NCBI RefSeq assembly: GCF_026013545.1
Contig: NZ_JAPDOG010000023.1
Coordinates: 1 to 64,000 of the forward strand
Length of the DNA: 64,000 nucleotides
Direction: 5' to 3'
Source: Defluviimonas salinarum
Lineage (GTDB): Bacteria; Pseudomonadota; Alphaproteobacteria; Rhodobacterales; Rhodobacteraceae
Below, piece after piece: positions 1 through 64,000 of this stretch. Position numbers and translations under genes: made by a program. Position 1 is the first letter of the stretch, and every line of letters begins with the position of its first letter. The notes under the pieces were generated by a model. That model was not told where the DNA came from, did no database searches, and saw only the letters and a list, made by a program, of their open reading frames with translations.

Positions 1-650
1 CGGATCCCCGCCGAGGTCTCCTGGATCACCTTGATGATCTCGGCCGCCGAGGCCATCTCGGCCTCCATGATCTGGCGCACCCGGCCGAGGATCTTGCGGA
101 TCCCGAACATCGCCGCCGGGCCGAAGATCAGCGAGAAGAGCGACAGCGCCGGCTGCTGGTAGAACATCACCGCGACGAGGCCGAGCAGCGACAGCAGATC
201 GCGCACGAAGGACATCACGATCGTGTCGATGACCCGCCGCGCCGATTCCGCCGAGAGCGTCATCCGCATCAGCAGGTCCGACGAGGCGCGGTCGTTGAAG
301 AAGGCGACGCCGTGCTGGAGGATGCGGTCGTAGAGCTTGCGCTGCTGGGCCGCGACGATGCTGTTGCCGGCGCGGCTGAGCGAGACCACCTGGAGATAGG
401 TCGCGAGCCCCTTGACCGCGAAGATCAGCGCCACCGAGGCGGCGACCGCAAAGACCTGGGCGCGGTCGCCCGAGGTCATCATCGAATCGATGATGTCGCG
501 CATGATCCAGGCGGTGAGCGCCGTCGTCACCGCGATCACCACCATCGCCGCGATCGCGGTGCCGTAGTTGAAGACCTGCAGCCGCATGTTCTCGCGCAGG
601 AGCCGCCACAGCATCCTGTCGGACAACCTTGCAAGCAGTTTGCGGAACAT
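1..650 (-). CDS. ABC exporter membrane domain, N-terminal part (truncated by window edge)
   Basis: The minus-strand frame from an ATG at 650 stays open to the left edge, giving about 216 residues of an ABC exporter in the MsbA-like lipid/multidrug family. Hydrophobic segments lie at about residues 25-48 and 75-95, separated by a short loop ending in MRDIID. A long cytoplasmic helix with QQRKLYDRIL and FFNDRASSDLL follows; this is the coupling-helix region typical of type IV ABC exporters. A further hydrophobic stretch lies around residues 150-185. The nucleotide-binding domain would lie outside the window. The substrate cannot be told from this half. The family is clear, the exact gene is not. 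Confidence 0.8.
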   Translation of the reverse strand, partial: MFRKLLARLSDRMLWRLLRENMRLQVFNYGTAIAAMVVIAVTTALTAWIMRDIIDSMMTSGDRAQVFAVAASVALIFAVKGLATYLQVVSLSRAGNSIVAAQQRKLYDRILQHGVAFFNDRASSDLLMRMTLSAESARRVIDTIVMSFVRDLLSLLGLVAVMFYQQPALSLFSLIFGPAAMFGIRKILGRVRQIMEAEMASAAEIIKVIQETSAGI

Positions 651-793
651 GCGGATAGGCTCTTCTGCGGCGCGGGCTCCGGCCTAGCTAGGCGCGAAAG
701 CCAAGCGTGTAAAGGCCGCCGGCGCCACCGGGGCGCCTGACCGCCGCGATCGGACCGGCGCGGGCGCTCACGAAGTGGCGCCCGCGTCGTGCG

Positions 794-1447
794 TCAGCCC
801 GGCTGCTTGGTGAAGCGCAGATAGGGCAGTACGGCCCTGAATTCGCCGAACTTCTTCTTCGCCGCCTCGTCGTCGACCGCGAGCGGGATGATCACGTCGC
901 CGCCGGGGGTCCAGTCGGCCGGCATCGACACGCCCGCGCGTGCGGAGGTCTGGAGCGCGTCGAGCGCGCGCAGCACCTCGGCGAAGTTCCTGCCAACCGT
1001 CATCGGATAGGTCATCGACAGTTTCAGCTTCTTGTCGGGGCCGATGATATAGACCGCGCGCACGGTCTCGGTGTCGGCGGGGCTGGGCTTTTCGGGCAGG
1101 TAGTATTCGTGCGGCAGCATGTCGAAGGCTTTAGAAACATGCAGCCCGGCGTCGGCGATGATCGGGAAATAGGGGGCGACGCCGCCCGCTTTTTCGATGT
1201 CGCGCTTCCAGCGCTTGTGCTCCTCGACGCCGTCGACCGATATGCCGATGACCTTGGTGTTGCGCTTGCTCCATTCGTCGGCGAGCCGCGCCACGGCGCC
1301 GAACTCGGTCGTGCAGACCGGCGTGAAGTCCTTCGGGTGCGAGAAGAGAATCGCCCAGTTGTCGCCGATCCACTCGTGGAAACGGATCACGCCTTGATCG
1401 GTCTGGGCGGTGAAGTCGGGAACGGTATCGTTGAGGCGAAGAGCCAT
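794..1447 (-). CDS. 1-Cys peroxiredoxin (Prx6 family)
   Basis: A 217-residue cytosolic peroxidase that reduces hydrogen peroxide and organic hydroperoxides. The start is the ATG giving MALRLND; 13 more in-frame residues upstream do not look like the family. The Prx signature HPKDFTPVCTTE holds the peroxidatic cysteine at residue 45. The C-terminal arm (VSMPADWTPGGDVIIP, then LPYLRFTKQP) is the long dimerisation region typical of Prx6 and absent from short 2-Cys types. Length fits the family. It is monocistronic, with convergent or divergent neighbours on both sides. The reductant is not indicated by the neighbours. Confidence 0.93.
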   Translation of the reverse strand: MALRLNDTVPDFTAQTDQGVIRFHEWIGDNWAILFSHPKDFTPVCTTEFGAVARLADEWSKRNTKVIGISVDGVEEHKRWKRDIEKAGGVAPYFPIIADAGLHVSKAFDMLPHEYYLPEKPSPADTETVRAVYIIGPDKKLKLSMTYPMTVGRNFAEVLRALDALQTSARAGVSMPADWTPGGDVIIPLAVDDEAAKKKFGEFRAVLPYLRFTKQPG

Positions 1448-1866
1448 TGTGCTTCCTTTCGATAGGAATTGATCGGTCGGCGTCATGCCCGTTCCGCAGT
1501 CTGCGCCGCCACCGGCGGTCGTCAGCTGGCGTGCGGCCAGATAGAACCGCCCGCCGCGTGATTCTCCTCGGGAGCGTACCGGCCGCCTTGATCTATGTCA
1601 CGAGCCGCGTGGCCGGAAGTCACCCGACCACGCGCGCCGGCCCGGCGAACCCCGGCGGCGTTCCGATGTCCAGCCCTGTCCGCCCGCTTTGGAACGCTCC
1701 GTCGCGGGGTGAGTTTCTCAATCGAAACTGGCTATTGGACCCGCCGGGGTACGCCGGGACAGGGTGCCCCCTTGCCTTTTTCAAAAATTTGATCAAATTA
1801 TACGCCAACGCTTGTGGGCCGCTTGCGGGCCTGACAATGTGCCGCCGCCATCTGACGAGGTTTGCC
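1448..1866. other. Gene-free stretch upstream of the aldehyde dehydrogenase gene
   Basis: This 419-bp divergent intergenic region lies between the peroxiredoxin and aldehyde dehydrogenase starts. It is open in one frame but the translation is low-complexity and family-less, so I read it as non-coding. Its 3' part turns clearly AT-rich around 1772-1803, where a 14-bp perfect palindrome sits next to a TTATAC hexamer. That part is the best promoter/operator candidate for the downstream gene. Confidence 0.5.
1786..1799. promoter_or_regulatory. Palindromic candidate operator AATTTGATCAAATT
   Basis: A perfect 14-bp palindrome in an AT-rich island within otherwise GC-rich sequence, about 70 bp before the aldehyde dehydrogenase start. 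TTATAC (1798-1803) overlaps its right edge and could be a -10 hexamer, so a bound dimeric regulator could occlude the promoter. The regulator is not identified. Confidence 0.4.
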
Positions 1867-3318
1867 ATGATCGAGAAACGCGACTTCTACATCGACGGGC
1901 GCTGGGTCGCCCCGCTTGCCCCCCGCGACTGCGAAGTGATCGACCCTTCGACCGAGGAGCCCTGCGCGGTGATCTCGCTCGGCTCAGAAGCCGATGCCGA
2001 CAGGGCCGTCGCCGCCGCCAAGGCCGCGTTCCCGGCCTGGGCCGCGACCCCGCCGGCCGAGCGCCGCGCCGTCGTGGTGCGGATCCTCGAACAGTACGAG
2101 AAGCGCAAGGAGGAACTGGCCGAGGCGATCTCCTGCGAGATGGGTGCGCCGATCGACATGGCGCGCGACAGCCAGGCGCCCTGCCTGCCGTGGCATCTGA
2201 AGAACTTCCTCCGCGCCTTCGACGAGATCGAGTGGGTGAAACCGCTCGGCCCGCATGCGCCCAATGACCGGATCGCGCTGGAGCCGATCGGCGTCGTCGG
2301 GCTCATCACGCCGTGGAACTGGCCGATGAACCAGATCGCGCTGAAGGCGATTCCGGCGCTTCTGGCGGGCTGCACCTGTGTGCTGAAGCCCTCCGAGGAG
2401 AGCCCGCTCAACGCGATGCTCTTCGCCGAGTTCTGCCATGACGCGGGCGTGCCGCCGGGCGTCTTCAACCTCGTCAACGGCGACGGGATGGGGGTTGGCA
2501 CCCGGCTCTCGACCCATCCGGATGTCGAGATGATCTCCTTCACCGGCTCGACGCGCGCGGGCATCGCGATTTCCAAGGCGGCGGCCGAGACGCTGAAGCG
2601 GGTGACGCTGGAACTCGGCGGCAAGGGCGCCAACGTGATCTTCGCCGATGCCGACGAGAAGGCGGTGAAGCGCGGCGTGCTGCACCTGATGCAGAACTCG
2701 GGCCAGAGCTGCAACGCGCCCTCCCGGATGCTGGTCGAGCGCTCGGTCTACGACCGGGCTGTTGAGACGGCGGCGGAGGTCGCGGCCTCGGTCAAGGTCG
2801 GCCCGGCCTCCGAACCCGGCCGCCATATCGGCCCGGTGGTGAACAAGCGTCAGTGGGAGCAGATCCAGGGCTTCATCCAGAAGGGCATCGACGAGGGCGC
2901 GCGACTCATCGCCGGCGGGCTCGGCCTGCCGGAGGGGATGAACAAGGGCTTCTATGTCCGCCCGACGGTCTTTGCCGATGTGGCACCCGGCATGACCATC
3001 GAGCGTGAGGAGATCTTCGGGCCGGTGCTGTCGATCATTCCCTTCGAGGACGAGGCCGAGGCGGTCCGGATCGCCAATGACACGCCCTACGGACTCACGA
3101 ACTACGTCCAGACCCAGGACGGAGCGCGGCGCAACCGCATGGCGCTCGCGCTCAAGTCCGGCATGGTCGAGATGAACGGCCAGAGCCGTGGTGCCGGCTC
3201 GCCCTTCGGCGGGGTGAAAGCGTCGGGACGGGCGCGCGAAGGCGGGCATTGGGGGATCGAGGAGTTCCTCGAGGTCAAGGCGATCTCGGGCTGGGCTGCC
3301 GATCTCGCAGCCGAATAA
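1867..3318 (+). CDS. NAD(P)-dependent aldehyde dehydrogenase
   Basis: A 483-residue member of the classical aldehyde dehydrogenase superfamily, oxidising an aldehyde to its acid in the cytosol. The active-site cysteine is C282 in NSGQSCNAPSR and the general base is E249 in TLELGGKGAN. The cofactor motif FTGSTRAG and the C-terminal GGVKASGRAREGG motif are present. The start is the ATG preceded by a GAGG ribosome site; upstream in-frame codons lack family similarity. It lies about 190 bp before the methylamine-type genes and is followed by strong hairpins, so it may be a separate unit. By context it may act on an aldehyde released in methylated-amine or betaine breakdown, but the substrate is not shown. 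Confidence 0.92.
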   Translation: MIEKRDFYIDGRWVAPLAPRDCEVIDPSTEEPCAVISLGSEADADRAVAAAKAAFPAWAATPPAERRAVVVRILEQYEKRKEELAEAISCEMGAPIDMARDSQAPCLPWHLKNFLRAFDEIEWVKPLGPHAPNDRIALEPIGVVGLITPWNWPMNQIALKAIPALLAGCTCVLKPSEESPLNAMLFAEFCHDAGVPPGVFNLVNGDGMGVGTRLSTHPDVEMISFTGSTRAGIAISKAAAETLKRVTLELGGKGANVIFADADEKAVKRGVLHLMQNSGQSCNAPSRMLVERSVYDRAVETAAEVAASVKVGPASEPGRHIGPVVNKRQWEQIQGFIQKGIDEGARLIAGGLGLPEGMNKGFYVRPTVFADVAPGMTIEREEIFGPVLSIIPFEDEAEAVRIANDTPYGLTNYVQTQDGARRNRMALALKSGMVEMNGQSRGAGSPFGGVKASGRAREGGHWGIEEFLEVKAISGWAADLAAE

Positions 3319-3329
3319 GAGCCAAGCGC

Positions 3330-3362
3330 GGTCCGGCCGGGGCATCGAGCCCCGCCCGGACC
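3330..3362. terminator. Strong hairpin after aldehyde dehydrogenase gene
   Basis: A stem of 7 bp plus 6 bp with one C-C mismatch and a five-base loop (GGTCCGG C CGGGGC, loop ATCGA, GCCCCG C CCGGACC), 11 bp after the stop codon. A second hairpin (GTCCGGC, loop GGG, GCCGGAC) follows at 3364-3380. There is no T-run, so termination or mRNA 3' stabilisation are both possible. Confidence 0.5.
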
Positions 3363-3391
3363 GGTCCGGCGGGGCCGGACGGCACCGACCC

Positions 3392-3413
3392 AATGTCGAT
3401 GCAAAACGACATT
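3392..3413. promoter_or_regulatory. Inverted repeat AATGTCG-N8-CGACATT, candidate operator
   Basis: Perfect 7-bp arms around an 8-base spacer, with a third copy of AATGTCG at 3426-3432, all within 120 bp upstream of the MttB-family gene. TGTCG is the core of half-sites reported for GATase1-AraC regulators such as Pseudomonas ArgR (TGTCGC-N8-AA). A regulator of that class is encoded at 27979-28929. The link between the two is inference. Confidence 0.4.
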
Positions 3414-3507
3414 TCGCCCCTTCGGAATGTCGCCATGGCTACTTTCCCCGGCGGCTGCGCTGCCCGTAAAATCGGGCCCGGAATGCGCAACCGCCGAGGA
3501 GAGAGAA

Positions 3508-5055
3508 ATGGCTGGCGAGGACACAACGGCAAAGGCGCGGCACGGTGGGCGCGAGGCGCGGCGGCGCGAGCGGTCGCACAAGGCGACGGGGCCCGGGCGG
3601 CCCTATATTGTGCGGAACATTCCGACCTATGACGTCCTGTCGGAAGAGAACCTCCTGAAGATCGAGGCCGCAGCCGACCGCATCCTCGCCGAGACCGGGA
3701 TCGAGTTCCGCGACGACGACGCTGTCCTGGGCTACTGGAAGGCGGCCGGCGCCAAGGTCGACGGCACGCTGGTGAAGTTCGAGCCCGGCATGCTGCGCGA
3801 GATCCTGAAGACCGCGCCGGCCGAGTTCACGCAACACGCCCGCAACCCCGCCAATTCGGTGCAGATCGGCGGCCGGAACGTGGTCTTCGCGCCCTCCTAT
3901 GGCTGTCCGTTCGTGATGGATCTCGACCGCGGCCGCCGCTTCGGCACGCTCCAGGACTTCCAGAACTTCATCAAGCTCGCGCAGTCCTCGCCGTGGTTCC
4001 ACCATTCCGGCGGCACGATCTGCGAGCCGACCGACGTTCCGGTGAACAAGCGTCACCTCGACATGGTCTACGCCCATATCCGCTATTCCGACCGCCCGTT
4101 CCTCGGTTCGATCACCGCCGAGGAGCGCAGCGAGGATTCGATCGACATGGCGCGGATCGTCTTCGGCGAGGAGTTCGTCGACCAAAACTGCGTCATCATG
4201 GGCAACGTCAACGTCAACTCGCCGCTGGTCTGGGACGGGACGATGACCAAGTCGCTTCGGGCCTATGCCCGCGCAGGCCAGGGCTCGGTCATCGTGCCCT
4301 TCATCCTCGGCGGCGCGATGGGGCCGGTCACGAATGCCGGCGCCATCGCCCAGGCTTTGGCCGAGACCATGGCGGGCTGCGCGATCACCCAGCTCGAACG
4401 CAAGGGCGCCCCGGTGATCTTCGGCAACTTCCTGTCCTCGATGTCCTTGCGTTCCGGCTCGCCGACCTTCGGCACGCCGGAGCCAGCGATCGGCTCGATG
4501 GTGATCGGTCAATTGGCGCGGCGTCTGAACCTGCCCCTGCGCTGCTCGGGCAACTTCACGACCTCGAAGGTGCCCGACGCCCAGGCGATGACCGAAAGCG
4601 TGATGTCGATGCTGGCCGCGATCCATTGCGGGGCGAACTTCATCCTGCATTCGGCGGGCTTCCTCGACGGGCTCCTGTCGATGTCCTACGAGAAGTTCAT
4701 GCTCGACGCCGACCTCTGCGGCGCGCTGCACAGCTACCTCGACGGGGTGAAGATCGACGACAACCAGCTCGCCGTCGACGCCTTCGCCGAGGTCGGTCCG
4801 GGCAACCACTTCTTCGGCTGCGCGCACACGATGGCGAATTACGAGACCGCCTTCTGGGACAGCGAGACCGCCGACAACGAGCCCTTCGAGAAATGGGAGG
4901 CGAACGGTTCGACCGATGCCGCGACCCGCGCCAACCGTCTCTGGAAGGAGAAGCTGCGCGAGTATCAGGCGCCGCATCTCGACGAGGGCATCGACGAGGC
5001 GCTGAAGGACTACATCGCCAAGAAGAAGGCCTCGATGCCGGACGCATGGTACTGA
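3508..5055 (+). CDS. MttB-family (trimethylamine methyltransferase-like) protein, non-pyrrolysine
   Basis: A 515-residue protein of the MttB superfamily, which demethylates quaternary or tertiary amines by passing a methyl group to a corrinoid protein. The frame has no in-frame TAG, so it belongs to the non-pyrrolysine branch (MtgB-like), whose characterised members act on glycine betaine and related quaternary amines. The start is the ATG behind GGAGAGAG; the first 35 residues are very basic and the conserved fold begins at YIVRNIPTYDVLSEE. No corrinoid protein (MttC type) or its reactivase lies beside it. It is followed 31 bp later by a folate-linked flavoprotein gene, suggesting joint demethylation. 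Substrate unknown. Confidence 0.88.
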   Translation: MAGEDTTAKARHGGREARRRERSHKATGPGRPYIVRNIPTYDVLSEENLLKIEAAADRILAETGIEFRDDDAVLGYWKAAGAKVDGTLVKFEPGMLREILKTAPAEFTQHARNPANSVQIGGRNVVFAPSYGCPFVMDLDRGRRFGTLQDFQNFIKLAQSSPWFHHSGGTICEPTDVPVNKRHLDMVYAHIRYSDRPFLGSITAEERSEDSIDMARIVFGEEFVDQNCVIMGNVNVNSPLVWDGTMTKSLRAYARAGQGSVIVPFILGGAMGPVTNAGAIAQALAETMAGCAITQLERKGAPVIFGNFLSSMSLRSGSPTFGTPEPAIGSMVIGQLARRLNLPLRCSGNFTTSKVPDAQAMTESVMSMLAAIHCGANFILHSAGFLDGLLSMSYEKFMLDADLCGALHSYLDGVKIDDNQLAVDAFAEVGPGNHFFGCAHTMANYETAFWDSETADNEPFEKWEANGSTDAATRANRLWKEKLREYQAPHLDEGIDEALKDYIAKKKASMPDAWY

Positions 5056-5086
5056 GACCGCAACCTCGCGAAGCAAGAGAATACCC

Positions 5087-7504
5087 ATGGAAACTCACGC
5101 CCGTGTTGTCATCATCGGCGGCGGCGTCGTCGGCTGCTCGATCCTCTTCCACCTCGCCAAGTTCGGCTGGAAGGACGTCATCCTTCTCGAACGCGACGAG
5201 CTGACCTCCGGGTCGAGCTGGCACGCGGCCGGCCAGATCCACACGATCTCGTCCGACCCGAACATCAGCCGGCTTCAGGGCTACACGATCAACCTCTACA
5301 AGGAGATCGAGGAGACCTCGGGCCAGTCGGTGGGGATGCACAACACGGGCGGCTTCTACCTCGCCTCGAACGAGGTCTGGTACGACTACCTCAAGCGCGA
5401 GCGGTCGAAGGCCCGCTACATGGGCCTCGACCAGGAGTTCATCTCCGTCGAGGAGGCCGCGCGACGCCACCCGCTGATCGACCCCAAACACTACATCGCC
5501 GCCCTTTGGGACCCGCTTGACGGCGACGTCGACCCGTCGGGCGTCTGCTACGCCTATGCGAAGTCGGCCCGCGTGCACGGCGCGAAATATTACACCCATA
5601 CCCCGGTGATCGAGACGCGCCAGCGCAAGGACGGGACCTGGGACGTCGTGACCGAGAAGGGCACGATCAACACCGAGCATGTCGTCAACGCGGCCGGTCT
5701 CTGGGCGCGCGAGGCGGGGCGGCTGGCTGGCGTCCACCTGCCGGTCCAGCCGATGGAGCACCACTACCTCGTTACCGAGGAGATCCCCGAGATCGCCGAG
5801 CGGATGAAGACGGGTGAGCGCCTGCCCGCAGGCATCGACTACGAGGCCAACATCTATTTCCGCCAGGAGCGGAACGGGATGCTCCTTGGCACCTACGAGC
5901 CGAAGTCGACCCCTTGGAAGGTGGGCGGCACGCCGATGGACTTCGGCCACGAGCTTCTGCTACCCGATCTAGACCGGATCGCCGACCGGCTGGAACTGGC
6001 CTTCGACCGCATCCCGGCGCTCGGCCGCGCCGGCATCAAGAACGTCGTCAACGGGCCCTTCACCTTCGGCCCCGATGGCAACCCGATGATCGGGCCGGTG
6101 CCGGGCCTGACGAACTACTGGGCGGCCGTGGGCGTCATGGCGGGCTTCTGCCAGGGCGGCGGCGTCGGCAAGTGCCTTGCCGAATGGATGATCGAGGGCG
6201 AGCCGGAGATCGACGTCTGGGCCATGGACATCGCCCGCTTCGGCGATTTCGCCACCCCCGACTGGGGCACGGTGAAGTCGTCTGAGAACTACGAGCGCCG
6301 CTTCGTGATGACCTTCCCGAACGAGACCCTGCCCAAGGGCCGGCGCCAGAAGACCACCGCGCTCTATGACCGGCTGGTCGGTCGCGGCGCGGTCATGGGC
6401 ACCTCCTTCGGGCTCGAACACGCGCTCTGGTTCGCGAACGGACCCGAGGATGCGCATGAGGCGCCGACCTTCGACCGCAACCGCAGCCACGCCTATGTCG
6501 CGGCTGAAGTGAAGGCTGTGCGCGAGGCGGTCGGCATGATCGAGATCGCCAACTTCGGCAAGCACGAGGTCAAGGGGCCGGGCGCGCGCGCCTTCCTCGA
6601 CCGGATGCTCGCCGGCAGGCTGCCGAAACCGGGGCGTGTCGCGCTTTCGCCGGTGCTGACCCACAAGGGCAAGCTTTACGGCGACCTCACCGTCACCTGC
6701 CTCGCCGAGGATCACTTCGTGCTGCTCGGCTCGGGTGCTGCGCAGGAGATGCACCGGCGCTGGTTCACCCGCCACCTGCCGGATGAGGGCGTCGCCTACG
6801 CCAACATCACCGACAGCCTGCACGGTGTCGCCATCGCCGGGCCGAATGCCCGGAAGCTCCTCGAGCGTGTTACCCGCGACGACGTTTCCGCTAATGCGCT
6901 GAAGTTCCGCGATGTCCGCAAGACCTTCGTCGGCGGCGTGCCGGCGATTCTGATGCGGCTCTCCTTCTCGGGCGAGCTCGGCTACGAGATCTATGTGGCG
7001 CCCCAGTACCAGATGCGGCTCTGGGAGGCGCTGGAGGAGGCGGGCGATGATCTGGGGCTGAAGCCCTACGGCGCGCGGGCGCTGATGAGCCTGCGGCTGG
7101 AAAAGGGCTGGGGAGTCTGGACGATGGACTTCCGCCCCGACTACACGGCGGCGGAAAGCGGGCTCGACGCCTTCATCGACTGGAAGAAGGACTTCATCGG
7201 CAAGGCGGCGGCCGAGGCCGAGGCGAAGCGCGGCCCGAAGGCCAGGCTCGTCACCATGGTCATCAAGACCGACCGCGATGTGGTTGGCGACGAGGCGATT
7301 CTGCAAGACGGCGCCTGTATCGGCCATGTGACCTCGGGCGGTTATGCCCATCATGTGGGCCGCTCGGTGGCGCTCGGCTATGTGCCACCCGCGGCGGCCG
7401 CCGACGGCACCGCGCTTCAGGTCGAGATCAACGGTACCTTCTGCGCCGCCAAGGTCGTGGCCGAGCCGGTCTACGACGCGGCCGGCGAGCGCATAAGGGG
7501 CTGA
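5087..7504 (+). CDS. Dimethylglycine/sarcosine dehydrogenase-like flavoprotein with GcvT domain
   Basis: An 805-residue two-part enzyme. Residues 6-400 form a DAO-type FAD oxidoreductase with the nucleotide motif GGGVVGCS and SSWHAAGQ, where H46 matches the histidine that binds FAD covalently in dimethylglycine dehydrogenase. Residues 430-800 form a GcvT/aminomethyltransferase-like folate domain (SGELGYEIYV, RLEKGWG). Such enzymes oxidise an N-methyl group and pass the formaldehyde unit to tetrahydrofolate. It lies 31 bp after the MttB homologue and 2 bp before the next gene, so it is in one operon. A paralogue lies at 25566-27986. Substrate is inferred only as an N-methylated amine. Confidence 0.9.
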   Translation: METHARVVIIGGGVVGCSILFHLAKFGWKDVILLERDELTSGSSWHAAGQIHTISSDPNISRLQGYTINLYKEIEETSGQSVGMHNTGGFYLASNEVWYDYLKRERSKARYMGLDQEFISVEEAARRHPLIDPKHYIAALWDPLDGDVDPSGVCYAYAKSARVHGAKYYTHTPVIETRQRKDGTWDVVTEKGTINTEHVVNAAGLWAREAGRLAGVHLPVQPMEHHYLVTEEIPEIAERMKTGERLPAGIDYEANIYFRQERNGMLLGTYEPKSTPWKVGGTPMDFGHELLLPDLDRIADRLELAFDRIPALGRAGIKNVVNGPFTFGPDGNPMIGPVPGLTNYWAAVGVMAGFCQGGGVGKCLAEWMIEGEPEIDVWAMDIARFGDFATPDWGTVKSSENYERRFVMTFPNETLPKGRRQKTTALYDRLVGRGAVMGTSFGLEHALWFANGPEDAHEAPTFDRNRSHAYVAAEVKAVREAVGMIEIANFGKHEVKGPGARAFLDRMLAGRLPKPGRVALSPVLTHKGKLYGDLTVTCLAEDHFVLLGSGAAQEMHRRWFTRHLPDEGVAYANITDSLHGVAIAGPNARKLLERVTRDDVSANALKFRDVRKTFVGGVPAILMRLSFSGELGYEIYVAPQYQMRLWEALEEAGDDLGLKPYGARALMSLRLEKGWGVWTMDFRPDYTAAESGLDAFIDWKKDFIGKAAAEAEAKRGPKARLVTMVIKTDRDVVGDEAILQDGACIGHVTSGGYAHHVGRSVALGYVPPAAAADGTALQVEINGTFCAAKVVAEPVYDAAGERIRG

Positions 7505-7506
7505 CC

Positions 7507-9486
7507 ATGACCACCGCCCATCCCCGCCTCATGTCCCCGATCGAGCTTCGGGGACATACGCTCCGCAACCGCATCGTCTTCGGTGCCCATACCGCGAACA
7601 TGAGCGTCGAGGGCCTGCCCGGAGAGCGGTTCGGCGCCTATCTCCTTGAACGCGCGCTGGGCGGCGCGGCGATGATCGTCGCCGAGCCGATGCCGGTGCA
7701 CCGCACCGGCGTCCTCACGCGAGGCAACTTCCGCCACGGCACCGACGATGTGATCCCGCATTTCCGCAAAGTGACCGAGCCGGTGAAGGAGGCGGGCGCC
7801 GTCCTCCTCCAGCAGCTCTACCATGTCGGCTCGCACGGTGATTCCGACCTAAGCTTTTCGCCCCACTGGGGGCCGTCCGGGGGGCCGAGCTATCACGACT
7901 CGGACGGCTCGCACGCGATGACCGAGGCCGAGATCGAGGAGCTGATCGAGGCCCATATCGCCGCCGCCGTGCGCTGCCAGAATGGCGGTTTCCAAGGCGT
8001 TGAGGTCTGGGGCGCCTATCACTCGCTCCTCGACCAGTTCTGGACGCCGTGGTCGAACAAGCGGACCGACAAGTGGGGCGGGAGCCTCGAGAACCGCACC
8101 CGCATGTCGCGCACGATCATCGAGGGCATTCGAAAGCGGTGCGGCGAGGATTTCATCATCGGCCTCGCGATCAGCACATCCGACGCCTACGACGTGACGC
8201 TTCAGGGCGAGGCTTTGGCCGAGGTCGTGGCGGCGCATGACGCTACGGGGCATATCGACTATGTCACCTGCGGTCACGGCGGCTATCTCGACTTCCAGCG
8301 GCTGATGCCGACCTTCCTTTACGGCGAGAAGCTGACGGCCCCCTTCACCGAGGAGCTGAAGAAGATCGTCAAGCACGCCAAGGTCACCTCCGAGGCGCAT
8401 ATCCGCACGCCCGAGAATGCCGAGGCGGTGATCGCCTCCGGTCAGGCCGACATGGTCTCGATCGTGCGCGGCCAGATCGCCGACCCGCATCTGGCGCGCA
8501 AGACCTCCGAGGGCCGGGCCGAGGACGTGCGCGGCTGCATCTCCTGCAACCAGATGTGCTGGGGCAGGCGCTCGCGCGACTACTGGATCTCCTGCCTGAT
8601 CAACCCCTCGGCGGGGCGCGAGTTCGAATGGGGCGGCGACCGTTTCACGCCCTCCGAGACGCCCCGCCGCGTGGTCGTCGTCGGCGCCGGCCCGGCCGGG
8701 CTGGAGGCGGCGCGTGTCGCCGCCGAACGCGGGCACAGGGTCGACATCTTCGAGGCGCAGGCCCGCATCGGCGGTCAGTTCCGGCTTGCCGGCGAGCAAC
8801 CGCGCCGGGCGCAGATCCTTGAGCTGATGGACTGGTACGAACGCCAGCTCGAGAAGCTGCAGGTCCGGCTCCACTTGAACAGCTACGCAGAAGCCGAGGA
8901 CATCCGCGCGCTGAACCCCGATGCCGTGGTGCTGGCGACCGGCTCGCTGCCGGACGAGGATGGCTTCCAGAGGTGGATGCCGGGCGACGACCGGCTTCCC
9001 GGCATTGACAAGGGTAATATCTACGCTCCCGAGGACGTCATGCGCCGCGAGGCGAAGCTCGGGGATCACGTCATCCTCTATGACGAGGGCGGCAACTGGC
9101 GCGGCCTCGGCACCGCCTGGGCGATGGCCGAGCGGGGGCTGAAGGTGACGATCGTCACGCCGGAGCCCTTCATCGGCAAGGAACTGGCGCGCACCTCGTC
9201 GGACATTCCGCTCCGCCCGAGGCTGGCGCAGCTCGGCGTGACCTTCCTGACCGAACACCTGATCGCCGAATGGCATGGCAACGGGGCGACAATCCGCAAC
9301 ATGCTCACCGGCAGCGACAGCAGGCTCGACGCCTCGGCCCTCGTCATGTCGACGACGAACCGCGCCTTTGATCCGCTGTCGGGCGACCTCGCCGGGATCG
9401 AGACCCACCTCATCGGCGACGCCGCGGCCCCCCGGCAGGCGCCCTACGCCTTCCACGAGGGCCGCAAGACCGGCCTGAGGCTGTAA
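7507..9486 (+). CDS. Old-yellow-enzyme/TMADH-type 4Fe-4S flavoprotein, probable N-demethylase
   Basis: A 659-residue protein built like trimethylamine dehydrogenase, dienoyl-CoA reductase and DgcA. It has an N-terminal FMN TIM barrel (residues 1-340, with NKRTDKWGGSLENR), a 4Fe-4S motif C344-x2-C347-x3-C351-x11-C363, and a C-terminal FAD/NAD-type region starting with VVVGAGPAGLEAARVA. At the place where trimethylamine dehydrogenase has its FMN-linking cysteine (near residue 30) this protein reads GAHTANM, so covalent FMN is unlikely. This makes it closer to DgcA or stachydrine-demethylase types. It starts 2 bp after the preceding stop, so it is translationally close to the folate flavoprotein. 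Likely role: oxidative N-demethylation of a betaine or dimethylated amine. Confidence 0.88.
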   Translation: MTTAHPRLMSPIELRGHTLRNRIVFGAHTANMSVEGLPGERFGAYLLERALGGAAMIVAEPMPVHRTGVLTRGNFRHGTDDVIPHFRKVTEPVKEAGAVLLQQLYHVGSHGDSDLSFSPHWGPSGGPSYHDSDGSHAMTEAEIEELIEAHIAAAVRCQNGGFQGVEVWGAYHSLLDQFWTPWSNKRTDKWGGSLENRTRMSRTIIEGIRKRCGEDFIIGLAISTSDAYDVTLQGEALAEVVAAHDATGHIDYVTCGHGGYLDFQRLMPTFLYGEKLTAPFTEELKKIVKHAKVTSEAHIRTPENAEAVIASGQADMVSIVRGQIADPHLARKTSEGRAEDVRGCISCNQMCWGRRSRDYWISCLINPSAGREFEWGGDRFTPSETPRRVVVVGAGPAGLEAARVAAERGHRVDIFEAQARIGGQFRLAGEQPRRAQILELMDWYERQLEKLQVRLHLNSYAEAEDIRALNPDAVVLATGSLPDEDGFQRWMPGDDRLPGIDKGNIYAPEDVMRREAKLGDHVILYDEGGNWRGLGTAWAMAERGLKVTIVTPEPFIGKELARTSSDIPLRPRLAQLGVTFLTEHLIAEWHGNGATIRNMLTGSDSRLDASALVMSTTNRAFDPLSGDLAGIETHLIGDAAAPRQAPYAFHEGRKTGLRL

Positions 9487-9561
9487 CCTCGGCGCCGGCG
9501 GGTAAGGATGCCCGCCGGCGCTCTGGACTTGGCCCGCGCGCTCGCCTATCTCGGGCGGATC

Positions 9562-10032
9562 ATGGCCGAGAAATCAGACCCCAACTACAAGGTGATCGCC
9601 GAGAACCGCCGCGCTCGGTTCGACTATTTCATCGAGAGCGATCTCGAGGTCGGCATCGTGCTGACTGGATCGGAAGTGAAGTCGCTCCGCACCGGCCAGT
9701 CGAATATCGCCGACAGCTACGCCTCGGTCGAGGATGGCGAGCTCTGGCTGATCAACGGCTATATCGCGCCCTACAAACAGGCCGGCATCTTCGGCCACGA
9801 GGAACGGCGGCGGCGCAAGCTCCTGGTGTCGCGGAAGGAACTCGGGCGGCTCTGGCAGGCGGTGGGGCGCGAGGGCATGACGCTGGTGCCGCTCGTGATG
9901 TACTTCAACCACAAGGGTATCGTGAAGCTGAAGATCGGCGTCGCGAAGGGCAAGAAGGTCGCCGACAAGCGCGCGACCGAGGCCAAGCGCGACTGGAACC
10001 GGCAGAAGCAGCGGCTTCTGAAGCAGGGCTGA
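9562..10032 (+). CDS. smpB: SsrA-binding protein SmpB
   Basis: A 156-residue RNA-binding protein that carries tmRNA to stalled ribosomes in trans-translation. The usual landmarks are present: [39 protein letters not shown] and a lysine-rich C-terminal tail ending near [14 protein letters not shown]. The start giving [10 protein letters not shown] fits the family length; an in-frame ATG 54 bases earlier (9508) would add a non-conserved leader. No ssrA gene is seen in the window. Confidence 0.96.
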
Positions 10033-10108
10033 GCGGGCGCGGCCGAATGTGGCCTTGCGTCCGCCCTCGCGCGCCGGATAATGCAGGGCAGGCAGAGAGG
10101 GGATTTCC

Positions 10109-10960
10109 ATGGCTGCGGACGATCCGAAGACGCTTGTTTCCACCGACTGGCTTGAGGCGCACCTGAAGGATCCGGACCTCAGGATCCTCGACGCGTCCTG
10201 GTATCTGCCGGACATGGGGCGCGACGCGAGGGCGGATTACGCCGCCGCCCATATCCCGAACGCCCGTTTCTTCGACATCGACGAGATTTCCGATCACCGC
10301 TCGCAGCTGCCGCATATGGCGCCGCCGCCGGAGAAGTTCATCTCGCGCCTCCGGGCGATGGGCGTGGGCGACGGCCACCAGGTCGTCGTCTATGACGGGG
10401 CGGGGCTCTTCTCGGCGGCGCGGGTCTGGTGGCTCTTCCGCCTGATGGGCAAGACCGATGTCGCGGTGCTCGACGGCGGCTTCCCGAAGTGGCACGCCGA
10501 GGGACGCCCCATCGAGGACATGCCGCCGGTGCTGCGCGACCGCCACATAACGGTGAGCCGCCAGGCGCATCTGGTGAAGGACGTGACCCAGGTTGCCGCC
10601 GCGGCGAAACTCCGCGACCACGAGATCATCGATGCCCGCGGCGCCCCGCGGTACCGCGGCGAGGAGGAGGAGCCGCGACCCGGTCTCAGGGCCGGGCATA
10701 TCCCGAACTCGAAGAACGTGCCGTATCGCGCGGTCCTGAACGGCGATGGCACGATGCTGGCGCCCGAGGCGCTGCGCAGCGTGTTCGAGACCGCCGGCGT
10801 CGACCTATCCAAACCCGCGATCACTACCTGCGGCTCGGGTGTCACCGCTGCGGTCCTGAGCCTCGCGATGGAGCGGATGGGCAAGCGCGACCATTCGCTC
10901 TACGACGGGTCCTGGGCGGAATGGGGAATGTACGGCGACCTCAAAGTCGCCAAAGGCTGA
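10109..10960 (+). CDS. sseA: 3-Mercaptopyruvate sulfurtransferase (two rhodanese domains)
   Basis: A 283-residue cytosolic protein with two tandem rhodanese domains. The first, structural domain carries DASWYLPDMGRDARADYAAAHIPNA. The second carries the catalytic cysteine C241 in TTCGSGVTA; the CGSGVTA loop distinguishes mercaptopyruvate sulfurtransferases from thiosulfate rhodaneses (CRKGVTA). It transfers sulfur from 3-mercaptopyruvate to a thiol acceptor. The aminotransferase gene follows 13 bp later on the same strand and could supply the keto acid, a pairing often seen in this bacterial family. Confidence 0.94.
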   Translation: MAADDPKTLVSTDWLEAHLKDPDLRILDASWYLPDMGRDARADYAAAHIPNARFFDIDEISDHRSQLPHMAPPPEKFISRLRAMGVGDGHQVVVYDGAGLFSAARVWWLFRLMGKTDVAVLDGGFPKWHAEGRPIEDMPPVLRDRHITVSRQAHLVKDVTQVAAAAKLRDHEIIDARGAPRYRGEEEEPRPGLRAGHIPNSKNVPYRAVLNGDGTMLAPEALRSVFETAGVDLSKPAITTCGSGVTAAVLSLAMERMGKRDHSLYDGSWAEWGMYGDLKVAKG

Positions 10961-10973
10961 CAGGAGCATTGCC

Positions 10974-12155
10974 ATGCTGGGCACTCTCAAACCGCAACCC
11001 GCGGACAAGATTCTGCAACTCATCGGCCAGTTCAAGGCCGATCCCCGGACCGACAAGATCGACCTCGGCGTCGGCGTCTACAAGGACCCGACCGGGCTCA
11101 CGCCGGTCATGCGCGCGGTGAAAGCGGCGGAAAAGCAGCTCTGGGAGGCCGAGAAGACCAAGACCTATACCGGCCTCGCGGGCGAGCCGGAGTACAATGC
11201 GGCGATGGCGACGCTCGTCCTCGGCGATGCCGCGGCGGCCGACCGCATCTCCTCGGTCGCGACACCGGGCGGCACCGGCGCCTGCCGGCAGGCGTTCGAG
11301 CTGATCCGCATGGCGAACCCCGAGGCGAGCGTCTGGGTCTCCGACCCGACCTGGCCCAACCACCTGTCGATCCTGAAATACCTAGGGATGAAGGTGGAAC
11401 CCTACCGCTATTTCGACGCCGACACTCGGGCGGTGGATTTCGAGGCGATGCTCGCGGATCTCGCCGCCGCGAAGCCCGGCGACGTCGTGCTGCTGCACGG
11501 CTGCTGTCACAACCCGACCGGGGCGAACCTCACCTTGCCCCAGTGGCAGGCGGTGGCCGAGCTTTTGGAAAAGACCGGCGCGGTGCCGATGATCGACATC
11601 GCCTACCAGGGCTTCGGCGACGGGCTCGAGGAGGACGCGGCCGGGGTGCGGCTGATCGCGTCTCGGCGCCCCGAGGTGCTGATCGCCGCCTCCTGCTCGA
11701 AGAATTTCGGGATCTACCGCGAACGCACCGGCGCGCTGATCGCGTTGTCGGAGCCGACGAACCGCGAGGTGACGCAAGGCACGCTCGCCTTCCTCAACCG
11801 GCAGAACTACTCCTTCCCGCCCGACCACGGCGCGCGGCTGGTGACGATGATCCTGACCGATCCGACGCTCCGCGCCGACTGGCAGGCGGAACTCGAGGAG
11901 GTGCGGCGCGGCATGCTCGGCCTGCGCGAGCAGCTCGCGAAGGAACTGCAGCGGCTCTCCGGCTCGGACCGTTTCGGCTTCATCGCCGAGCATCGCGGCA
12001 TGTTCTCGCGCCTCGGCGCGAGCCCGGAGCAGGTGGAGCGGCTGAAGACCGAGCACGGGATCTACATGGTGGGCGATTCGCGGCTCAACATCGCCGGTCT
12101 CAACACGACGACCGTACCGATCCTTGCCCGCGCCATCCTCGACGTAGGGATCTGA
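10974..12155 (+). CDS. Aspartate/aromatic amino acid aminotransferase (class I PLP enzyme)
   Basis: A 393-residue class I aminotransferase of the AspC/TyrB (Igamma) type. The N-terminal LKPQPADKILQLIGQFKAD and DLGVGVYKD, the substrate-side HGCCHNPTGANLT, and the PLP-lysine motif SCSKNFGIYRERTGAL are all recognisable, with C-terminal RLNIAGLN. It exchanges amino groups between aspartate or aromatic amino acids and 2-oxoglutarate. It is coupled to the sulfurtransferase gene (13 bp gap) and might transaminate cysteine to mercaptopyruvate for it; that is inference. A bidirectional terminator follows. Confidence 0.92.
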   Translation: MLGTLKPQPADKILQLIGQFKADPRTDKIDLGVGVYKDPTGLTPVMRAVKAAEKQLWEAEKTKTYTGLAGEPEYNAAMATLVLGDAAAADRISSVATPGGTGACRQAFELIRMANPEASVWVSDPTWPNHLSILKYLGMKVEPYRYFDADTRAVDFEAMLADLAAAKPGDVVLLHGCCHNPTGANLTLPQWQAVAELLEKTGAVPMIDIAYQGFGDGLEEDAAGVRLIASRRPEVLIAASCSKNFGIYRERTGALIALSEPTNREVTQGTLAFLNRQNYSFPPDHGARLVTMILTDPTLRADWQAELEEVRRGMLGLREQLAKELQRLSGSDRFGFIAEHRGMFSRLGASPEQVERLKTEHGIYMVGDSRLNIAGLNTTTVPILARAILDVGI

Positions 12156-12198
12156 TCGCCGGGCGTCCGGGCGGGGCGCAGGCTCGCCGGAGCAAAAG

Positions 12199-12225
12199 AA
12201 AAGGCGGGGCAATGCCCCGCCTTTT
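12199..12225. terminator. Bidirectional rho-independent terminator
   Basis: A perfect 12-bp stem, AAAAGGCGGGGC with loop AAT and GCCCCGCCTTTT, flanked by A-rich and T-rich tracts on the two sides. It lies between the convergent aminotransferase (+) and amtB (-) genes and can serve both. Confidence 0.93.
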
Positions 12226-12244
12226 GTTCTTCCCGCGCCGCGGC

Positions 12245-13567
12245 TCAGGCGTGGTAGGCGCTCTCGCCATGCGCCGTGAGGTCGAGCCCCCGGCGCTCGT
12301 CGTCGCCGGCGACGCGGAGCCCGATGGTCTTGTCGACGATAAGGTAGAGCACCGTCGAGGCGAGGCCGCACCAGAGGATGGTGATCGCGACCGCCTGGAT
12401 CTGGATCCAGGTCTGCGCGGCGATCGCGTAGTCCTCGCCGCCGGTGCCGCCAAGGCCGGGCGCGGTGAAGATACCGGTGCCGATCGCTCCGACGATGCCG
12501 CCGATTCCGTGGATGCCGAAGACGTCGAGGCTGTCGTCATACCCGAACTTGTTCTTCACCACCGCGACGAAGAAGTAGCAGACCGCCGAGGCGATGGCGC
12601 CGAGGACGATTGCGCCGACCGGGCCGACCGTGCCGGCCGCCGGCGTCACCGCGACGAGCCCGGCAATGAGGCCCGAGGCGGCGCCGAGCAGCGAGGCCTT
12701 GCCGCGCAGTAGGGCTTCGAGCCCGGCCCAGGCGAGGATCGCACCCGCTGTCGCCGTGAAGGTGTTGATCATGGCGAGCGTCGCGCCGCCATTGGCCTCG
12801 AGGTTGGACCCTGCGTTGAAACCGAACCAGCCGACCCAGAGGATGCCGGCGCCGACAAGCGTCAGCGTCATCGAATGCGGCGCCATCATGTCGCGGCCGT
12901 AGCCGACTCGCGGCCCAATGAAGAGCGCGCCGATCAGCGCCGCCACGCCTGCGTTGATGTGGACGACGGTGCCACCGGCGAAGTCGAGCGCCCCCATGTT
13001 GAAGATCAGCCCGGCGCCGTCCCAGACCATGTGGGCGACCGGAAAGTAGACCACCGTCACCCAGAGCGCCGAGAACAGCATCACCGCCCCGAACCTGATG
13101 CGTTCGGCGAAGGCGCCGACGATCAGCGCGGGCGTGATCGCCGCGAAGGTCATCTGAAAGGCGATGAAGACATATTCCGGGATCACCACGCCGTCGGTGA
13201 AGGTCGCGGACATGCTGTCAGGCGTGACGCCGGCGAGGAAGAGCTTACCGAAGCCTCCGAAGAACGGTCCCGTACCGCCGCCGAAGGCGAAGGAGTAGCC
13301 GTAGACGACCCAGATCACCATGACCAACGCGGTGATCATCGTGCACTGCATCAGCACCGAGAGCATGTTCTTCGACCGCACCAGCCCGCCATAGAAGAGC
13401 GCGAGCCCCGGTAGGATCATGAACAGCACCAGAAGCGTCGAGACCATCATCCAGGCGACGTCGCCCTTGTCCATCACCGGCGCGACCTCGGCCGTCGCCT
13501 CCTGCGCCACCGCGGGCAGGGCGGCGAATCCGGCCGCGAGCGCGGCCCATCCAGCGAGTTTCGTCAT
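12245..13567 (-). CDS. amtB: Ammonium transporter AmtB
   Basis: An inner-membrane ammonium channel of about 440 residues with a cleavable N-terminal signal (MTKLAGWAALAAGFAALPAVAQ) and about eleven membrane segments. Family signatures are seen, including DKGDVAWMMVSTLLVLFM near the mature N-terminus, GGTVVHINAG and FGIHGIGGIVGAIGTG. The chosen ATG at 13567 follows GGCGGG by six bases. A GTG at 13597 overlapping the glnK stop (GTGA) and an ATG at 13585 are in-frame alternatives. It follows glnK directly, the usual pair in which GlnK blocks AmtB when nitrogen is plentiful. Confidence 0.95.
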   Translation of the reverse strand: MTKLAGWAALAAGFAALPAVAQEATAEVAPVMDKGDVAWMMVSTLLVLFMILPGLALFYGGLVRSKNMLSVLMQCTMITALVMVIWVVYGYSFAFGGGTGPFFGGFGKLFLAGVTPDSMSATFTDGVVIPEYVFIAFQMTFAAITPALIVGAFAERIRFGAVMLFSALWVTVVYFPVAHMVWDGAGLIFNMGALDFAGGTVVHINAGVAALIGALFIGPRVGYGRDMMAPHSMTLTLVGAGILWVGWFGFNAGSNLEANGGATLAMINTFTATAGAILAWAGLEALLRGKASLLGAASGLIAGLVAVTPAAGTVGPVGAIVLGAIASAVCYFFVAVVKNKFGYDDSLDVFGIHGIGGIVGAIGTGIFTAPGLGGTGGEDYAIAAQTWIQIQAVAITILWCGLASTVLYLIVDKTIGLRVAGDDERRGLDLTAHGESAYHA

Positions 13568-13593
13568 TCCGTTCCCGCCATCCATGTGCCGAC

Positions 13594-13932
13594 TCACAGC
13601 GCGTCCTCCCCGGTTTCCCCGGTCCGGACGCGCAAGGCGTCCTGAAGGTCGAGGACGAAGATCTTGCCGTCGCCGATCTTGTCGGTCCGCGCGATGCGGG
13701 CGATGGTTTCGACGACGTCATCGGCCAGCGCCGCGCTGACCGCGACCTCGATCTTCACTTTGGGCACGAAGTTCACCGCGTATTCGGCACCGCGATAGAT
13801 CTCGGTATGGCCGGACTGCGTTCCGAAGCCCTTGATTTCACTCACCATCATGCCCCGGACGCCGACCGCGGTCAGCGCCTCGCGCACCTCGTCGAGCTTG
13901 TAGGGCTTGATTGCCGCTATGATGTATTTCAC
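13594..13932 (-). CDS. glnK: Nitrogen regulatory protein P-II (GlnK)
   Basis: A 112-residue trimeric signal protein that senses 2-oxoglutarate and ATP/ADP. The start is a GTG (VKYIIAAIKPYKLDEV); no ATG is in frame nearby. The T-loop reads GFGTQSGHTEIYRGAEYAVNF, with the uridylylated tyrosine in GAEYAVN, and the B-loop DKIGDGKIFV is intact. The last codons overlap a possible GTG start of amtB, so translation may be coupled. A 16-bp palindrome lies upstream at 13999-14014. NtrC/sigma-54 control is expected for this operon, but I could not find a convincing -24/-12 element. Confidence 0.97.
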   Translation of the reverse strand: MKYIIAAIKPYKLDEVREALTAVGVRGMMVSEIKGFGTQSGHTEIYRGAEYAVNFVPKVKIEVAVSAALADDVVETIARIARTDKIGDGKIFVLDLQDALRVRTGETGEDAL

Positions 13933-13998
13933 GTCCCGTTCCTCGCAAAACCAGCCCCCAGAGCGGGCCTCGGGGATGAGCCAAGACGCTGCGGTGCA

Positions 13999-14014
13999 GC
14001 ATTTCAAGAAATGC
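13999..14014. promoter_or_regulatory. Palindrome GCATTTC-AA-GAAATGC between glnK and PBP gene
   Basis: Perfect 7-bp arms around AA in the 254-bp divergent region between glnK and the penicillin-binding protein gene, about 67 bp from the glnK start. GGTGCA, an NtrC-like half-site, lies just beside it at 13993-13998. It could be an operator or a small hairpin in the glnK leader. Confidence 0.35.
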
Positions 14015-14186
14015 AGCGGCGATGAGAGGGGCAAATCCGGGGATACGCACATCTTTCGCACGTTTTCCGCCGATTGCCTGTTTTTTAGGCGGTTGACGAA
14101 GCGAAACGTGAACGCGGACGGCTCCACATTCCCGGCGCGTGCCTGTATGGTCCCGGCCTGACAAAGAGGCATCGGGTTCGAGATCA

Positions 14187-16379
14187 ATGAGCAGATCGGG
14201 CGGCAAGAAACCCCCCATGGTCGCCGAGAGGCGCTATTCGCAGAGCGCTGCGCCAAAATCGAAACCGGCGCAAAAGAAGACGCGCAAGCCGAAGGCGTCG
14301 AGACCGCGCCGGGCGGCGAGTGGATCAAGCTGGCCGGTAAGGCTGGTGACTGGGCTCGCCGGGCTGATCTGGCGCGTGGTCTGGGGCATCGGCTGGCGCG
14401 TCGGCGCGGTGGTCGCGATTCTCGTCGGCCTCGCGACGCTCTATTTCTATGCGCAACTGCCGCCGCTCGAACAGCTGATCGACGCCCGTACGCGCGGCTC
14501 GGTCACGATGCTCGACCGCGACGGCAAGGTCTTCGCCTGGCGCGGCGAGACCTTCGGCGGCACGATCACCGCCGACACGGTGTCGCCGCATCTGAAGAAC
14601 GCGATCGTTGCGACCGAGGACAAGCGGTTCTACCGCCATCTCGGTGTCAGCCCGCGCGGCATCGCCAGCGCGATCCGCATCAACCTCGCCGAGGGGCGGG
14701 GGCCGCTCGAAGGCAACGGCGGCTCGACGATCACCCAGCAGGTCGCGAAGCTCCTCTGCCTCGGTGTCGCCTATGACCCGGCGACCTGGAAGTCCGAGGC
14801 CGATTACGAGGCCGACTGCCGCCGCGGCAGCCTCGTGCGCAAGATCAAGGAAGTCCCGTACTCCCTCGCGCTCGAGGCCAAGTACGGCAAGGACGACGTC
14901 CTCACGCTCTACATCAACCGCGCCTATCTCGGCGCCGGCGCGCGCGGCTTCGAGGCGGCGAGCCAGCGGTATTTCGGCAAGTCCGCGAACGAGGTCAGCC
15001 CGAGCGAGGCGGCGATGCTCGCCGGCCTCCTGAAGGCGCCCTCCTACTACGCGCCGACCAACGATCTCGGCCGGGCGCAGGACCGCGCGGCGGTGATCCT
15101 CGGCCTCATGCACGATCAGGGCTATCTGACCGACACCCAGTATGCCGAGGCCCGCGCCAACCCGGCGCGGCTGTCGCAGGCGGCCGAGGCTCGCGCCGGC
15201 GGCTATTTCGCCGATTGGGTGATGGAATCGGGGCCGGGCTTCCTGACCCAGGACACGACTGAGGACGTGATCGTCCGCACCACGCTCGACCAGCGGATGC
15301 AGACGGCGGCGGAAGAGGCGCTGGCCTTCGTCTTCGACACCAAGGTCAAGGAAGGCTCGCAGGCCCAGGCGGCAATCGTGGTGATGTCGGCCGACGGCGC
15401 CGTGCGGGCGATGGTGGGCGGGCGCAAGACCAAGGTCTCGGGCGCGTTCAACCGCGCGACGCAGGCGCTCCGCCAGGTCGGCTCCACCTTCAAGCCCTTC
15501 GTCTATGCCGCGGCCCTCGACATGGGTTTCACGATGAACTCGGTCGTCGAGGACGCGCCGATCACGCTTTACGTCAAGGGTTCGGGCGAGTGGTCTCCGC
15601 AGAACTACACCAAGGACTTCCGCGGGCCGATCACGCTGACCGAGGCCCTGACCAATTCGATCAACACCGCGACGGTGCGGGTCAGCCAGTGGGTCGGGCT
15701 CGAGGCGGTCCGTCAGGTGGCCGAGCATTTCGGGCTCGCCTCCGACCTCGCGGCCGGTCCGGCGGTGGCGCTGGGCGCGTCGGAATCGACGCTGATCGAG
15801 ATGACCGGAGCCTATGCCGGGATCCTGAACGGCGGCTCCTCGGTCAAGCCCTACGGTCTGACCGAGCTGCGCATCCAGGGCGACGACACCGCGCTCATGG
15901 GCCAGGAGGGCGGCATGGGCGAGCGGGTGATCTCCGAGGAGGCCGCGCGCCAGCTCACCTACATGATGACCCAGGTGATCGAACGCGGTACCGGCGGGCG
16001 GGCGCGGCTTCCGGACCGCGATGCGGCCGGCAAGACCGGCACCACTTCGGATTACCGCGACGCCTGGTTTATCGGCTTCACCGCCGATTATGTCGCCGGC
16101 GTCTGGATGGGCAATGACGACAACTCGCCGCTTACCGGCGTGACCGGCGGCGGCCTGCCGGCCGAGATCTGGCACGAGGTGATGCTGCGGATCAACGAGG
16201 GCCTGCCGCCCGCGCCGCTGCCGATGATCCGGCCCGAGCAGCTGCCGGCCCCGGCCTGGGCCGGCCAGACCCAGCAGAGTGGCGGGTTTGCCCAGCAGGG
16301 CCAGCAGCCGCGCCGGGATCCGGTCGAAAGCGTTCTGCGGGATGTTCTCGGCGCGATTCTCGGCGGCGGCCGGAACTGA
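14187..16379 (+). CDS. Class A penicillin-binding protein (glycosyltransferase-transpeptidase)
   Basis: A 730-residue bifunctional cell-wall synthase. A basic cytoplasmic tail (residues 1-55) precedes one membrane helix near residues 65-88. A GT51 glycosyltransferase domain follows, with VATEDKRFYRHLGVSPRGIA and GGSTITQQVAK. The penicillin-binding transpeptidase domain has the active serine S433 in GSTFKPF, the second motif in TNSINTA, and the third in GKTGTTSDYRDAWF. The proline/glutamine-rich tail is variable. It polymerises and cross-links peptidoglycan in the periplasm. The start ATG at 14187 begins MSRSGGKK; 16 upstream in-frame residues are probably not translated. It resembles the PBP1A/1B group. 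Confidence 0.94.
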   Translation: MSRSGGKKPPMVAERRYSQSAAPKSKPAQKKTRKPKASRPRRAASGSSWPVRLVTGLAGLIWRVVWGIGWRVGAVVAILVGLATLYFYAQLPPLEQLIDARTRGSVTMLDRDGKVFAWRGETFGGTITADTVSPHLKNAIVATEDKRFYRHLGVSPRGIASAIRINLAEGRGPLEGNGGSTITQQVAKLLCLGVAYDPATWKSEADYEADCRRGSLVRKIKEVPYSLALEAKYGKDDVLTLYINRAYLGAGARGFEAASQRYFGKSANEVSPSEAAMLAGLLKAPSYYAPTNDLGRAQDRAAVILGLMHDQGYLTDTQYAEARANPARLSQAAEARAGGYFADWVMESGPGFLTQDTTEDVIVRTTLDQRMQTAAEEALAFVFDTKVKEGSQAQAAIVVMSADGAVRAMVGGRKTKVSGAFNRATQALRQVGSTFKPFVYAAALDMGFTMNSVVEDAPITLYVKGSGEWSPQNYTKDFRGPITLTEALTNSINTATVRVSQWVGLEAVRQVAEHFGLASDLAAGPAVALGASESTLIEMTGAYAGILNGGSSVKPYGLTELRIQGDDTALMGQEGGMGERVISEEAARQLTYMMTQVIERGTGGRARLPDRDAAGKTGTTSDYRDAWFIGFTADYVAGVWMGNDDNSPLTGVTGGGLPAEIWHEVMLRINEGLPPAPLPMIRPEQLPAPAWAGQTQQSGGFAQQGQQPRRDPVESVLRDVLGAILGGGRN

Positions 16380-16399
16380 TCCCGGCTGGCGCCCAGGCT

Positions 16400-17005
16400 T
16401 CAGCCCGCCCGCGTCAGGTCGGCGGTCAGGGCGCCGATATCGCCCTTGCGGCGGTCGAGCATCGCGCCGATCTCGGTGCGCTCGGCCGCGAGCATGTTCA
16501 CGCCCTCGATGATGATGTTGAAGAAAAGATCGCGGCCGGACTTGTCGAAGACGTGCCAGTCGACGCGGAACGGCGCCTGGCCGCGCAGATGCGCGACCGA
16601 GCGCACCTCGTAGAAGCTCTTCAGCGGTCGCGCGTCGGAGACCTCGATCCTGCCACCGATGAACTCGCGGAAGCGGCGCCCGTACTTGCGCGCCATATAG
16701 CCCTGGAACGCCTTGATATAGGCCGCCATCTGCGCCTTGCTGGCGCGCCGCCCGGCCGGGCCGAGCGCGCTCTGGGCGATATAGCGGACATCGGCGTAAC
16801 GCACGAAGATCGCCTCGAAAGAGCGCAGCATCGCGCTTTCGGACTTGCCGGAGTTGATCACGCCGTTGACCTCGTCCACGACCCGGTCGACCAGGGCCCG
16901 TGCCTCGCCGACGGTGAGCGCCCCGGCCACGCCCGGAAGGTGCGCCAGCGCGAGGCCTGCGGGAAGGGTTGCGAGCAGGTGACGGCGGGAGATGTTACTG
17001 GCCAT
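16400..17005 (-). CDS. MlaC-like phospholipid-binding periplasmic protein
   Basis: A 201-residue exported protein of the MlaC/Ttg2D family, which ferries phospholipids across the periplasm between an outer-membrane MlaA lipoprotein and an inner-membrane Mla complex. The N-terminus MASNISRRHLLATLPAG is a twin-arginine-type signal. The body (ARALVDRVVDEVNGVI, AIFVRYADVRYIAQSALG, GYMARKYGRRF) follows the family pattern. The start lies behind GAGGATCCCT. It overlaps the 3' end of the MlaA-like gene by 11 bases, so the two are translationally coupled. The MlaFEDB genes are not in this window. Confidence 0.88.
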   Translation of the reverse strand: MASNISRRHLLATLPAGLALAHLPGVAGALTVGEARALVDRVVDEVNGVINSGKSESAMLRSFEAIFVRYADVRYIAQSALGPAGRRASKAQMAAYIKAFQGYMARKYGRRFREFIGGRIEVSDARPLKSFYEVRSVAHLRGQAPFRVDWHVFDKSGRDLFFNIIIEGVNMLAAERTEIGAMLDRRKGDIGALTADLTRAG

Positions 17006-17750
17006 AGGGATCCTCGTAGGGGTCGAAGACGTCGGTTTCGATGCCAAGCTCGAAGCGGCGGTTCTGCAGGTAGATGAGCCGCATCTGCGCGTAGCTGTCC
17101 GCGCTTTCATATAGGATCGAGTCGATCGTCTCGCCATAGAGCTGGCGGTCGGCTGCCCGTCCGCCCAGCCGCGCCGCGACGATGTAATAGGCTTCGGGCG
17201 CGCCGACGAGGATGCTGACCGGGTCGACGAAGAGATCGGCGACCCAGCCGATCGCGTCGCGCTCCGTCGTGGGGCCGGCGAAGGGCACGACCAGGTAAGC
17301 GCCTTCCGGCGCGCCCCAGACATGCAGCGTCTCGCCGAAATCGGTACTCTCGGCATGGATGCCCATCGCGGTCGCCGGGTCCAGCAGGCCGCCGACGCCG
17401 ATCGTCGTATTGATCGCGAAGCGCAGCGTGTTCTGCAATGCCGGTCCCGGGCGCACCTGCAGCACGCTGTTCACCGCCGAGCCGGGCATGTCGAGGTTGC
17501 TCGCGAAGTTGCTGAGCGAGGTCGCGACCGGCTCCGGCAGGAACGGCTTCCTGTCTGGCTTGCCGCCGCCGAAGAGCGCCCGGTCCATTGCCAGGTTCTC
17601 CTCGTGAACGGCCCGGTTCTGCGCCTCGTGGGGATCGTTGAACTCTACGCCGGGGGGCGGCGCGGCGCAGCCCGCGAGAAGCCAGGTTAAAGCGAGGACC
17701 GGTCCGAGCGACCGGCCGCGGATCGCGGAATCAATAGAAGTGTCCGACAT
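16995..17750 (-). CDS. MlaA/VacJ family outer-membrane lipoprotein
   Basis: A 251-residue lipoprotein with signal peptide and lipobox ending LLAGC (cysteine near residue 28). The mature part shows the VacJ hallmarks FNDPHEAQNRAVHEENLAMDRALF, NTTIGVGGLLDPA, FGETLHVWGAPEGAYLVVPFAGPTT and RDAIGWVADLF. MlaA removes misplaced phospholipid from the outer leaflet of the outer membrane and hands it to MlaC, whose gene overlaps this one by 11 bases. The C-terminal DPYEDPYGQ tail is unremarkable. First gene of the two-gene minus-strand unit. Confidence 0.92.
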   Translation of the reverse strand: MSDTSIDSAIRGRSLGPVLALTWLLAGCAAPPPGVEFNDPHEAQNRAVHEENLAMDRALFGGGKPDRKPFLPEPVATSLSNFASNLDMPGSAVNSVLQVRPGPALQNTLRFAINTTIGVGGLLDPATAMGIHAESTDFGETLHVWGAPEGAYLVVPFAGPTTERDAIGWVADLFVDPVSILVGAPEAYYIVAARLGGRAADRQLYGETIDSILYESADSYAQMRLIYLQNRRFELGIETDVFDPYEDPYGQ

Positions 17751-17954
17751 CTGCCCCTTACGCCCTCGCTATAGCGACGTTGCGTGACCCTGCCCCGATT
17801 CAAGGCTTAGAAGCCATAACCGCCGGAGGCAAGCCGCAAGCGGAGCAGATCGGCTCGGGCCGGTGTTTTGCCGTGACCGACCGCCGCGTCCGGGCTTTCG
17901 TTCGGCGCGCGCCGGGGGTAACTTCCGCCGAAACTGGAATCGGGAGATTGCGAC

Positions 17955-18419
17955 ATGGCCGGAAAGATCGACGCACGCTTGGCAGACCTTGGCATCACCC
18001 TGCCGGACGCCCCCGCGCCGGCGGCGAATTACGTGCCCTATGTGCGGACGGGCGACCTCGTCTTCGTTTCTGGCCAGATCAGCCAGGGCCCGGACGGCCT
18101 GATCAAGGGCAGGCTCGGCGCCGACATGGCGGTCGCGGACGGGGCCGAGGCCGCGCGGCGCTGCGGGCTCAGCCTTCTGGCGCAGGCCCGCGCCGCGCTC
18201 GGCGGCGATCTCGACCGGATCGTGCGGGTGGTCAAGCTTACCGGCTTCGTGAACTCGACGCCGGACTTCACCGACCAGCCGAAGGTGATCAACGGCTGCT
18301 CCGACCTCATGGTCGAGGTGCTCGGCGATGCCGGCCGCCATGCCCGCGCCGCGGTCTCGGCGCCGGCGTTGCCGCTCGGCGTCGCGGTCGAGATCGAGGC
18401 CGTGTTCCAGGTCGCATGA
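17955..18419 (+). CDS. RidA/YjgF family protein
   Basis: A 154-residue protein of the Rid superfamily. Members typically hydrolyse reactive enamine/imine intermediates made by PLP enzymes. LVFVSGQISQGPDG is the first conserved block, VVKLTGFVNSTPDFTDQPKVING the middle, and GRHARAAVSAPALPLGVAVEIEAV carries the conserved arginine of the active pocket. The length is longer than RidA itself (about 128 residues), matching the YjgH-like Rid subgroup common in alphaproteobacteria. A GGGAG ribosome site precedes the start. The stop overlaps the next start (ATGA). Confidence 0.9.
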   Translation: MAGKIDARLADLGITLPDAPAPAANYVPYVRTGDLVFVSGQISQGPDGLIKGRLGADMAVADGAEAARRCGLSLLAQARAALGGDLDRIVRVVKLTGFVNSTPDFTDQPKVINGCSDLMVEVLGDAGRHARAAVSAPALPLGVAVEIEAVFQVA

Positions 18420-19198
18420 TGGCGCCGCGGCCGGTTTCGCTGCCCGCCGCCTTCCTGACCGCCCCCATCGCCCATCGCGGGCTCCACGACCGCAGCGCGG
18501 GCCGGCCGGAGAATTCTCTGGCCGCGTTCCGCGCGGCGGTCGCGGCGGGGGTCGGGATCGAGTGCGACATCCAGCCTTCGGCCGACGGCGTGCCGATGGT
18601 GTTCCACGATTACGACCTGCGGCGCCTGACCGGGGTGCCGGGCCGGGTCGGCAGCCGTACGGCGGCGGAGCTGGGCACGCTGAAGCTCCTTGGCGGTGCG
18701 GACTGCGTGCCGACGCTCGCCGAGATGCTCGCGCTCGTCGCGGGCCGGGTGCCGCTGCTCATCGAGATCAAGGACCAGGACGGCGCGATGGGGCCCGATG
18801 TCGGCCCGCTGGAACGGGCGGTGGACGCGGCGCTCCGCGACTATGCCGGGCCGGTGGCGCTGATGTCCTTCAATCCCCATTCCGTGGCCGCGCTCGCCGC
18901 GGCCGCGCCCGACCGTCCGCGCGGGCTCGTCACCTCGGCCTACACGGCGGCCGACTGGCCGCTCCTGCCCGCCGCGGTGCGGGACCGACTGCGCGAGATC
19001 CCCGATTACGACCGGGTCGGCGCGAGCTTCATCTCGCACGAGGCCGCCGATCTCGGCCGCGACCGTGTGGCCGAGCTGAAGCGGGCGGGCGCGGTGGTGC
19101 TGTGCTGGACCGTGCGTTCGCCCGAGGCCGAGGCCAAGGCGCGCCAGGTCGCCGCGAACGTCACCTTCGAGGGCTATGCCGCGCCGGTTCCGGCTTGA
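18416..19198 (+). CDS. Glycerophosphodiester phosphodiesterase family protein
   Basis: A 260-residue phosphodiesterase of the GDPD family (PLC-like TIM barrel), predicted to release glycerol 3-phosphate from glycerophosphodiesters. Catalytic and metal motifs are IAHRGLHD, ENSLAAFRAAVAAGVGIECDIQPSADG with the E-x-D pair, VFHDYDLRRLTG, and LIEIKDQDG. No signal peptide is seen, so it is cytosolic. The start at 18416 overlaps the RidA stop; the ATG at 18419 is an equal alternative. It may act in salvage of phospholipid headgroups, which would fit an organism using choline and betaine, but this is inference. Confidence 0.9.
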   Translation: MMAPRPVSLPAAFLTAPIAHRGLHDRSAGRPENSLAAFRAAVAAGVGIECDIQPSADGVPMVFHDYDLRRLTGVPGRVGSRTAAELGTLKLLGGADCVPTLAEMLALVAGRVPLLIEIKDQDGAMGPDVGPLERAVDAALRDYAGPVALMSFNPHSVAALAAAAPDRPRGLVTSAYTAADWPLLPAAVRDRLREIPDYDRVGASFISHEAADLGRDRVAELKRAGAVVLCWTVRSPEAEAKARQVAANVTFEGYAAPVPA

Positions 19199-19247
19199 CG
19201 CGGGCGGGGGCGCCTCCCCAAGTCAGGGGGGAGGAACCCGCCCGCCC

Positions 19248-20426
<1,179 letters not shown>

Positions 20427-20432
20427 TCCTGC

Positions 20433-20466
20433 CTTCATCTTGCTGCAAATATCCCCGCCGGAGGCA
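20433..20466 (+). repeat. 34-bp intergenic repeat, copy 1
   Basis: Begins CTTCATCTTGCTGCAAATAT and ends CCCCGCCGGAGGCA, starting 6 bp after the stop codon of the acyltransferase-like gene. Two related copies lie at 44461-44494 and 54330-54363, each also just after a TGA stop. This copy forms the left arm of a long stem-loop. Confidence 0.75.
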
Positions 20467-20496
20467 TTGAAGTTTTTCTCCTCCGGCGGGAGTATT
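20448..20496. terminator. 17-bp stem-loop built from repeat copy 1 and an inverted partial copy
   Basis: The left arm 20448-20464 (AATATCCCCGCCGGAGG) pairs with the right arm 20480-20496 over 17 positions with two non-Watson-Crick pairs. The loop of 15 bases is T-rich. It lies between the acyltransferase-like gene and the GST gene and can fold on either strand, so it may act as a terminator or RNA stability element. Confidence 0.6.
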
Positions 20497-20525
20497 CGCG
20501 GCGAGATGCAAGGGAGTGCCACGTC

Positions 20526-21140
20526 ATGGCCGCCGACCTCATCCTCTATTCGAACCCGATGTCGCGCGGTCGGATCGCGCGCTGGATGCTGGAGGAGGCG
20601 GGCCAGCCCTACGAGGTGCGCTACCTCGACTACGGCGAGGCGATGAAGGCGCCGGACTATCTCGCGATCAACCCGATGGGCAAGGTGCCGGCGCTGGTCC
20701 ACAAGGGCCGCATCGTCACCGAATATGCCGCGATCTGCGCCTATCTCGCCGACGCCTTCCCCGAGGCCGGGCTCGCGCCGGAGGACCGCTCGGCCTATTA
20801 CCGCTGGCTGTTTTTCGGGGCCGGGCCGTTCGAGGCGGCGGTGATCGCCAAGATCTGCGGCTGGATCGTTCCGGACGAGCAACGCGGGCGGGTCGGCTTC
20901 GGCCCGCTCGACATCGCGCTCGACGCGCTCGAACGCGCGGTGAGCGCGCATCCTTACCTGGCGGGCGACAGATTCTCCGCCGCCGATGTCGCGACCGGGT
21001 CGCAGATCGGCTTCGGGATGCATTTCGGCACGATCGAGAAGCGCCCAGCGCTCGAAGCCTACTGGGCGCGGATCAGCGAGCGCCCGGCGCTGATGCGCGC
21101 AAGCGCGGCCGATGACGCGGCGCGAAGCGAAAAGGAGTGA
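20526..21140 (+). CDS. Glutathione S-transferase family protein
   Basis: A 204-residue cytosolic GST with the N-terminal thioredoxin-fold domain (ILYSNPMSRGRIARWMLEEAG, then NPMGKVPALVHKGRIVTEYAAICAYLADAFP with the cis-proline and the glutathione-binding E-[YS]-AAI block) and an all-helical C-terminal domain. The conserved N-capping block of the second domain reads FSAADVATG. A serine near residue 13 is the probable catalytic residue. The start follows AAGGGAG. The substrate is unknown. The next gene starts 4 bp downstream. Confidence 0.9.
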   Translation: MAADLILYSNPMSRGRIARWMLEEAGQPYEVRYLDYGEAMKAPDYLAINPMGKVPALVHKGRIVTEYAAICAYLADAFPEAGLAPEDRSAYYRWLFFGAGPFEAAVIAKICGWIVPDEQRGRVGFGPLDIALDALERAVSAHPYLAGDRFSAADVATGSQIGFGMHFGTIEKRPALEAYWARISERPALMRASAADDAARSEKE

Positions 21141-21144
21141 CGCA

Positions 21145-21507
21145 ATGGCGGACCTTTTGACCGAAGCCGAACGCAAGGCCGAGCTGCCCGCGCTGGGCGA
21201 CGCCGGATGGGGGGCGGTCGAGGGCCGCGACGCGATCCGCAAGATCTGGAAGTTCAGGAACTTCTCCGAAGCCTGGGGCTTCATGTCCCGCGCGGCGCTC
21301 CAGGCCGAGAAACTGAACCACCACCCGGAATGGTCGAACGTCTACAACGTGGTCGACGTGACGCTGACCACGCATGATTGCGGCGGTCTGTCGGCGCTCG
21401 ACCTCACGCTCGCGAAGCGGATGGACAAGATCGCCGGCGCCGCCGAGGTGCAGCGCGACCATTCCGAGCCCGTCACCTGCCTTTGCGAGATCCACGCCCG
21501 CAAGTAG
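21145..21507 (+). CDS. phhB: 4a-Hydroxytetrahydrobiopterin dehydratase (pterin carbinolamine dehydratase)
   Basis: A 120-residue pterin-4a-carbinolamine dehydratase, which recycles the pterin cofactor after aromatic amino acid hydroxylation and can also act in other pterin or molybdopterin processes. The active-site block is EKLNHHPEWSNVYNVVDV, followed by LTTHDCGGLSALDLTLAKRMD. AAGGAG sits six bases before the ATG. The length is slightly above the 100-110 residues of typical PCDs because of a C-terminal extension (about 20 residues). A phenylalanine hydroxylase gene is not in the window. Confidence 0.93.
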   Translation: MADLLTEAERKAELPALGDAGWGAVEGRDAIRKIWKFRNFSEAWGFMSRAALQAEKLNHHPEWSNVYNVVDVTLTTHDCGGLSALDLTLAKRMDKIAGAAEVQRDHSEPVTCLCEIHARK

Positions 21508-21510
21508 GGC

Positions 21511-21993
21511 TCAGAGCTTCTCCAGCAGCGCCTCGCCGGTCGAAAGGCTGCACTGGCCGATTGGGTCAAGCTCGAAGGCGGTCACAACCCCGTCCTCCAC
21601 CACCATCGCGTAGCGGCGCGAGCGGCCGAACATGCCGGCGGCGGGATTGTCGTAGGTGAGCCCCAGCGCGCGGGCGAAGGCGCCGTCGGCATCGGCCAGA
21701 AGCGTGATACCCGCCGCCGTCGCGCCCGTGGTCTCGCCCCAGTAGCGCATCACATGGGCGTCGTTGACCGAAACGCAGATGATCTCCTCGACGCCTCTCG
21801 CGCGAAGCGCGGGGGCGCTGCGGATGAAGCCCGGCAGATGCGCCGAATCGCAGGTCGGCGTAAACGCCCCCGGCACCGCGAAGAGCACCACCTTGCGGCC
21901 CGCGAGCCGCGGCGACAGGCGGACCGTCTCCGGTCCGCCCGCGCCGATCCTGAGAAGCTCCGCCTCCGGCAGGCGCCCGCCCGCGGCGATCAC
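21511..21993 (-). CDS. Prx5-type peroxiredoxin, second of a tandem pair
   Basis: A 160-residue atypical 2-Cys peroxiredoxin of the Prx5 family. The peroxidatic cysteine is C48 in VPGAFTPTCDSAHLPGF. Further blocks are EIICVSVNDAHVMRYWGE, GITLLADADGAFARALGL and GMFGRSRRYAMVVEDG. The C-terminal QCSLSTGEALLEKL mirrors the same region in its neighbour. The gene starts 2 bp after the stop of the upstream Prx5 gene, so the pair is a tandem duplication in one operon. It converges on the PCD gene with 3 bp between stops. Confidence 0.92.
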   Translation of the reverse strand: MIAAGGRLPEAELLRIGAGGPETVRLSPRLAGRKVVLFAVPGAFTPTCDSAHLPGFIRSAPALRARGVEEIICVSVNDAHVMRYWGETTGATAAGITLLADADGAFARALGLTYDNPAAGMFGRSRRYAMVVEDGVVTAFELDPIGQCSLSTGEALLEKL

Positions 21994-21995
21994 GC

Positions 21996-22481
21996 TCAGA
22001 TCTCCGCCAGCAGGTGTTCGCCGGTCGAGATGTCGCAGACCCCCGGCTTGTCGACCCTCGCGGCGGTGATCACCCCGTCGTCGAGCACCAGCGCATAGCG
22101 GTTCGAGCGCCCGATCAGGCCGAGATGCGGCGCGGTGAACTCCATGCCGAGCGTCTTGGTGAAGCTGCCGTCGGCATCGCCCAGAAAGCTGATCCCGGCC
22201 GCCGTGGCACCGGTCGATTCGCCCCAGGCCTTGAGCACGAAGGGATCGTTGACGGCGATGCAGATGATCTCGTCCACGCCCTTCGCCCGGAAGGCGTCGG
22301 CGGTCTTGACGAAGCTCGGGATGTGAATGCCGGTGCAGGGGCCGGTATAAGCGCCGGGCAGTCCAAAAACCACGACTTTTCGGCCCTTCAGCCGCTCGGA
22401 AAGCTTAACTTCCCGCGGCCCCTCGGTGCCCATTTCCACGAATGTCGCCTCCGGCAGCCGGTCGCCCTTGGAAAGTGCCAT
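21996..22481 (-). CDS. Prx5-type peroxiredoxin, first of a tandem pair
   Basis: A 161-residue Prx5-family peroxiredoxin. The active-site block reads LPGAYTGPCTGIHIPSF with the peroxidatic cysteine at C49. This keeps the P-x3-T-x2-C pattern but departs from the usual PGAFTPTC seen in its neighbour. Other blocks (IICIAVNDPFVLKAWGE, GISFLGDADGSFTKTLGMEF) are family-like. The start MALSKGDRLPE is chosen because upstream in-frame residues are not conserved and GAGAGGATGAGAG precedes it. It is divergent from the ferredoxin reductase-like gene across 73 bp. Confidence 0.92.
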   Translation of the reverse strand: MALSKGDRLPEATFVEMGTEGPREVKLSERLKGRKVVVFGLPGAYTGPCTGIHIPSFVKTADAFRAKGVDEIICIAVNDPFVLKAWGESTGATAAGISFLGDADGSFTKTLGMEFTAPHLGLIGRSNRYALVLDDGVITAARVDKPGVCDISTGEHLLAEI

Positions 22482-22554
22482 TCTCTCATCCTCTCGCGTT
22501 GCGTTTTCCCGAACCCACGATATAGGCTCCCCGCGACCGGCGACCAGAGGGAGA

Positions 22555-23763
22555 ATGGGCATGGGCGGGATCGTTATCATCGGCGCGGGCCAGGCCGGTG
22601 CCTCTCTTGCAGCGAAGCTGCGCGCCCTTGGCTATGACGGGAAGGTCACGATGATCGGCGAGGAGCCGGCGCCGCCCTACCAGCGCCCGCCGCTGTCGAA
22701 GGGCTACCTGCTCGGCGACATGGAACTGGAGCGGCTCTATCTCCGCGCGCCGGCCTTCTGGGAGGAGCAGGGCATCACGCTGAAGCTCGGCGCGCCGGTG
22801 ACCGCGATCGACCGCACCGCGAAGACCGTGCGGGTGAACGGCGAGACGATCTCCTACGACCAACTCGCGCTGACCACCGGCTCGCGCCCAAGGCGGCTGC
22901 CGGCGGCGGTGGGTGGCGATCTGAAGGGCGTCTACACCGTCCGCACGCTCGCCGATGTCGACGCGATGGCCCCGGAATTCGAGGCCGGGCGCAAGCTTCT
23001 CATCGTGGGCGGCGGCTATATCGGGCTCGAGGCGGCGGCGGTCGGTGCCAAGCTCGGGCTGGAGGTGACGCTGATCGAGATGGCGCCGCGCATCCTCCAG
23101 CGGGTGGCCGCGCCCGAGACCTCGGACTATTTCCGCAAGGCCCATGCCGATCACGGCGTGTCGATCCTCGAGAACACCGGCCTCGACCGGCTGACGGGCG
23201 AGGGGCGGGTGTCCGGCGCCGTCTTGTCGGATGGCCGCGAGATCGCCGTCGACTTCGTCATCGTCGGCGTCGGCATCACGCCGCTCACGATCCTCGCCGA
23301 GGAGGCGGGGCTGGAGATCGAGAACGGCATCCGCACCGATGCGTTCGGCCGCACCTCCGATCCGGCGATCTGGGCGGCGGGCGATTGCGCCTCGTTCCCG
23401 CACGAGGGCGGGCGGATCCGGCTCGAAAGCGTCGGCAACGCCATCGACCAAGCCGAGATCGTCGCCGAGAACATGCTCGGCGCGGAGAAGCCCTATGCGG
23501 CCAAGCCGTGGTTCTGGTCCGACCAGTACGACGTGAAGCTTCAGATCGCCGGGCTCAACACCGGTTACGACCGGATCGTGACCCGGGGCGAGGGCGCCTC
23601 GGTCAGCTTCTGGTACTACAGGGGCGACAAGCTCCTCGCAATCGATGCGATGAACGACGCCCGCGCCTACATGATCGGAAAGCGCCTGATCGAGGCGGGG
23701 AAGTCGCCCGATCCGGCGGTGATCGCGGACCCCGCTTCCGATCTCAAGGCGCTCCTGAAGTAG
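22555..23763 (+). CDS. FAD/NAD(P)H ferredoxin reductase-like protein
   Basis: A 402-residue flavoprotein of the rubredoxin/ferredoxin reductase group (BphA4/PdR type) that moves electrons from NAD(P)H to a small iron-sulfur protein. The FAD site is VIIGAGQAGASLAAKLRALG, the substrate-side block is PYQRPPLSKGYL, the NAD site is LLIVGGGYIGLEAAAVGAKLG, and the second FAD contact is AIWAAGDCASFP. The C-terminal reductase domain includes WFWSDQYDVKLQIAG. The start at 22555 follows GAGGGAG; ATG 22561 is possible. No ferredoxin or oxygenase gene is adjacent, so the partner is unknown. rsmD starts directly after its stop. Confidence 0.92.
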   Translation: MGMGGIVIIGAGQAGASLAAKLRALGYDGKVTMIGEEPAPPYQRPPLSKGYLLGDMELERLYLRAPAFWEEQGITLKLGAPVTAIDRTAKTVRVNGETISYDQLALTTGSRPRRLPAAVGGDLKGVYTVRTLADVDAMAPEFEAGRKLLIVGGGYIGLEAAAVGAKLGLEVTLIEMAPRILQRVAAPETSDYFRKAHADHGVSILENTGLDRLTGEGRVSGAVLSDGREIAVDFVIVGVGITPLTILAEEAGLEIENGIRTDAFGRTSDPAIWAAGDCASFPHEGGRIRLESVGNAIDQAEIVAENMLGAEKPYAAKPWFWSDQYDVKLQIAGLNTGYDRIVTRGEGASVSFWYYRGDKLLAIDAMNDARAYMIGKRLIEAGKSPDPAVIADPASDLKALLK

Positions 23764-24327
23764 ATGCGGATCATCGGCGGAGCGCGGCGCGGGCTGAAGC
23801 TCGCCGAGGTCGGCGCGGGCGATGCGGCGGCGCATCTCCGGCCGACGTCGGACCGGGTCCGCGAGGCGATCTTCAACCTCCTGATCAACGGCCCCTACGG
23901 CAATCCGGTCGAGGGCGCGCGGGTGCTCGACCTCTTCGCCGGGACCGGCGCGCTCGGGCTCGAGGCGCTCTCGCGCGGCGCGGCGCGGGTGGCTTTCGTC
24001 GATGACGGCACAGCGGCGCGGGCGCTTTTGCGGCAGAACATCGAGAAGATGCAGGCGATGGGCGTCACCGATGTCTGGCGCCGCGACGCGACCCGGATGG
24101 GGCCGAACCGGGGGGCGGGCTACGACCTCGTCTTCCTCGATCCGCCCTATGGCAAGGGCATGGGCGAAGCGGCGCTCGCCTCCTGCATCGAGGGTGGCTG
24201 GCTCGCGCCCGGCGCGATCGTCGTCTGGGAGGAGAGCGCCGCACCGGTCCCGCCCGAGGGGGTCGAGGTCCTTGACCAGCGCCGCTACGGTGACACCCTG
24301 ATCACGATCCTCCGCGCCCCGGCCTGA
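23764..24327 (+). CDS. rsmD: 16S rRNA (guanine966-N2)-methyltransferase RsmD
   Basis: A 187-residue SAM-dependent methyltransferase that methylates G966 of 16S rRNA. MRIIGGARRGLKL and LRPTSDRVREAIFNLL are the family N-terminus, LDLFAGTGALGLEALSRGAA binds SAM, and the catalytic motif is FLDPPYGKG. The ATG abuts the preceding TAG without any spacer, so it is probably translated together with the reductase gene. Length and motifs are normal. Confidence 0.95.
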   Translation: MRIIGGARRGLKLAEVGAGDAAAHLRPTSDRVREAIFNLLINGPYGNPVEGARVLDLFAGTGALGLEALSRGAARVAFVDDGTAARALLRQNIEKMQAMGVTDVWRRDATRMGPNRGAGYDLVFLDPPYGKGMGEAALASCIEGGWLAPGAIVVWEESAAPVPPEGVEVLDQRRYGDTLITILRAPA

Positions 24328-24404
24328 CGCCGGGGAGAAGCGTCGCAAACAGGCGGCCAATTCCGAAAAATTTCCGCTATGGCGCAAAACACGGCCGGTG
24401 GCTG

Positions 24405-24420
24405 CCGTTCTAGCGAACGG
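24405..24420. promoter_or_regulatory. Inverted repeat CCGTTC-TAGC-GAACGG before LysR gene
   Basis: Perfect 6-bp arms and a 4-base spacer, 28 bp upstream of the LysR-type gene start. Related TTCCG/CGGAA tracts flank it at 24361-24377 and 24421-24428. It is a candidate autoregulatory operator, with no independent support. Confidence 0.35.
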
Positions 24421-24448
24421 ATTCGGAAAACCTGAAAGGGCGCGCGCG

Positions 24449-25438
24449 ATGGCCGATTCAATCAGCAAGGTGATCACGCTGCGCGGCCTGGAGGTTTTCG
24501 ACGAACTCGCGCGCACGGGATCGCTGCAGGAGACCGCCCGCAAGCTCGGCCTCAGCCCGCCGGCGGCCTCGCAGCAACTGAGAAACCTCGAAGCCGCGCT
24601 GGGCGTCGATCTCGTCGATCACGGCCGCCGCCCGTTGGAGCCGACACGGGCGGGGCGCGCCTACCTCTCGCATGCCCGTGCCGCACTCGCGCATCTGCGG
24701 CAGGGCGCGGCGGAGCTGTCGCTGATGGATCTCAGGCGGCTCCGCAGCCTCAGGCTCGGCATCATCGACGATTTCGACGGCGAGGTGACGCCGAAGCTCG
24801 CGGTCGCGCTCGCGGCGATGCTGACACCTTGCGATCTTTCGCTGCGGACCGCCCTGAGCCACACGATCCTCGCCGATGTCGCCGAGCGGCGGATCGACCT
24901 CGGGGTGGCGGCGCGCGCCCATGACCTGCCCGAGGGCGTGGTGGAGACGCCGCTCCTGCGCGATCCCTTCGTTCTCGCGGTTCCGCACGGCCGCCTTCCA
25001 GGGCCGCCCGACTCGATCGCGGCGCTCGGGTCGCTGCCGTTCCTGCGCTACGAGAAGAGCCAGATCATCGGCCGGCAGATCGCGACCCATCTCGCGCGGT
25101 TGAAGCTGGCGCCGCAGGGGCGGATCGAGCTTGACAGCAACCAGGCGCTGTTCGGGCTCGTCGCGAATGGCGCGGGCTGGGCGATCACCACGCCGCTCGG
25201 CTATCTGCGGGCGCGGCGCTTCCACGGCCAGGTCGATCTCTATCCGCTGCCTTTCGCGGGCTTCTCGCGGGTGATCTCGCTCTTTCACCAATCGGACTGG
25301 ACCGACGAGGTCTCCGGCGTTATCGGCGGCACGCTGCGCGGCATCCTGCGCCGGCAGGTGGTGGAGCCGGGCGTGTCGGCGCTGCCCTGGCTCGAAGGCG
25401 GGCTCGCGCTCCTGCCGACCGAACCGGCGCCGGACTGA
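24449..25438 (+). CDS. LysR-type transcriptional regulator
   Basis: A 329-residue LTTR. The N-terminal winged helix-turn-helix covers residues 8-68 (LRGLEVFDELARTGSLQETA, LGLSPPAASQQLRNLEAALG). The C-terminal periplasmic-binding-like effector domain starts near residue 98 (LRLGIIDDFDGEV). It is encoded just before, and on the same strand as, the second dimethylglycine dehydrogenase-like gene (127 bp gap), which makes that gene a likely target. The effector is unknown. The start follows AAAGGG. Confidence 0.92.
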   Translation: MADSISKVITLRGLEVFDELARTGSLQETARKLGLSPPAASQQLRNLEAALGVDLVDHGRRPLEPTRAGRAYLSHARAALAHLRQGAAELSLMDLRRLRSLRLGIIDDFDGEVTPKLAVALAAMLTPCDLSLRTALSHTILADVAERRIDLGVAARAHDLPEGVVETPLLRDPFVLAVPHGRLPGPPDSIAALGSLPFLRYEKSQIIGRQIATHLARLKLAPQGRIELDSNQALFGLVANGAGWAITTPLGYLRARRFHGQVDLYPLPFAGFSRVISLFHQSDWTDEVSGVIGGTLRGILRRQVVEPGVSALPWLEGGLALLPTEPAPD

Positions 25439-25565
25439 TCGGGCAGGGCGGGAGTTTCGGTTTCCCCGACCCGCCGAAACCGTTTTTCGAAATCGGGCCG
25501 CGCCGGATTGACCGGAGGCCGGGGTTCCGCGCTCATGCTCCAAAGACTGCAATCGGAGGCGCGCC

Positions 25566-27986
25566 ATGAAGACCCAGACCCGTGTCGTCGTGATCGGCGG
25601 CGGCATCGCCGGATGCTCGACGCTTTATCATCTGACGCAGGAGGGCTGGACCGATGTCGTCCTCGTCGAGCGCAACGAGCTGACCTCGGGCACGACCTGG
25701 CATTCGGCCGCACAGGTGACGAACTTCGGCATGACCCAGACGATGGTCGGGCTGAAAAGCCACTCGATCCGGCTCTACAAGGAACTGGCCGAGGATCCGG
25801 AGTACCCCATCAACTACCACCATGCCGACGGCGGCATCCGGCTGGCCAATACCGAGCGGGTGATGGAGGGCTATCGCCATTTCGCGAGCATGGCCAAGGG
25901 CATGGACGTCGATTTTGAAGTGATCGACGCCGCCGAATGCGCCCGCCGCCATCCGCTGATCTCGACCGACAACCTCATCGGCGGGCTCTGGGACCCCTTG
26001 GACGGCGACATCGACCCCGCCCAGCTTTGCCAGGCGCTCGCGCGCCGTGCGCGCAAGGCCGGTGCCGAGGTCTACCGCAACACCCCCGTCATCGGGCTCA
26101 CGCAGCATCAGGACGACAGTTGGACCGTGCACACCACTCACGGGGACATCAGCTGCGAGATCGTCGTGAATGCCTGCGGCTACCGCGTCAACGAGGTCGG
26201 CGCGATGATGGGGGTGCACCACCCGGTCGCCTCGATGGAGCACCAGTATTTCCTGACCGAGGAGATCCCGGCGATCCGCGAGGCGGGCCACCGGATGCCG
26301 CTCCTGCGCTGCCCGATCAGCGACTACTACTGCCGGCAGGAGAAGTTCGGGCTCCTGGTCGGGTTCTACGAACAGGGCTGCAAGACCTGGGGCATGGACG
26401 GGATCGACCCGAATTTCGTCAACGCGCTCTGCCCCGATGACCTCGATCGCGTGACCGACGTGCTGGAAGGCGCCTTCGCGCGGATGCCCGCGCTGACCGA
26501 GGTCGGCATCCACACCGTCGTCAACGGCCCGATCACCTACACGATCGATGGCGCGCCGCTGGTCGGCCCGATCCCCGGCAAGCGCAACGCCTTCTGCATC
26601 ATCGGGCTCCGCGCCGGGCTTGGCGAGGGCGGCGGTCACGGCTGGCTCCTGGCGCAGCAGATCGTCCACGGCGAGGCCTGCTACGACACCTGGGTCATCG
26701 ACCCGCGCCGCTTCACCGGGCACGCCAACGTGGAGCTGACCGCGCTGAAGGCGGTGGAGGACTACCAGAACGAGTTCCGCTTCCACTTCCCGCACGAACA
26801 TCGCCCCGCCGGGCGGCCGATGAAGACCACGCCGCTGACCCCGATCCTCGCCGCCGAGGGCGCCGAGTTCGGCACGGTGAACGGCTGGGAACGGGTGGCC
26901 TACATCAAGCCCGCGCCCGATTTCCACGAGACCCATTCGTTCCGCTTCACCGAGGCCTTCGACGTGGTCGCGGCCGAGGTCAAGGCCGTGCAGGAAGGCG
27001 TCGGCCTCACCGAGGTCAACGGCTTCAACCGGATCGAGATCACCGGGCCGGGCGCGCGTGACTGGCTCGACCGGATGGTCTGCGGGCGGATTCCGCGTAA
27101 AGAGGGCAAGGTCGGGCTCGGCTATCTCCTCAACCACCACGGCATGGTCAAGGCCGAGGCGACGCTCGCCAATCTCGACGAGGGTACGATCTGGTACGGC
27201 TCGGCGGCGGCGTCTGAATATCACGACATGGACTGGCTCACGGCGCATCTGCCGAAGGACGGCAGCGTCAAGCTCCGCTCGCTCACCAATGACTGGACGA
27301 TCCTCGTCCTCGCCGGGCCGAAGGCGCGCGAGGTGCTGCAGGCCGCCTCGCGCGGCGACTGGACTGCGGCGGCCTTCCCCTGGCTCTCGGTCCGCCGCGC
27401 CTTCGTCGGCATCGCGCCGGCCGTCGTGATGTCGGTGAGCTTCTCGGGCGAGCTTGCCTACGAGATCCACGTCCCCAATGCCTCGCTCTATGCCGCGTAT
27501 CTCGCGCTGCGGCGCGCGGGCGAGGCGCACGGTCTGAGGCTCTTCGGCTCCTACGCGGTGGAATCGATGCGGCTCGAGAAGGGCTACCTGCACTGGAAGG
27601 CCGACCTCGTGACCGAATTCACCCCGTTCGAGACCGGCCTCGACCGCTTCGTGGCGATGGCGAAGCCCGATTTCACCGGCAAGCCGGCGCTGGAGCGGAT
27701 GGTCGCGGCCGGTGCGCGGCGGGCCTTCGTGAGCCTCGTGCTCGACTGCACCCACGCGCCCGCGCATGGCGGGGACAGCATCATCCACGAGGGCCGCGTC
27801 GTCGGCACCGTCACCTCGGCGGGGTGGGGGCATCGCATCGGCAGGAACATCGCCATGGGCTTCGTCGAGCCTGGCTTCGCCGCGCCCGGAACCCGGCTCT
27901 CGGTCGAGGTGATCGGCGCGCCGGTCGCGGCCGAGGTGGTGGAGGGCTGCCTCTACGATCCCGAAAACGTCCGCGTCCGTGCCTGA
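25566..27986 (+). CDS. Second dimethylglycine dehydrogenase-like flavoprotein with GcvT domain
   Basis: An 806-residue paralogue of the 5087-7504 protein with the same two-domain plan. The FAD domain has GGGIAGCS and TTWHSAAQ with H46 at the covalent-FAD position. The GcvT folate domain runs from about residue 430 (SGELAYEIHV, RLEKGYLHW). DPLDGDIDPAQL is shared nearly word for word with DPLDGDVDPSGV of the paralogue. It should oxidise an N-methyl compound and load the one-carbon unit onto tetrahydrofolate. The start follows CGGAGG. The regulator gene downstream overlaps its last 8 bases. The different substrate-side residues suggest a different amine from that of the first locus. Confidence 0.9.
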   Translation: MKTQTRVVVIGGGIAGCSTLYHLTQEGWTDVVLVERNELTSGTTWHSAAQVTNFGMTQTMVGLKSHSIRLYKELAEDPEYPINYHHADGGIRLANTERVMEGYRHFASMAKGMDVDFEVIDAAECARRHPLISTDNLIGGLWDPLDGDIDPAQLCQALARRARKAGAEVYRNTPVIGLTQHQDDSWTVHTTHGDISCEIVVNACGYRVNEVGAMMGVHHPVASMEHQYFLTEEIPAIREAGHRMPLLRCPISDYYCRQEKFGLLVGFYEQGCKTWGMDGIDPNFVNALCPDDLDRVTDVLEGAFARMPALTEVGIHTVVNGPITYTIDGAPLVGPIPGKRNAFCIIGLRAGLGEGGGHGWLLAQQIVHGEACYDTWVIDPRRFTGHANVELTALKAVEDYQNEFRFHFPHEHRPAGRPMKTTPLTPILAAEGAEFGTVNGWERVAYIKPAPDFHETHSFRFTEAFDVVAAEVKAVQEGVGLTEVNGFNRIEITGPGARDWLDRMVCGRIPRKEGKVGLGYLLNHHGMVKAEATLANLDEGTIWYGSAAASEYHDMDWLTAHLPKDGSVKLRSLTNDWTILVLAGPKAREVLQAASRGDWTAAAFPWLSVRRAFVGIAPAVVMSVSFSGELAYEIHVPNASLYAAYLALRRAGEAHGLRLFGSYAVESMRLEKGYLHWKADLVTEFTPFETGLDRFVAMAKPDFTGKPALERMVAAGARRAFVSLVLDCTHAPAHGGDSIIHEGRVVGTVTSAGWGHRIGRNIAMGFVEPGFAAPGTRLSVEVIGAPVAAEVVEGCLYDPENVRVRA

Positions 27987-28929
27987 TCCGCTTCGCACGG
28001 AAATACTCATCGCGCCGGGGTTCGTTCCGACCGAACTGGCCGCGGCGCTCGACTGCCTGCGCATCGCGAACCGCGTTTCAGGGCGCGAGCATTTCAAGTG
28101 GGCGATCGTCTCCGCCAATGGGAAAAGCAGCGTCACGTCGCTTGGAGGCATGGAGGTGACGGCGGTCCCGGTCGCGAAAGCGGCGACCTCGCCCGACCTT
28201 CTGATCATTCCGGGCGGAAGCGGAATTTCCGATTGCCTGCGGGACGTTCTGCCGCGACTGCACCGGGTGAACCATCGCGGCGGCTGCGCGCTCGCGATGT
28301 CGGATGCCGCGCGGGCCCTGCTGGTCGCCGGAATGACCGAGCGCGCGGCCGTTCATTGGGAAACACGCGCCGTTCTGGAAGAAGAAGGCCTTGCCCCGAA
28401 CTGCGTGCCGGTCATTTTCCTCCGAGAGGGCAAGCTTGTCACCAGCGCGGGCATGGCGTCCGCCTATGACGCGCTGATCACCCTGATCGCGGAGTTCTGT
28501 TCGCCACAGGTCGCCGGAACCGTGGCGCGGATTTTGCTGCTCGAACGCTTTCGGATCGGAAGCGCCGAACAGCCGCAAGGTGTCAGCAACATGCCCAACC
28601 TGCCGGACGGGCCGCTGCGGGCCGCGCTGGCGCTCATGGAGATGAACACCGAAGAGCCGATCTCGACCCATACGATCGCGCGCAGCATCATGGTCTCGAC
28701 CCGGCAGATGGAGCGCCTGTTCGCCCGGTACCTCGGAACATCGCCCAACAAGTACTATCGCCAGATCCGGCTTCACAAGGCGCGCATCCTGATCGAAGGG
28801 AGCAAGCTCTCGCTAAGTCAGGTCGCCCTGGCCTGCGGCTTCGAGTCCCATTCGCATTTCTCGCGCGTCTTCAAGAACCGCTATGGCGTCACCCCCTACG
28901 ACGTGCGTTCGCGACTTCTGCACCAGTAA
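27979..28929 (+). CDS. GATase1-like AraC-family regulator (GbdR/CdhR type)
   Basis: A 316-residue regulator with an N-terminal DJ-1/PfpI class I amidotransferase-like sensing domain (residues 5-170, with LLIIPGGSG and ALAMSDAARALLVAGM) and a C-terminal AraC helix-turn-helix pair (residues 215-315, with RSIMVSTRQMERLFARYLG and LACGFESHSHFSRVFKNRYG). In Pseudomonas this architecture includes GbdR, CdhR and SouR, which sense betaine, carnitine and sarcosine. The start is GTG and lies inside the end of the flavoprotein gene (8-base overlap), so the regulator is made together with the enzyme. It probably senses a methylated amine; which one is not shown. Confidence 0.9.
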   Translation: MPDPLRTEILIAPGFVPTELAAALDCLRIANRVSGREHFKWAIVSANGKSSVTSLGGMEVTAVPVAKAATSPDLLIIPGGSGISDCLRDVLPRLHRVNHRGGCALAMSDAARALLVAGMTERAAVHWETRAVLEEEGLAPNCVPVIFLREGKLVTSAGMASAYDALITLIAEFCSPQVAGTVARILLLERFRIGSAEQPQGVSNMPNLPDGPLRAALALMEMNTEEPISTHTIARSIMVSTRQMERLFARYLGTSPNKYYRQIRLHKARILIEGSKLSLSQVALACGFESHSHFSRVFKNRYGVTPYDVRSRLLHQ

Positions 28930-28936
28930 CGACCCG

Positions 28937-30295
28937 CTATGCCTCCGTCCGGGTCAGGACCAGATCGGACAGCGCGGCGAAGCCGTCCGCGCCCAGCGTG
29001 TCGAACCTGCTCGCCAGCCGTTCCATCTCCGCGGCGCGCTCGGCGCCGAGGACCGGATCGGCGAAGCCGTGGAACTTGGCGCGGATCTCGTCGTCGCCGA
29101 GCGGCTGGTCGGTGTCGCCGCGCGGCGTGCGCGGCGGCGCCTCGAAGCGGCGGCCGTCGGTGGTGATCAGCGTGACCGCCGCCCAGCGCTGGGCGACGCT
29201 CCGGGCGGTCAGTTCGGGATCGTCGATGAGCGTGGTGGCGCGGCTGATCCGCAGGATCTCGGGGTCGCGCAGCGTCTCCTCGGTCAGCTCCCCGACGCCG
29301 ATCCGGCCACGCACGATCATCGCCGCGACCGGGAAGGCGATCGCGTAGCTGAACTCGTCGAGCGATTTCGGTTCGTGCCCGGCAAGGCGGGTCGCATAGT
29401 GGAAGGTGCGGATCTCCACGCCCGCGATCCGGTCGTGGGTGAGGCCGTTTTCGCGCATCAGGTCGCGCGCTGCGTCGATCGAGGGATGCGCCCAGCGGCA
29501 GCAGGGATAGGCCTTGTAATGGGTGTGATCGAGCGTCAGCCAGCTTTCCCCGAGCCCTTGCCAGAAGGGCTCGGCCGCCGCGCCCTCGCAGGTCAGGGCC
29601 GGGGCGCCGGTGAAGCCCTCGCGCGCGAGATAGGCGGCGGTGACGCCCGAGGGCGCGCCCCAGCCGACGCCGTCGCGGACCATGGTCGGGAAGTCGATGC
29701 AGCGCATCATCTGGCTGCGCGGCCCGTGGTATTCGCCGATCCCGGCGGCGTGGCGGATCTGCTCGCGGTCGCAGCCGAGCATCCGCGCCGCGGCCGCGGC
29801 GACGCCGACCGCGGTCCAGGCACCCGAGGTGTGGTAATCGGGGCAGGTCGCGTGCTGGACCTGCCCGGCGCGGTAGCTGATCTCGTAGGCGAGCGCGAGC
29901 CAGAGCGCGAAGTCGCGCCCGGTGATCGCGCGTCCCCGGGCGCGCTCGGCATCGGCGACGGCGAGGAGGGCGGGGAAGATCGCCGATCCGGCATGGCCCT
30001 TGTTGGGCGTGGTGCCGTCATGGGCGTCGATGCTGTCGACCATGAACGCCCCGGCCATCGCCGCCCCGGCCGGGCTCACCCGGCGCCCGTCCATCAGCAT
30101 CCGCGCCGCGCCAGCCTCGCCCGGCCCGAAGAGCGCAAGCGCACCCTTGCGGGCGATCCGCGACAGCCCCGTCGTGGAGCCGATCGCCGCCACGCCCATC
30201 GTGTCGAGAAAGCTGCGCCTGAGAAGCGCGAGCAGCGCCTCGGGCAGATCGCCATAGCCGAGCGTGACAGCGAATCCGGCCATATCCCTGGTCAT
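28937..30295 (-). CDS. MmgE/PrpD family protein
   Basis: A 452-residue protein of the MmgE/PrpD superfamily, which includes 2-methylcitrate dehydratase, cis-aconitate decarboxylase and iminodisuccinate epimerase. Conserved blocks are the N-terminal RRSFLDTMGVA, SIDAHDGTTPNKGHAGSAIFPALLA (active-site histidine region), HTSGAWTAVGVAAAAARMLG, and KAYPCCRWAHPSIDA. The start ATG lies six bases after GGGAG; an upstream GTG is less likely. It converges with the AraC-type regulator gene (7 bp between stops). A role in the amine locus is possible but the substrate is unknown. Confidence 0.9.
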   Translation of the reverse strand: MTRDMAGFAVTLGYGDLPEALLALLRRSFLDTMGVAAIGSTTGLSRIARKGALALFGPGEAGAARMLMDGRRVSPAGAAMAGAFMVDSIDAHDGTTPNKGHAGSAIFPALLAVADAERARGRAITGRDFALWLALAYEISYRAGQVQHATCPDYHTSGAWTAVGVAAAAARMLGCDREQIRHAAGIGEYHGPRSQMMRCIDFPTMVRDGVGWGAPSGVTAAYLAREGFTGAPALTCEGAAAEPFWQGLGESWLTLDHTHYKAYPCCRWAHPSIDAARDLMRENGLTHDRIAGVEIRTFHYATRLAGHEPKSLDEFSYAIAFPVAAMIVRGRIGVGELTEETLRDPEILRISRATTLIDDPELTARSVAQRWAAVTLITTDGRRFEAPPRTPRGDTDQPLGDDEIRAKFHGFADPVLGAERAAEMERLASRFDTLGADGFAALSDLVLTRTEA

Positions 30296-30503
30296 AACGA
30301 ACTCCCGAAATCGGGCCCGCACGGCGGTGCCCCGTCGCGCGTATCAAGCATCGTGGCACGGCCGGGCGCAATCGCGTTCTCCGGTCGGACAATAGAACGA
30401 GGACTGGGGATGCAGATCGCCAAGGGGGCGGGACGGTCGCGGCCTGCACGGGCCTTGCCCGCACGGGAGGTCGCCGTAAAGTGCTGTTACTTCGGATGTT
30501 TGA

Positions 30504-30578
<75 letters not shown>

Positions 30579-30668
30579 CCGTTTGCGTGGGGCGGGTGTT
30601 AGACGCAATTTTCGCCCCGCGCAAGGGCAATCTGGACGCTTTCTGCAGTCCGCTGTAGAGAGGGCGCC

Positions 30669-30821
30669 ATGGACAGGAAATCCCCGAAATCCCCGCCCCC
30701 GAAAGGCGAGGAGACGCGCGAGGCGCGGCTCAAGGCGGCGCTCAAGGCCAATCTCGCCCGCCGCAAGGCGCAGGCGCGCGCCCGCGCCGCCAAGCCCGAC
30801 GGGAATGAAAAGGAAAGCTGA
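30669..30821 (+). CDS. Small basic protein upstream of murA, function unknown
   Basis: A 50-codon frame encoding a highly charged peptide rich in lysine, arginine, alanine and proline (MDRKSPKSPPPKGEETREA at the start, then RLKAALKANLARRKAQARA). It has no cysteine, no hydrophobic segment and no recognisable domain; the middle should form one amphipathic helix. It ends 3 bp before the murA start on the same strand, so it is probably co-transcribed and possibly coupled to murA. Tiny basic genes are often seen at this place in related genomes (from memory). Function unknown. Confidence 0.7.
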   Translation: MDRKSPKSPPPKGEETREARLKAALKANLARRKAQARARAAKPDGNEKES

Positions 30822-30824
30822 GGC

Positions 30825-32093
30825 ATGGATTCGATCATCGTCACCGGCGGCACCGAGCTCAGGGGCCAGATCCCGATCGCCGGCGCCAAGAACGCCTGCC
30901 TCGCGCTGATGCCGGCCACGCTCCTGAGCGACGAGCCGCTGACGCTCACCAACGCGCCGAGGCTCTCGGACATCAAGACGATGACGACGCTTCTCGAATC
31001 GCTCGGCGCCGAGGTCCGCTCGATGCAGGAGGGCCGGGTGCTGGCGATGTCGAGCCATGACCTCGACAACCTCACCGCTGACTATGACATCGTCCGCAAG
31101 ATGCGCGCCTCGAACCTCGTGCTCGGGCCGCTTCTGGCGCGTGCCGGGCGGGCGGTCGTGTCCTTGCCTGGCGGCTGCGCCATCGGGGCGCGGCCGATGG
31201 ATATCCACATCGCCGGGCTCGAGGCGCTCGGTGCCGAGATCGAGCTGAGGGACGGCTATCTGCACGCGGTGGCGCCGCGCGGCCTGAAGGGTGCGGTGAT
31301 CGAGCAGCGGTTCGCCTCGGTCGGCGCGACCGAGAACGTGGTGATGGCGGCAACGCTCGCCAAGGGCACGACGGTCCTCAGGAATGCCGCGCGCGAGCCC
31401 GAGATCGTCGATCTGGTGAAGTGCTTGCACTCGATGGGCGCCCATATCGAGGGCGAGGGCACCGACACGATCACCATCGAGGGCGTCGACCGGCTTCATG
31501 GCGCCACCCATCCGGTCGTCGCCGACCGGATCGAGCTTGGCACCTACATGATCGCGCCCGCGATCGCCGGCGGAGAGGTCGAGCTGATCGGCGGCCGCAT
31601 GGACCTCTTGCCCGCCTTCTGCGAGAAGCTCCACGGCGCCGGGATCGAGGTCAGCGAGACCAAGCTGGGCCTCAAGGTCGCGCGGTCGAACGGCCGGGCG
31701 CGCGCGGTCGACGTGAAGACCGAGGTCTTCCCCGGCTTCCCGACCGATCTTCAGGCGCAGATGATGGCGCTTCTGGCCACTGCGAAGGGCACCAGCGTGC
31801 TCGAGGAGACGATCTTCGAGAACCGTTTCATGCATGCCCCGGAACTGATGCGCATGGGCGCCGAGATCGAGGTTCACGGCGGCCATGCGACCGTGCACGG
31901 GGTCGAGCGGCTGAAGGGCGCGCCGGTGATGGCGACGGATCTGCGCGCCTCGGTCTCGCTGATCCTCGCCGGGCTCGGCGCCGAGGGCGAGACCGTGGTC
32001 AGCCGGGTCTATCACCTCGACCGCGGCTACGAACGGGTCGAGGAGAAGCTCTCGGCCTGCGGCGCGCGGATCGAACGGGTGAAGGGCGAGTGA
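30825..32093 (+). CDS. murA: UDP-N-acetylglucosamine 1-carboxyvinyltransferase MurA
   Basis: A 422-residue enzyme for the first committed step of peptidoglycan synthesis, transferring enolpyruvate from PEP to UDP-GlcNAc in the cytosol. [26 protein letters not shown] is the family N-terminus pattern. The catalytic cysteine that fosfomycin modifies is C118 in [26 protein letters not shown] and [13 protein letters not shown] are also conserved. Normal length. The DUF2948 gene overlaps its stop by one base (TGATG). Confidence 0.97.
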
Positions 32094-32572
32094 TGGGCGA
32101 AGACGCACGGTTCGAGGACGCGGCCGAGCGCCCGCTCCATCTCAAGGCCGAAGCCGCCGAAGACGTGCCGGTGATTTCGGCGCTGGTGCAGGATGCGGTT
32201 TTCGCAATCACCGACATGAGCTGGCAGCCGAAGGCGCGCCGTCTTGCGCTGCTCGTCAACCGCTTCCGCTGGGAGGACCGCAGCGCCGCCGAGGCGCGCG
32301 GCCGGCCCTACGAGCGGGTGCGGGCGCTTCTGGTGATCGGCGGCGTGACCGGGGTCGCCTCGCAGGGCATCGACCGCACCGACAAGTCGACCGTTCTGTC
32401 GCTTCTCTCCATCGCCTGGCATCCCGGCGCGGACGGCGCGGGACGAGTCGAACTCACGCTCGCGGGCGACGGCGCGATCGCGGCCGAGGTCGAATGTCTC
32501 GACCTCACGCTGAAGGACGTGACCCGCCCCTATGTCGCGCCCTCGCACAAGGCGCCTGTTCACCCGGAATGA
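32093..32572 (+). CDS. DUF2948 family protein
   Basis: A 159-residue conserved alphaproteobacterial protein of unknown function. Typical blocks are LHLKAEAAEDVPVISALVQDAV, ITDMSWQPKARRLALLVNRFRWED and the C-terminal GAIAAEVECLDLTLKDVTRPY. No catalytic motif or membrane segment is visible. It begins one base inside the murA stop and its own stop overlaps the next start (ATGA), so it is embedded in the murA operon. The location behind murA is usual for this family in Rhodobacteraceae. Confidence 0.88.
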   Translation: MGEDARFEDAAERPLHLKAEAAEDVPVISALVQDAVFAITDMSWQPKARRLALLVNRFRWEDRSAAEARGRPYERVRALLVIGGVTGVASQGIDRTDKSTVLSLLSIAWHPGADGAGRVELTLAGDGAIAAEVECLDLTLKDVTRPYVAPSHKAPVHPE

Positions 32573-33048
32573 CGGTGCGGCGGATCACCCCGGAGGAGGC
32601 CGCACTCTGGCGCCGGATCCGGCTTCTCGCGCTCGCCACAGCGCCCGAGGCGTTTTCGACCCGGCATGCCGAGTGGGAAAGCCGGCCGCTCGCCGATTTC
32701 GCCGCGCAGATCGCGGCCAACCCGGTCTTCCTTGCCTTCGACAACGCGGAGCCGGTCGGCTCGGCCAGCTGGTCCCGCGACACCGAACTTCAGACCCGCG
32801 GCTGGCTCACCTCGGTCTTCGTGGCACCCTCCGCGCGCGGGCGCGGCCATGCGCCGGCGCTGATCGTCGCCACGCTGGCGGATGCGGCGGCGGCCGGGAT
32901 CCGCGAGATGCGGCTCGAGGTCGGCGCGGCGAACCGGGTGGCACAGGAGGTCTACGCGAAGGTCGGATTCGCGCCGGTTCCGGCCAGCGAAGCGCAGGGC
33001 CCGTCCTGCGGCCGCTGCGAGATCATGCTCGCGCGCGCGCTGCCGTGA
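32569..33048 (+). CDS. GNAT family N-acetyltransferase
   Basis: A 159-residue acetyltransferase fold. The N-terminal MTVRRITPEEAALWRRIRLLAL is typical. The acetyl-CoA-binding motif A reads LTSVFVAPSARGRGHAPALI, and motif B lies in MRLEVGAANRVAQEVYAKVGF. It transfers an acetyl group from acetyl-CoA to an unknown amine. The start overlaps the DUF2948 stop. dnaG follows 63 bp downstream, so the murA-DUF2948-GNAT group forms one unit. Confidence 0.9.
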   Translation: MTVRRITPEEAALWRRIRLLALATAPEAFSTRHAEWESRPLADFAAQIAANPVFLAFDNAEPVGSASWSRDTELQTRGWLTSVFVAPSARGRGHAPALIVATLADAAAAGIREMRLEVGAANRVAQEVYAKVGFAPVPASEAQGPSCGRCEIMLARALP

Positions 33049-33111
33049 CCTCCCGGTGCGGATGGCCAAGTCTCTTGCCCCGGCGACCCGCAATGCCGAT
33101 ATAGTCGGCCC

Positions 33112-35079
33112 ATGAGTCTCCCTCCCGGCTTCCTCGATGAACTGCGCACCCGCACGTCGCTCTCGCGCGTGGTCGGGCGCAAGGTCACCTGGGACATGCG
33201 CAAGTCGAACCAGGCCAAGGGCGATCTCTGGGCGCCATGCCCTTTCCACCAAGAAAAATCCGCCTCGTTCCATGTCGACGACCAGAAGGGCTATTACTAC
33301 TGCTTCGGCTGCCACGCGAAGGGCGACGCGGTCTCCTTCCTGCGCGAGACCGAGAACATGGGCTTCATGGAAGCGATTGACGCGCTGGCCCGCGATGCCG
33401 GGATGCAGATGCCGGCGCGGGATCCGAAGGCCGCCGAACGCGCCGACCGCCGCACCGAACTCGCGCAGGTGATGGAGGAGGCGGTCCGCCACTACCGGCT
33501 GCAACTGAAGACCGCCGCCGGCGCCGAAGCGCGCGACTACCTCACCCGCCGCAAGCTTTCGGAGGCGGCGCAGGACCGCTTCGAGATCGGCTTCGCGCCC
33601 GAGGGCTGGCAGGGGCTCTGGGATGCGCTCAGGGCCCGCGGCATCGCCGAGGACCTGATCCTCGGCGCCGGCCTCGCCCGGCCGAGCACCAAGGGCAAGG
33701 CGCCCTACGACACGTTCCGCAACCGGATCATGTTCCCGATCCGCGACGCGCGCGGCCGCTGCATCGCCTTCGGCGGCCGGGCGATGGACCCGAACGACAA
33801 CGCCAAGTACCTGAACTCGCCCGAGACCGAACTCTTCGACAAGGGCCGCAGCCTCTACAACCACGGCCCCGCGCGCGAGGCCGCGGGGAAGGGCCAGCCC
33901 TTGATCGTGGCCGAGGGCTACATGGACGTGATCGCGCTGGTCGGCGCCGGGTTCGAGGCCGCGGTGGCCCCGCTCGGCACCGCGATCACCGAGGACCAGC
34001 TCCGGCTCCTCTGGCGGCTCTCGCCCGAGCCCCTGATCATGCTCGACGGCGACGCCGCCGGGATCCGTGCCGCCACCCGTCTCGTCGATCTGGCGCTTCC
34101 TCTGCTTGAAGCGGGGCAGGGGCTCAGGTTCGTGATCCTGCCCGAGGGGATGGACCCCGACGACCTCATCAAGCTCCGCGGCCGCGAGGCGATGGCGGGC
34201 CTCGTCGCCGAGGCGCAGCCGATGGTGAACCTCCTCTGGCGGCGCGAGACCGAAGGCCGCGTCTTCGACAGCCCCGAACGCAAGGCCACCCTCGACAAGT
34301 CCCTGCGCGCCGCGATCAAGCGTATCGCCGATCCCTCGATCCGCGCCCATTACGGCGAAGAGATCAAGCGTCTGCGCTGGGAGCTTTTCGGCACCGCGCG
34401 CCGAGGGGACCGCGCCGGATCCGGCTTCCGCCCCGGCGGCGGTCCGGGCGGCAAGTGGCGGCCCGCCACGGCCGAGCCGTTGCCCGCGACCCGCGCCTCG
34501 CTGCTCGCCGCCGCGCCCGGCGACGAGGTCGAGGATTACCTCCGCGAGGCGATGATCCTTGCCATCGCCATCACTCACCCCGCCTGCGTCGCCCGCTTCG
34601 AGAGCCAGCTCGAGACCGTCGAAATGCGCGACCCCGGCCACGAGCGCCTCCTGAACGCGCTCATCGCCGCCGCCCACGAGGGCGCGGCGGCTGCGGACAG
34701 CGCGATTATTCGCAGAAAAATCGAGGACACAGCCGGGCCCGACCTTGAAAAGCTCATGGGCCTCGCCCACGTCCAGAGCGCCCCTCCCGTGCGCAACGCC
34801 GCCAATGCCGAACTGGCCACCATGTGCCTCGCCGAGGAGCTTGCCAAACTCGAGGCGCGCCGCGGCGCGGTAGCCGAGATCGAGGATGCGATGGAGGACC
34901 TGACCGGCCTTGTCGATGAGGGCCTGACCTGGCGTTTGAGCCAGGCTGCCGAGGCGCGGCACCGCGCCGACCGCTCCAAGCTCGACGATACCAGCGACAT
35001 GGGCGAGGACCGCGCCGCCCTGTCGGCCCAGCTCCAGCGCCTGATCGACGGCGCCGCCTGGGAGAAGAAGAAACGCTGA
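33112..35079 (+). CDS. dnaG: DNA primase DnaG
   Basis: A 655-residue primase that makes RNA primers for DNA replication. The CHC2 zinc-binding domain is at the N-terminus (CPFHQEKSASFH and YYYCFGCHAKGDA). The central TOPRIM domain has LIVAEGYMDVIAL and LIMLDGDAAGIRA. The C-terminal part binds the DnaB helicase. It lies just upstream of rpoD as in the widespread dnaG-rpoD macromolecular synthesis arrangement; rpsU is absent here. Normal length. Confidence 0.97.
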   Translation: MSLPPGFLDELRTRTSLSRVVGRKVTWDMRKSNQAKGDLWAPCPFHQEKSASFHVDDQKGYYYCFGCHAKGDAVSFLRETENMGFMEAIDALARDAGMQMPARDPKAAERADRRTELAQVMEEAVRHYRLQLKTAAGAEARDYLTRRKLSEAAQDRFEIGFAPEGWQGLWDALRARGIAEDLILGAGLARPSTKGKAPYDTFRNRIMFPIRDARGRCIAFGGRAMDPNDNAKYLNSPETELFDKGRSLYNHGPAREAAGKGQPLIVAEGYMDVIALVGAGFEAAVAPLGTAITEDQLRLLWRLSPEPLIMLDGDAAGIRAATRLVDLALPLLEAGQGLRFVILPEGMDPDDLIKLRGREAMAGLVAEAQPMVNLLWRRETEGRVFDSPERKATLDKSLRAAIKRIADPSIRAHYGEEIKRLRWELFGTARRGDRAGSGFRPGGGPGGKWRPATAEPLPATRASLLAAAPGDEVEDYLREAMILAIAITHPACVARFESQLETVEMRDPGHERLLNALIAAAHEGAAAADSAIIRRKIEDTAGPDLEKLMGLAHVQSAPPVRNAANAELATMCLAEELAKLEARRGAVAEIEDAMEDLTGLVDEGLTWRLSQAAEARHRADRSKLDDTSDMGEDRAALSAQLQRLIDGAAWEKKKR

Positions 35080-35187
35080 GCCCGACGCGTTGGGCGCGGC
35101 CGCGCCCCCTGTGATTCGCGCTCACGATTCGCTACAACCCGGGAACCGATTCGTCCACCGAGTCGCCCGACCTCTGAAGGAGCCCCT

Positions 35188-37170
<1,983 letters not shown>

Positions 37171-37230
37171 GGGTAGGCGGGATCGAACGGCGCTGCGCGG
37201 AAATGAAGAACGCCGGATGTCACGACCGCA

Positions 37231-37845
37231 GTGACGCTTGATGATGTTGTCGCCTCGCATCTGACGCCCTTGCTCGAAAGCAGGGGATTCACTGCGAGGC
37301 GACGACGGTTCCGCCGGGAGCGTCCCGACTTCTCCGACTTCCTTTGTATCGGGAGGGGGCAGGGGCTGTATGAGGGAAAGTTCTGTATAGAACTTTTCAC
37401 GCAACCTCATCTCAACTTGCCGCTTCCCGAGGGGCGTGTGGAGCCCGAGACCTGCTGGTTTCGTACGAAACTTGCACCGGGCGGGCTTGAGGACAAATGG
37501 TGGCCGACCAAGGAGATTTCTGCCTCCGACGTCGCTGAGTTGCGCCTTCTGATCGGTTTGACGGCGGAGTCATGGTTCGAGCATTTCCCGTCGATATCGG
37601 GAGCTTTCGTAGAGCGATGGCCGACTTTGGAAGCCGGAATCCGTGACGGATCCGCTGGCAGGAGATATGGCGCGCCACATGCGCGCATTGCGTTCGTATC
37701 CGCCCTGTCGCATCGTTTGGCGGGACTTCAAGACCGAAGCCGAGCGATTGCACAGCTTGCGCGTGAAACCGCATCTCCCGCCGAGACCAACTTCCTGCGG
37801 TGGTTGGATGATCTTGAGGCCGGCGCCTTCGACCGAGACGACTAG
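37231..37845 (+). CDS. DUF4304-like hypothetical protein
   Basis: A 204-residue soluble protein that resembles DUF4304 proteins: an N-terminal block LTPLLESRGFTARRRRFRRE, FCIELFTQPHLNLPLPEG, then PGGLEDKWWPTKEISASDV and LRLLIGLTAESWFEHF. The start is probably GTG and lacks a good ribosome site, so the N-terminus is uncertain. Codon choice is visibly less GC-rich at third positions than in rpoD next door, which suggests recent acquisition. No partner gene is adjacent. DUF4304 is uncharacterised; some members occur near toxin-immunity genes, but nothing here shows that. Confidence 0.65.
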   Translation: MTLDDVVASHLTPLLESRGFTARRRRFRRERPDFSDFLCIGRGQGLYEGKFCIELFTQPHLNLPLPEGRVEPETCWFRTKLAPGGLEDKWWPTKEISASDVAELRLLIGLTAESWFEHFPSISGAFVERWPTLEAGIRDGSAGRRYGAPHARIAFVSALSHRLAGLQDRSRAIAQLARETASPAETNFLRWLDDLEAGAFDRDD

Positions 37846-38096
37846 GTTGGCGGCTGGTTCCTGCGCGGAGAGCGGGCGCGCTCGCGAGAACCTGCGTCGT
37901 CAGCCCTTCGGGTGCGTCCGTCCCGAAGTGCCCGGCCCCATTGTGAATGCGGGAAATCCACGCCGCTCTCGCCGAGCCGAGACCCACGCCGCTCATTTCG
38001 CGGCCCGGCACGGGATATTGGCGCCAAAACACGCGAGCATGATCGACCCCGCCCGCCGTCCATGCCAATATCCGCGGGACGACACGGAGAGAAACG

Positions 38097-38489
38097 ATGC
38101 GCCTGACTCTAACCGCCTATGCCACTGTCATCGCCCTCGCGGCGACGCCTGCCTCGGCCTTTATCTCCCAAAACGGGCTCGTCGTTCAGCCCGAGGGGCC
38201 CGACAGCTTCTTCGTGCCCTGGCGCGGCCGGGGCGGCCCGTCGGATTTCTGGTGCGCCGCGGGCGATTACGCGATCCGGGTGCTGAAGCTCAATCCGACC
38301 CAGATGATCTACCGCGCCTCCGAACCGCCGCGCCGCGCTGGCGAGGGGATCCGGTTCACGTTGAGATCCGATGCGGCGGCAAGTTCCACCGGCCTCGCGG
38401 TGCTCGGCGCCACAGGCGCGGGGATTACGGCGGGCCATGCCCTGGGTCTCTGCGAGTTCCGCCGCAAGCTGCGCGAGCGGCGGCGCTGA
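38097..38489 (+). CDS. Small exported protein, function unknown
   Basis: A 130-residue protein with a clear Sec signal peptide (MRLTLTAYATVIALAATPASA, cleavage after ASA). The mature part begins FISQNGLVVQPEGPDSFFVPWRGRGG and has SDFWCAAGDYAIRVL with one cysteine, and a second cysteine near the C-terminus (LGLCEFRRKLRERRR). A disulfide is possible. The protein probably stays in the periplasm. GGAG precedes the ATG. No domain is recognised. It stands alone between the DUF4304-like gene and a convergent hydrolase gene. Confidence 0.78.
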   Translation: MRLTLTAYATVIALAATPASAFISQNGLVVQPEGPDSFFVPWRGRGGPSDFWCAAGDYAIRVLKLNPTQMIYRASEPPRRAGEGIRFTLRSDAAASSTGLAVLGATGAGITAGHALGLCEFRRKLRERRR

Positions 38490-38535
38490 GGCCGGATGGC
38501 AGGCTAGGCCCCGCGTCAGCGGGGCGAGCCCATCT

Positions 38536-39423
38536 TCAGCCGAGTTTTTCCCCGAAGAAGGCGAGCGTGCGCTCCCAGGCGAGTTCGGCCGCCGCCTGGT
38601 CGTAGCGCGGGGTCGAATCGTTGTGGAAGCCGTGGTTGACGCCCTCGTAGATGAACGCCTGGTAGTCCGTCCCGGCCGCCTTCAGCGCCGCCTCGTAATC
38701 CGGCCAGCCCGCGTTGATCCGCTCGTCGAGCCCGGCGTAGTGCAGCATCAGCGCGGCCTTGATCTTCGGCACGTCCTCCGCCGCCACCTGGCGGCCGTAG
38801 AACGGCACCGCCGCCTTCAGTTCGGGATAGGCCACCGCGGCCGCGTTGCAGACCCCGCCGCCATAGCAGAAGCCGACGATGCCGACATTGCCGGTCGAGC
38901 CCTCGTGCGCCATCAGATGCTCGATGGCGGCGAAGAAGTCGTTCATCAGCTTCGTTCCATCCACGGATTTCTGCAACGCGCGTCCCTCGTCGTCGTTGCC
39001 GGGATAGCCGCCGACCGAGGTCAGCCCGTCGGGCGCGAGCGCCATGTAGCCCGCCTTGGCGAGGCGGCGCGCGACGTCCTCGATATAGGGGTTGAGCCCG
39101 CGATTCTCGTGCACGACCACCACCGAGGGCAGCTTGCCCTCCGCGGCGGAAGGCCGCACCAGATAGCCGCGCACGTCGCCGTGGCCGTTCGGCGAGGGGT
39201 AGGTGACATAGTCGGCCCGGATCTCGGGATCGTTGAAGCTGACCTGTTCGGCCAGCGCGTAATCCGGGCTCATCATCGACAGGAGCGCCGCCGCGGTGAG
39301 GCCGCCGACGGCGTATTTCCCTGCCCGATCAAGGAATTCGCGCTTGGTAATCATGCCATGTGCGTAAAAGTCGTAAAGCTCGAGAAGTTCGGGGCTGAAA
39401 TCCTGTGCGGTCAGTCGGGTCAT
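38536..39423 (-). CDS. Dienelactone hydrolase family protein, exported
   Basis: A 295-residue alpha/beta hydrolase of the dienelactone hydrolase family. The nucleophile is the cysteine in GFCYGGG, with the usual aspartate in [10 protein letters not shown] and histidine in [10 protein letters not shown]. The oxyanion side is [14 protein letters not shown]. An N-terminal stretch (residues 27-55, [22 protein letters not shown]) looks like a signal or membrane anchor with a Tat-like KRxFL motif, so it probably acts in the periplasm. The physiological substrate is unknown; family members open lactones or hydrolyse esters. GGAG lies eight bases before the ATG. Confidence 0.88.
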
Positions 39424-39506
39424 CTGATGCTCCGTTCCGGCTTGCCAAAACTGCAGCCTAGCATGAAGCCGCCGGGGGCAGGGTCACTATTGCCGGAGCG
39501 GCGAAC

Positions 39507-39520
39507 TTGACAAACATCAA
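39507..39520. promoter_or_regulatory. FNR/FnrL-type box TTGACAAACATCAA
   Basis: Matches the FNR consensus TTGAT-N4-ATCAA at nine of ten defined positions and lies 35 bp before the ubiT start. It is positioned to let an oxygen-sensing FnrL protein switch on ubiTUV under low oxygen, as FNR does for ubiUV in Escherichia coli. The divergent hydrolase gene could also be affected. Confidence 0.75.
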
Positions 39521-39554
39521 GTCGGCGCCGCGCCATCCATGATACCCGGGCCCC

Positions 39555-40070
39555 ATGAACGCCCCCGAGTCCGGTCGCCCCGCCCGCATGATCCTGCTTC
39601 CGCTGCCTTTGTTCCCTCTGCAGCCGATCCTATCGCGGATCGTGCGCCGGGTCGCAGCCGAGAACCCGTCGATGTTCAACCGCCTCGGCCCCTGGGTCGG
39701 GGCGGACTACATCATCGACCCCATCAACCTTCCCTTCGCGCTGCACCTGCGCCCCGACCGCGAGCAGCCGATCCTGCGCGCCGTGTCGCGCCGCGCGCTG
39801 CCGCCCCACGCCGCGCATATCTCGGGCAAGTTCCTCGACCTTCTGGAACTGATCGACGCCGATCTCGACGGCGATGCGCTGTTTTTCTCGCGCGCGCTGG
39901 TGATCGAGGGCAATACCGAGGCGGTGGTCTCCTTGCGCAACGCGCTCGACGACATCGACGGCTCGATCGCCGAGCGGGTCGCGGGCATGTTCGGCGCGCC
40001 GGGCCGAGCGGCGCTGACGGCGATGCGCCGGGCCGGAGAACGGGCGCGCCATAAGGAGGCACGGGCATGA
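39555..40070 (+). CDS. ubiT: UbiT-like SCP2-domain accessory factor for anaerobic ubiquinone synthesis
   Basis: A 171-residue SCP2/sterol-carrier-fold protein. LPLFPLQPILSRIVRRVAAENPSMFNRLG resembles the membrane-facing N-terminal part, and FSRALVIEGNTEAVVSLRNALDD is the SCP2 signature block seen in UbiT. In Escherichia coli UbiT acts with UbiU and UbiV in oxygen-independent ubiquinone hydroxylation and is thought to bind the lipid intermediates. Its stop overlaps the ubiU start (GCATGA), so the genes form an operon. An FNR-type box lies just upstream. No obvious ribosome site precedes the ATG. Confidence 0.9.
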   Translation: MNAPESGRPARMILLPLPLFPLQPILSRIVRRVAAENPSMFNRLGPWVGADYIIDPINLPFALHLRPDREQPILRAVSRRALPPHAAHISGKFLDLLELIDADLDGDALFFSRALVIEGNTEAVVSLRNALDDIDGSIAERVAGMFGAPGRAALTAMRRAGERARHKEARA

Positions 40071-41065
40071 CCACCGCCGAACTCGTCTGTCCCGCCGGGA
40101 CGCCGGCCGCTCTGCGCACCGCCGTCGACGCCGGCGCCGACGCGGTCTATTGCGGCTTTCAGAACGCCACCAATGCGCGCAACTTCCCGGGGCTGAACTT
40201 CACGCCCGACGAGATGGCCGAAGGCGTCGCCTATGCCCACCGGAAGGGCGCGAAAGTGCTCCTCGCGCTCAACACCTTCCCGCCGGCCGGCAAGTTCGGC
40301 CTCTGGCAGGAGGCGGCCGATCTCGGCGCGAAATACGGTGTCGACGCGATGATCGTCGCCGATATGGGCGTCGCCGACTGGATCCGCCGCACCCATCCCG
40401 GCCAGCGCCTGCACCTCTCGGTCCAGGCCGCGGCCTCCAGCCCAGAGGCGATCCGCTACTATGTCGAGGCTTTCGATATCAAGCGCGTCGTGCTGCCGCG
40501 GATCCTGACCGTGCCGGAGATCCGCGCGCTCGCCGCCGAAATCCCCTGCGAGATCGAGACTTTCATCTTCGGCAACCACGGGCTCATGGTGGAGGGGCGC
40601 TGTTCCTTGACGAACTACGCGACCGGGCTCTCGACCAACATGGACGGCGTCTGCTCGCCCGCGAACGATGTCGAGTACCGGCGCGAGGCCGACGGCTCGA
40701 TGTCGACGAGGCTCGGCGCCTTCACCATCGACCGTTTCGCGCCCGACGAGACGGCGGGCTACCCGACGATCTGCAAGGGCCGCTACCGCGCCCCCTGCCA
40801 GCCCGACGGCTACTACGCCTTCGAGGAGCCGATCAGCCTCAACCTCTCTCGGCTCCTGCCGGATTTGATGGCGGCCGGTGTCCACGCCTTCAAGATCGAG
40901 GGCCGCCAGCGGTCGCGCGCCTATGTGCGCCAGGTCGTCGCGGCCTTCCGTGCCGCGGTCGACGCGATCCGCGCCGGGCGCGAACCCGAGCTGGCGAACC
41001 TTCTGGCGCTCACCGAGGGCCAGAAGGAGACCCAGGGCGCCTTCAAGACAAAGACATGGCGGTGA
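40067..41065 (+). CDS. ubiU: Ubiquinone anaerobic biosynthesis protein UbiU (U32 family)
   Basis: A 332-residue member of the U32 family. With UbiV it forms an iron-sulfur heterodimer that hydroxylates ubiquinone precursors without oxygen. ELVCPAGTPAALRTAVDAGADAVY and EIETFIFGNHGLMVEGRC are typical. Cysteines C179, C196 and C236 fit ligands C176, C193 and C232 of the Escherichia coli protein. The place of its C169 holds G172, while an extra cysteine, C244, lies eight residues past C236, so the fourth ligand may have moved. It starts inside the ubiT stop and runs directly into ubiV. Confidence 0.94.
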   Translation: MTTAELVCPAGTPAALRTAVDAGADAVYCGFQNATNARNFPGLNFTPDEMAEGVAYAHRKGAKVLLALNTFPPAGKFGLWQEAADLGAKYGVDAMIVADMGVADWIRRTHPGQRLHLSVQAAASSPEAIRYYVEAFDIKRVVLPRILTVPEIRALAAEIPCEIETFIFGNHGLMVEGRCSLTNYATGLSTNMDGVCSPANDVEYRREADGSMSTRLGAFTIDRFAPDETAGYPTICKGRYRAPCQPDGYYAFEEPISLNLSRLLPDLMAAGVHAFKIEGRQRSRAYVRQVVAAFRAAVDAIRAGREPELANLLALTEGQKETQGAFKTKTWR

Positions 41066-41067
41066 AC

Positions 41068-41985
41068 ATGGAACTGACGCTGGGGCCGATCCCCTTCCAC
41101 TGGTCCGCCGAGGCCCGGCGCGACTTCTACGCTCGGATCGCCGACGAGGCGCCGGTCGATACCGTCTATCTCGGCGAGGTGATCTGCTCGAAACGCGCGC
41201 CGTTCTTCGAGGCCGACCTGCCCGAGATCGCAGACCGGCTGGAACGCGCGGGCAAGCGCGTTGTCTTTTCCTCGCTCGCCGAGATCATGCTGAAGCGGGA
41301 GCGGAAGGCGACCGAGGGGCTCTGCGCCGGCGAGGACGGGCGCGAGGTCGAGGCCAACAACGCCGCGGCACTCCTCCATCTCAGCGGCAGGCCGCACCGG
41401 GTCGGGCCCTACATGAACGTCTACAACGAGGAGACGATGGCCTTCCTCGCAGGTAGGGGGGCCACCCATTTCGCGCTGCCCGCGGAACTGCCGCGCGCCT
41501 CGGTCGCCGTATTGGCCGCGCGCTCAAAGGCGCTCGGCGTCGGGACGGAGGTCCAGGTCTTCGGCCGCGCCTCGCTCGCGCTCTCGGCGCGCTGCTACCA
41601 CGCCCGCGCGCATGGCCGGACCAAGGACAACTGCCAGTTCGTCTGCGAGGAGGATCCTGACGGCATGGATCTCGACACGATGGACGGCAAGGCCTTCCTG
41701 ATCGTGAACGGCATCCAGACCATGTCGCGGAGTTATGTGAACCTCTCCGGGGCGGTGCCCGACATGGTCACGCTCGGGGTGACGGCGCTGAGGCTCGGGC
41801 CGCAGAAGCAGGACATGGTGGCGGTGGCCAAGGTGTTCCGCTTGCTTGCCGATGGCGAGATCGGCCCCGACGACGCCGGGGCCCGGCTCGACGCGCTGGA
41901 GCTCGGCGTGCCGTTTTCGGACGGGTTCTGGCATGGTGAGGCCGGTTACCGCCGGATCGCTCACGCAGCGGCGGCCGGGGCATAG
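41068..41985 (+). CDS. ubiV: Ubiquinone anaerobic biosynthesis protein UbiV (U32 family)
   Basis: A 305-residue U32-family partner of UbiU. The start at 41068 (MELTLGPIPFHW) aligns with the Escherichia coli protein; an ATG at 41056 inside the end of ubiU would add four residues. The four cluster cysteines are present: C40 in LGEVICSKR, then a C-x12-C-x3-C set in ARCYHARAHGRTKDNCQFVC, the same spacing as C180, C193 and C197 of the Escherichia coli protein. The product should therefore hold a 4Fe-4S cluster. Last gene of the ubiTUV operon, controlled with it. Confidence 0.95.
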   Translation: MELTLGPIPFHWSAEARRDFYARIADEAPVDTVYLGEVICSKRAPFFEADLPEIADRLERAGKRVVFSSLAEIMLKRERKATEGLCAGEDGREVEANNAAALLHLSGRPHRVGPYMNVYNEETMAFLAGRGATHFALPAELPRASVAVLAARSKALGVGTEVQVFGRASLALSARCYHARAHGRTKDNCQFVCEEDPDGMDLDTMDGKAFLIVNGIQTMSRSYVNLSGAVPDMVTLGVTALRLGPQKQDMVAVAKVFRLLADGEIGPDDAGARLDALELGVPFSDGFWHGEAGYRRIAHAAAAGA

Positions 41986-42087
41986 CCACGGCGCTGGCAA
42001 CCCCCGGGACGGGCGCTATAGTGCGGGCATGACCCGACGCTCCGCCCGCATCCCCGCTCGTCCCGCGCGTCGCCCGAGCCCCGCGCG

Positions 42088-42507
42088 ATGAGCCGGCACG
42101 AGACCTTCACGATCGCCACCCGCGGCCCCGGCCTCTACGAGTTCACCGACCGCGTGCGCGGCTTCTGTGCCGGGCAAGGCGACGGGCTGCTCACGCTCTT
42201 CGTGCGCCACACCTCCTGCTCGCTCGCGATCCAGGAAAACGCCGACCCCGAGGTCCGGCGCGACCTCACCGAGTTCTTCCGCCGGCTGGTGCCGCCCTCC
42301 GACCATCCGGCGATGGCCTACCTGACGCACACCTACGAGGGGCCGGACGACATGCCGGCCCATATCAAGGCCGCGCTCCTGCCGGTCAGCCTGTCGATCC
42401 CGGTCCTGTCCGGAAGCCCGGCGCTCGGTACCTGGCAGGGCGTCTACCTCTTCGAGCACCGCCGTGCGCCGCATGCGCGCGAGGTCGTGGCCTGGCTCGG
42501 CCGCTAG
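42088..42507 (+). CDS. YjbQ/UPF0047 family protein
   Basis: A 139-residue protein of the YjbQ family, for which a weak thiamine-phosphate synthase activity has been reported in Escherichia coli; the true role is unsettled. Conserved blocks are LLTLFVRHTSCSLAIQENADP, the DHPAMAYLTHTYEGPDDMPAHIKAALL stretch with its histidines, and GTWQGVYLFEHR. These histidines and acids form a metal site in known structures. It is convergent with the dodecin gene, with 1 bp between stops. Confidence 0.9.
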   Translation: MSRHETFTIATRGPGLYEFTDRVRGFCAGQGDGLLTLFVRHTSCSLAIQENADPEVRRDLTEFFRRLVPPSDHPAMAYLTHTYEGPDDMPAHIKAALLPVSLSIPVLSGSPALGTWQGVYLFEHRRAPHAREVVAWLGR

Positions 42508-42508
42508 C

Positions 42509-42712
42509 TCAGTCGTCGAGAACGAAGCTCACCATCATGTTGACCTGGTAGCTGGCGATAGACCCGCCGGAGACGGTGACCTTCTGCTCCTTGATCCAGG
42601 CGCCGGTGACGCCGCGCAGCGTCTTTGAGGCGCGGTCGATGCCCTGGTTGACGGCATCCTCGAAGCTCTTGTCGGAGGTGGCGGAGATTTCGGTGACGCG
42701 GGCGACGGTCAT
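42509..42712 (-). CDS. Dodecin family flavin-binding protein
   Basis: A 67-residue dodecin, a small protein that assembles into a hollow dodecamer storing or buffering flavins. MTVARVTEISATSDKSFEDAVNQGI and TLRGVTGAWIKEQKV contain the conserved tryptophan that stacks on the flavin, followed by a final beta strand YQVNMMVSFVLDD. The start lies five bases after GGAGGA; upstream in-frame ATGs are less well placed. It lies near riboflavin genes (ribD, ribE-ribH), which fits flavin homeostasis, though it is on the opposite strand. Confidence 0.93.
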   Translation of the reverse strand: MTVARVTEISATSDKSFEDAVNQGIDRASKTLRGVTGAWIKEQKVTVSGGSIASYQVNMMVSFVLDD

Positions 42713-42843
42713 TGTGTCCTCCATCCTTGACCCTGCGACTCTCACGCTTGAGCGCGGGGAAGGGACACAGCTTGCGCCTCTTTGCGGTAAAGGTCCAATT
42801 TCCGGTATCTGGTGGCGCCAATTGCCCCCTACCCAAATCCTAG

Positions 42844-42862
42844 AGGTACGCCTATAGTACCT
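42844..42862. promoter_or_regulatory. Inverted repeat AGGTAC-N7-GTACCT upstream of nrdR
   Basis: Perfect 6-bp arms with spacer GCCTATA, 35 bp before the nrdR start. TATAGT (42853-42858) inside the repeat could be a -10 hexamer. It does not resemble the NrdR box, so the binding protein is unknown. Confidence 0.4.
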
Positions 42863-42897
42863 GTGGATAAGAAGGGATCTGGGCCGAGGGGAAGGGA

Positions 42898-43365
42898 ATG
42901 CGCTGTCCGTTTTGCGGAAATGTCGATACGCAGGTTAAGGATTCACGGCCTGCCGAAGATCACGTCGCGATCCGCCGCCGCCGCTTCTGCCCGGCCTGCG
43001 GCGGGCGCTTCACCACCTACGAGAGGGTCCAGCTCCGCGACCTCGTGGTGATCAAGTCCTCCGGCAAGCGCGAGGATTTCGACCGCGACAAGCTTGAGCG
43101 TTCGATCCGGATCGCGATGCAGAAGCGCCCGATCGACCCCGAGCGCATCGACCAGATGATCTCCGGCATCGTGCGGCGGCTCGAAAGCATGGGCGAGACC
43201 GACATCCCGTCGAAGACGATCGGCGAGATCGTGATGGAGACGCTGGCGCGGATCGACACCGTCGCCTATGTGCGTTTTGCTAGCGTTTACAAGAACTTCC
43301 AGGCTGCCGACGATTTCGACAAGTTCGTCTCCGAACTGCGCCCGGCCGGCGCGGCGGAAGAGTGA
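42898..43365 (+). CDS. nrdR: Transcriptional repressor NrdR
   Basis: A 155-residue repressor of ribonucleotide reductase genes. The N-terminal zinc ribbon has cysteines C3, C6, C31 and C34 (MRCPFCGN and RRFCPACGG), followed by FTTYERVQL. The C-terminal ATP-cone ([21 protein letters not shown] to FASVYKNF) senses ATP and dATP. It is followed by ribD with a 4-base overlap, the usual nrdR-ribD order of many proteobacteria. Normal length. Confidence 0.97.
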
Positions 43366-44456
43366 GCGCCGACGACCTGCGGCACATGGCCCATGCCCTC
43401 GGCCTCGCCCGGCGCGGGCTTGGCCGGGTCTGGCCCAATCCCGCGGTGGGCTGCGTCATCGTCAAGGAAGGCCGCGTCCTCGGGCGCGGCTGGACCCAGC
43501 CCGGTGGTCGGCCACATGCCGAGACCGTGGCGCTGGCCGAGGCTGGCGCCGCAGCGCGGGGCGCCACCGTCTATGTCAGCCTCGAACCCTGCGCCCATCA
43601 TGGCAAGACCCCGCCCTGCGTGGAGGCGTTGATCGCTGCCGGTGTCGCGCGCGTCGTCTCGGCGCTTGAAGATCCGGACGCCCGCGTCGCGGGGCGCGGC
43701 CATGCGATGCTGAGGGCGGCGGGGACCGCCATAACGACCGGTGTGATGGCGGCCGAGGCGGCCGCGCTGCAGAAAGGCTTCCTGAACCGCGTCCGGCTCG
43801 GCCGTCCGATGGTGACGCTGAAACTCGCGACCAGCCTCGACGGGCGGATCGCCACGGCGTCCGGCGAAAGCCAGTGGATCACCGGCCCCGAGGCGCGGGC
43901 GAAGGTTCATGCAATGCGCGCGGCCCACGACGCGGTGCTCGTCGGCGCGGGCACCGCGCGGGTCGACGATCCGACGCTTACCGTGCGTGGCCTCGGCGTG
44001 ACGCATCAGCCGGTCCGCATCGTCGCCGCCCGCACCCTCGACCTGCCCGCGGACGGCAATCTCGCCCGCACCGCGCGCGAGGTGCCGCTCTGGTTGCTGC
44101 ACGGCCCCGTCGCCCCCGAGGCGCGGCGCGCACATTGGGCATCTGTCGGCGCCCGGCTCATCGAATGCGCCGAGACGCCCGACGGGCTCGATCCGGCGGT
44201 GATGCTCGCCGCACTCGGACTGACGGGCCTCACGCGCGTCTTCTGCGAAGGCGGCGGCCAGCTCGCCGCGGCGCTCCTCAAGGCCGATCTCGTGGACGAG
44301 CTCGCGCTCTTCTCCGCCGGCCTCGCGTTCGGCGCCGACGGCCGCGCCGCGATCGGCGGGCTCGGCCTCGCCCGGCTTGCCTCCGCGCCGCGCCTGCGCC
44401 TCGTCTCGACCTCGGCACACGGCCCGGACCTTCTCAGCCTTTGGTCCAGGGACTGA
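43362..44456 (+). CDS. ribD: Riboflavin biosynthesis bifunctional deaminase-reductase RibD
   Basis: A 364-residue enzyme carrying out the second and third steps of riboflavin synthesis. The N-terminal deaminase has zinc motifs [11 protein letters not shown] and [17 protein letters not shown]. The C-terminal reductase has [23 protein letters not shown] and a glycine-rich [12 protein letters not shown]. The start is probably the GTG overlapping the nrdR stop (GTGA). The gene is separate from the ribE-ribBX-ribH set at 49-52 kb. It is followed by a copy of the 34-bp repeat. Confidence 0.95.
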
Positions 44457-44460
44457 TCCC

Positions 44461-44494
44461 CTTCATCTTGCCCGAAATATCCCTACCGAAGGCA
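44461..44494 (+). repeat. 34-bp intergenic repeat, copy 2
   Basis: Begins CTTCATCTTGCCCGAAATAT and ends CCCTACCGAAGGCA, 4 bp after the ribD stop. It is the most diverged of the three copies. It lies between ribD (+) and the convergent kpsC-like gene (-). Confidence 0.65.
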
Positions 44495-44519
44495 TCCACC
44501 GCCCGCCATTCTCGGCCGG

Positions 44520-46580
44520 TCACCGCCAGAGCCAAGACTGGCTCGCGAAGAGCCCCTGGAGCTTCGAGAGGATCCGGTTCGCCGGCCCCGGCAGCGGGAT
44601 GTCGTTCGCCGCGAGACGCTCGGCGATCACCTCGGGCGGGCAGGGCAGGCCCGAGACGGGATCGACATAGCGCGGATAGGCGATCAGCGCCGCATGGGCG
44701 AGGTCCGCGAGGCTCGGCCGGGCGGTGCGGCGGGCTGGCACCTCGAAGAGATCACGAGTCAGCCCCCAACCGGCATAGAAGGGCATGCCGAGGCAGGTGA
44801 CTCTGCGGCCGCGGATGAGTGCTTCGAATCCCAAAAGCGAAGTGATCGTCCAGACTTCGTCGACCGCGTCGATCAGGCTGACGGGATCGGCCCCTGACAG
44901 CACAATGTCGGCAAGCCCGAGCGCCTCGGCCTCTGCCTTCGACACCGCGCCCGCGCGCAGCCCGGCCTCGACATCGGGATGGGGTTTGTAAAGGATCACC
45001 GCCTCCGGATTCTCCGACCGGACGCGGGAAAGCAGGGCGATATTGGTGCGCTCCCGTCCGGCGCCGAGCCGGATCGAGGCGTCGTCCTCGACCTGGCCCG
45101 GCACCAGAATGCGGTGCCCCTCGGGCAGGTCCGGCAATGGCGCTGCAGCGAGGTTGTACTTGGTCAGGCGCGCGGCGACGAGCCGGGCTACCAGCCGTTC
45201 CGCCCGCATCTCGCCGCCGGCCGGCGGGCCGTCCGCGATCAGCTTCTCGAGGTCGCTCTCGCGCGAGGGGTCGTAGTAGATCCCGCTCCGGTCGGCGACC
45301 AGCGACAGGGGCGGGACCAGTTCGGCGCCGAGTCCGCGCGAGCGCAGGAAACCGTCCTCGACGCGGACAAGCGCATGATCTCCCGCCAGTTCCTGGAACC
45401 TGTCGTTTTCCTTGCCGGCCCAGACCAGGAGCCCGCGGCCTTCCGCTTTCGCCCGCGCCGTGGCCCGGCCGGGATCGTCCTCGAAGACCAGCCGCCGCTC
45501 GCGCCCGAAGGCGGATTGCAGATGCCGGCGCTTCCAGAGCCGCATGCCGACCGCGACATGGCCGTTGCGATCCTCGCGGAAAGCCCGCACCCCCGCCTCG
45601 AGATGGTCGACCGCCTCCTCGAAGCTGCAGAGCCGGTCGCGGCAGGGATCGTACCAGGTCGGGGCGAGAACCATCGCCGCGGCGAAGAGTTGGGCCCGGG
45701 TCAGCCGGCGCTCGCGTCGCGCGACCGGGTTCTCGTCCTCGGTCAGACCCCAGCCGGCATAGAAGGGCTGACCGAAGACCCGTGGCCGGTGTCCGGCCAT
45801 GATCGCCTCGAAGCCAAGCTGCGAGGAGACCGTGTAGACCGCGATGGCGCCCTCCATCAGCGCCCAGGGCGAGACCGGATCGGACAGGACCGAGATCCGG
45901 CCGTGGGCATGGCCTTCGGTGTAATGGCCGGGGCGGCGGCCGGCGGCGGTCTCGGGATGGGTCTTGATGACGACGCGGGCGCCGGGATGTTCCTCCTGGG
46001 CGAAGACCAGCATCTCGCGGAAGCTCGCGGCATTCGCGCCGCCATGCTCGATCGAGGCGTCGCCCCGGGTCTGGTCGAGGACAAGGACATAGCCCGGTTC
46101 CGGAACCGGCAGCGCGGGGTCGAAATTGTTGTATTTCGACAAGTGGAGCGCCTTCAGCCGCTCGATCCCGTCGCGCGCGCGCTGGAGAACGGCGCCGTCG
46201 TCGAGAGGGTCGGTCGCGAGGATATGTTCGATTTGCGACGGTGCCGAGCTGTCGAAATGCACCCCCCTGGGGTCGATCAGGAGGCCGAGCGGCGGTTCGC
46301 CGCCCTCGCGTCCGGGCCGGATCGAGCGCAGGAAGGCGTCCTCGATCCGCACGACCGGAGTTCCAGTCCAATCCGCGACCGCCTCGCCGCGCGGCGCGGT
46401 CGGGCTCTTGCCCCAGACGCCGATCAGGTCGCTCTCCGCGCGCGGTTTGCCGATCCGGATGTCGTAGCCCGCGAGCGTCAGGATCCGGCGGATCCGCGGC
46501 TGGGTCAGGAAGCCGCCGGAAAAGACGAACAGCCGCCGGGCCTGCGCTCCGGCGGCTGGGTCTGCAGGTTGAGCGATCAT
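44520..46580 (-). CDS. kpsC: Capsule polysaccharide protein KpsC-like (two-domain Kdo transferase)
   Basis: A 686-residue protein of the KpsC/LipA capsule family, with two related halves. Each ends in the same motif, GQPFYAGWGLT near residue 290 and GMPFYAGWGLT near residue 625. In group 2/3 capsule systems KpsC adds the first beta-Kdo residues of the lipid linker that anchors the capsule. DQTRGDASIEHGG and VIKTHPE are other hallmarks. The ATG overlaps the stop of the upstream kpsD-like gene by one base. Third in the minus-strand order kpsS-kpsD-kpsC. No signal peptide; it acts at the cytoplasmic face. Confidence 0.9.
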   Translation of the reverse strand: MIAQPADPAAGAQARRLFVFSGGFLTQPRIRRILTLAGYDIRIGKPRAESDLIGVWGKSPTAPRGEAVADWTGTPVVRIEDAFLRSIRPGREGGEPPLGLLIDPRGVHFDSSAPSQIEHILATDPLDDGAVLQRARDGIERLKALHLSKYNNFDPALPVPEPGYVLVLDQTRGDASIEHGGANAASFREMLVFAQEEHPGARVVIKTHPETAAGRRPGHYTEGHAHGRISVLSDPVSPWALMEGAIAVYTVSSQLGFEAIMAGHRPRVFGQPFYAGWGLTEDENPVARRERRLTRAQLFAAAMVLAPTWYDPCRDRLCSFEEAVDHLEAGVRAFREDRNGHVAVGMRLWKRRHLQSAFGRERRLVFEDDPGRATARAKAEGRGLLVWAGKENDRFQELAGDHALVRVEDGFLRSRGLGAELVPPLSLVADRSGIYYDPSRESDLEKLIADGPPAGGEMRAERLVARLVAARLTKYNLAAAPLPDLPEGHRILVPGQVEDDASIRLGAGRERTNIALLSRVRSENPEAVILYKPHPDVEAGLRAGAVSKAEAEALGLADIVLSGADPVSLIDAVDEVWTITSLLGFEALIRGRRVTCLGMPFYAGWGLTRDLFEVPARRTARPSLADLAHAALIAYPRYVDPVSGLPCPPEVIAERLAANDIPLPGPANRILSKLQGLFASQSWLWR

Positions 46581-47713
46581 CAGTTCCCGGTGAGCGAGGC
46601 GATCGAGTTGACCGGAGACAGGCTGCCGTTCACGGCCGCGAAGGTCTTGGTCCACTGCACATAGGGCGCCTCGGTCACATAGACCGTGTCGTCGTCGCGG
46701 ATCATGAAGTCGCGGGCGTTGAACAGGCCGTTCGGCTTGGTCAGGTCAAGAACATAGATGATGCGTTGCGGCTCGGCGATGTCGGCGCGGCCGAGCACCG
46801 CGTTCGCCACCGCCGGCGTTTCGTCGCGCAGTACGAAGACGCCGGTCGCATCGGCGAAATTCGTGGAAAGACCGCCAACCTGGGCAAGCGCTTCCACCGC
46901 CGAGAGCGACTGGGTCTCGAACTGGACGCGGCTCTGCGCGCCGGTCGCGCCGATGGCGGTGAAGCTGCGCTGGTCCTTTTCCACCAGGATCACGTCGCCG
47001 GGGCGGAGCGCGATGTCCATGCGGGGATTGGAGTAGAGATCCTTGAGCCAGACCCGGCCGGTCTGGCCGCCGCGGGTGACGACGACCTGCGCGACCTCCG
47101 GCTCGATCACCACGCCGCCGGCCTTGGCGAGCATAGCCGACAGCGTCCGGGTCGGCCGTTCGAGCGGATAGACGCCCTGGCCGCCGATCTTGCCCAGCAC
47201 CGTGACGGTGGCGCCGTCGCCCGCGATTCGGGAAACGGTTACCTGCGGGTCCGGCGTCTGGGGGTCGAGCTTGCCGGTGATGAGCTGGCGCAGAGCTTCG
47301 GGCGTGTTTCCGGCGGCCCGGACGCGGCCGGCATAGGGCACGAAGATGAAGCCGTCGCCGTCGACCTGCACTTCGGTGAGCGCGGTCGAGTTCATGCCCT
47401 GGCTGACGAGAAGGCCGTTGTCCACGTTCTCCCAGACCGAGAGGCCGAGCACATCGCCGGGGCGGATGTCGTCGGATCCGACGATGCCCGCCGACTGGAA
47501 ATCCTTCGAAAAGCCGAGCGCCGGCGTCATGGAAGCGGCCCGCGCGATCCGCCTGTCGACTGGCACGACGACGGCGTTGTCGCCCGGTGTGGCATCGGTT
47601 TCGAGCAGTTCGCCCCTGGTCGGGCCGGAGCGCGGGAGGCCGCAACCGGCGAGACTCGCCACTGCAACGACAAGGGTCACGGATCTGGCCCAACGGGCTG
47701 CGACGAAATTCAC
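46580..47713 (-). CDS. kpsD: Outer-membrane polysaccharide export lipoprotein (Wza/KpsD type)
   Basis: A 377-residue lipoprotein with signal and lipobox SLAGC (cysteine at residue 24). A polysaccharide export (PES) domain follows with IRPGDVLGLSVWENVD and DGDGFIFVPYAGRVRAAGNTPEALRQLI, then SLBB-type repeats (VTVLGKIGGQGVYPLERPTRTLSAMLAKAGG and the GDVILVEKDQRSFTAIG region). These proteins form the outer-membrane channel for capsule or exopolysaccharide. It lies between the kpsS-like and kpsC-like genes in one operon. The inner-membrane ABC parts (KpsM, KpsT, KpsE) are not in this window. Confidence 0.9.
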   Translation of the reverse strand: MNFVAARWARSVTLVVAVASLAGCGLPRSGPTRGELLETDATPGDNAVVVPVDRRIARAASMTPALGFSKDFQSAGIVGSDDIRPGDVLGLSVWENVDNGLLVSQGMNSTALTEVQVDGDGFIFVPYAGRVRAAGNTPEALRQLITGKLDPQTPDPQVTVSRIAGDGATVTVLGKIGGQGVYPLERPTRTLSAMLAKAGGVVIEPEVAQVVVTRGGQTGRVWLKDLYSNPRMDIALRPGDVILVEKDQRSFTAIGATGAQSRVQFETQSLSAVEALAQVGGLSTNFADATGVFVLRDETPAVANAVLGRADIAEPQRIIYVLDLTKPNGLFNARDFMIRDDDTVYVTEAPYVQWTKTFAAVNGSLSPVNSIASLTGN

Positions 47714-47793
47714 TGCTCGGGGCTCCTCTTGCGGGGATGAGTCTGAAGAATGCGCGAGAACCTAGCCAACCGGAGCGGTGAAGGCCAGTGCAA

Positions 47794-49092
47794 CTATTCG
47801 ACGGCTACCAACTGTTGTCGGGGCGCCGCCGTGCCGGAGACCAGCGCGTCATAGGGGTCGTCGGCGGCAAGCATCATGTCGACGACCTGCCTGAGCAGGC
47901 GGCGCCGGCTGCGCGAGGAGTAAAAGCCGCCGGGCACCTGCGAGGTTTCGAGCAGATAATGCCGGTAGTCGCGATAGGCGCGCCCATCGGGGCGCTGCGG
48001 TTCGGCGAAGAACGCGGTCAGCGGCTGGGCGGAGACGAACTCCGGCTGGTTGTAGACCGCCCGCCCGAAAGCCTTGAGCGGCAGGCCGCGCCACAGCACC
48101 TGCTGCGCGGCGGTCGAGTTCACGGTCACAGCGCTCCGCGCCGCATCGAGGAGCTGGGCGAGCTTTCCGCCGCGGACGAAATGCACGCGCCCGGAAATGC
48201 CGAGCCGGCGCGCGGTGTCGCGAATCGTGCGGCCCACCGCGGCGCGCTCGTCCTCGAGCGGATGGGCCTTGAAGACGATATGGTGATGACGCGGCGCCCC
48301 GGTCGCGAAGGAGTCGAGACAGAGCGTCAGGAACTCGGTCATCGAGGCGAAGTCGGAGTGTTCGCGGAAGCTCGCGTCATGTTCGAGCTGCATCAGCACA
48401 AGATGATAAGGAAAGCCACCGGAGCGGATCCGCCAGGTGGCGATCCGGCGCTGGAGCCGGTGCCAGGGCATGGCGAGGAGGCGTTTCAGATGCAGACGGA
48501 ACTCGGCCGCGACCGTGATGCCGCGATGGGGCCGGAAGCCGCGGTAGCGGCGATTGAGCGCGAGCACCATGAAATGGTAGAGCGCGCCGTAGAAGATATG
48601 CTCGCGCATGTCGCCCCAATGGGCCGGCGCCTTCGGCAGCTCCATGTCGGAGCGCGCGAGCGCCGTGCGCATGTCGGCCACCGACATCGCCATCAGTCGC
48701 GAATTGCCGTTTGATCCGCCGCGCTCGTAGGTCGCCCAGTAGGGCCGCAGGTAGCCCTCCTCGAAGACATGGACGGTAAGGCCGCGCTCACGCGCCGCGG
48801 CGACGGCGGCGGCATGGACCGGGCGGCCGTCGCCATAGAGCACGATGTCGGTGATCGAAAGATCGTCGAGGAGGCTGGCGCAGGTCGCCGGCCAACCCTC
48901 GGCCCGGCCGGTGAAGGGGATGTAGCCCTTCCGGCCCCAGAAGACCTCGTCGCCCTTGTTGAAGCCGACGCGCCAGACCTCCGCGCCGGCGGCACGGAGC
49001 ATGTCGCCCAAACGGCGGAAGAACGGCCCGTGCGGTCCCTGAAGCATCAGGAACCGTCGCGTCCTGTCCCCATGTAACGGCGTTGATTGCAA
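47794..49092 (-). CDS. kpsS: Capsule polysaccharide protein KpsS-like
   Basis: A protein of about 432 residues in the KpsS/LipB family, which with KpsC builds the Kdo linker of lipid-anchored capsules. The N-terminal RRFLMLQGPHGPFFRRLG is the family signature and lies upstream of the first good ATG (49047). I therefore place the start at a TTG (49092) behind CGGAG; an ATG start would cut the signature. Other blocks are HVFEEGYLRPYW, FKAHPLEDERA and the C-terminal VTVNSTAAQQVLWRGLPLKAFG. First gene of the minus-strand capsule unit, 80 bp before kpsD. Confidence 0.87.
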   Translation of the reverse strand: MQSTPLHGDRTRRFLMLQGPHGPFFRRLGDMLRAAGAEVWRVGFNKGDEVFWGRKGYIPFTGRAEGWPATCASLLDDLSITDIVLYGDGRPVHAAAVAAARERGLTVHVFEEGYLRPYWATYERGGSNGNSRLMAMSVADMRTALARSDMELPKAPAHWGDMREHIFYGALYHFMVLALNRRYRGFRPHRGITVAAEFRLHLKRLLAMPWHRLQRRIATWRIRSGGFPYHLVLMQLEHDASFREHSDFASMTEFLTLCLDSFATGAPRHHHIVFKAHPLEDERAAVGRTIRDTARRLGISGRVHFVRGGKLAQLLDAARSAVTVNSTAAQQVLWRGLPLKAFGRAVYNQPEFVSAQPLTAFFAEPQRPDGRAYRDYRHYLLETSQVPGGFYSSRSRRRLLRQVVDMMLAADDPYDALVSGTAAPRQQLVAVE

Positions 49093-49285
49093 GCCTGCTC
49101 CGTTGTGATCCTGACGGCCTGTCTGCCCCGGAATGGGTCGCCTGTCACGGCCTTTCCGCTTCTGGCAGGGCGTCGCGGCGAGACTATGGCGGAGCCGCGA
49201 CATTCCCGCTGCACCTATGGGGCCGCGCCCGGCCCTTGCGGCGCGACCGGCGCGGCGCTAGGCAGGGGGCAAAGGGAGAGCTCCG

Positions 49286-49888
49286 ATGTTCACAGGGATC
49301 GTCACCGATATCGGCGAGGTCGTCGCGCTGGAAAAGAAGGGCGACCTGCGCGCCCGGATCGCCACCGCCTACCGCGTAGACGGGATCGACATCGGCGCCT
49401 CGATCGCCTGCGACGGCTGTTGTCTGACCGTCGTCGCCACCGGCGAAGAACCGCGCGGCTGGTTCGACGTCGACATCTCGGCCGAGAGCGTCGCCAAGAC
49501 CAATATCGGCGCGTGGACCGTTGGCCACCGGATCAACCTCGAACGTGCGCTGAAAGTGGGCGACGAGCTTGGCGGCCACATCGTCTCGGGCCATGTCGAC
49601 GGCGTCGCCGAGATCGTCGCGATGAAGGTTGAGGGCGATTCGACGCGCTTCACCTTCCGCGCCCTCGAGGCGCTGGCGGGCTTCATCGCGCCGAAGGGCT
49701 CGGTGGCGCTGAACGGCACCTCGCTGACGGTGAACGAGGTCGACGGCGCCGAGTTTGGCGTCAACATCATCCCGCATACCAAGGAGGTCACCACCTGGGG
49801 GCGGGCCAAGGTCGGCGACAGGATCAATCTCGAGATCGACACGCTCGCGCGCTACGTCGCGCGCCTCCGGGACTGGTCGGCACGCTGA
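49286..49888 (+). CDS. ribE: Riboflavin synthase alpha subunit
   Basis: A 200-residue enzyme that dismutates two lumazine molecules to riboflavin. It has two similar lumazine-binding halves: MFTGIVTDIGEVVALEKKG with SIACDGCCLTVV in the first, and GGHIVSGHVDGVAEIV with SVALNGTSLTVN in the second. The start follows GGGAGAGCTCCG. It opens the riboflavin string ribE, unknown gene, ribBX, ribH, nusB. Length is normal for the trimeric alpha form. No FMN riboswitch was recognised in the 193 bp upstream. Confidence 0.96.
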   Translation: MFTGIVTDIGEVVALEKKGDLRARIATAYRVDGIDIGASIACDGCCLTVVATGEEPRGWFDVDISAESVAKTNIGAWTVGHRINLERALKVGDELGGHIVSGHVDGVAEIVAMKVEGDSTRFTFRALEALAGFIAPKGSVALNGTSLTVNEVDGAEFGVNIIPHTKEVTTWGRAKVGDRINLEIDTLARYVARLRDWSAR

Positions 49889-50045
49889 AAGCCGTTCCGG
49901 GCCTGCTGCGTTTTCGACCGGACGGAGGGGCGCGTGCCGGTTAATCGGGCAATCCGGGTCTGGGTCAGCGGGGCGCGGCGCGCGCGGCTTGCCAGAGCGG
50001 CCGGCGGATGCAAGCCTGACCGAACGGCATCAATGGCGGTTGCAG

Positions 50046-50639
50046 ATGAATTATCCCGGCCACAACGGCGGTCCGACGCTTGAGCCCGGAGCAAGCTGGC
50101 GCCGGCATTGCTGGAGCGCGGCGCGGTCCGCGCTGTTGCCGACGCTGCCGGTAGAGATCGTGCGGCTCCGCGTGAGACGCGCCGCCGAGCTTGGGCTCGA
50201 TTACCGGACCTATGCCGGTTTTCGTGCCACTTCGGGCCACGATATCGTGGCTTTTCTCTTCTCGACGAATGCGCTCCGCCTGATCCGGGAAGGCGACCGG
50301 ATGGCCCCGGCGGATGCCGCGAAGCTCGCCGCGCTCGGCGGCGTGTCGCGGCTTCTCGCGGCGCAGCCGCCGCTCGATCCGGGCCTCGTGCGCGAAGGGC
50401 TTGCGGGGCAGGGCGTCGCGATCGGGGCGGCGGCCCGCGCGCCGGGCCTCGCCCAGACTTGGTCGGAGACCCGCGCGGCGCTCCGCACCCTCCTGGCGGA
50501 GGGCGGTCAACCGGCCGGCGCCGTGGTGGTAATCGGAGAGACGGCGCTGGAGCGCGACTGGGTCGCGGCGGCGCGGATGGCGGGGTTCCTGACCGCCGCG
50601 CGCTATTTCGGCGGCCAAACGGCGGTGGGCGGCATCTGA
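50046..50639 (+). CDS. Conserved hypothetical protein inside the riboflavin gene string
   Basis: A 197-residue protein with no recognised domain. It opens MNYPGHNGGPTLEPGASWRR, followed by an alpha-helical region (LLPTLPVEIVRLRVRRAAELGLDYRTYAGFRA) and SGHDIVAFLFSTNALRLI. The C-terminal half has ALRTLLAEGGQPAGAVVVIGET and ARYFGG. No signal, membrane segment or cysteine cluster. The helix-rich AELGLDYRTYAGFRAT segment resembles what is found in related genomes at the same place (from memory). It lies between ribE and ribBX on the same strand, so a link to flavin metabolism is possible but unproven. Confidence 0.8.
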   Translation: MNYPGHNGGPTLEPGASWRRHCWSAARSALLPTLPVEIVRLRVRRAAELGLDYRTYAGFRATSGHDIVAFLFSTNALRLIREGDRMAPADAAKLAALGGVSRLLAAQPPLDPGLVREGLAGQGVAIGAAARAPGLAQTWSETRAALRTLLAEGGQPAGAVVVIGETALERDWVAAARMAGFLTAARYFGGQTAVGGI

Positions 50640-50715
50640 GCGTCGCCTCCGGGCTGGCCAAAGCTCCGGCATTGGGCTATCGCCACCGTTGGATGACAAG
50701 AGCGGGGCGGATGCG

Positions 50716-51810
50716 ATGACGGCCGATCTCAAAGACGCGATTTCGCCCATCGAGGCGATCATCGAGGATGCGCGCAACGGGCGCATGTTCATTCTCGTCG
50801 ATCACGAGGACCGCGAGAACGAGGGCGACCTCGTGATCCCGGCGCAGATGTGCACGCCCGACGCGATCAACTTCATGGCCACGCATGGCCGCGGCCTGAT
50901 CTGCCTGACGCTGACCTCGGCGCGGATCGAGGCGCTGGGCTTGCAGCTCATGTCGGCCAAGAACTCCTCGCGCCACGAGACCGCCTTCACCACCTCGATC
51001 GAGGCGCGCGAGGGCGTGTCGACGGGCATCTCGGCCCATGACCGCGCGCTGACCGTCTCGGTTGCGATCGACCCCTCGAAGGGGCCGGCCGACATCGCGA
51101 CGCCGGGCCACATCTTCCCCTTGCGTGCCCGCGACGGTGGCGTGCTGGTCCGCGCCGGCCATACCGAGGCCGCCGTCGACGTGGCGCGGCTCGCCGGTCT
51201 CAACCCCTCGGGCGTGATCTGCGAGATCATGAACGAGGACGGGACCATGGCGCGGCTGCCGGACCTCGTGAAATACGCCGCCAGGCACAAGCTCAAGATC
51301 GGCACGATCTCCGACCTCATCGCCTATCGCCGCCGCCACGACAACCTCGTGCGCGAGACGAGCCGCAAGACCGTCACCTCCGCCTATGGCGGCGACTGGA
51401 CGATGCGGATCTTCACAGACCAGACCGAGGGGACGGAACATGTCGTCCTGACCAAGGGCGACATCACCACGCCCGAGCCGGTGCTGGTGCGGACCCATGC
51501 GCTCAACGTGCTCGAGGACGTGCTGGCGCTCGGCCCTTCGCCCGAGGGCGAGCTCGCGCGCGCGATGAAGATCATCGCGGCAGAGGGCAGGGGCGCGGTC
51601 TGCCTCTTCCGCGATCCGAAGTCGAAACTCGTGGTCGAGGCGGATGAGGGACCGCGCACCGTCAAGCAGACCGGGCTTGGCGCGCAGATCCTCTCGGCTA
51701 TGGGGCTGAAGCAGTTGATCCTGCTCACGGATTCGCCACTGACCCGGTATCTCGGGCTCGACGCCTACGACCTCCACATCGCGGGCACGCGGCCCATCAG
51801 CGAGGACTGA
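50716..51810 (+). CDS. ribB: 3,4-Dihydroxy-2-butanone-4-phosphate synthase with degenerate GTP cyclohydrolase II domain (RibBX type)
   Basis: A 364-residue protein. Residues 1-215 form a DHBP synthase, with LVDHEDRENEGDL, THGRGLICL, TTSIEAREGVSTGISAHDRA and GHTEAAVDVARLAG. Residues 225-360 have the GTP cyclohydrolase II fold, but its zinc cysteines (usually C-x10-C-x-C) are missing and only one cysteine, in GAVCLFRD, remains. This matches the RibBX variant known in proteobacteria, in which only the RibB reaction is kept. The ATG at 50716 is preferred; a TTG at 50689 is possible. A true ribA must lie elsewhere. ribH starts 3 bp after its stop. Confidence 0.93.
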   Translation: MTADLKDAISPIEAIIEDARNGRMFILVDHEDRENEGDLVIPAQMCTPDAINFMATHGRGLICLTLTSARIEALGLQLMSAKNSSRHETAFTTSIEAREGVSTGISAHDRALTVSVAIDPSKGPADIATPGHIFPLRARDGGVLVRAGHTEAAVDVARLAGLNPSGVICEIMNEDGTMARLPDLVKYAARHKLKIGTISDLIAYRRRHDNLVRETSRKTVTSAYGGDWTMRIFTDQTEGTEHVVLTKGDITTPEPVLVRTHALNVLEDVLALGPSPEGELARAMKIIAAEGRGAVCLFRDPKSKLVVEADEGPRTVKQTGLGAQILSAMGLKQLILLTDSPLTRYLGLDAYDLHIAGTRPISED

Positions 51811-51813
51811 TCC

Positions 51814-52365
51814 ATGGCCGGACAGGAAATCCACCACACGCTCGACCTGCCGACATTCGACAAGCGGGTGAAACTCCTGATCGTCGTCGCGCCCTATTAC
51901 AAGGATATCGCCGACAATCTCATCGCCGGGGCGAAGGCGGTCGCGGCCGAGGCCGGGGCCGAGGTCGACCTCGTCGAGGTGCCGGGCGCGCTGGAGATCC
52001 CGACCGCAATCGGCATGGCGAGCCGGATGGCCGACTACGACGGTTTCGTGGCGCTCGGCTGCATCATCCGCGGCGAGACCACGCATTACGACACGGTCTG
52101 CAACGATTCGTCGCGCGGGCTGACGCTTCTGGGGCTGAACGGGGTGGCGATCGGCAACGGCATCCTCACGGTCGAGAACCGCCGCCAGGCCGAGGTCCGG
52201 GCCGATCCGGCCGACCAGAACAAGGGCGGCGGAGCCGCCGCGGCGGCCTTGCATCTGGTCGCACTTTCCCGCAAATGGGCGCGCCAGACGAAAGGCATCG
52301 GATTCAAGCCCGCGGGCGAGGAATTCCGCATCGCCGGAGAACCCGAAGGACCGACCCGCGCATGA
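51814..52365 (+). CDS. ribH: 6,7-Dimethyl-8-ribityllumazine synthase
   Basis: A 183-residue lumazine synthase, joining the ribityl pyrimidine and the dihydroxybutanone phosphate. Key blocks are VVAPYYKDIADNLIAGA, VEVPGALEIPTAIGM, VALGCIIRGETTHYDTVC with the catalytic histidine, and NGILTVENRRQA. The sequence keeps the substrate-binding arginine and lysine near RADPADQNKGG. A C-terminal extension of about 25 residues is unusual but harmless. Its stop overlaps the nusB start (ATGA). Confidence 0.96.
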   Translation: MAGQEIHHTLDLPTFDKRVKLLIVVAPYYKDIADNLIAGAKAVAAEAGAEVDLVEVPGALEIPTAIGMASRMADYDGFVALGCIIRGETTHYDTVCNDSSRGLTLLGLNGVAIGNGILTVENRRQAEVRADPADQNKGGGAAAAALHLVALSRKWARQTKGIGFKPAGEEFRIAGEPEGPTRA

Positions 52366-52844
52366 GCGCCGAAGACCCCAAAACGACCGCCGCCGACAAA
52401 CGCCAGATGAAATCGGCCGCGCGGCTCTATGCCGTGCAGGCGCTCTTCCAGATGGAGGCCGCCGGCCAGACCGTCGACAAGGTGCGCCGCGAATTCGAGA
52501 CGCACCGCTTCGGCGCGACCTACGAAGAGGACGAGATGGCCGAGGGCGATCCGCATCTCTTCCGCCAGATCATCGAGGAGGCGGTGAACCTCCAGGCCCG
52601 GATCGACCAGATGACCGACCGGGCGCTGGTGGCGAAATGGCCGATCGGCCGGATCGACCCGGTGCTCCGGGCGCTCTTCCGCGCTGCCGGGGCGGAACTC
52701 CTCCTGCCCGCGACCCCGCCGAAGGTCGTGATCACCGAATTCGTCGACGTCGCCCGCGCCTTCTTCCCCGAGGGGAAGGAATCGAAATTCGTCAACGCCG
52801 TCCTCGACCACATGGCGCGCGAGGCGCGGCCCGAGGCGTTCTGA
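52362..52844 (+). CDS. nusB: Transcription antitermination factor NusB
   Basis: A 160-residue RNA-binding protein that, with S10, binds boxA in rRNA leaders and prevents early termination. MKSAARLYAVQALFQMEAAG is the family N-terminus after a short charged leader. LLPATPPKVVITEFVDVARAF and KESKFVNAVLDHMAR are the C-terminal block. It is coupled to ribH by a 4-base overlap, the common ribH-nusB order. It converges on the persulfide dioxygenase-like gene (3 bp between stops). Confidence 0.96.
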   Translation: MSAEDPKTTAADKRQMKSAARLYAVQALFQMEAAGQTVDKVRREFETHRFGATYEEDEMAEGDPHLFRQIIEEAVNLQARIDQMTDRALVAKWPIGRIDPVLRALFRAAGAELLLPATPPKVVITEFVDVARAFFPEGKESKFVNAVLDHMAREARPEAF

Positions 52845-52847
52845 GCC

Positions 52848-53879
52848 TCAGACCCGCTCCACCGCGCCGCCCGCCCGGCTCCATGCGCTGAACCCGCCGG
52901 GAATATGGGCGACATTCTTCAGCCCGAGTTCCCCGGCGATCTCGACCGCGAGGGTCGAGCGTTCACCCACCGCGCAATAAAGCACGATCCGCCCATCCTT
53001 CGCGAGCCCGGCGAGCGGGCCGGAGCGGCCGCAATACTGGTCGAACTGGCCGTACGGCGCGTGGATCGATCCGGGAATCACCCCGAACCGCGCGCGCTCT
53101 CCCTCTTCGCGGATATCGACGAGCGTCACGCCCTCGGGCGGCCACGCGGCCAAGAGCTCCTCGACCTCGACCGCCGGCACCCGGTGCTGCGCCTCGAGCC
53201 GGAGTCCGAGCTTGAGGTTCTCCGGCACCGCGACATCCATCATCGCCGGGTTGGGGAGGTTGAGATTGTTCATGATCTCGGCATATTCCTCGACCGATCG
53301 GACCTGCAGCCGCGGATTGTAGCGTCTTTCCTCGCCAATCGTGCTGACCGTGTCGCCCTTGTAGTCATGCGCGGGGAAGACGAAGGTCTGCTCGGGCAGC
53401 TTCAGGAGCCGCTCGAAGAGCGAATGATACTGGGCATAGGGATCGCCGTTCTGGAAATCGGTGCGCCCCGTGCCGCGGATCAGCAGCGTGTCGCCGGTGA
53501 AAACCCGGTCGTCCATCAGGAAGCTGTAGCTTTCCGACGTATGGCCCGGCGTATGCAGCGCGGTGAGCGTGATCCCCTCGATCGTCAGCGCATCCATGTC
53601 GCGGACCCTTAGCGAGACGATGTCGGCGGGCGACTGCTCGCCCATAACGGTGACGCAGCGCGTGGCGTCGCGCAGCTTGCCCATCGCGCTGACATGGTCG
53701 GCATGGACATGGGTGTCGACCACCTTCACGAGCCTGAGGTCGAGTTCCTCCAGGAGCTTCAGGTAGCGCTCGGTCTGCTCGTAGACCGGGTCGATCAAGA
53801 GCGCCTCGGCGCCGGCGCGGCTGGCGAGCAGATAGGTATAGGTGCTGGAGGTCTTGTCGAAGAACTGGCGGAACAGCAT
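52848..53879 (-). CDS. Persulfide dioxygenase-like metallo-beta-lactamase fold with rhodanese domain
   Basis: A 343-residue protein. Residues 1-235 form an ETHE1/glyoxalase II-like metallo-beta-lactamase domain with THVHADH, LHTPGHTSESYS and GDTLLIRGTGRTDF, the last typical of persulfide dioxygenases. Residues 240-343 form a rhodanese domain with its active cysteine in LYCAVGERST. Such fusions oxidise glutathione or CoA persulfide and handle the resulting sulfite or thiosulfate. The start is the ATG giving MLFRQFF, upstream residues being family-less. The mercaptopyruvate sulfurtransferase of this window could feed persulfide sulfur, but the genes are 42 kb apart. Confidence 0.9.
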   Translation of the reverse strand: MLFRQFFDKTSSTYTYLLASRAGAEALLIDPVYEQTERYLKLLEELDLRLVKVVDTHVHADHVSAMGKLRDATRCVTVMGEQSPADIVSLRVRDMDALTIEGITLTALHTPGHTSESYSFLMDDRVFTGDTLLIRGTGRTDFQNGDPYAQYHSLFERLLKLPEQTFVFPAHDYKGDTVSTIGEERRYNPRLQVRSVEEYAEIMNNLNLPNPAMMDVAVPENLKLGLRLEAQHRVPAVEVEELLAAWPPEGVTLVDIREEGERARFGVIPGSIHAPYGQFDQYCGRSGPLAGLAKDGRIVLYCAVGERSTLAVEIAGELGLKNVAHIPGGFSAWSRAGGAVERV

Positions 53880-54018
53880 GGCATCCCCCTTGATCGCCGG
53901 TACCGGCGCAGGATAGCACGGTTCCCTGCGAATCAAGCCCGCCGGGCGGTGGCGCGACCGCTTGCCCCTCACATCCGTCGCGGATCGGCGTTAGACTGGA
54001 TCGAAAGGGAGACTCGCC

Positions 54019-54324
54019 ATGCCCGCACTCGTCCGCCTCTACATCCGCCATGTCGCCATCGGTTTCGTGCTCGGGCTCGCATTCACCGGGCTCCTCCTGT
54101 GGCTCAACGTCGCCAATCTCTGGCATCTCGTGCGCGCGACCGAGGAGGGCTGGATCGCGGTGATCATGCTCGTGGTGTTCAACGGGATCGTATTTTCCGG
54201 CGTGCAGTTCGGCATCGCGGTGATGCGGTTGGCCGAGGACGAGGATGGCGGAGGCAAGCCAGACCGCGTGCCCGCATCGTCGGCGACGCCCGTCGCCGCC
54301 CCGGTCCCCGCCGGACGCCGCTGA
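54019..54324 (+). CDS. Small two-helix inner-membrane protein, function unknown
   Basis: A 101-residue protein with two membrane helices, at about residues 11-33 (HVAIGFVLGLAFTGLLLWLNV) and 45-68 (IAVIMLVVFNGIVFSGVQFGIAV). A soluble tail rich in Asp, Ala and Pro follows. No charged motif or domain is recognised. AAAGGGAG precedes the ATG. It is transcribed away from the persulfide dioxygenase gene and is followed by repeat copy 3. Confidence 0.75.
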   Translation: MPALVRLYIRHVAIGFVLGLAFTGLLLWLNVANLWHLVRATEEGWIAVIMLVVFNGIVFSGVQFGIAVMRLAEDEDGGGKPDRVPASSATPVAAPVPAGRR

Positions 54325-54329
54325 CCGGT

Positions 54330-54363
54330 CTTCATATTGCTGCAAGCATCTCCGCCGGAGGCA
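54330..54363 (+). repeat. 34-bp intergenic repeat, copy 3
   Basis: Begins CTTCATATTGCTGCAAGCAT and ends CTCCGCCGGAGGCA, 5 bp after the stop of the small membrane protein gene. It is close to copy 1 with a few substitutions. The next bases (CCCTGA-GGC-TCAGGG, 54368-54382) form a small hairpin. Confidence 0.75.
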
Positions 54364-54663
54364 GGCGCCCTGAGGCTCAGGGGCCTCGGTGAACGAAGGT
54401 GGCGGGAACCGCGGCAGCCGTGAAGGCGTGTTTTTCCCGAGAGCCTGGTTCAACCAGGTGGGCGCCAGGTATCAAGACCACGGTCCTGACAGAGCCAGCT
54501 CCCTCGGAAATGATTATCGGCCACTGGAAAAGGGCCTCGCACGAGAGGGGCAGAACCCGCCAGCGCCAGAGATAGGGCGAAGTCCACACCACGGCAAGGG
54601 GGCTGATGCGGCCCCGGCTCCGCCGCACTGGACAGATGTTCACGTTGCGTTCATATTTGGGCG
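54364..54663. other. Gene-free stretch before mmcB
   Basis: About 300 bp between repeat copy 3 and mmcB. It begins with the small hairpin at 54368-54382. The frames open here give no recognisable protein. GC content dips around 54500-54520. I see no promoter that can be defended. Confidence 0.4.
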
Positions 54664-55116
54664 ATGCCAGACGATCTTCAACCCGGCCAGCTCCTGGCCC
54701 GCGGCGTGTGCCGCCACCTTCTCCACCACGGCTTCGCGACCGTGGAAGAACTGGTGCCCGCGCCGGGGCTCCGGGTCGATGTCATGGCGCTCGGTCCGAA
54801 GGGCGAGATCTGGATCGTCGAATGCAAGTCGAGCCGGACGGATTTCACCTCCGATCGCAAGTGGCGCAACTACCTCGAATGGGGCGACCGCTTCTTCTGG
54901 GCGGTGGACGCCGACTTCCCGACCGAGCTCCTGCCCGACGGGACCGGGCTGATCCTCGCGGATGCCTATGACGCCGAGATCCTGCGGATCGGTCCCGAGG
55001 CGCCGCTCGCGGGCGCGCGGCGCAAGGTGATGGTGCAGAAATTCGCCCGCCACGCCGCGCTCCGGCTGCAGGGCTACCGCGACCCCGGTGTCACCGCTTC
55101 GGGGATTTTCCCTTGA
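54664..55116 (+). CDS. mmcB: MmcB family DNA repair protein
   Basis: A 150-residue protein of the MmcB family, linked in Caulobacter to DNA damage tolerance outside the SOS response. It has a PD-(D/E)xK nuclease-like core: LRVDVMALGPKGEIWIVECKSSRTDF supplies the D, E-x-K residues, followed by WRNYLEWGDRFFWAVD. The C-terminal part is basic (RRKVMVQKFARHAALRLQG). The last 26 bases overlap the end of the convergent DUF6324 gene. Start without a strong ribosome site. Confidence 0.87.
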   Translation: MPDDLQPGQLLARGVCRHLLHHGFATVEELVPAPGLRVDVMALGPKGEIWIVECKSSRTDFTSDRKWRNYLEWGDRFFWAVDADFPTELLPDGTGLILADAYDAEILRIGPEAPLAGARRKVMVQKFARHAALRLQGYRDPGVTASGIFP

Positions 55117-55306
55117 CCGATCCGCCCATGTCGCGCGCGGCCTCGGCGGCGGCGCGCAGTTCCTCGGCGATCTCCTCGGCCTCCTCGGGATCGAAGTCGA
55201 GCGGCAGTTCCATGCCTTCGGCCTCGACATAGATCCGGACCATGCCGAGCGAGGTCGGCCCGATCTGCAGATTGGCGGCGATGTCGCTTTCCTTGTCGAT
55301 GCCCAT
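55091..55306 (-). CDS. DUF6324 family small protein
   Basis: A 71-residue acidic protein: MGIDKESDIAANLQIGPTSLG, then VRIYVEAEGMELPLDFDPEEAEEIAEELRAAAEA and a basic end. It should form a short beta hairpin and a long acidic helix. No enzymatic motif. Small proteins of this kind are common in Rhodobacteraceae and their role is unknown. It overlaps the convergent mmcB gene by 26 bases at the 3' ends. GGAGG precedes the start. Confidence 0.82.
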   Translation of the reverse strand: MGIDKESDIAANLQIGPTSLGMVRIYVEAEGMELPLDFDPEEAEEIAEELRAAAEAARDMGGSVKGKSPKR

Positions 55307-55608
55307 GGCTGGCCTCCGTCAGTGATCCGCCCCCGCTAGCGCGAATGGCCGGCCGAGACAAGGTGGCTGTAGGGCGGCGAAGCATGCCCGCGATCATCCT
55401 GCGAGACAGAAGGGCGTATGGACCGGATCGAGCCGCCGCGCGCTCAGTGCCGCGCCCGGCTTCCGCGTCATCGGATCGGCCACCGGACCAGCCAGCGACG
55501 GAGAGAAGATGACCTGCTCCCAGAGCTTTCGTTGACGCTCCGAGTTGGCGGAGCTTGCGCAATCTGCCCTTGCAATCGCGCGGGCGGGGAGCTAAATCCC
55601 CCTCGAGT
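55307..55608. other. Gene-free stretch before tRNA-His
   Basis: About 300 bp upstream of the tRNA-His gene, with no frame that resembles a protein. GACGCTCCGAGTTGGCGGAG (near 55534) is a plausible but unproven promoter region for the tRNA. Confidence 0.35.
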
Positions 55609-55685
55609 GCCGCCTTAGCTCAGTTGGTTAGAGCACCAGATTGTGGATCTGGGGGTCCCCCGTTCGAGCCGGGGAGGCGGTACCA
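55609..55685 (+). tRNA. tRNA-His (anticodon GTG), without encoded G-1
   Basis: Acceptor GCCGCCT pairs with AGGCGGT (G1-U72 wobble), D-arm TAGCTCAGTTGGTTAGAGCA, anticodon stem CCAGA/TCTGG with loop TTGTGGA, and T-arm CCCCG-TTCGAGC-CGGGG, then A73 and CCA. The base before position 1 is T, so no G-1 is encoded, and the discriminator is A. This is the pattern described for an alphaproteobacterial clade. Confidence 0.95.
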
Positions 55686-56242
55686 TCCTTCCCGTTGAAA
55701 TCACTTCTTTTTCTGCGACGCCTCGACCGTCTCGTGGTCTGGTTTGGAGGCGTTTTGTAAAAGGCGTTGCCGGGGGGCGGTGACACCTTCAACGCCTGCG
55801 GCTGCGGAAGCCAGCGCGGATGGTGGTGGGCGTCACAAGCAGGTCAAGGCGGGGTTGCGGGATGGCGCGGGCGGTTCGATCCGCGAGCGATCGCGTTTGC
55901 AGGCAGACCGCCTGCCGGCGCCGGTCAGCCGTTACACGCGCCCCGCAGGACGCGAAGCCGTGCAAGGCCCGTCACGGCACCGATGCCCATCACCGGCGAG
56001 CCGGCGCTTGCGGCGAAGCCGGTCGCCGCTCGACCTCAGGCCTCTGCGATCATTGGCCCGATGGCGGGTGCGGGCACTGCGTTTGCGGTGCCTGCGCCCG
56101 CGCTTGTCCAGGGGAGCCCGAAAGGTGCCTCTCTGCGTCAGGTGCCGCTGGCGCGCGCCCATCGGTACATGACCGGTGCGGCCGTCGGGCACTCCCGCCT
56201 TGAAAGGACGGTTTCAGGGCCCGGCCCGCGGCGGAGCGATGT
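55686..56242. other. Gene-free stretch after tRNA-His
   Basis: About 560 bp with no recognisable gene on either strand. Open frames exist, but they read as basic, low-complexity sequence without family features, and all frames look equally poor. No integrase, direct repeat of the tRNA 3' end or transposase fragment was found, so an integrated element is not supported. It may be a decayed gene or plain intergenic DNA. Confidence 0.4.
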
Positions 56243-57160
56243 TCAGGTGCGTCGGTTGCTCAGAAGCCGAGACAGGAGCGGCAGAAACCGCACGGCGTTG
56301 CGGTTGCGTTCGCCCCGGCGTGTCAGCCGCGCCACGAGCTTCGGGGGACGGGTGATCCAACGTCCGCTGACCGCGACCAGCGCCTCGGACTGCAGGTACC
56401 GGTCGACGAAGCCTCTCCAGCCCAGTGCCAGCCCCGCTCCGGCCGCGGCCGCCTCGAGCAGGTAGACATAGTTGTCGTGGGTCTCGACCTCGGTCGCCGG
56501 CGCGTCCGTACCGATGGCGGCGAACCAGTCCTCCCACGTGGCCCAGCCGAGATTGGCCTTCGTGAGCGCGAGTCGCGGCACCCCCCGCCAGGCCCCGGGC
56601 TGTTGCGCCAATATCCCGGCATGCATCGCCAAAAAAGACGGCGAGGCAACGGGAACGATTTCTTCCGGAAGGATCTCGATGCAGCCGGTTTCCGGCACAT
56701 CCTCAACATATTCGAACGTCAGGTCGGCGCCGGCATTCACCATCAGCGGGACCGTCTCGTATTCGCAGGTAAGGATCCGGATCCGGGCGCCGCGGCCGAG
56801 CGATTCACGCAATCTTGCGAAATGCGGCATCAGCAGGAGGTGCGACACCTCGTGCGTGCAGGCGATCGTCACGTCCTCGTCCGCCGCCCGAAGGGCGCTT
56901 CCGGCGGCGTTGAGACTTTCGAGCGCGGTGGTCACGACACGCAGATATGCCTCGCCTGCGCGGGTGATGACGATTCCCCTTCCGGACTTCTCGGTCAACC
57001 GCGTGCCGAACTCATCCTCGATATGCTTGATGTGCCGGCTGACGGCCGATTGCGAGGTGTTCAGCTCGTCGGCCGCTCGACCGATGCCGCCAAGGCGCGC
57101 GACGCTTTCGAAGGCGACGAGAGCACTCGTGGAGGGTATCCGGTATCGCCTTTGTCCCAT
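56243..57160 (-). CDS. LysR-type regulator, GcvA-like
   Basis: A 305-residue LTTR of the GcvA-like branch. RIPSTSALVAFESVARLGGIGRAADELN and SQSAVSRHIKHIEDEFGTRLTEK form the DNA-binding domain, and the effector domain begins near residue 95. The C-terminal part has GLALGWRGFVDRYL and WITRPPK. It is transcribed away from the sulfotransferase-type operon, with 96 bp between starts, and is its likely regulator. A perfect 7-bp inverted repeat overlaps its own start codon, hinting at autoregulation. Confidence 0.93.
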   Translation of the reverse strand: MGQRRYRIPSTSALVAFESVARLGGIGRAADELNTSQSAVSRHIKHIEDEFGTRLTEKSGRGIVITRAGEAYLRVVTTALESLNAAGSALRAADEDVTIACTHEVSHLLLMPHFARLRESLGRGARIRILTCEYETVPLMVNAGADLTFEYVEDVPETGCIEILPEEIVPVASPSFLAMHAGILAQQPGAWRGVPRLALTKANLGWATWEDWFAAIGTDAPATEVETHDNYVYLLEAAAAGAGLALGWRGFVDRYLQSEALVAVSGRWITRPPKLVARLTRRGERNRNAVRFLPLLSRLLSNRRT

Positions 57161-57176
57161 ATCCGAATTGATATGG
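57157..57176. promoter_or_regulatory. Inverted repeat CCATATC-CGAATT-GATATGG in divergent LysR promoter
   Basis: A 20-bp element with perfect 7-bp arms that covers the LysR start codon and lies about 80 bp before the divergent operon. It has the size and symmetry of a LysR-type recognition site. It is the best operator candidate for the 57257-61878 genes. Confidence 0.55.
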
Positions 57177-57256
57177 AATGGCGCGCACAAAGCAATGGAA
57201 ATCGGCGCGGTCAGCGGCGAACCTTGGCGCATTCCAACCGAGAGGCAGGACGCGCG

Positions 57257-58093
57257 ATGCCGGACTACGTCAAACCCGCCCACTGGGCCGATCCAAAGAA
57301 CAAGCTCTTCCCCCATCAGGTGGGATTCACCTGTCCGCCGCAGGACTGGGACGCGGCGCCCTCGGATTTCCTCCGCATGGCGCCGGAGACCGTGGGCGTC
57401 CATGGCTGGATGCTGCATGTGCCCGAATATCGGCACCAGCTCGACCAGCGTAAGCAGAAGTTCGACATGCTTGAGGACTTCGTCCACTGCATGGCCAACA
57501 ATGGCGCCGATGTCTGCGGCCAGGTTGGCTCGAACTGGGTGCATGCCTCGGGGCTGGGCGTCGAGGGTGTCCGCCAGCATTGCGAGATGCTCAGCGAGAA
57601 GTACCAGACCCCCTTCCACATGGCGGGCTACGCGATGGTCGAGGCGCTCCGCGCGATGAATGTCGAGAAGGTCGCGCTCAACGGCGCCTATCATTGGCCG
57701 GGCTGGTGGCAGGGCACGGTGGCGTTCTGGAAGGAGGCCGGTTTCGACGTGATCTGGGCCGGCAACTTCGTCGACCAGGGTTGGTTCGAGACGCAGGAGG
57801 AGGTGAACGACTGCATCTGGTGTTTTGACGGTGATCTGGCGCGCAAGAGCTTCGAATACGTCGCCGACAAGGCACCCGATGCGGATGCCTATCTTATCAA
57901 CGGCATGTGCAACTTCCGGCGCGCGGGCGACGGCCTCGCGCAACGCCCGGTGCATCTCGAGGTCGAGTTGGAGGAGATGCTCGGCAAGCCCGTCATCGGC
58001 CACGATACGGCCCTCTACTGGCGGATCTTCAAGACCCTCGGCCTCGCGCCAACGACCCGGCAGGGCAAGCTTCTCTCCTCGCTGAAAGGATGA
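57257..58093 (+). CDS. Arylmalonate decarboxylase/maleate isomerase-like protein
   Basis: A 278-residue protein that I place in the Asp/Glu racemase superfamily, on the arylmalonate decarboxylase/maleate isomerase side, from its overall pattern: VEALRAMNVEKVALNGAYHWPGW, a helix-strand repeat, ADAYLINGMCNFRR and LGKPVIGHDTALYWRIFKTLGL. A cysteine near the expected second catalytic site is C218 in INGMCNF. The first site, near residue 90, reads GQVGSNW and has no aligned cysteine (C87 is offset), so it is more decarboxylase-like than racemase-like. The substrate is unknown. It is the first gene of a four-gene unit with a sulfotransferase. Confidence 0.7.
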   Translation: MPDYVKPAHWADPKNKLFPHQVGFTCPPQDWDAAPSDFLRMAPETVGVHGWMLHVPEYRHQLDQRKQKFDMLEDFVHCMANNGADVCGQVGSNWVHASGLGVEGVRQHCEMLSEKYQTPFHMAGYAMVEALRAMNVEKVALNGAYHWPGWWQGTVAFWKEAGFDVIWAGNFVDQGWFETQEEVNDCIWCFDGDLARKSFEYVADKAPDADAYLINGMCNFRRAGDGLAQRPVHLEVELEEMLGKPVIGHDTALYWRIFKTLGLAPTTRQGKLLSSLKG

Positions 58094-58097
58094 CCTC

Positions 58098-58853
58098 ATG
58101 CACAAGATCGTAGCGCTCTGGGCCGTGCCGAGGTCCACCTCCACCGCCTTCGAATGGATGATGCGCCAGCGCGGCGACCTCGCCTGCTTCCACGAGCCGT
58201 TCGGCGAGGCCTGGTACCAGGGCGAGGCGCCGCTCTGGCAGCGCTGGAAGGAGGGCGACCGGACGACGCCGGGCCTGACACTCGAAAGCGTGTGGGAAGA
58301 CCTCAAGGCCGCGGCGAAGGAAAAGCCGGTCTTCATCAAGGACTTCCCGCATTACATCAACCACATGTGGGATGCGGATTTCCTGTCGCACTTCACCCAT
58401 GCCTTCCTGATCCGTGACCCGGCCAAGACGATCACCTCGATCTACGACAAATGGCCGGACTTCGACGAGGGCGAGGTCGGCTTTCCCGAGCAGCGCGCCC
58501 TCTTCGACCTTCTCACCGCGCTGAACGGCACGCCGCCGCCGGTCGTGGACAGCGACGACCTGCTCGAGAACCCCTACGAGATGACCGAGGCCTTCTGCGC
58601 GGCGGTCGGCATCCCGTTCATCCCCGAGGCGCTGACTTGGGCGCCCGGCGCCGATACCGGCCAGTACAGCTGGTGGGACGGCGGATCGTTCCACGAAAAC
58701 CTGAAGAACTCGACCGGGCTCAAGCCGCAGGCGCGCAAGTACGTCACGCTCGAGGACACGCCTTCCCGCGTGAAGCAGGTGCACCGCCGGATGAAGCCGC
58801 ATTACGATCGGCTTCACGAACACCGGATCCGGGTGGGAGCGTTCGCGGCATGA
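58098..58853 (+). CDS. Sulfotransferase family protein
   Basis: A 251-residue sulfotransferase fold that should move a sulfuryl group from PAPS to a small acceptor. The 5'-phosphosulfate loop is ALWAVPRSTSTAFEWMM, HEPFGEAWYQ follows, and the 3'-phosphate side is FLIRDPAKTITSIYDKWPDF. The C-terminal region has DDLLENPYEM and the YVTLEDTP stretch. The start lies 4 bp after the preceding stop, and its own stop overlaps the start of the PAPS-forming Sat-CysC gene (ATGA). Enzyme and cofactor supply are therefore translated from one mRNA. The acceptor is unknown. Confidence 0.85.
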   Translation: MHKIVALWAVPRSTSTAFEWMMRQRGDLACFHEPFGEAWYQGEAPLWQRWKEGDRTTPGLTLESVWEDLKAAAKEKPVFIKDFPHYINHMWDADFLSHFTHAFLIRDPAKTITSIYDKWPDFDEGEVGFPEQRALFDLLTALNGTPPPVVDSDDLLENPYEMTEAFCAAVGIPFIPEALTWAPGADTGQYSWWDGGSFHENLKNSTGLKPQARKYVTLEDTPSRVKQVHRRMKPHYDRLHEHRIRVGAFAA

Positions 58854-60616
58854 AGGACGGTAGCGAGAGTGCGCAAAGGAAGCCGGCCGGGCTCATGGCC
58901 CGGCACGCTCCGATCCCGGAGCTATACGTCTCGTACGAGTCTGCCCAGAAGCTGAAGCACGAGGCCGGCGCGCTGCCGTCCTGGGACCTCACCCAGCGCC
59001 AGGTCTGCGACCTGGAGCTTCTGATGAACGGCGGCTTCTACCCCTTGAAGGGCTTCATGACCGAGGCCGACTACGACGGCGTCGTCGCCGACATGCGGCT
59101 CGCCGACGGCTCGCTCTGGCCGATGCCGGTGACGCTCGACGTCTCCGAGGCCTTCGCCGAGAAGGTCGAGCCCGGCCAGGACATCGCGCTCAGGGACGCC
59201 GAGGGCGTGATCCTCGCGATCCTCTCGGTCACCGACAAGTGGGTGCCGAACAAGGCGCGCGAGGCGGAGGGCGTCTTCGGCGCCGACGACCTCGCCCATC
59301 CGGCGGTCAACTACCTCCACAACACCGCGGGCTCGGTCTATCTCGGCGGCCCGATCACCGGCATCCAGCCGCCGGTGCATTACGATTTCAAGGCTCGCCG
59401 CGACACGCCGAACGAGCTCCGCGCCTATTTCCGCAAGCTCGGCTGGCGCAAGGTCGTGGCCTTCCAGACCCGCAATCCCCTGCACCGCGCGCATCAGGAA
59501 CTGACCTTCCGCGCCGCCAAGGAGGCGCAGGCCAACCTCCTCATCCACCCGGTCGTCGGCATGACCAAGCCCGGCGATGTCGACCACTTCACCCGGGTGC
59601 GCTGCTACGAGGCGGTCCTCGACAAGTACCCGGCCGCGACCACGCATCTCAGCCTTCTCAACCTCGCGATGCGCATGGGCGGCCCGCGCGAGGCGCTGTG
59701 GCACGCGATCATCCGCAGGAACCACGGGCTCACGCATTTCATCGTCGGGCGCGACCATGCGGGCCCCGGCAAGAACAGCCAGGGCAAGGATTTCTACGAC
59801 CCCTATGCGGCGCAGGAACTGGTCAGGAAGCACCAGGAGGAGATCGGCATCGAGATGCTCGATTTCAAACAGATGGTCTATGTGCAGGAAAAGGCGCAGT
59901 ATTTCCCGGTGGACGAGATCCCCGAGGGCGCGACCGTCCTCGACATCTCCGGTACCGAGCTTCGCCGCCGCCTGCGCGAGGGCTTGGAGATCCCCGACTG
60001 GTTCTCCTTCCCCGAGGTGGTGCAGGAGCTGCGCCGCACCTCGCCGCCGCGCGCGAAACAGGGCTTCACGGTGTTCTTCACCGGGCTCTCGGGCTCGGGC
60101 AAGTCGACGATCGCCAACGCGCTGATGGTCAAGCTGATGGAGATGGGCGGACGTCCGACGACGCTTCTCGACGGCGACGTGGTGCGCAAGCATCTGTCGT
60201 CGGAGCTCGGCTTCTCCAAGGAGCACCGCGACCTCAACATCAAGCGCATCGGCTATGTGGCCTCCGAGATCACCAAGAACGGCGGCATCGCGATCTGCGC
60301 GCCGATCGCGCCCTACACCGCGACCCGCCGTGCGGTGCGCGAGATGATCGAGGCCTTCGGCGCCTTCATCGAGGTCCATGTCGCGACCTCGCTTGAGGAA
60401 TGCGAGCGCCGCGACCGCAAGGGGCTCTACAAGCTCGCCCGCGAGGGCAAGATCAAGGAGTTCACCGGCGTCTCGGATCCCTACGAGGAGCCGCAGAACC
60501 CCGAGCTCAAGGTCGAGACCGAGAACGTCGACGTCGACAACTGCGCGCATCAGGTGATCCTGAAGCTCGAGCAGATGGGCCTGATCGGGCTCGGGAACGG
60601 CAACGGCAAACGATGA
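58850..60616 (+). CDS. Bifunctional sulfate adenylyltransferase/APS kinase (Sat-CysC fusion)
   Basis: A 588-residue fusion that turns sulfate into PAPS. Residues 60-390 are ATP sulfurylase: TRNPLHRAHQELTFRA holds the HxxH loop and FIVGRDHAGPGKNS the second nucleotide motif. Residues 405-580 are APS kinase: the P-loop GLSGSGKST, LLDGDVVRKHLSSELGFSKEHRDLN and CAPIAPYTATRRAVREMI. The start at 58850 overlaps the sulfotransferase stop; the ATG at 58895 is also possible. The same fusion serves sulfate assimilation in related genera, so it need not be dedicated to the sulfotransferase, but here it is coupled to it. Confidence 0.95.
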   Translation: MKDGSESAQRKPAGLMARHAPIPELYVSYESAQKLKHEAGALPSWDLTQRQVCDLELLMNGGFYPLKGFMTEADYDGVVADMRLADGSLWPMPVTLDVSEAFAEKVEPGQDIALRDAEGVILAILSVTDKWVPNKAREAEGVFGADDLAHPAVNYLHNTAGSVYLGGPITGIQPPVHYDFKARRDTPNELRAYFRKLGWRKVVAFQTRNPLHRAHQELTFRAAKEAQANLLIHPVVGMTKPGDVDHFTRVRCYEAVLDKYPAATTHLSLLNLAMRMGGPREALWHAIIRRNHGLTHFIVGRDHAGPGKNSQGKDFYDPYAAQELVRKHQEEIGIEMLDFKQMVYVQEKAQYFPVDEIPEGATVLDISGTELRRRLREGLEIPDWFSFPEVVQELRRTSPPRAKQGFTVFFTGLSGSGKSTIANALMVKLMEMGGRPTTLLDGDVVRKHLSSELGFSKEHRDLNIKRIGYVASEITKNGGIAICAPIAPYTATRRAVREMIEAFGAFIEVHVATSLEECERRDRKGLYKLAREGKIKEFTGVSDPYEEPQNPELKVETENVDVDNCAHQVILKLEQMGLIGLGNGNGKR

Positions 60617-61878
60617 CGGGCAGGGACATGACACCGCGGGCGCGCCTGCGACGGATCGTCGATTGCGGCCTCTGCATCGGATGCGGGCTTTGCCAGTCGG
60701 TGGCCGGGCGGGACGGGATCAGGGTGGGGAAGGCGGCGGACGGCGAGCTCCGGCCCGAGGCCCTGCCGGCTCTGGATCATGCCGCCATGAACCGCGTCTA
60801 CGCCACCTGTCCGGGAACCCGGGCCGAGGGGCTGCCGCCGGATCTGGCGGCGGAGGCGCCGGTCACCGATCGGGTCTGGGGGCCGCTCCATCGCGTCGTG
60901 CTCGGCTGGGCGGCCGATCCCGCCGTCCGGCACGAAGGCTCGACCGCGGGCGTTCTGACGGCGCTCGGACAATACCTGCTGCGATCCGGTCGCGTGGATT
61001 TCGTGCTTCATGTCCGGGCCTCGGTGGCGGAGCCGAGCTTTGGCGAGGCGGTTCTGAGCCGCACCGAGGCCGAGGTGCTCGCCGGCGCGGGATCCCGCTA
61101 TGGGCCGACCGCGCCACTCATCAACCTCGATGCGGCACTCGCGCTCGGCAAGCCCTTCGCGCTGATTGCCAAGCCCTGCGATCTCAATGCGGTGCGCAAC
61201 CTCGCCCATCTCGACGAGAGGGTAAGCCGGCTGATCCGCTACTGGCTGACACCGGTTTGCGGTGGCTACATGCCCGACAGCTCGCTCACCAAGGTGCTCG
61301 CGGATCGCGGGATCGATCGGACGAAGATGACGCGGCTGCGCTACCGGGGGCTTGGCTGTCCGGGGCCGACGACGGTCGGGTTCGCAGACGGAAGCGAGAC
61401 CTCCATGCATTACCTCGACTTCTGGGGCGAGGATGAAAGCGCCTGGTCGCTGCCGTTCCGCTGCAAGATCTGCCCCGACGGCATCGGCGAGGGCGCCGAC
61501 ATCGCCGCCGCCGACACCTGGCCCGGCGCGAGCCCGGATCGTGACGCGTCAAGAACCGATCCCGGCGTGAACTCGCTCCTGATCCGCACCCGCGCCGGGA
61601 TGGAACTCATCGCGGCGGCGGTCCGCGACGGGGCGCTTGCGCTAGGGCGCGACGTGGATGTCGCCTACATGAACGACACCCAGCCGCACCAGGTCACGAA
61701 GAAGCGGTTCGTTCATGCGCGGCACGCGGGCCTGCGCGACGCGGGTTCGCTGGCGCCCGACTGCGTCGGCCTGCGGATCGAGCACCTGTCCGCGATGAAC
61801 GACCCGGCGGAGAACCGGGTGCAGCGTGACGGCTCCATGCGGCGGGCGCTGGCCACCGGCCGGGGCGGTGTGGAGTAA
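60613..61878 (+). CDS. FrhB-like coenzyme F420 hydrogenase/dehydrogenase beta-subunit family protein
   Basis: A 421-residue protein. A ferredoxin-like motif CGLCIGCGLCQ sits near residue 20. The FrhB-type N-terminal domain follows with GSTAGVLTALGQYLLRSG, and the C-terminal FrhB domain has AKPCDLNAVRNLA, CGGYMP, YRGLGCPGPTT and CKICPDGIGEGADIAAADTWPG. Cysteines in these blocks should bind further Fe-S clusters, and the fold binds a flavin. FrhB-type proteins couple flavin and Fe-S redox steps in many pathways outside F420 metabolism. The start overlaps the Sat-CysC stop (ATGA), so it belongs to the same operon. Function unknown. Confidence 0.85.
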   Translation: MTGRDMTPRARLRRIVDCGLCIGCGLCQSVAGRDGIRVGKAADGELRPEALPALDHAAMNRVYATCPGTRAEGLPPDLAAEAPVTDRVWGPLHRVVLGWAADPAVRHEGSTAGVLTALGQYLLRSGRVDFVLHVRASVAEPSFGEAVLSRTEAEVLAGAGSRYGPTAPLINLDAALALGKPFALIAKPCDLNAVRNLAHLDERVSRLIRYWLTPVCGGYMPDSSLTKVLADRGIDRTKMTRLRYRGLGCPGPTTVGFADGSETSMHYLDFWGEDESAWSLPFRCKICPDGIGEGADIAAADTWPGASPDRDASRTDPGVNSLLIRTRAGMELIAAAVRDGALALGRDVDVAYMNDTQPHQVTKKRFVHARHAGLRDAGSLAPDCVGLRIEHLSAMNDPAENRVQRDGSMRRALATGRGGVE

Positions 61879-61887
61879 CGCCCGCCC

Positions 61888-62937
61888 CTAGGAGGCCGCC
61901 TGCCGCGCGCGGCGCGGAACCAGTGCCTTGAAGAGGTCCCGCATCGCCAGCTTGCCGACAACGCGCCCGTCCTCGGTCACGTCGAAGGCGTGATCCGCGT
62001 CCCCGCCGGCGCGTTCGAGCGCCTGCTCGAGCGTCGCCTCGGCGTCGATCCGGTCTTGCCCCGCAGTGCCGTCCGCGGCCGCCATCACCGAGCGGACCCT
62101 GAGGACCCGCGCCCGGTTGATGTCGCGGACGAAGTTCTCGATGTAGTCGTCCGCGGGCTTCAGGATGATCTCCTGCGGTTCGCCCTGTTGGACGATCCGG
62201 CCGTCCTTGAGGACGACGAGGTGATCGGCGAGCCGCAGCGCCTCGTCGAGGTCGTGGGTGATGAAGATGATCGTCTTGTGCAGTTCCCGCTGCAGTTCCA
62301 GCAAGAGCGCCTGCATGTCGGTGCGGATGATCGGGTCGAGCGCCGAGAAGGCCTCGTCCATCAGCATGATCTCGGCTTCCGAGCAGAGCGCGCGGGCGAT
62401 GCCGACGCGCTGCTGCATGCCGCCCGAAAGCTGGTGGGGATAGTGTGTCTCGTAGCCCTTCAGACCGACCCGCTCCAGCCAGCGGCGCGCGTTCTCGCGG
62501 GTGCCGGCGCCCGGCTCGCCGCGGATCGTCGGCGCGAGCGCGGTGTTGTCGAGCACGGTTCGATGCGGCAGAAGCGCGAACTTCTGGAATACCATCGACA
62601 TCCGTGTCTGGCGCAGTCTGCGCAACTCCTCGTGCGAGAGCCGCGTGACGTCGGCGCCGTCGAGCAGGATCTCGCCCGCGGTAGGCTCGATCAGGCGGTT
62701 GAGATGCCGGATCAGCGTCGACTTGCCCGAGCCCGAAAGGCCCATGATGACGGTGATCTTTCCGGCATGCATGTCGACGTTGATGTCCTCGAGGCCGAGC
62801 ACATGGCTGTACCTGGACAGAAGCTCCTGCTTGCCGACGCCCGCGCGCACATGGCCAAGCATCGCCTTCGGGTCGGAGCCGAAGATCTTGTAGAGGTTGC
62901 GGATCGAGAGTTTCGGCTTCGGACTTTGCATGTTCAT
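61888..62937 (-). CDS. proV: Glycine betaine/choline ABC transporter ATP-binding protein (ProV/OpuAA type)
   Basis: A 349-residue ATPase. A ProV-type N-terminal LSIRNLYKIFGSDP is followed by Walker A GLSGSGKST, the Q-loop VFQKFALLPHRTV, the signature LSGGMQQRVGIARAL, Walker B IMLMDEAFSALD and the switch histidine FITHD. A C-terminal CBS-type region starts near residue 285. It powers uptake of choline, glycine betaine or a related quaternary amine. The upstream proW gene ends 10 bp before it, so the two are one operon; a binding protein gene should follow beyond the window or elsewhere. It supplies substrates that suit the amine loci. Confidence 0.94.
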   Translation of the reverse strand: MNMQSPKPKLSIRNLYKIFGSDPKAMLGHVRAGVGKQELLSRYSHVLGLEDINVDMHAGKITVIMGLSGSGKSTLIRHLNRLIEPTAGEILLDGADVTRLSHEELRRLRQTRMSMVFQKFALLPHRTVLDNTALAPTIRGEPGAGTRENARRWLERVGLKGYETHYPHQLSGGMQQRVGIARALCSEAEIMLMDEAFSALDPIIRTDMQALLLELQRELHKTIIFITHDLDEALRLADHLVVLKDGRIVQQGEPQEIILKPADDYIENFVRDINRARVLRVRSVMAAADGTAGQDRIDAEATLEQALERAGGDADHAFDVTEDGRVVGKLAMRDLFKALVPRRARQAAS

Positions 62938-62947
62938 TCCGGGCCCC

Positions 62948-63976
62948 TCAGTGCTTGGTGGCGCGGTTGACCTGGGCGAGGGCCGCCTTGGTCACGCGGT
63001 CGAGGACGATGGCCAGCATCACGATCGCGAGGCCTGCGACGATGCCGACGCCAAGCTCGAGCTTGTTGATGCCCCTCAGCACCAGCGCCCCGAGCCCCGG
63101 CGCCGAGACCAGCGAAGCGATCACCACCATCGCGAGCGACATCATGATCGTCTGGTTGACGCCGGCCATGATGTTCGGCAGCGCGAGCGGGATCTGCACG
63201 CCGAAGAGCTTCTGGCGCGCCGACATGCCGAAAGCCTCGGCGGCTTCGAGCACGTCCTTGTCGACGAGCCGGATGCCAAGATCGGTGAGGCGGATCGCCG
63301 GAACGATGGCGTAGAGGATGATGGCGATGCCGTAGAGCTTCGATTCCGTCACGCTGAAGAGGAAGATCAGCGGGATGAGGTAGACGAAGGTCGGCAGGGT
63401 CTGGAGCATGTCGAGGACCGGGATCACCGACCGCTGGAGCCGGTCGCTGCGCGACATCGCGATGCCGATCGGCACGCCGATGAGGACGCAGATCACGGTG
63501 CAGACAAGGATGATGGCGAGCGTCTGCATCGCGTAGGTGTAATGGTCGACGAAGGCGAGCATCACGAGAACGATCGCCACGAACAGGGTGACGCGCGCCG
63601 AGCGCGCCGCGAACTGGACGACGATCAGGAAGATCGGGATCACGATCCACCATGGCATGGCAAGGATCGCCCAGAGCGCGCCGTCGATCGCCCAGCTCAG
63701 GGGCTGGGTCAGCGGGTCGAGCACGAACTTCAGTGGGTCCTTGATGTCGAGAAACACGCGTTCGAGCCCCGCCGTCAGCTCGCGCGTCCGCGGGATCGCG
63801 CCGCAGGCCTCGTGCAGCGCATCGAGCGAGGGAAAGGGCATGTCCCAGGGGCTGGTCTCGGCGACCTTGCCGGTCTTTGCCAGCAGGTCCGCCAGCGACT
63901 GGGGGCCGCCGGTGCTGCCCGCTTCGCACCATTCCTTGAGGCCGAGCGCCTCGAAGAAACCCGAATAAGCCGCCAT
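62948..63976 (-). CDS. proW: Glycine betaine/choline ABC transporter permease (ProW/OpuAB type)
   Basis: A 342-residue inner-membrane permease. An N-terminal hydrophilic part (about 90 residues) precedes several membrane segments (WWIVIPIFLIVVQF, VTLFVAIVLVMLAFV, LAIILVCTVICVLIGVPIG, then the permease core). The EAA-type loop lies in EAAEAFGMSARQKLFGVQIPLALPNIMAG. The start follows AAGGGGGCGGCG; a GTG 15 bases upstream is possible. First gene of the proW-proV unit. The solute (choline, betaine, carnitine or other) cannot be told apart from sequence alone. Confidence 0.94.
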   Translation of the reverse strand: MAAYSGFFEALGLKEWCEAGSTGGPQSLADLLAKTGKVAETSPWDMPFPSLDALHEACGAIPRTRELTAGLERVFLDIKDPLKFVLDPLTQPLSWAIDGALWAILAMPWWIVIPIFLIVVQFAARSARVTLFVAIVLVMLAFVDHYTYAMQTLAIILVCTVICVLIGVPIGIAMSRSDRLQRSVIPVLDMLQTLPTFVYLIPLIFLFSVTESKLYGIAIILYAIVPAIRLTDLGIRLVDKDVLEAAEAFGMSARQKLFGVQIPLALPNIMAGVNQTIMMSLAMVVIASLVSAPGLGALVLRGINKLELGVGIVAGLAIVMLAIVLDRVTKAALAQVNRATKH

Positions 63977-64000
63977 CGCCGCCCCCTTCACTTCTGTTCA

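Follow-up and report, generated by a model that had tools for sequence, protein, structure and literature searches.

The locus raises the question of why a sulfotransferase is encoded in one tightly coupled operon with a PAPS synthase, a protein resembling arylmalonate decarboxylase (AMDase) and maleate isomerase, and an FrhB-like Fe-S protein, next to a betaine-family transporter. The answer that we favour, and to which we give an even chance, is a module that spends PAPS on the sulfonation of a hydroxylated metabolite of the betaine type, the product of which enters a demethylation pathway. The window, i.e. the whole stretch of 64,000 nucleotides that was analysed, stems from the marine-type bacterium Defluviimonas salinarum. 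Direct reading of its genes revealed the following arrangement:

56243-57160, minus strand: LysR-type regulator (Pfam HTH_1 and LysR_substrate)
57257-58093, plus strand: AMD-like protein, fold of AMDase / maleate isomerase, with Gly91 and Gly216 at the cysteine positions
58098-58853, plus strand: PAPS-type sulfotransferase ST (Sulfotransfer_5)
58850-60616, plus strand: bifunctional PAPS synthase Sat-CysC, probably additional to the copy at the usual site (NF004040; contig C42 opens within that other copy)
60613-61878, plus strand: FrhB-like Fe-S flavoprotein, optional partner (FrhB_FdhB_N and FrhB_FdhB_C)
61888-62937, minus strand: ProV-type ATPase of a betaine-family ABC transporter (TIGR01186, 338.7 bits, cut-off 326.6)
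62948-63991, minus strand: ProW-type permease (family profile search)
L155:1062-2033: OpuAC-family binding protein, the next gene past the window end

The AMD-like and ST genes are separated by a 4-bp gap, and the ST/Sat-CysC and Sat-CysC/FrhB-like junctions each consist of a 4-bp ATGA overlap. The LysR gene is oriented divergently and ProV-ProW convergently to the operon. The coupling of the four genes by 4-base overlaps or a gap under a divergent LysR gene, as proposed in a preliminary description of this DNA, was borne out by this reading. Genes were called with a home-made codon model, small genes and gene starts outside the window being rough.

All 80 loci read, which are the best 80 of 279 relatives, have the AMD and ST genes side by side in a constant order, and AMD lies beside the ST orthologue in all 17 ST-bearing genomes of the family sample. 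Since the pair recurs in every locus read, the pairing is not due to chance. AMD-ST is a conserved unit, the two genes never being apart in these loci. The full set of four genes is rarer: the exact order AMD-ST-SatCysC-FrhB was found in the window and at locus L109, and with CysQ inserted at L061 and in Defluviimonas WL0075, where the arrangement was inferred across a contig break. No relatives were confirmed on viral contigs with the ST profile or on plasmids with the AMD-like protein as query, and the pair is undescribed among the matches listed in the literature searched (titles and abstract beginnings). AMD-ST is widely conserved but uncharacterised.

The match of the AMD-like protein to the AMDase Pfam family (PF17645) is marginal and lies below the cut-off (25.6 versus 25.9 bits); for NF052327 the score is far under the cut-off (22.4 versus 225). 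By contrast, its predicted fold is that of AMDase and maleate isomerase (2vlb, 2xed, 4fq7). The nearest solved relative found by Foldseek is 4ix1, a hypothetical protein (E 3e-19), and AMDase 2vlb was matched with an E value of 2e-12. By profile alignment, G74, T75, S76 and Y126 of AMDase, which we take to have roles in the pocket, correspond to G91, S92, N93 and Y145, with Ser and Asn where AMDase has Thr and Ser. N93 and Y145 are present in 92/92 sequences and S92 in 91/92. The position of the catalytic C188, presumably the proton donor of AMDase, is however occupied by Gly216, and glycine stands here in 92/92 sequences. Maleate isomerases and Asp/Glu racemases possess two catalytic cysteines; both positions are Gly in the AMD-like protein upon alignment to AMDase and 4ix1, the loss being read off the profile alignment through 4ix1 and not from superposed coordinates. 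With glycine at both cysteine positions, there is no support for the usual chemistry of AMDases or isomerases, and a mechanism via cysteine was rejected. Thus, the kinship to arylmalonate decarboxylase and maleate isomerase suggested earlier holds for fold and pocket residues, but not for the family cut-off and the catalytic cysteine, and decarboxylation or isomerisation of a small metabolite through the known cysteine mechanism finds no support.

ST scored above the Sulfotransfer_5 (PF19798) cut-off (65.1 versus 23.2 bits) and carries, like PAPS sulfotransferases of this family, PRSTST and RDP-type motifs. R106 occurs in 93/93 and S114 in 92/93 rows of the alignment; P11, R12 and T16 occur in 74/74, as 19 rows begin later due to gene-caller starts and were left out of this count. 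The motif residues presumably bind PAPS. What separates ST from other PAPS sulfotransferases is that it forms a distinct orthologue group (55-82% identity in the family sample), which is always paired with the AMD-like protein in the loci read.

AMD-ST repeatedly sits within a catabolic-looking cluster comprising a CntA-like Rieske oxygenase, a DMGDH-like demethylase, enolase-superfamily enzymes, a class III aminotransferase, an MDR-type dehydrogenase and CMD. The cluster looks built for the catabolism of quaternary-ammonium or related onium carboxylates. Its Rieske, DMGDH-like and enolase-superfamily genes resemble those of betaine catabolism (carnitine monooxygenase CntA, DMGDH, cis-3-hydroxyproline dehydratase family), from which the present set differs in that AMD-ST is an added cassette and in that neither its Rieske nor its enolase-superfamily proteins reach the equivalog cut-offs. 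Across the 295 family genomes, a Rieske gene was detected in 17/17 ST genomes compared to 34/278 others (Fisher test, P 8.7e-15, kinship not corrected), and in six of the 17 ST genomes the two genes are found on separate contigs or at a distance of more than 1.5 Mb. In this sample, AMD-ST is nested in the distribution of the Rieske/DMGDH/enolase-superfamily cluster, either inside the cluster or elsewhere in the genome. Since 34 of the 51 Rieske genomes lack ST, the core pathway can do without AMD-ST. A set of 35 genomes, composed of AMD-ST genomes only with no AMD-free control set, contained a Rieske gene at E below 1e-100 in 30 cases, 28 at a minimum of 68% identity and two at 46-50%. Within this set, no Rieske orthologue was found in G298, G303, G308 and G316, and G305 gave only 35%-identical matches; all five are MAGs by title. 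In the genome of the window, the Rieske cluster is located on contig C12 without AMD-ST, and the interval between the Rieske and ALDH genes, a frequent AMD-ST site at other loci, is empty. The nesting had been missed in the preliminary description. DddQ-family proteins also occur in the cluster that forms the context of AMD-ST.

In the window, AMD-ST forms an operon apart from that cluster and beside ProXWV, probably controlled by a LysR regulator of its own. According to the favoured reading, a hydroxylated betaine-type compound would be taken up and its hydroxyl sulfonated by ST. The AMD-like protein, with its AMDase pocket kept and the cysteine proton donor lost, may act on a carboxylate, either that of the substrate or that of its sulfate ester, and the product would be passed to the demethylation pathway; FrhB, when present, may provide reduction. 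This suggests that cells spend activated sulfate during the catabolism of quaternary-ammonium osmolytes. If true, marine osmolytes of the quaternary-ammonium or onium type would be turned over with a step that consumes activated sulfate in Roseobacter, SAR116 and gammaproteobacterial lineages, a testable gene set would be at hand for unassigned sulfated metabolites, and the DddQ-family proteins of the same cluster would obtain a context.

Two elements lie at or beyond the start of the LysR gene:

57157-57176, no strand: inverted repeat CCATATC-CGAATT-GATATGG, which recurs upstream of AMD
57189-57199, no strand: AAAGCAATGGA element, similar in many printed LysR-type upstream regions

The inverted repeat is a probable LysR operator. 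The pattern ATATC-N6-GATAT is present within 400 bp upstream of AMD at 21 of the 95 loci outside the window in which an AMD gene was called; its 27 matches in the 2.09 Mb searched comprise these 21 sites, the window site, two further copies of sites already among them and three elsewhere. The likeness of the AAAGCAATGGA element was judged by eye across 21 printed upstream sequences. The nearest NCBIfam of LysR is the choline-sulfate regulator TIGR03418 (149 bits, below the cut-off of 324.8). ProXWV adjoins the window operon and also lies near L099, L109 and L157, and a BCCT gene was found at 7 loci. ProV did not reach the ChoXWV equivalog TIGR03415 (331.6 versus 483.75), while it passed the broader TIGR01186. 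Sulfation of a small metabolite, as originally proposed, is in part backed by the probable PAPS-dependent ST module and this link to quaternary-ammonium transport. Choline, named there as a possible acceptor, is a speculative candidate. The product could also be stable and serve as a sulfated osmolyte or for storage, in the form of choline-O-sulfate or a sulfated hydroxybetaine, the AMD-like protein having a side role. The adjoining ProXWV and OpuAC genes, the BCCT genes and the closest family of LysR would fit this explanation. We nevertheless regard it as rather unlikely, since the AMD-like companion is as constant as ST, the genomes with AMD-ST in the family sample fall among those that carry a demethylation-type cluster, and LysR scores well under the choline-sulfate regulator cut-off.

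In curacin and olefin synthases, an ST linked to a thioesterase within the polyketide synthase sulfonates a beta-hydroxy acid, followed by elimination of the sulfate. As a stand-alone counterpart of this ST-TE, the window ST might sulfonate a betaine-type beta-hydroxy acid to provide a disposable leaving group, and the cysteine-less AMD-like protein might expel the sulfate through collapse of an enediolate, whether or not CO2 is lost as well. Both systems combine a sulfotransferase with a possible decarboxylating partner, the AMDase pocket positions are retained with the proton-donor position lost, the AMD-ST pairing is constant, and curacin and olefin-synthase ST domains (4gbm, 4gox) appear among the fold matches of ST. 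On the other hand, these matches are weak, the ST model resembling known sulfotransferases loosely (TM about 0.37-0.56), and tyrosylprotein sulfotransferases rank higher. The window ST is a small separate ORF with an AMD-fold partner, and polyketide context is absent from the operon. As expelling sulfate would moreover be costly in a catabolic route, this course of events is unlikely. It is even less probable that the target of ST is a lipid, glycan or signal and that ST is only co-regulated with betaine catabolism. The 34 Rieske genomes without ST are compatible with such a role, and this Sulfotransfer_5 group is not known to have an assigned substrate; however, glycan or lipid synthesis is not represented among those recurrent neighbour families that were identified, and AMD-ST repeatedly lies inside the catabolic cluster.

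Sat-CysC exceeds its equivalog cut-off (NF004040, 1051 versus 669 bits). Domain searches of the window assembly returned a single ATP sulfurylase and a single APS kinase; a sole genomic copy was set aside after the usual site was found to hold another Sat-CysC, within which contig C42 begins. Judging from this contig end, there appear to be two Sat-CysC genes in the genome, one of them masked by the contig break, and the operon therefore probably has its own PAPS supply, in agreement with the preliminary description. An APS-kinase gene lies within 10 kb of AMD-ST in 13 of the best 80 of 279 loci, directly adjoining in 10. The linked kinases show three architectures (fusion, stand-alone, fused to a CysN remnant), and the linkage label changed by at least 8 gains or losses on the AMD tree. 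The chance of this linkage is roughly P 3e-12 with kinship ignored, on the assumption that genes are placed at random, that each genome has two copies and that loci are independent. The PAP phosphatase CysQ accompanies the APS kinase in two of these loci and scored over the cut-off at L061, L093 and L157. Since APS kinase and sometimes CysQ are repeatedly found beside AMD-ST, ST very probably uses PAPS. Mere presence of an APS kinase is uninformative, as 276/295 family genomes have one. G301 and G324 contain two APS-kinase genes in frames of 573-589 aa, one of them adjoining AMD-ST; in the genomes of L093, L100, L109, L052 and L084 the linked APS kinase alone scored strongly, and in the ST genome G139 (96% complete, about 470 contigs) no APS kinase was found. 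Ordinary sulfate assimilation, with Sat-CysC as cysteine-pathway enzyme and the other genes as incidental neighbours, would match the single ATP sulfurylase and APS kinase of the domain searches but is highly improbable in view of the copy at the start of C42 and the recurrence of APS kinases, and at some loci CysQ, with AMD-ST.

The FrhB-like protein contains FrhB_FdhB_N and FrhB_FdhB_C, both above cut-off, and a CxxCxxCxxC motif close to the N-terminus; for the F420 hydrogenase subunit FrhB equivalog TIGR03289 it scored 22.9 (cut-off 331.5). Its assignment as an FrhB-type Fe-S protein is upheld by domains and motif, but not its core partnership: association with ST was not significant across the 295 family genomes (3/17 ST genomes versus 19/278 others, P 0.12), which ruled it out as a core partner. 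FrhB is an optional partner of AMD-ST.

The coordinates and gene order that the preliminary description had given for the operon proved correct on direct reading:

56243-57160, minus strand: LysR gene, divergent from the AMD-like gene
57257-58093, plus strand: arylmalonate decarboxylase/maleate isomerase-like (AMD-like, AMD) gene, the first after the divergent LysR gene
58098-58853, plus strand: sulfotransferase (ST) gene, 4-bp gap after the AMD-like gene
58850-60616, plus strand: Sat-CysC fusion, ATGA overlap with the ST gene
60613-61878, plus strand: FrhB-like gene, ATGA overlap with Sat-CysC

ProV and ProW follow the FrhB-like gene in convergent orientation. Just outside the window are genes for an RpiR-type regulator, an OpuAC-family binding protein and, close to the latter, an MttB-like methyltransferase (L155:3453-4967, in the stretch beyond the window). 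A few genes from LysR, a metallo-beta-lactamase/rhodanese fusion (52848-53879) is possibly a sulfur-metabolism enzyme. On contig C33 of the window genome (L156), an acyl-CoA operon contains a second FrhB-like gene together with one of the enolase superfamily.

The AMD-ST pair is a real, widely conserved module, and none of the papers listed by literature searches describes it. Among 295 genomes of the family, an ST orthologue with at least 55% identity was detected in 17, window genome included, and AMD adjoined ST in all 17; the reciprocal AMD search returned the same genomes and one contig-edge fragment in genome G160. By a profile search of GTDB genomes, 279 relatives were confirmed. The best 80 of the 279 were kept and read, and in each of them AMD and ST were adjacent and had the same orientation; the loci come from alpha- and gammaproteobacteria. 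In the merged set of 97 loci, which includes some places twice, the genes were neighbours on one strand in 96 of the 96 loci in which both were called. An inverted repeat upstream of AMD, ATATC-N6-GATAT, a motif picked after the window site had been seen, occurs in the window and at 21 of the other 95 loci in which AMD was called; only three of its 27 matches in 2.09 Mb lie elsewhere. It is missing upstream of AMD in L048 and L052.

The merged set contained 92 distinct AMD sequences. In their midpoint-rooted tree, whose bootstrap had not quite settled and in which L047 occupies a long branch, the window is sister to Defluviimonas (support 99/87). Together they join (99/87) a group of 34 rows (100/100), 29 of which have a CntA-like Rieske oxygenase gene at most three called genes away. 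Rieske adjacency changed at least six times on well-supported branches, the APS-kinase label at least eight times and FrhB at least ten times, L048 being scored by inference as having the last two. L057, labelled Dehalococcoidia, nests within gammaproteobacterial sequences, probably a binning error.

The genomic link of AMD-ST to a quaternary-amine-type catabolic cluster is firm, the substrate being only putative. The Rieske gene is near the pair in 46 of the 97 merged loci, often accompanied by an RpiR regulator, a DMGDH-like protein, an MDR dehydrogenase, enolase-superfamily enzymes, ALDH, CMD and DddQ-family cupins. Within the family sample, it was present in 17/17 ST genomes vs 34/278 genomes without ST. 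The window genome itself has a Rieske cluster without AMD-ST on contig C12. Twelve of the 34 Rieske genomes without ST were read at Rieske, and neither AMD nor ST was seen in the stretch read in any of the 12; seven have CMD as the first or second called gene past Rieske, two have ALDH immediately after it, and three have neither. Since the cluster thus exists without the pair, AMD-ST appears to be an add-on cassette, one that often includes ALDH. Of 35 AMD-ST genomes from the GTDB profile search, selected for lack of a clear Rieske orthologue within 10 kb (except L099, with Rieske at the edge), 30 possessed one at E < 1e-100 somewhere in the genome, two of these with only 46-50% identity, and in five the genome-wide search found none at this threshold.

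DddQ-family cupins belong to the Rieske cluster at L095 (cupin at 3431-4021) and other loci; among solved structures, the L095 cupin closely resembles the DMSP lyases 4b29 (E 1e-76) and 4la2 (E 1e-46). M24 relatives are present in eight loci; a DddP-like M24 protein (L061:18493-19743) is below its cut-off. Two DMGDH-like genes of the window (5087-7504 and 25566-27986) show about 36% identity to the cluster DMGDH.

The sulfonation step is well supported by genomic context. An APS-kinase gene of any architecture lies within 10 kb of the pair in 13 of the best 80 loci, adjoining it in ten and several genes off in L062, L071 and L079. A full Sat-CysC is near the pair in the window, L061, L093, L099, L100 and L109, a stand-alone kinase in L049 and L052, and a kinase fused to a CysN remnant in L055, L062 and L066 (by family check) and L071, L079 and L084 (by clustering). 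CysQ exceeded its cut-off in L061, L093 and L157. Judging linkage to AMD-ST from contig coordinates, G301 and G324 each carry a linked and a further APS-kinase gene, both in frames the size of Sat-CysC, and G296, G305 and G330 have one linked and one unlinked gene; only the linked kinase scored strongly in the genomes of L093, L100, L109, L052 and L084. G139, an AMD-ST genome in which no APS kinase was found, counts against the PAPS-supply reading of these genes.

The AMD-like protein would act before or after sulfonation. By profile alignment, G74, T75, S76 and Y126 of arylmalonate decarboxylase correspond to G91, S92, N93 and Y145, while Gly216 stands in place of its C188. Gly91 and Gly216 are invariant across the 92 sequences; the nearby C218 is variable (59 Cys, 30 Ser). 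Mean pLDDT was 88.6 for the AMD-like model and 85.4 for the ST model. The latter is closest to tyrosylprotein sulfotransferases, a loose likeness, as are those to the curacin ST domain (rank 7) and an olefin-synthase ST (rank 14).

Family searches found a single Sat-CysC copy in the window genome. Contig C42 (L154), however, starts inside a second one: its bases 1-116 are identical to window positions 58907-59022, beyond which it runs into its own Sat-CysC 5' end and a neighbouring gene that we take to be trxB. The same context exists in G010, a genome of the same genus. A strain mixture or contamination may lie behind this contig start, the contamination estimate of the window genome being 3.57%; the best explanation is a Sat-CysC duplication collapsed by the assembler. 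Contig breaks interrupt Sat-CysC in two genomes (bases 1-116 of L154; the end of L048 and the start of L157), so a duplicated copy is easily missed in short-read assemblies. In Defluviimonas sp. WL0075, the second of these, Sat-CysC is cut off at the end of the AMD-ST contig, and another contig begins partway through Sat-CysC, continuing with CysQ, FrhB, ProV, ProW, a 320-aa gene, CMD, ALDH, Rieske, RpiR, DMGDH, MDR and enolases; we infer that the two contigs adjoin.
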